Source: Candidatus Methylomirabilis sp. (GTDB lineage Bacteria; DYJV01). Taken from it: a stretch of DNA of 7,942 nt. The notes under the pieces are model-generated. The model saw only the letters and a list, made by a program, of their open reading frames with translations, made no database searches and was not told where the DNA came from. This document shows positions 1 to 7,942 of this stretch, piece after piece. Within the stretch, counting starts at the first letter, position 1. Each line of letters starts with the position of its first letter. The DNA lies in NCBI GenBank assembly GCA_020722945.1, contig DYJV01000088.1, positions 1-7,942 on the forward strand, in the 5' to 3' direction. A program made the position numbers and the translations under genes.

Positions 1-30
1 TCTTTCTTTTGTTTTTATCTTTCTCTTTCC

Positions 31-93
31 CCTTCAGCACTTCAGCCTTACGCCTGATACGCAGGTGTATCCTCACTTCGTTAGTTGAAATGA
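31..93 (-). repeat. dispersed intergenic repeat, copy 1
   Basis: Read on the minus strand, this begins TCATTT, continues with GAAGTGAGGA and a CAGG block, and ends AGGCTGAAGTGCTGAA. The same blocks occur in the same order on the plus strand at 7881-7942, so the two are diverged copies in opposite orientation. The 16-base block AGGCTGAAGTGCTGAA is identical in both. The pattern resembles the widespread GTCATTCTGAGCGAAGCGAGGAATCTC type of intergenic repeat found in many bacteria. That family link is from memory of the motif and was not searched. This copy carries an insertion that forms a hairpin (50-68) absent from the other copy. Confidence 0.7.
50..68. other. small hairpin inside the repeat
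   Basis: ACGCCTG (50-56) pairs with CAGGTGT (62-68) around the five-base loop ATACG. This gives seven pairs, one of them G-T. No T-run follows on either strand, so it is not a standard intrinsic terminator, although it lies about 70 bases beyond the last gene of the minus-strand operon. Confidence 0.4.
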
Positions 94-102
94 TAATATT
101 TT

Positions 103-119
103 ATAGTTTTAATAACTAT
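103..119 (-). terminator. possible weak 3' stem after the operon
   Basis: ATAGTT (103-108) pairs with AACTAT (114-119) around a five-base loop, about 20 bases past the stop of the last minus-strand gene. The stem is almost all A-T and has no clear U-tract. It is the only stem near the expected 3' end, and it is too weak to call firmly. A second five-base stem (ACTCT/AGAGT, 132-148) includes the stop codon itself. Confidence 0.15.
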
Positions 120-139
120 TTAAAGAATCTTACTCTCTA

Positions 140-361
140 TTAAAGAGTGATGCTGTTTAACAAATCTTTTAGTTTTTTTACCTCTTCAATAGTAAAAGTC
201 ACACCTTTACCCATTTTTTGATGAGAAGGGTCCCACTCCCTTATGTCGTATTTAGGTTTACCGTTGTTCCAACTGACAAGGTTGATCTCTTTCTTCCAAC
301 CCTTTGGTGATTCAGAAATTAAACCTATCTTCTCTTTTATTTCAAATGTTACTTCAGCCAT
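140..361 (-). CDS. YdbC-like PC4-family ssDNA-binding protein
   Basis: This 73-residue protein matches the bacterial YdbC branch of the PC4 transcriptional-coactivator fold. These small dimeric proteins bind single-stranded nucleic acid and are implicated in transcription or DNA handling. What I recognise is the family's N-terminal block FEIKEKIGLISESPKGW and the following INLVSWN, KYDIREWDP and KMGKGVTFT blocks, then a C-terminal helix (EEVKKLKDLL). The length is typical and there is no signal peptide or membrane segment. I chose ATG at 361 over the TTG two codons upstream (367), because the strong GGGAGG at 372-377 lies about ten bases before the ATG but only about four before the TTG, and homologues begin MAE. 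It starts 32 bases after the methyltransferase stop and is probably the last gene of the operon. Family assignment is confident; cellular role is not. Confidence 0.85.
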   Translation of the reverse strand: MAEVTFEIKEKIGLISESPKGWKKEINLVSWNNGKPKYDIREWDPSHQKMGKGVTFTIEEVKKLKDLLNSITL

Positions 362-393
362 TTGCAAAAATCCTCCCTTTTATATTTGATGAA

Positions 394-1557
394 TTATATC
401 TTCTCTAAAAAAATTATACTCTCTATATGGAATGAATTGGGGAACATATCTATAAAGAAAATTTTATATATCTTGAATTTTAAGGATATTTTCTTTAAAT
501 CTCTTGACAAGGTTGAGGGATCACAAGAAATATATATTATATTTTTCAGGTTTTCAAGTAAAAGAAGTTTGTCTATAAAATTTTTATTTAAGCCACCCCT
601 TGGCGGGTCAAGTAAAATAAGCTCTGGAGCAAACTTTTTGAGTATTGGAAATGATGTTGAAACATCGGTATTATAAAATTTTAGATTTTTGACATTATTG
701 AGTTTTAAGTTTTCAATTCCGTCAAAATAACTCTCTTTTGATATCTCAACCCCTATTCCTGCTTTAAACTTTTTAGATAATGGGATTGAGAAAAACCCTG
801 AACCACTGTAAAGATCTGCAAATTTCTCAACATCTGGAGCATTTTTAGTAATGATATTTATAAAATTATCAAGTTGGAATATATTTACTTGGAAAAAAGA
901 TTTTATAGATGCTCTAAATCTAAATTCACCTATATTTTGAAAAATAAAATCTCTATTTTCTAAATTTTTGTCATTATAGTTATAGTTAGTGATAGTATCG
1001 CCGTTAGAATTAGTAAATATTGTGATATCTTCTCCTGGGGATAGTTGCACCCCCCTTATCCCCCTTATCTCTGATAATTTGGAGTTTATCGATTTTGATG
1101 CTGATATACATTGAGAAATATCTACAATTTGGTTTGAACCCCTCTTGCAGAAACCGATACCACTATCTGATGTTTTTAATTGAACCCTATTTCTGTAAAA
1201 GAATTGAGGAGATGGTATAATATCTATTTCTGGAAGGTTATAAATATTTCCAATTTTGAGTAAAAGTTCAAGGAGTATCCCCTTTTTAAACTGTAACTGT
1301 GATTGGTAATCAAGGAATAACCAATCACACCCCCCGCAATTTTCAGAGTATATGCAAGGTGGAACAACTCTTTTATCTGAAGATTTTATTATACGGACGC
1401 TCCGAGCGTAAGAGAAATCTTTTTTGTTGAGATAGTCGGAAACTAAGTGAATTTCATTAGGGATAGAGTTAGTTACAAAGATAACCTTCCCATCTTTTCG
1501 GGCAAGTCCAAAACCACCATAAACAAGCTTCTCTATTGTTACTTCATAATTTTCCAA
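394..1557 (-). CDS. 23S rRNA/tRNA m5U methyltransferase, RlmD/RumA type
   Basis: SAM-dependent RNA (uracil-5-)-methyltransferase, a cytoplasmic enzyme of the TrmA/RlmD family, 387 residues. An N-terminal TRAM RNA-binding domain (about 1-55, EKLVYGGFGLAR) precedes a 4Fe-4S motif, C68-x5-C74-GG-C77 with a fourth cysteine at C150. SFFQVN (220-225) and the SAM-binding ADLYSGSGFFSIPL (247-260) follow, with acidic E271. The catalytic core is DPPRGG (317-322), the nucleophile C345 in YISCDPSTLSRDL, and the general base E379 in HIES. All key residues are present. It is somewhat shorter than E. coli RlmD (about 430). The start is TTG: the in-frame codons upstream run straight into the cheV stop, only 9 bases away, and the TRAM domain starts at once. 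There is no clear Shine-Dalgarno, so translation probably depends on coupling to cheV. Whether the target is U1939, U747 or tRNA U54 cannot be read from sequence. Confidence 0.92.
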   Translation of the reverse strand: MENYEVTIEKLVYGGFGLARKDGKVIFVTNSIPNEIHLVSDYLNKKDFSYARSVRIIKSSDKRVVPPCIYSENCGGCDWLFLDYQSQLQFKKGILLELLLKIGNIYNLPEIDIIPSPQFFYRNRVQLKTSDSGIGFCKRGSNQIVDISQCISASKSINSKLSEIRGIRGVQLSPGEDITIFTNSNGDTITNYNYNDKNLENRDFIFQNIGEFRFRASIKSFFQVNIFQLDNFINIITKNAPDVEKFADLYSGSGFFSIPLSKKFKAGIGVEISKESYFDGIENLKLNNVKNLKFYNTDVSTSFPILKKFAPELILLDPPRGGLNKNFIDKLLLLENLKNIIYISCDPSTLSRDLKKISLKFKIYKIFFIDMFPNSFHIESIIFLEKI

Positions 1558-1566
1558 GAAAAAATA

Positions 1567-2481
1567 TTATATCTTCAAAACTTTTCTTATTGAATCACTT
1601 AGTATTTTAACATCAGGCTTGTTGATAAAGTCATCTGCACCAAGAGCTTTCAATTTTTTGATATTTTCTTCAAGACCCATTGATGAAAATACAATAATTG
1701 GAAGTTTTGACAAAAAATCATCGCTTTTTATATTTTTTATCAGATTTTCTCCACCCATAATTGGCATTTCGAGGTCTGTAATTAGAACATCAACAATATC
1801 ATTAATTTTACTGTTAGAATTTAAAGCTTCCTGTTTGAACTGTAAAAGTTTGTCAAGAGCCTCTTTGCCGTTATTGCTGGAGTATACTGTATAGCCTGCT
1901 TTTTTTAAGCCCTTGTCGATAAGACTTCTTATTACTCCTGAGTCTTCAGATATAAGAATCTTTATATTTTTATCTACCTGTTCTATGATGTTTTTCTCAT
2001 CTTTGAAGTAAGTTTCAGGGAAAATATCACCTATTATCTTTTCAAAATCTAATATGAGGATCATCTTGTTATCAATACGGACAATTGCATTGATACAATT
2101 TTTTTCTGTGTTATCCTCAAGTTCTGTAGGCTGCATCAGGTCATTCCATGTAAGCCTATAAATCCTCGTAACGTCATTTACCATAAATCCGTTAAATGTT
2201 TTGTTAAACTCTGTGATTATTATTTTGTTGAGAGTTTTCTCAGAGCTTACTCCAAGCCACTTAGGTAAATTAATTATAGGTATAATTTTCCCCCTCAGGT
2301 CAGAAAAACCAACAACACAAGGGTGACTTTTGGGTATAGCTGTTACTTCAGGGACTTTTATTACCTCTCTTACTTTTGCTACATTAATCCCGTAAAAATT
2401 TGGAGTATCATTGTCATACAGAATAAATTCAACCATTTCAAATTCGTTACTGCCTGTTTCTATATGTTTTTTTCTCTCCAT
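1567..2481 (-). CDS. cheV: chemotaxis coupling protein CheV (CheW-receiver)
   Basis: A 304-residue scaffold protein that couples chemoreceptors to the CheA kinase and adapts through phosphorylation. The CheW-like domain spans about 10-155 (FYGINVAKVREVIKVPEVTAIP, VVGFSDLRGKIIPIINLPKWLG, ILILDFEKI). The C-terminal receiver domain spans about 173-304. The receiver looks active: acidic pair E179/D180, phospho-acceptor D236 in ITDLEMP, S266 in VFSSM and K288 in NKPD. Domain order and length are those of CheV. The start is ATG with a strong AAGGAGA about seven bases upstream (2488-2494). The gene begins 27 bases after acpS and ends 9 bases before the methyltransferase. No cheA, receptor or flagellar gene lies in the window, so its receptor cluster must be encoded elsewhere. 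It is the only component here with an intact phospho-acceptor site. Confidence 0.93.
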   Translation of the reverse strand: MERKKHIETGSNEFEMVEFILYDNDTPNFYGINVAKVREVIKVPEVTAIPKSHPCVVGFSDLRGKIIPIINLPKWLGVSSEKTLNKIIITEFNKTFNGFMVNDVTRIYRLTWNDLMQPTELEDNTEKNCINAIVRIDNKMILILDFEKIIGDIFPETYFKDEKNIIEQVDKNIKILISEDSGVIRSLIDKGLKKAGYTVYSSNNGKEALDKLLQFKQEALNSNSKINDIVDVLITDLEMPIMGGENLIKNIKSDDFLSKLPIIVFSSMGLEENIKKLKALGADDFINKPDVKILSDSIRKVLKI

Positions 2482-2487
2482 AAGCTA

Positions 2488-2494
2488 TCTCCTT
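2488..2494 (-). promoter_or_regulatory. Shine-Dalgarno of cheV
   Basis: AAGGAGA on the minus strand, six bases before the ATG at 2481. It is much stronger than the sites before the two ATGA-overlap genes upstream, suggesting cheV initiates independently rather than by coupling. Confidence 0.75.
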
Positions 2495-2508
2495 ATTTTT
2501 AATAAAAA

Positions 2509-2838
2509 TTATTTGATTGAAGCAACTGCAACAGCAAATTGATTTTCGTGGGAGATTGAAACGTTTACAATCTTACCCCTCACCTTACATATAGGGGCAC
2601 CTTTGCTACTGCTCAATATCTGAATATCTTTAAAAAATATATCACCTTTAAATGCTTTTATAACAGCTTCTTTGAGTGCAAATCTCCCTGCAATCCTCTC
2701 TATTCTCCTTTTGTGTATGGTGATCTCTTTTATCTCATCAATCTCCTCTATTTTGAAAACCTTATTGAGAAATTTATCTCCAAATTTGTTGTATATATTT
2801 TCTACTCTGCTGATTGAAACTATATCTATCCCTATCAT
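2509..2838 (-). CDS. acpS: holo-[acyl-carrier-protein] synthase AcpS
   Basis: A 109-residue enzyme that transfers the 4'-phosphopantetheine arm of CoA to the active-site serine of acyl carrier protein, activating ACP for fatty-acid synthesis. The family signatures are complete: N-terminal IGIDIVSISR with Mg2+ ligand D5, RIAGRFALKEAVIKA (48-62) with catalytic/metal residue E57, and SISHENQFAVAVA near the C-terminus with H97. Length is normal for a group I AcpS trimer subunit. The ATG overlaps the upstream phosphatase stop as ATGA (2835-2838), so the two are probably translationally coupled. Its placement inside a signalling cluster looks like operon packing and not shared function. No ACP or fab gene is present. 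Confidence 0.95.
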   Translation of the reverse strand: MIGIDIVSISRVENIYNKFGDKFLNKVFKIEEIDEIKEITIHKRRIERIAGRFALKEAVIKAFKGDIFFKDIQILSSSKGAPICKVRGKIVNVSISHENQFAVAVASIK

Positions 2839-4505
2839 GCTTTTCTAATAGCGAGTATTGTGAGATCATCAAATTGTGGAGCTTTTGAACAAAACTGATC
2901 TATATCTTTTAAAAGTTCATCTTTGATTGTATCAATACTCTGGTTTGCCTGATCAATAATAATTTTCTTAAAATTTTCAAGACCATAACTCTCACCATTT
3001 TGATTGACTGCATCAGGAACACCGTCAGAGAAAGTTATAAAAATATCTCCACTATTGATCATAATTTGGTTGCTGATATAGGGTGAATCTTCAAATAATC
3101 CAACAGGCAAATTTTGAGAACTGTATTCAGTGATGCTACGATTTTTACTATCATAGTATAGTATCTCTGTATGTCCACAATTTACAAAATTAATTTGGTT
3201 GTTTATTGTGTCTATTTCAAATATTGCAAGAGTAAGATAATTTTCAGTCATAGAGTTTTGGGCAATAATGTTATTCACCTTTCCCACTACATCTTCAATA
3301 TTTATTTCTGGAAGAACAGAGGTTTTTATAACTATCATTGCCATAGTGGTTAAAAGTGCAGCAGGGATCCCTTTACCAGCAACATCACCTAAAAATGAAT
3401 AAATTTTATTCTCATAAGTAAAGTAGTTAAAGAAATCGCCTCCAATATTCATTGCAGATTTGTTAAAACCTGTAATTTCAAAACCTTCAAATATAAGGCT
3501 ATCTTGAGGGAGTAGGTTGTTTTGTATCTCTGATGCAATTTTAAGCTGATTATTAATTTTCTCCTGCTGTATAGATCGTTCAAAAAATAGACTATTCTCA
3601 ATACCTATAGATGCAATACGGGCAAGTGTCTCTACTGTAAGTATTTTATTTTCGGTAAATACTTCATCTATTTTGAAGTTGAGAAGGAGCATAACTCCAA
3701 GATTTTCGTTGTTTGTAAATAGAGGGATACTTAATATAGAATCTATGTAGACATCTTCAGGGTATTTAATGTTTTCAAAAGCGTAGCGTGATTGCTTTGT
3801 GTCGAAGAAAAATTGTTTCTTGCTGTCATAACTCTCCTGAACAAGAGCTTTATCGCTATCTTTGAATTTTATTTGAAGGATGATATCTTCTTTAACACCC
3901 CATTGAATTCTTGATTTGAGCTTATTTTCGTTGTTATCAATAAGAAAAATTATACCTACATCACCAGCAACAATATTATTTGAATTTTCTAACAGTTTGG
4001 ATAAAACAACATCAAGGTTAAAAGTTCCAAGTATGTCACCTATTTCATTCAAAACATCAAGCTGACTCTGGCTATTAAGTAGGTTTGTAACATAATATTC
4101 GTGAACAAGCCTATTTCTTACAGCAGTAGTGTAATTTTCCAAAACAGCTAAAAGTAAATTTGAATCGAGATTGTTGGTTGGCTCGTGAGAGAGAAATAGA
4201 TACTTTGCATTACTCTCTTCAAAGAGTAACTTCCAATAAACAGGAAGCTCACCTTCATTAATGTATAAATTAAAAAAATCGTCAGGGAGGATTTCGTTTT
4301 CAAAAATATAAACCTCTTCAGGGTTATCAATTGCCACAGTTGAAAAAACAAGATGGTAAGTATAATCAGTTACATCGTATGCAAAAAGTGTAAAAGATTG
4401 TATAGGAAAGAATTTTTTGATAATTGAAATTATTTTGCTGTTGTAATCTACTTTTTCGGATAAATGTTGGAGTGATTGGAGATCTTTTAGAAGGTCAACT
4501 ATCAT
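2835..4505 (-). CDS. GAF domain SpoIIE/RsbU-type PP2C serine phosphatase
   Basis: A 556-residue soluble protein. Residues 1-135 are an unassigned sensory-like region that may be a diverged GAF fold. Residues about 148-305 are a GAF domain (LNEIGDILGTFNLDVVLSKLL, DSILSIPLF, ENLGVMLLLNF). A short coiled-coil linker (about 308-335, KIASEIQNNLLPQ) leads to the PP2C-like SpoIIE domain (about 338-556). The metal-binding motifs are all there: GGDFF with D357, GDVAGKG with D374, SDG with D494, and FDDLTI with D546/D547. Family members dephosphorylate anti-anti-sigma (STAS) proteins or related targets under control of the sensory domain. No STAS or anti-sigma kinase gene lies nearby, so the substrate is unknown. 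Both ends overlap neighbours by four bases (ATGA): with the HDOD gene upstream and acpS downstream. Overlap with the HDOD gene suggests the two act in one pathway. Confidence 0.92.
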   Translation of the reverse strand: MIVDLLKDLQSLQHLSEKVDYNSKIISIIKKFFPIQSFTLFAYDVTDYTYHLVFSTVAIDNPEEVYIFENEILPDDFFNLYINEGELPVYWKLLFEESNAKYLFLSHEPTNNLDSNLLLAVLENYTTAVRNRLVHEYYVTNLLNSQSQLDVLNEIGDILGTFNLDVVLSKLLENSNNIVAGDVGIIFLIDNNENKLKSRIQWGVKEDIILQIKFKDSDKALVQESYDSKKQFFFDTKQSRYAFENIKYPEDVYIDSILSIPLFTNNENLGVMLLLNFKIDEVFTENKILTVETLARIASIGIENSLFFERSIQQEKINNQLKIASEIQNNLLPQDSLIFEGFEITGFNKSAMNIGGDFFNYFTYENKIYSFLGDVAGKGIPAALLTTMAMIVIKTSVLPEINIEDVVGKVNNIIAQNSMTENYLTLAIFEIDTINNQINFVNCGHTEILYYDSKNRSITEYSSQNLPVGLFEDSPYISNQIMINSGDIFITFSDGVPDAVNQNGESYGLENFKKIIIDQANQSIDTIKDELLKDIDQFCSKAPQFDDLTILAIRKA

Positions 4506-5752
4506 GCAAATATTCCATCAACATCCATTTTTGAAATTATTTCGGATAAAGATTCCTTTAAATTTAAAATATCGGTATCTGTTAATTTAAGTTTATTCAG
4601 ATATTGCTGTTTGAGATCATCACTCAATGGTGATAATTTGATATCTAAGAAATCTTTTGAGATAAAGTCTGCAACTGCAACTATAAAAGGGTATAAAGAT
4701 TCTGGCGAATGATGTGATACTATTATCTGTTTGTGGATATCGGGTAATTTCCATTTATCGGAGATCATCCCACCGATACTGCAATGGTCAAAATAAAACT
4801 TCTCACTCTCTTTATCAATGATATTTATGGTGTCATCAGAAGCAGCAAGGATTATATTCTCCCTTTTTGCAATAATCCCTATTACTATTTTACCAATATC
4901 GTGTATAAGACCACCTACAAAAACTTCTTCAGATTCTTTTTGGGAAAGTTTTAATCTTTGGGCGATTATTTTTGATAAGATAGCAGTTGTATAACTGTGA
5001 CGCCAAAGCTGCTCCCTTTTATAACCGTATGTAGGTAAACTTATCTTAAGCAGATTGCTTACAGAAGCACTATAGACAATACTTCTTAAAGAATCAAGAC
5101 CCATATAAGCAACACTCTCTTTGATAGTTGTTATTTTTCTTGAAAGTGAATAAAATGGGGAGTTGATAATCTTAAGAATTTTTGCAGTAATGACCTGATC
5201 TTTCTCTATAATAATCTCAAAATCTGATGCATTTGAGTTGGGACTGCCTATTAATCTTTCTATTTCGTATATTACATTTGGGAATGAAGGTAATTTTTCT
5301 ATTGTAATTGATATCTCATTGGTAATTCTCTCTTTTCTAATAATTTCAAGATGTAGCTTCATTTTGTTTGGAGATGAAGTATTACTTTCACTGCTCTGAA
5401 TATTAAGAAGCTGATTGATCCTCGTAATAAGCTCATGCTCATTAAATGGGAAAAGGATAAATCCATTAACAGCAAATTTCTTTGCTGATACAATAATATC
5501 TTTTGAGGGAACATTAGAAAAAACTATTACAGGTATACTTTTATCTAACTCTTTGATCCATTTGACAATAAAGAAGGGGCTCATCCCCTCAATAAGTGGG
5601 TTACATATAACGAGATCAGGACGAGAATTTTTAAGAGTTTTCTGAAAATCTGAAACTTTATTGAAAAAAGTTGTTTCGAAGCCATTATTTGTAAGCAGCT
5701 CAATAGTATTATCAAAATTATTATCACTTCTGTCAACAATAAAGATTTTCAT
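4502..5752 (-). CDS. degenerate receiver domain fused to HDOD domain
   Basis: A 416-residue cytoplasmic signalling protein. Residues 1-116 have the receiver fold, but phosphorylation residues are lost. The expected phospho-acceptor aspartate is N51 (LVICNPLIEGM; codon AAC), the conserved lysine of the KPF motif is F101 (LFPFN), and the acidic pair is reduced to D7-R8; S79 remains. A polar linker (118-130) precedes the HDOD domain (about 140-365): LPSFPNVIYEIERL, ILKIINSPFYSL, YMGLDSLRSIV, WRHSYTTAILSK, GLIHDIGKIV and VSHH. HD-type ligands H252, H284/D285, H323, H347/H348 and D362 are retained, but there is no GYP motif. HDOD proteins are generally regulators and often not hydrolases. The ATG has only a weak GGGT upstream. 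It starts 21 bases after the VWA frame and overlaps the phosphatase gene by 4 bases. Domain calls are firm; role is unknown. Confidence 0.9.
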   Translation of the reverse strand: MKIFIVDRSDNNFDNTIELLTNNGFETTFFNKVSDFQKTLKNSRPDLVICNPLIEGMSPFFIVKWIKELDKSIPVIVFSNVPSKDIIVSAKKFAVNGFILFPFNEHELITRINQLLNIQSSESNTSSPNKMKLHLEIIRKERITNEISITIEKLPSFPNVIYEIERLIGSPNSNASDFEIIIEKDQVITAKILKIINSPFYSLSRKITTIKESVAYMGLDSLRSIVYSASVSNLLKISLPTYGYKREQLWRHSYTTAILSKIIAQRLKLSQKESEEVFVGGLIHDIGKIVIGIIAKRENIILAASDDTINIIDKESEKFYFDHCSIGGMISDKWKLPDIHKQIIVSHHSPESLYPFIVAVADFISKDFLDIKLSPLSDDLKQQYLNKLKLTDTDILNLKESLSEIISKMDVDGIFA

Positions 5753-5773
5753 AAAGATACCCTATATTGAATT

Positions 5774-6628
5774 TTAAAGTGAGAAGATTATGTTGTTTAT
5801 ATTATGACTGTTAAGGTCATTAAGTTTCATATACTTCCCACCCATCAGTCTTGCAAGCTCCCAAGAGTAACCAAAAGCAAGATGGTCAGTCTCTGTGTCG
5901 AGGATTAAAGTTTTCACACCAAGTTTCTTTATGTATAACCCATAAATCTCAGATTGGTCAAGACAATTTTTCCCATTTAGCGAAACATTTCCCCTACCGT
6001 CTGATACAAGAACCATAATCATATGAGATAGTGGATTTTTGACTCTCTCCTGTTTTAATAGTTGAAATGCCATCTCAAAACCGTGTGCAAGTGGAGTTTT
6101 CCCACCTGTTTCAAGATTTTGAAGCTTCTTCTTTGCATTGTAAACACTATTTGTAAAAGGCAATAGTAGTTTAGCTTTTGAGGCTCTAAAAGTTATCATC
6201 CCAACTCTATCCCTTTTCTGGTATGCATCTATCAAAAGGGAGTAAATAAGAGTTTTTACATGGAACATCTGCTTTTCAACACCCATAGATCCACTACTGT
6301 CAACTACGAATAAAATTGCTGAAGATTTTTTAACTTCTCTTATATTCTCTTTGATGCAGTCTAATCTAATCTTATTTATACTTTTATGTTTTAAAAGAGA
6401 GAATTTGATAGTTGGAACTATTGCTATATCTGTATATTTACCTTGAGGTTCTCTGTATCCGATCACTCTTCCTGAACGGTCAGGCGATACCCCTTTTACC
6501 CTTTTACCTGAATTGGATGTTGATGAATTTTTCCCTGAAAAATTTAATTTTTTTACTTTAAAAGGATCACCTATTCCGTAAATACTACCTTTTATTTCAC
6601 TCTGCTCAGCTATACCCCTATTTTCTAC
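5774..6628 (-). CDS. chlD: VWA (ChlD/BchD/CobT-like) part of frameshifted chelatase gene
   Basis: This frame encodes 284 residues from the shift point to the stop: a charged Ser/Asn/Lys linker, then a von Willebrand A domain of the magnesium/cobalt-chelatase D type. A GTG at 6466 would give a 230-residue form. In that numbering the metal-ion-dependent adhesion site is complete: DSSGS (56-60), T124 in GGKTPLAHG and D156 in [19 protein letters not shown] is also typical of the family. Family-like sequence extends upstream of 6466 (DPF and SGR blocks), so the GTG is probably not the true start. There is no ATG, GTG or TTG between the in-frame stop at 6638-6640 and 6466. The likely product is therefore a fusion with the upstream AAA+ frame through a -1 shift at the A10 run, about 643 residues in all, the size of known ChlI-ChlD fusion cobaltochelatase subunits. 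A disrupted gene or a sequencing error in the A-run is the alternative. Confidence 0.88.
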
Positions 6629-6637
6629 TTTTTTTTT
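6625..6637 (-). promoter_or_regulatory. putative -1 frameshift site, A_AAA_AAG then UAG
   Basis: On the minus strand the AAA+ frame ends GAA AAA AAA AAG TAG, with ten consecutive A (6629-6638). Two overlapping in-frame slippery heptamers are present: A_AAA_AAA (6637-6631) and A_AAA_AAG (6634-6628), the latter being the E. coli dnaX signal. The stop codon follows directly. A one-base backward slip continues as GTA GAA AAT and enters the VWA frame. I found no Shine-Dalgarno-like stimulator 10-15 bases upstream and no strong stem-loop just downstream. Ten A is also long enough for RNA polymerase slippage, and adding one A gives the same fusion. Confidence 0.72.
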
Positions 6638-7704
6638 TCAGAAAATTTAAGATCGGAAATATCATTTACAGTATCTGATTTTGTTTTAATTTTTTGGATG
6701 GAGGATTCAATTATATCTTGCTCTACATGAAGCTCATCAAAGGGATTTTTCCTCATCCTATGAGGTAGCACCATACGAGCAGCTTCCCTTATCTCGCTCT
6801 CTGAAACTTCCCGTTTCCCATGGTATGCAGCAATAGCTTTTGCTGTTTTCTCCATGATTATATCTGCTCTATGACCGTCAACATTAAGATCAATTGATAT
6901 CTGTGCTATAATTCGGAGTATCTGCTCAGGAATTACGATTTTATGTAAAATTTTCTTTGCTGAAATTATATCTTTTTGTATTTTTGTATCAAACTTACTC
7001 CACTTCTTGATAAATTTATCAGGGTTATTTTCAAAATCTTTTCTTAATTTGACAACCTCAATCCTCAAATCTATATCCTTTATACCCTTTATCTCTACAC
7101 ATAGCCCAAATCTATCAAGTAATTGTGGTCTCAGATCACCCTCTTCAGGGTTCATAGTCCCTATCAGTATAAATTTACTTGGATGAGAGAATGATATCCC
7201 ATCTCTTTCAATATAATTTCTACCCATTGCAGCAGCATCAAGTATTATATCAACTATATGGTCACTAAGTAGATTAACTTCATCAATGTAAAGTATTGCC
7301 CTATTTGCTTCGCCAAGTATCCCCTGTTCAAAAGATTTCTCCCCTTTACTCAGTATCTTCTCAATATTTATTGTGCCCACTACCCGATCTTCAGTAGAAC
7401 CTACGGGGAGGTTAACGACCTTCATCTTTTTATACTCTGTGGATATCTGACCATTGATGCTTAATTCATTACAATAATCGCAGTAAGTTGAAGGATCATC
7501 AGGGTCGCAATTAAAAATGCAACCTTTTACAACCTTTATATCATGTAAAAGAGCAGCTAATCCCCTTACTGCAGTTGATTTGGCTGTCCCTTTCTCACCA
7601 CGAATAAGAACACCACCTATTGAAGGATCTATAACATTAAGTATTAAAGCCTTTTTCATAATGTCTTGCCCAACAATAGCGGAAAATGGATAGATATATC
7701 TCAT
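6625..7704 (-). CDS. chlI: AAA+ ATPase subunit of cobalt/magnesium chelatase, ChlI/BchI-like
   Basis: The zero-frame product is a 359-residue AAA+ ATPase that would power metal insertion into a tetrapyrrole, with a VWA partner and a CobN/BchH-type large subunit. Motifs, numbered from ATG 7704: FSAIVGQ near the N-terminus, Walker [10 protein letters not shown] (36-44), tetracysteine C62-x3-C66-x8-C75-x2-C78, Walker B LYIDEVN (138-144), [16 protein letters not shown] (184-199) with arginine finger R198, sensor-2 R279 in GHRAD, and [12 protein letters not shown]. The tetracysteine and general sequence match the ChlI-ChlD fusion 'cobaltochelatase' family better than photosynthetic BchI. I preferred ATG 7704 to GTG 7722 because family members begin close to YPFSAIVG and GAGAG lies seven bases before the ATG. 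The frame ends GAA AAA AAA AAG TAG, a slippery run abutting the stop. No cobN or bchH gene is in the window. Confidence 0.92.
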
Positions 7705-7711
7705 AAAAATA

Positions 7712-7716
7712 CTCTC
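7712..7716 (-). promoter_or_regulatory. Shine-Dalgarno supporting the ATG at 7704
   Basis: GAGAG on the minus strand, seven bases before the ATG. It lies downstream of the alternative GTG at 7722, which has no purine-rich site in front of it, so it favours the ATG. Confidence 0.5.
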
Positions 7717-7750
7717 ACACACTATTTAATGATAACTTTTTCAAGAGATT

Positions 7751-7780
7751 CTAATAATGTTAAGATAACAATTTTGTCAA
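7751..7780 (-). promoter_or_regulatory. sigma70-type promoter for the operon
   Basis: Minus strand: a perfect -35 TTGACA at 7775-7780, an 18-base spacer, and -10 TATTAG at 7751-7756 (four of six consensus positions). A 17-base spacer would give TTATTA instead. Transcription would start near 7744, about 40 bases before the ATG of the chelatase gene. It is the only strong -35 in the upstream region, and no gap between downstream genes is big enough for another obvious promoter. Confidence 0.6.
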
Positions 7781-7785
7781 GATAA
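7758..7785. repeat. tandem 11-base direct repeats overlapping the promoter
   Basis: TGTTAAGATAA (7758-7768) and TGTCAAGATAA (7775-7785) on the plus strand differ at one position and are spaced 17 bases apart. They cover the -35 and most of the spacer of the predicted promoter. A looser third match, TTTTCAAGAGA, lies at 7738-7748. The arrangement could be an operator for a regulator binding direct repeats, but the AT-rich context makes chance similarity possible. Confidence 0.4.
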
Positions 7786-7880
7786 AATTTTAAAATAAGA
7801 AGAGTATCCAAGTTCTTAAATTATTAACAACTCCTTATAAAAGTTGAAAATTTAAATTATAATGGCAAACTATATTTTTG

Positions 7881-7942
7881 TCATTTGGACGAACAAAGTG
7901 AGGAGTAATCTCAGGGATAGGCTGAAGTGCTGAAAGTTGAAG
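7881..7942 (+). repeat. dispersed intergenic repeat, copy 2
   Basis: On the plus strand this begins TCATTT, continues AAAGTGAGGAGTAATCTCAGGG, and ends AGGCTGAAGTGCTGAA, with TTGAAG at the window edge. It pairs with the copy at 31-93 in opposite orientation and shares the 16-base block exactly. The segment TGTCATTTGGACGAACAAAG resembles the common GTCATTCTGAGCGAAG intergenic repeats. It may continue past the window. It lies about 100 bases upstream of the predicted promoter. The rest of the 7787-7880 stretch is AT-rich and I see no gene in it. Confidence 0.7.

Follow-up and report, generated by a model that had tools for sequence, protein, structure and literature searches.

A probable fs-chlD gene in Candidatus Methylomirabilis, with a conserved ten-adenine run between its ChlI-like and von Willebrand A frames

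A cluster of 23 chelatase genes from six genera (Pseudomonas, Burkholderia, Delftia, Herpetosiphon, Methanocaldococcus and Methanococcus) has been described in which a -1 shift at an A-rich site lies between a ChlI-like AAA+ part and a von Willebrand A (VWA) part (PMC3711429, PMC9227772), and in reporter cassettes frameshifting amounted to 63, 40 and 10% for 11, 9 and 7 A, respectively (PMC3711429). These genes are named fs-chlD and yield the small and the medium chelatase subunit from one gene (PMC9227772), while the shift site of chlD has been given as A_AAA_AAR, with strong potential for structure (PMC5009743); both of these studies treat the shift as ribosomal. Some genomes harbor fs-chlD yet lack the B12 or chlorophyll pathway or the large subunit (PMC9227772). 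Two systems that concern other proteins are close in mechanism. In the recoding of dnaX (two-ORF dnaX genes with A10, and slippage on A9 in Thermus; PMC3711429, PMC5009743), the products differ in their C-terminal domain, and in the two-ORF type the longer one requires a slip; A runs longer than 7 are cited for transcriptional realignment, and the A10 dnaX genes are explained in this way (PMC3711429). In tssM1 of Citrobacter rodentium, an A11 run near a stop slips in transcription without a helper structure to give the long form, as was shown there from RT-PCR products (PMC4256274).

Here we describe a locus of this kind in a 7,942-nucleotide stretch of Candidatus Methylomirabilis sp. (contig DYJV01000088.1), referred to below as the window. 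A preliminary description of this DNA had stated that such genes are known from other bacteria, which PMC3711429 and PMC9227772 bear out. The gene is encoded on the minus strand and has the following features (coordinates are window positions):

6625-7704, minus strand: zero-frame ORF of 359 amino acids, predicted ChlI/BchI-like AAA+ ATPase (Pfam AAA_5, AAA_lid_2 and Mg_chelatase), with its start ATG at 7704
6638-6640, minus strand: TGA stop that closes the -1 frame immediately before the run and extends into it (read from the sequence)
6629-6638, minus strand: A10 slippery run (T10 on the plus strand), containing A_AAA_AAA and A_AAA_AAG in the zero frame
6625-6627, minus strand: zero-frame TAG stop directly 3' of the heptamer (read from the sequence)
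5774-6637, minus strand: -1 frame with a linker and a VWA domain (MIDAS motif DSSGSM; VWA_2, 1.3e-14 in the fusion), the C-terminal part of a predicted 643-amino-acid ChlD-like product
6464-6466, minus strand: GTG preceded by AGGAAGA, the first ATG/GTG/TTG of the VWA frame and the sole candidate for a separate start; not conserved in the relative

Around the junction the zero frame reads ...TTT TCT GAA AAA AAA AAG TAG, with A_AAA_AAA one codon before A_AAA_AAG and with the G that follows the run at 6628. The -1 frame meets its TGA at 6640-6638, opens only inside the A10 run and then continues for ~284 codons without a stop. Given this TGA before the run and the TAG after it, the change of frame is confined to the A10 run itself. 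When one base is re-read at the end of the run, an uninterrupted chain of 643 amino acids results, ending at a stop near 5774. Re-reading of the sequence thus upheld what had been claimed for this junction, namely an AAA+ frame that ends with the heptamer in its zero frame and a VWA frame lying exactly at -1 and open from the slip point, and translation reproduced both of the lengths given, 359 amino acids for a ChlI-only protein and 643 for the fusion. An alternative in-frame start, GTG at 7722, would extend the AAA+ ORF to 365 amino acids. In a profile search this ORF matched TIGR02030 at 1.7e-125, under the cut-off of that model.

The 643-amino-acid fusion, in which Pfam AAA_5, AAA_lid_2 and VWA_2 are found, matches TIGR02442, a one-piece putative cobaltochelatase with the same order of domains, over nearly its full length (residues 5-628 against profile positions 1-640 of 641, E 4.5e-215), though its score of 715.9 bits stays below the model cut-off of 779.45. 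It further differs from many members of that family in being split by a -1 shift where they are uninterrupted. In a survey of the family, 48 of 386 genomes gave a match with an E-value of 1e-30 or lower, many of them as single long frames, and we inspected the DNA at four loci that looked split (L097, L098, L099 and L100). Three have a second ORF at -1, behind A10 in L097, A9 in L098 and A7 in L099, the first two being from genomes of one family; in the fourth, L100, which is high in GC, the AAA+ part ends with A9, but the downstream frame did not resolve to a clean -1, and this locus was not counted as a -1 split. In the three loci that have the motif LPHRMR, the slip site falls 44-46 residues past its start. 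No second ChlI was found in the genome of the window, which is slightly incomplete and in which the sole match is the present locus.

The locus therefore shares with fs-chlD a -1 shift at an A-rich site between ChlI-like AAA+ and VWA parts, a short and a long predicted product, and a separate small-subunit gene that was not found, an absence that is typical of fs-chlD genomes though not universal. It differs in belonging to a little-sampled phylum, from which two genomes were compared, in having no predicted stimulatory structure, which fs-chlD genes usually have but do not require, in the stop that directly follows the heptamer (in the window species only), and in that the genome's sole CobN homologue looks exported. 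With dnaX it has in common a run in the range of A9-A10 and products that would differ in their C-terminal domain, and with tssM1 a stretch of A close to a stop and the lack of a helper structure.

Conservation was assessed in one relative, a metagenome-assembled genome of the same phylum and order and of another family and genus; both genomes are fragmented. The relative carries the locus on JALVYZ010000059.1 (L039; contig C59 of genome G001) and reads AGT GAA AAA AAA AAC there, with exactly ten A (L039:5076-5085) at the homologous SEKK codons and the same -1 offset. The AAA+ parts of the two genomes are 71-72% identical, and the same genes follow downstream in both, encoding a regulator/HD-type protein, a SpoIIE-type phosphatase and AcpS (families assigned by eye from the ORFs). 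Past the run, 26 of 71 linker positions are identical, the base 3' of the run is G in the window species and C in the relative, and the zero-frame stop lies 1 nt after the run in the former and 22 nt after it in the latter. Run length, offset and -1 frame are thus kept within a drifting linker. The preliminary description had proposed to ask of aligned orthologues whether the A run, the offset and the abutting stop are conserved; the first two are, the stop is not. Besides the locus itself, the only other sign of a ChlI in the relative's slightly incomplete genome was one weak, partial match of 26% identity.

Differences between the two genomes at codon positions 1, 2 and 3 amount to 0.32, 0.22 and 0.54 in the -1 part, to 0.31, 0.14 and 0.51 in its VWA portion alone, and to 0.25, 0.15 and 0.56 in the AAA+ part. 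The resemblance of the -1 part to the AAA+ part in this respect indicates that the -1 frame, too, is under coding constraint.

A run of ten A is by itself unsurprising in such AT-rich DNA, since dinucleotide shuffles yield such runs (~0.8 A10 runs are expected in the window, where the A10 at 6638-6629 is the sole A/T run of at least 8, and ~4.9 in the relative's locus), and the run alone is no proof. A pattern search of the whole 2.51 Mb genome located 15 places with A10 or longer, and inspection of the flanking frames showed that the chelatase run alone joins two long frames. Several of the others lie within ordinary ORFs whose frame does not change, and the rest are in or beside shorter frames; a genome-wide habit of slippage on A10 was rejected, as these other places join no two long frames. 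One of them, near base 1458 of L047 (G000:C44), lies in an ORF that by eye resembles asparagine synthase and keeps its frame, so that a run of this kind does not in itself amount to programmed recoding. Should A10 cause slippage of RNA polymerase in this organism, some of the asparagine-synthase-like product would be truncated. The decisive point for judging the chelatase locus to be more than chance is the conservation of A10 and of the -1 offset in the relative.

Taken with the coding character of the -1 frame and the lack of a usable start for it in the relative, this conservation makes it very probable that the locus is a working fs-chlD gene, that is, a single gene encoding both AAA+ subunits of a chelatase motor. 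Normal decoding would stop at the TAG after A10 and give a ChlI/CobS-like ATPase of 359 amino acids, and slippage on the run would give a ChlD/CobT-like AAA+-linker-VWA protein of 643, either by a -1 slip of the ribosome on A_AAA_AAA/A_AAA_AAG or by addition of one A by RNA polymerase. The two products would share the AAA+ domain and may co-assemble as I and D subunits, in which case the rate of slippage would set the I:D ratio. Such a gene would add a little-sampled phylum to the known spread of fs-chlD, and between the two genomes compared it is the A run itself that was kept, and not the 3' base, the stop or a structure.

A homopolymer is an error-prone place, and many members of the family are one-piece fusions, so the split might be an error of sequencing or assembly, or the mark of a decayed gene, with the true gene in one frame. 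This is scarcely credible: the relative, which belongs to another genus and was assembled separately, has the identical A10 and offset, both flanks of the run are under coding constraint, and comparable A-run splits occur in further genomes. It was on the conservation in the relative that sequencing error was rejected. Nor is it at all likely that two separate proteins are made, the second by reinitiation or from its own Shine-Dalgarno sequence at GTG 6466. The Shine-Dalgarno-like AGGAAGA does precede this codon, and the 230-amino-acid product starting there would contain the whole VWA domain; in the relative, however, the first ATG/GTG/TTG of the VWA frame falls after the DSSGSM motif of the MIDAS, which makes a complete separate VWA protein impossible there. 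The check for separate starts that had been proposed beforehand thus favors the fusion, and the lack of a usable start in the relative is the main reason for which a separate VWA gene was rejected. The stretch from the run to the GTG is moreover open in both genomes, with the motifs G-(D/E)-P-F-K and S-G-K-R kept, and the alignment of the fusion to the one-piece family runs from one end to the other. Phase variation, in which replication slippage would change the length of A10 between cells and switch the long product on and off, can appeal to A10 being a slip site at the DNA level too (discussed in PMC3711429), but we give it next to no probability, as the length is exactly ten in two genera and the enzyme would be intracellular and not a surface protein.

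The level at which a working fs-chlD gene would slip here is a matter on which the evidence is divided. No downstream stimulatory fold exceeded shuffled sequences in either genome (z-scores of -0.76 to +1.71), and a stem-loop stimulator was rejected on this ground. No significant downstream fold was found at the four other inspected A-run loci of the chlD type either; the earlier remark that no stem-loop is evident is correct, but this feature does not distinguish the present locus. Slippage by RNA polymerase, which overlaps with our preferred explanation, would yield the same products, since transcripts with A11 (or A8 or A14) put the VWA part in frame. The run of ten A exceeds the length of 7 beyond which runs are cited for this mechanism in PMC3711429, where A10 dnaX is explained likewise; the A11 run of PMC4256274 slips in transcription with no helper structure; and what the two genomes share is the run alone, not the 3' base (G vs C), the distance to the stop or a fold. 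Against this, A_AAA_AAA, which both genomes have in the zero frame, is a ribosomal slip site as well, and PMC9227772 and PMC5009743 treat the shifting of chlD as ribosomal. We consider transcriptional slippage to have close to an even chance of being the route, and its earlier mention as an equal alternative is upheld.

We also looked for a large subunit with which the predicted pair might work. The sole CobN homologue of the genome (L043:12175-16050, contig C104 of G000; PF02514, 2.9e-285) has 1291 amino acids from its likely ATG and carries hydrophobic segments at residues 4-22 and 1267-1285. The region upstream encodes a TonB-dependent receptor; among NCBIfam models a B12 receptor model fits this protein best, though far below the cut-off. 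Downstream is an ExbB/TolQ-type protein followed by ORFs that by eye are ExbD- and TonB-like. The copy in the relative, cut by a contig end, likewise has a hydrophobic N-terminal segment and, by eye, a TonB-receptor-like ORF nearby. In Bacteroides, the CobN-related protein HmuS, which takes iron out of haem, likewise has membrane segments at both ends and is encoded in an operon linked to TonB (PMC12583661); the two were compared in topology and neighborhood and found alike in these. The 643-amino-acid fusion shows no membrane segment in hydropathy analysis. Because the only large-subunit homologue thus looks exported and doubly membrane-anchored, in a TonB uptake cluster and with an HmuS-like topology, the recoded ChlI/ChlD pair might not act together with a cytoplasmic CobN to insert cobalt in this lineage and might instead form a free-standing AAA+/VWA machine or have a different partner, with its ratio set by slippage on A10; we put this forward tentatively, as a possibility that we rather doubt. 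The locus sharpens the question, raised by PMC9227772, of the role that ChlI/ChlD pairs play in cells where a fitting large subunit is missing. A CobN homologue was not found in the genomes of three of the four other A-run chlD-type loci. G139, G276 and G304 have a split or A-run chlD-type locus, no CobN/ChlH homologue having been found in them, and resemble the 'stage 1' genomes of PMC9227772.

Several smaller observations concern the same genomes. CbiC and CbiK, the latter being another type of cobalt chelatase, are present in both. The CbiK-type chelatase of the window species (L064:1474-2472, minus strand; G000:C136) begins with a signal-peptide-like N-terminus (MKKFYSLFFLFFVVSLLIPSFVFGEE) and adjoins a TonB-dependent-receptor-like ORF, and that of the relative (L065) is without such an N-terminus. 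Between the relative's TonB receptor and its CobN homologue there is an ORF (L061:4307-6283, minus strand; G001:C199) that by eye seems to combine a corrinoid-binding protein of the periplasm with a domain resembling CbiZ. Finally, related sequence in opposite orientation stands at both contig ends (window positions 33-80, GGCTGAAGTGCTGAA, and 7893-7935, AGTGAGGA), and the first of these end motifs turns up again close to where contig C24 (L044) ends, so the assembly may have been interrupted by a dispersed repeat.
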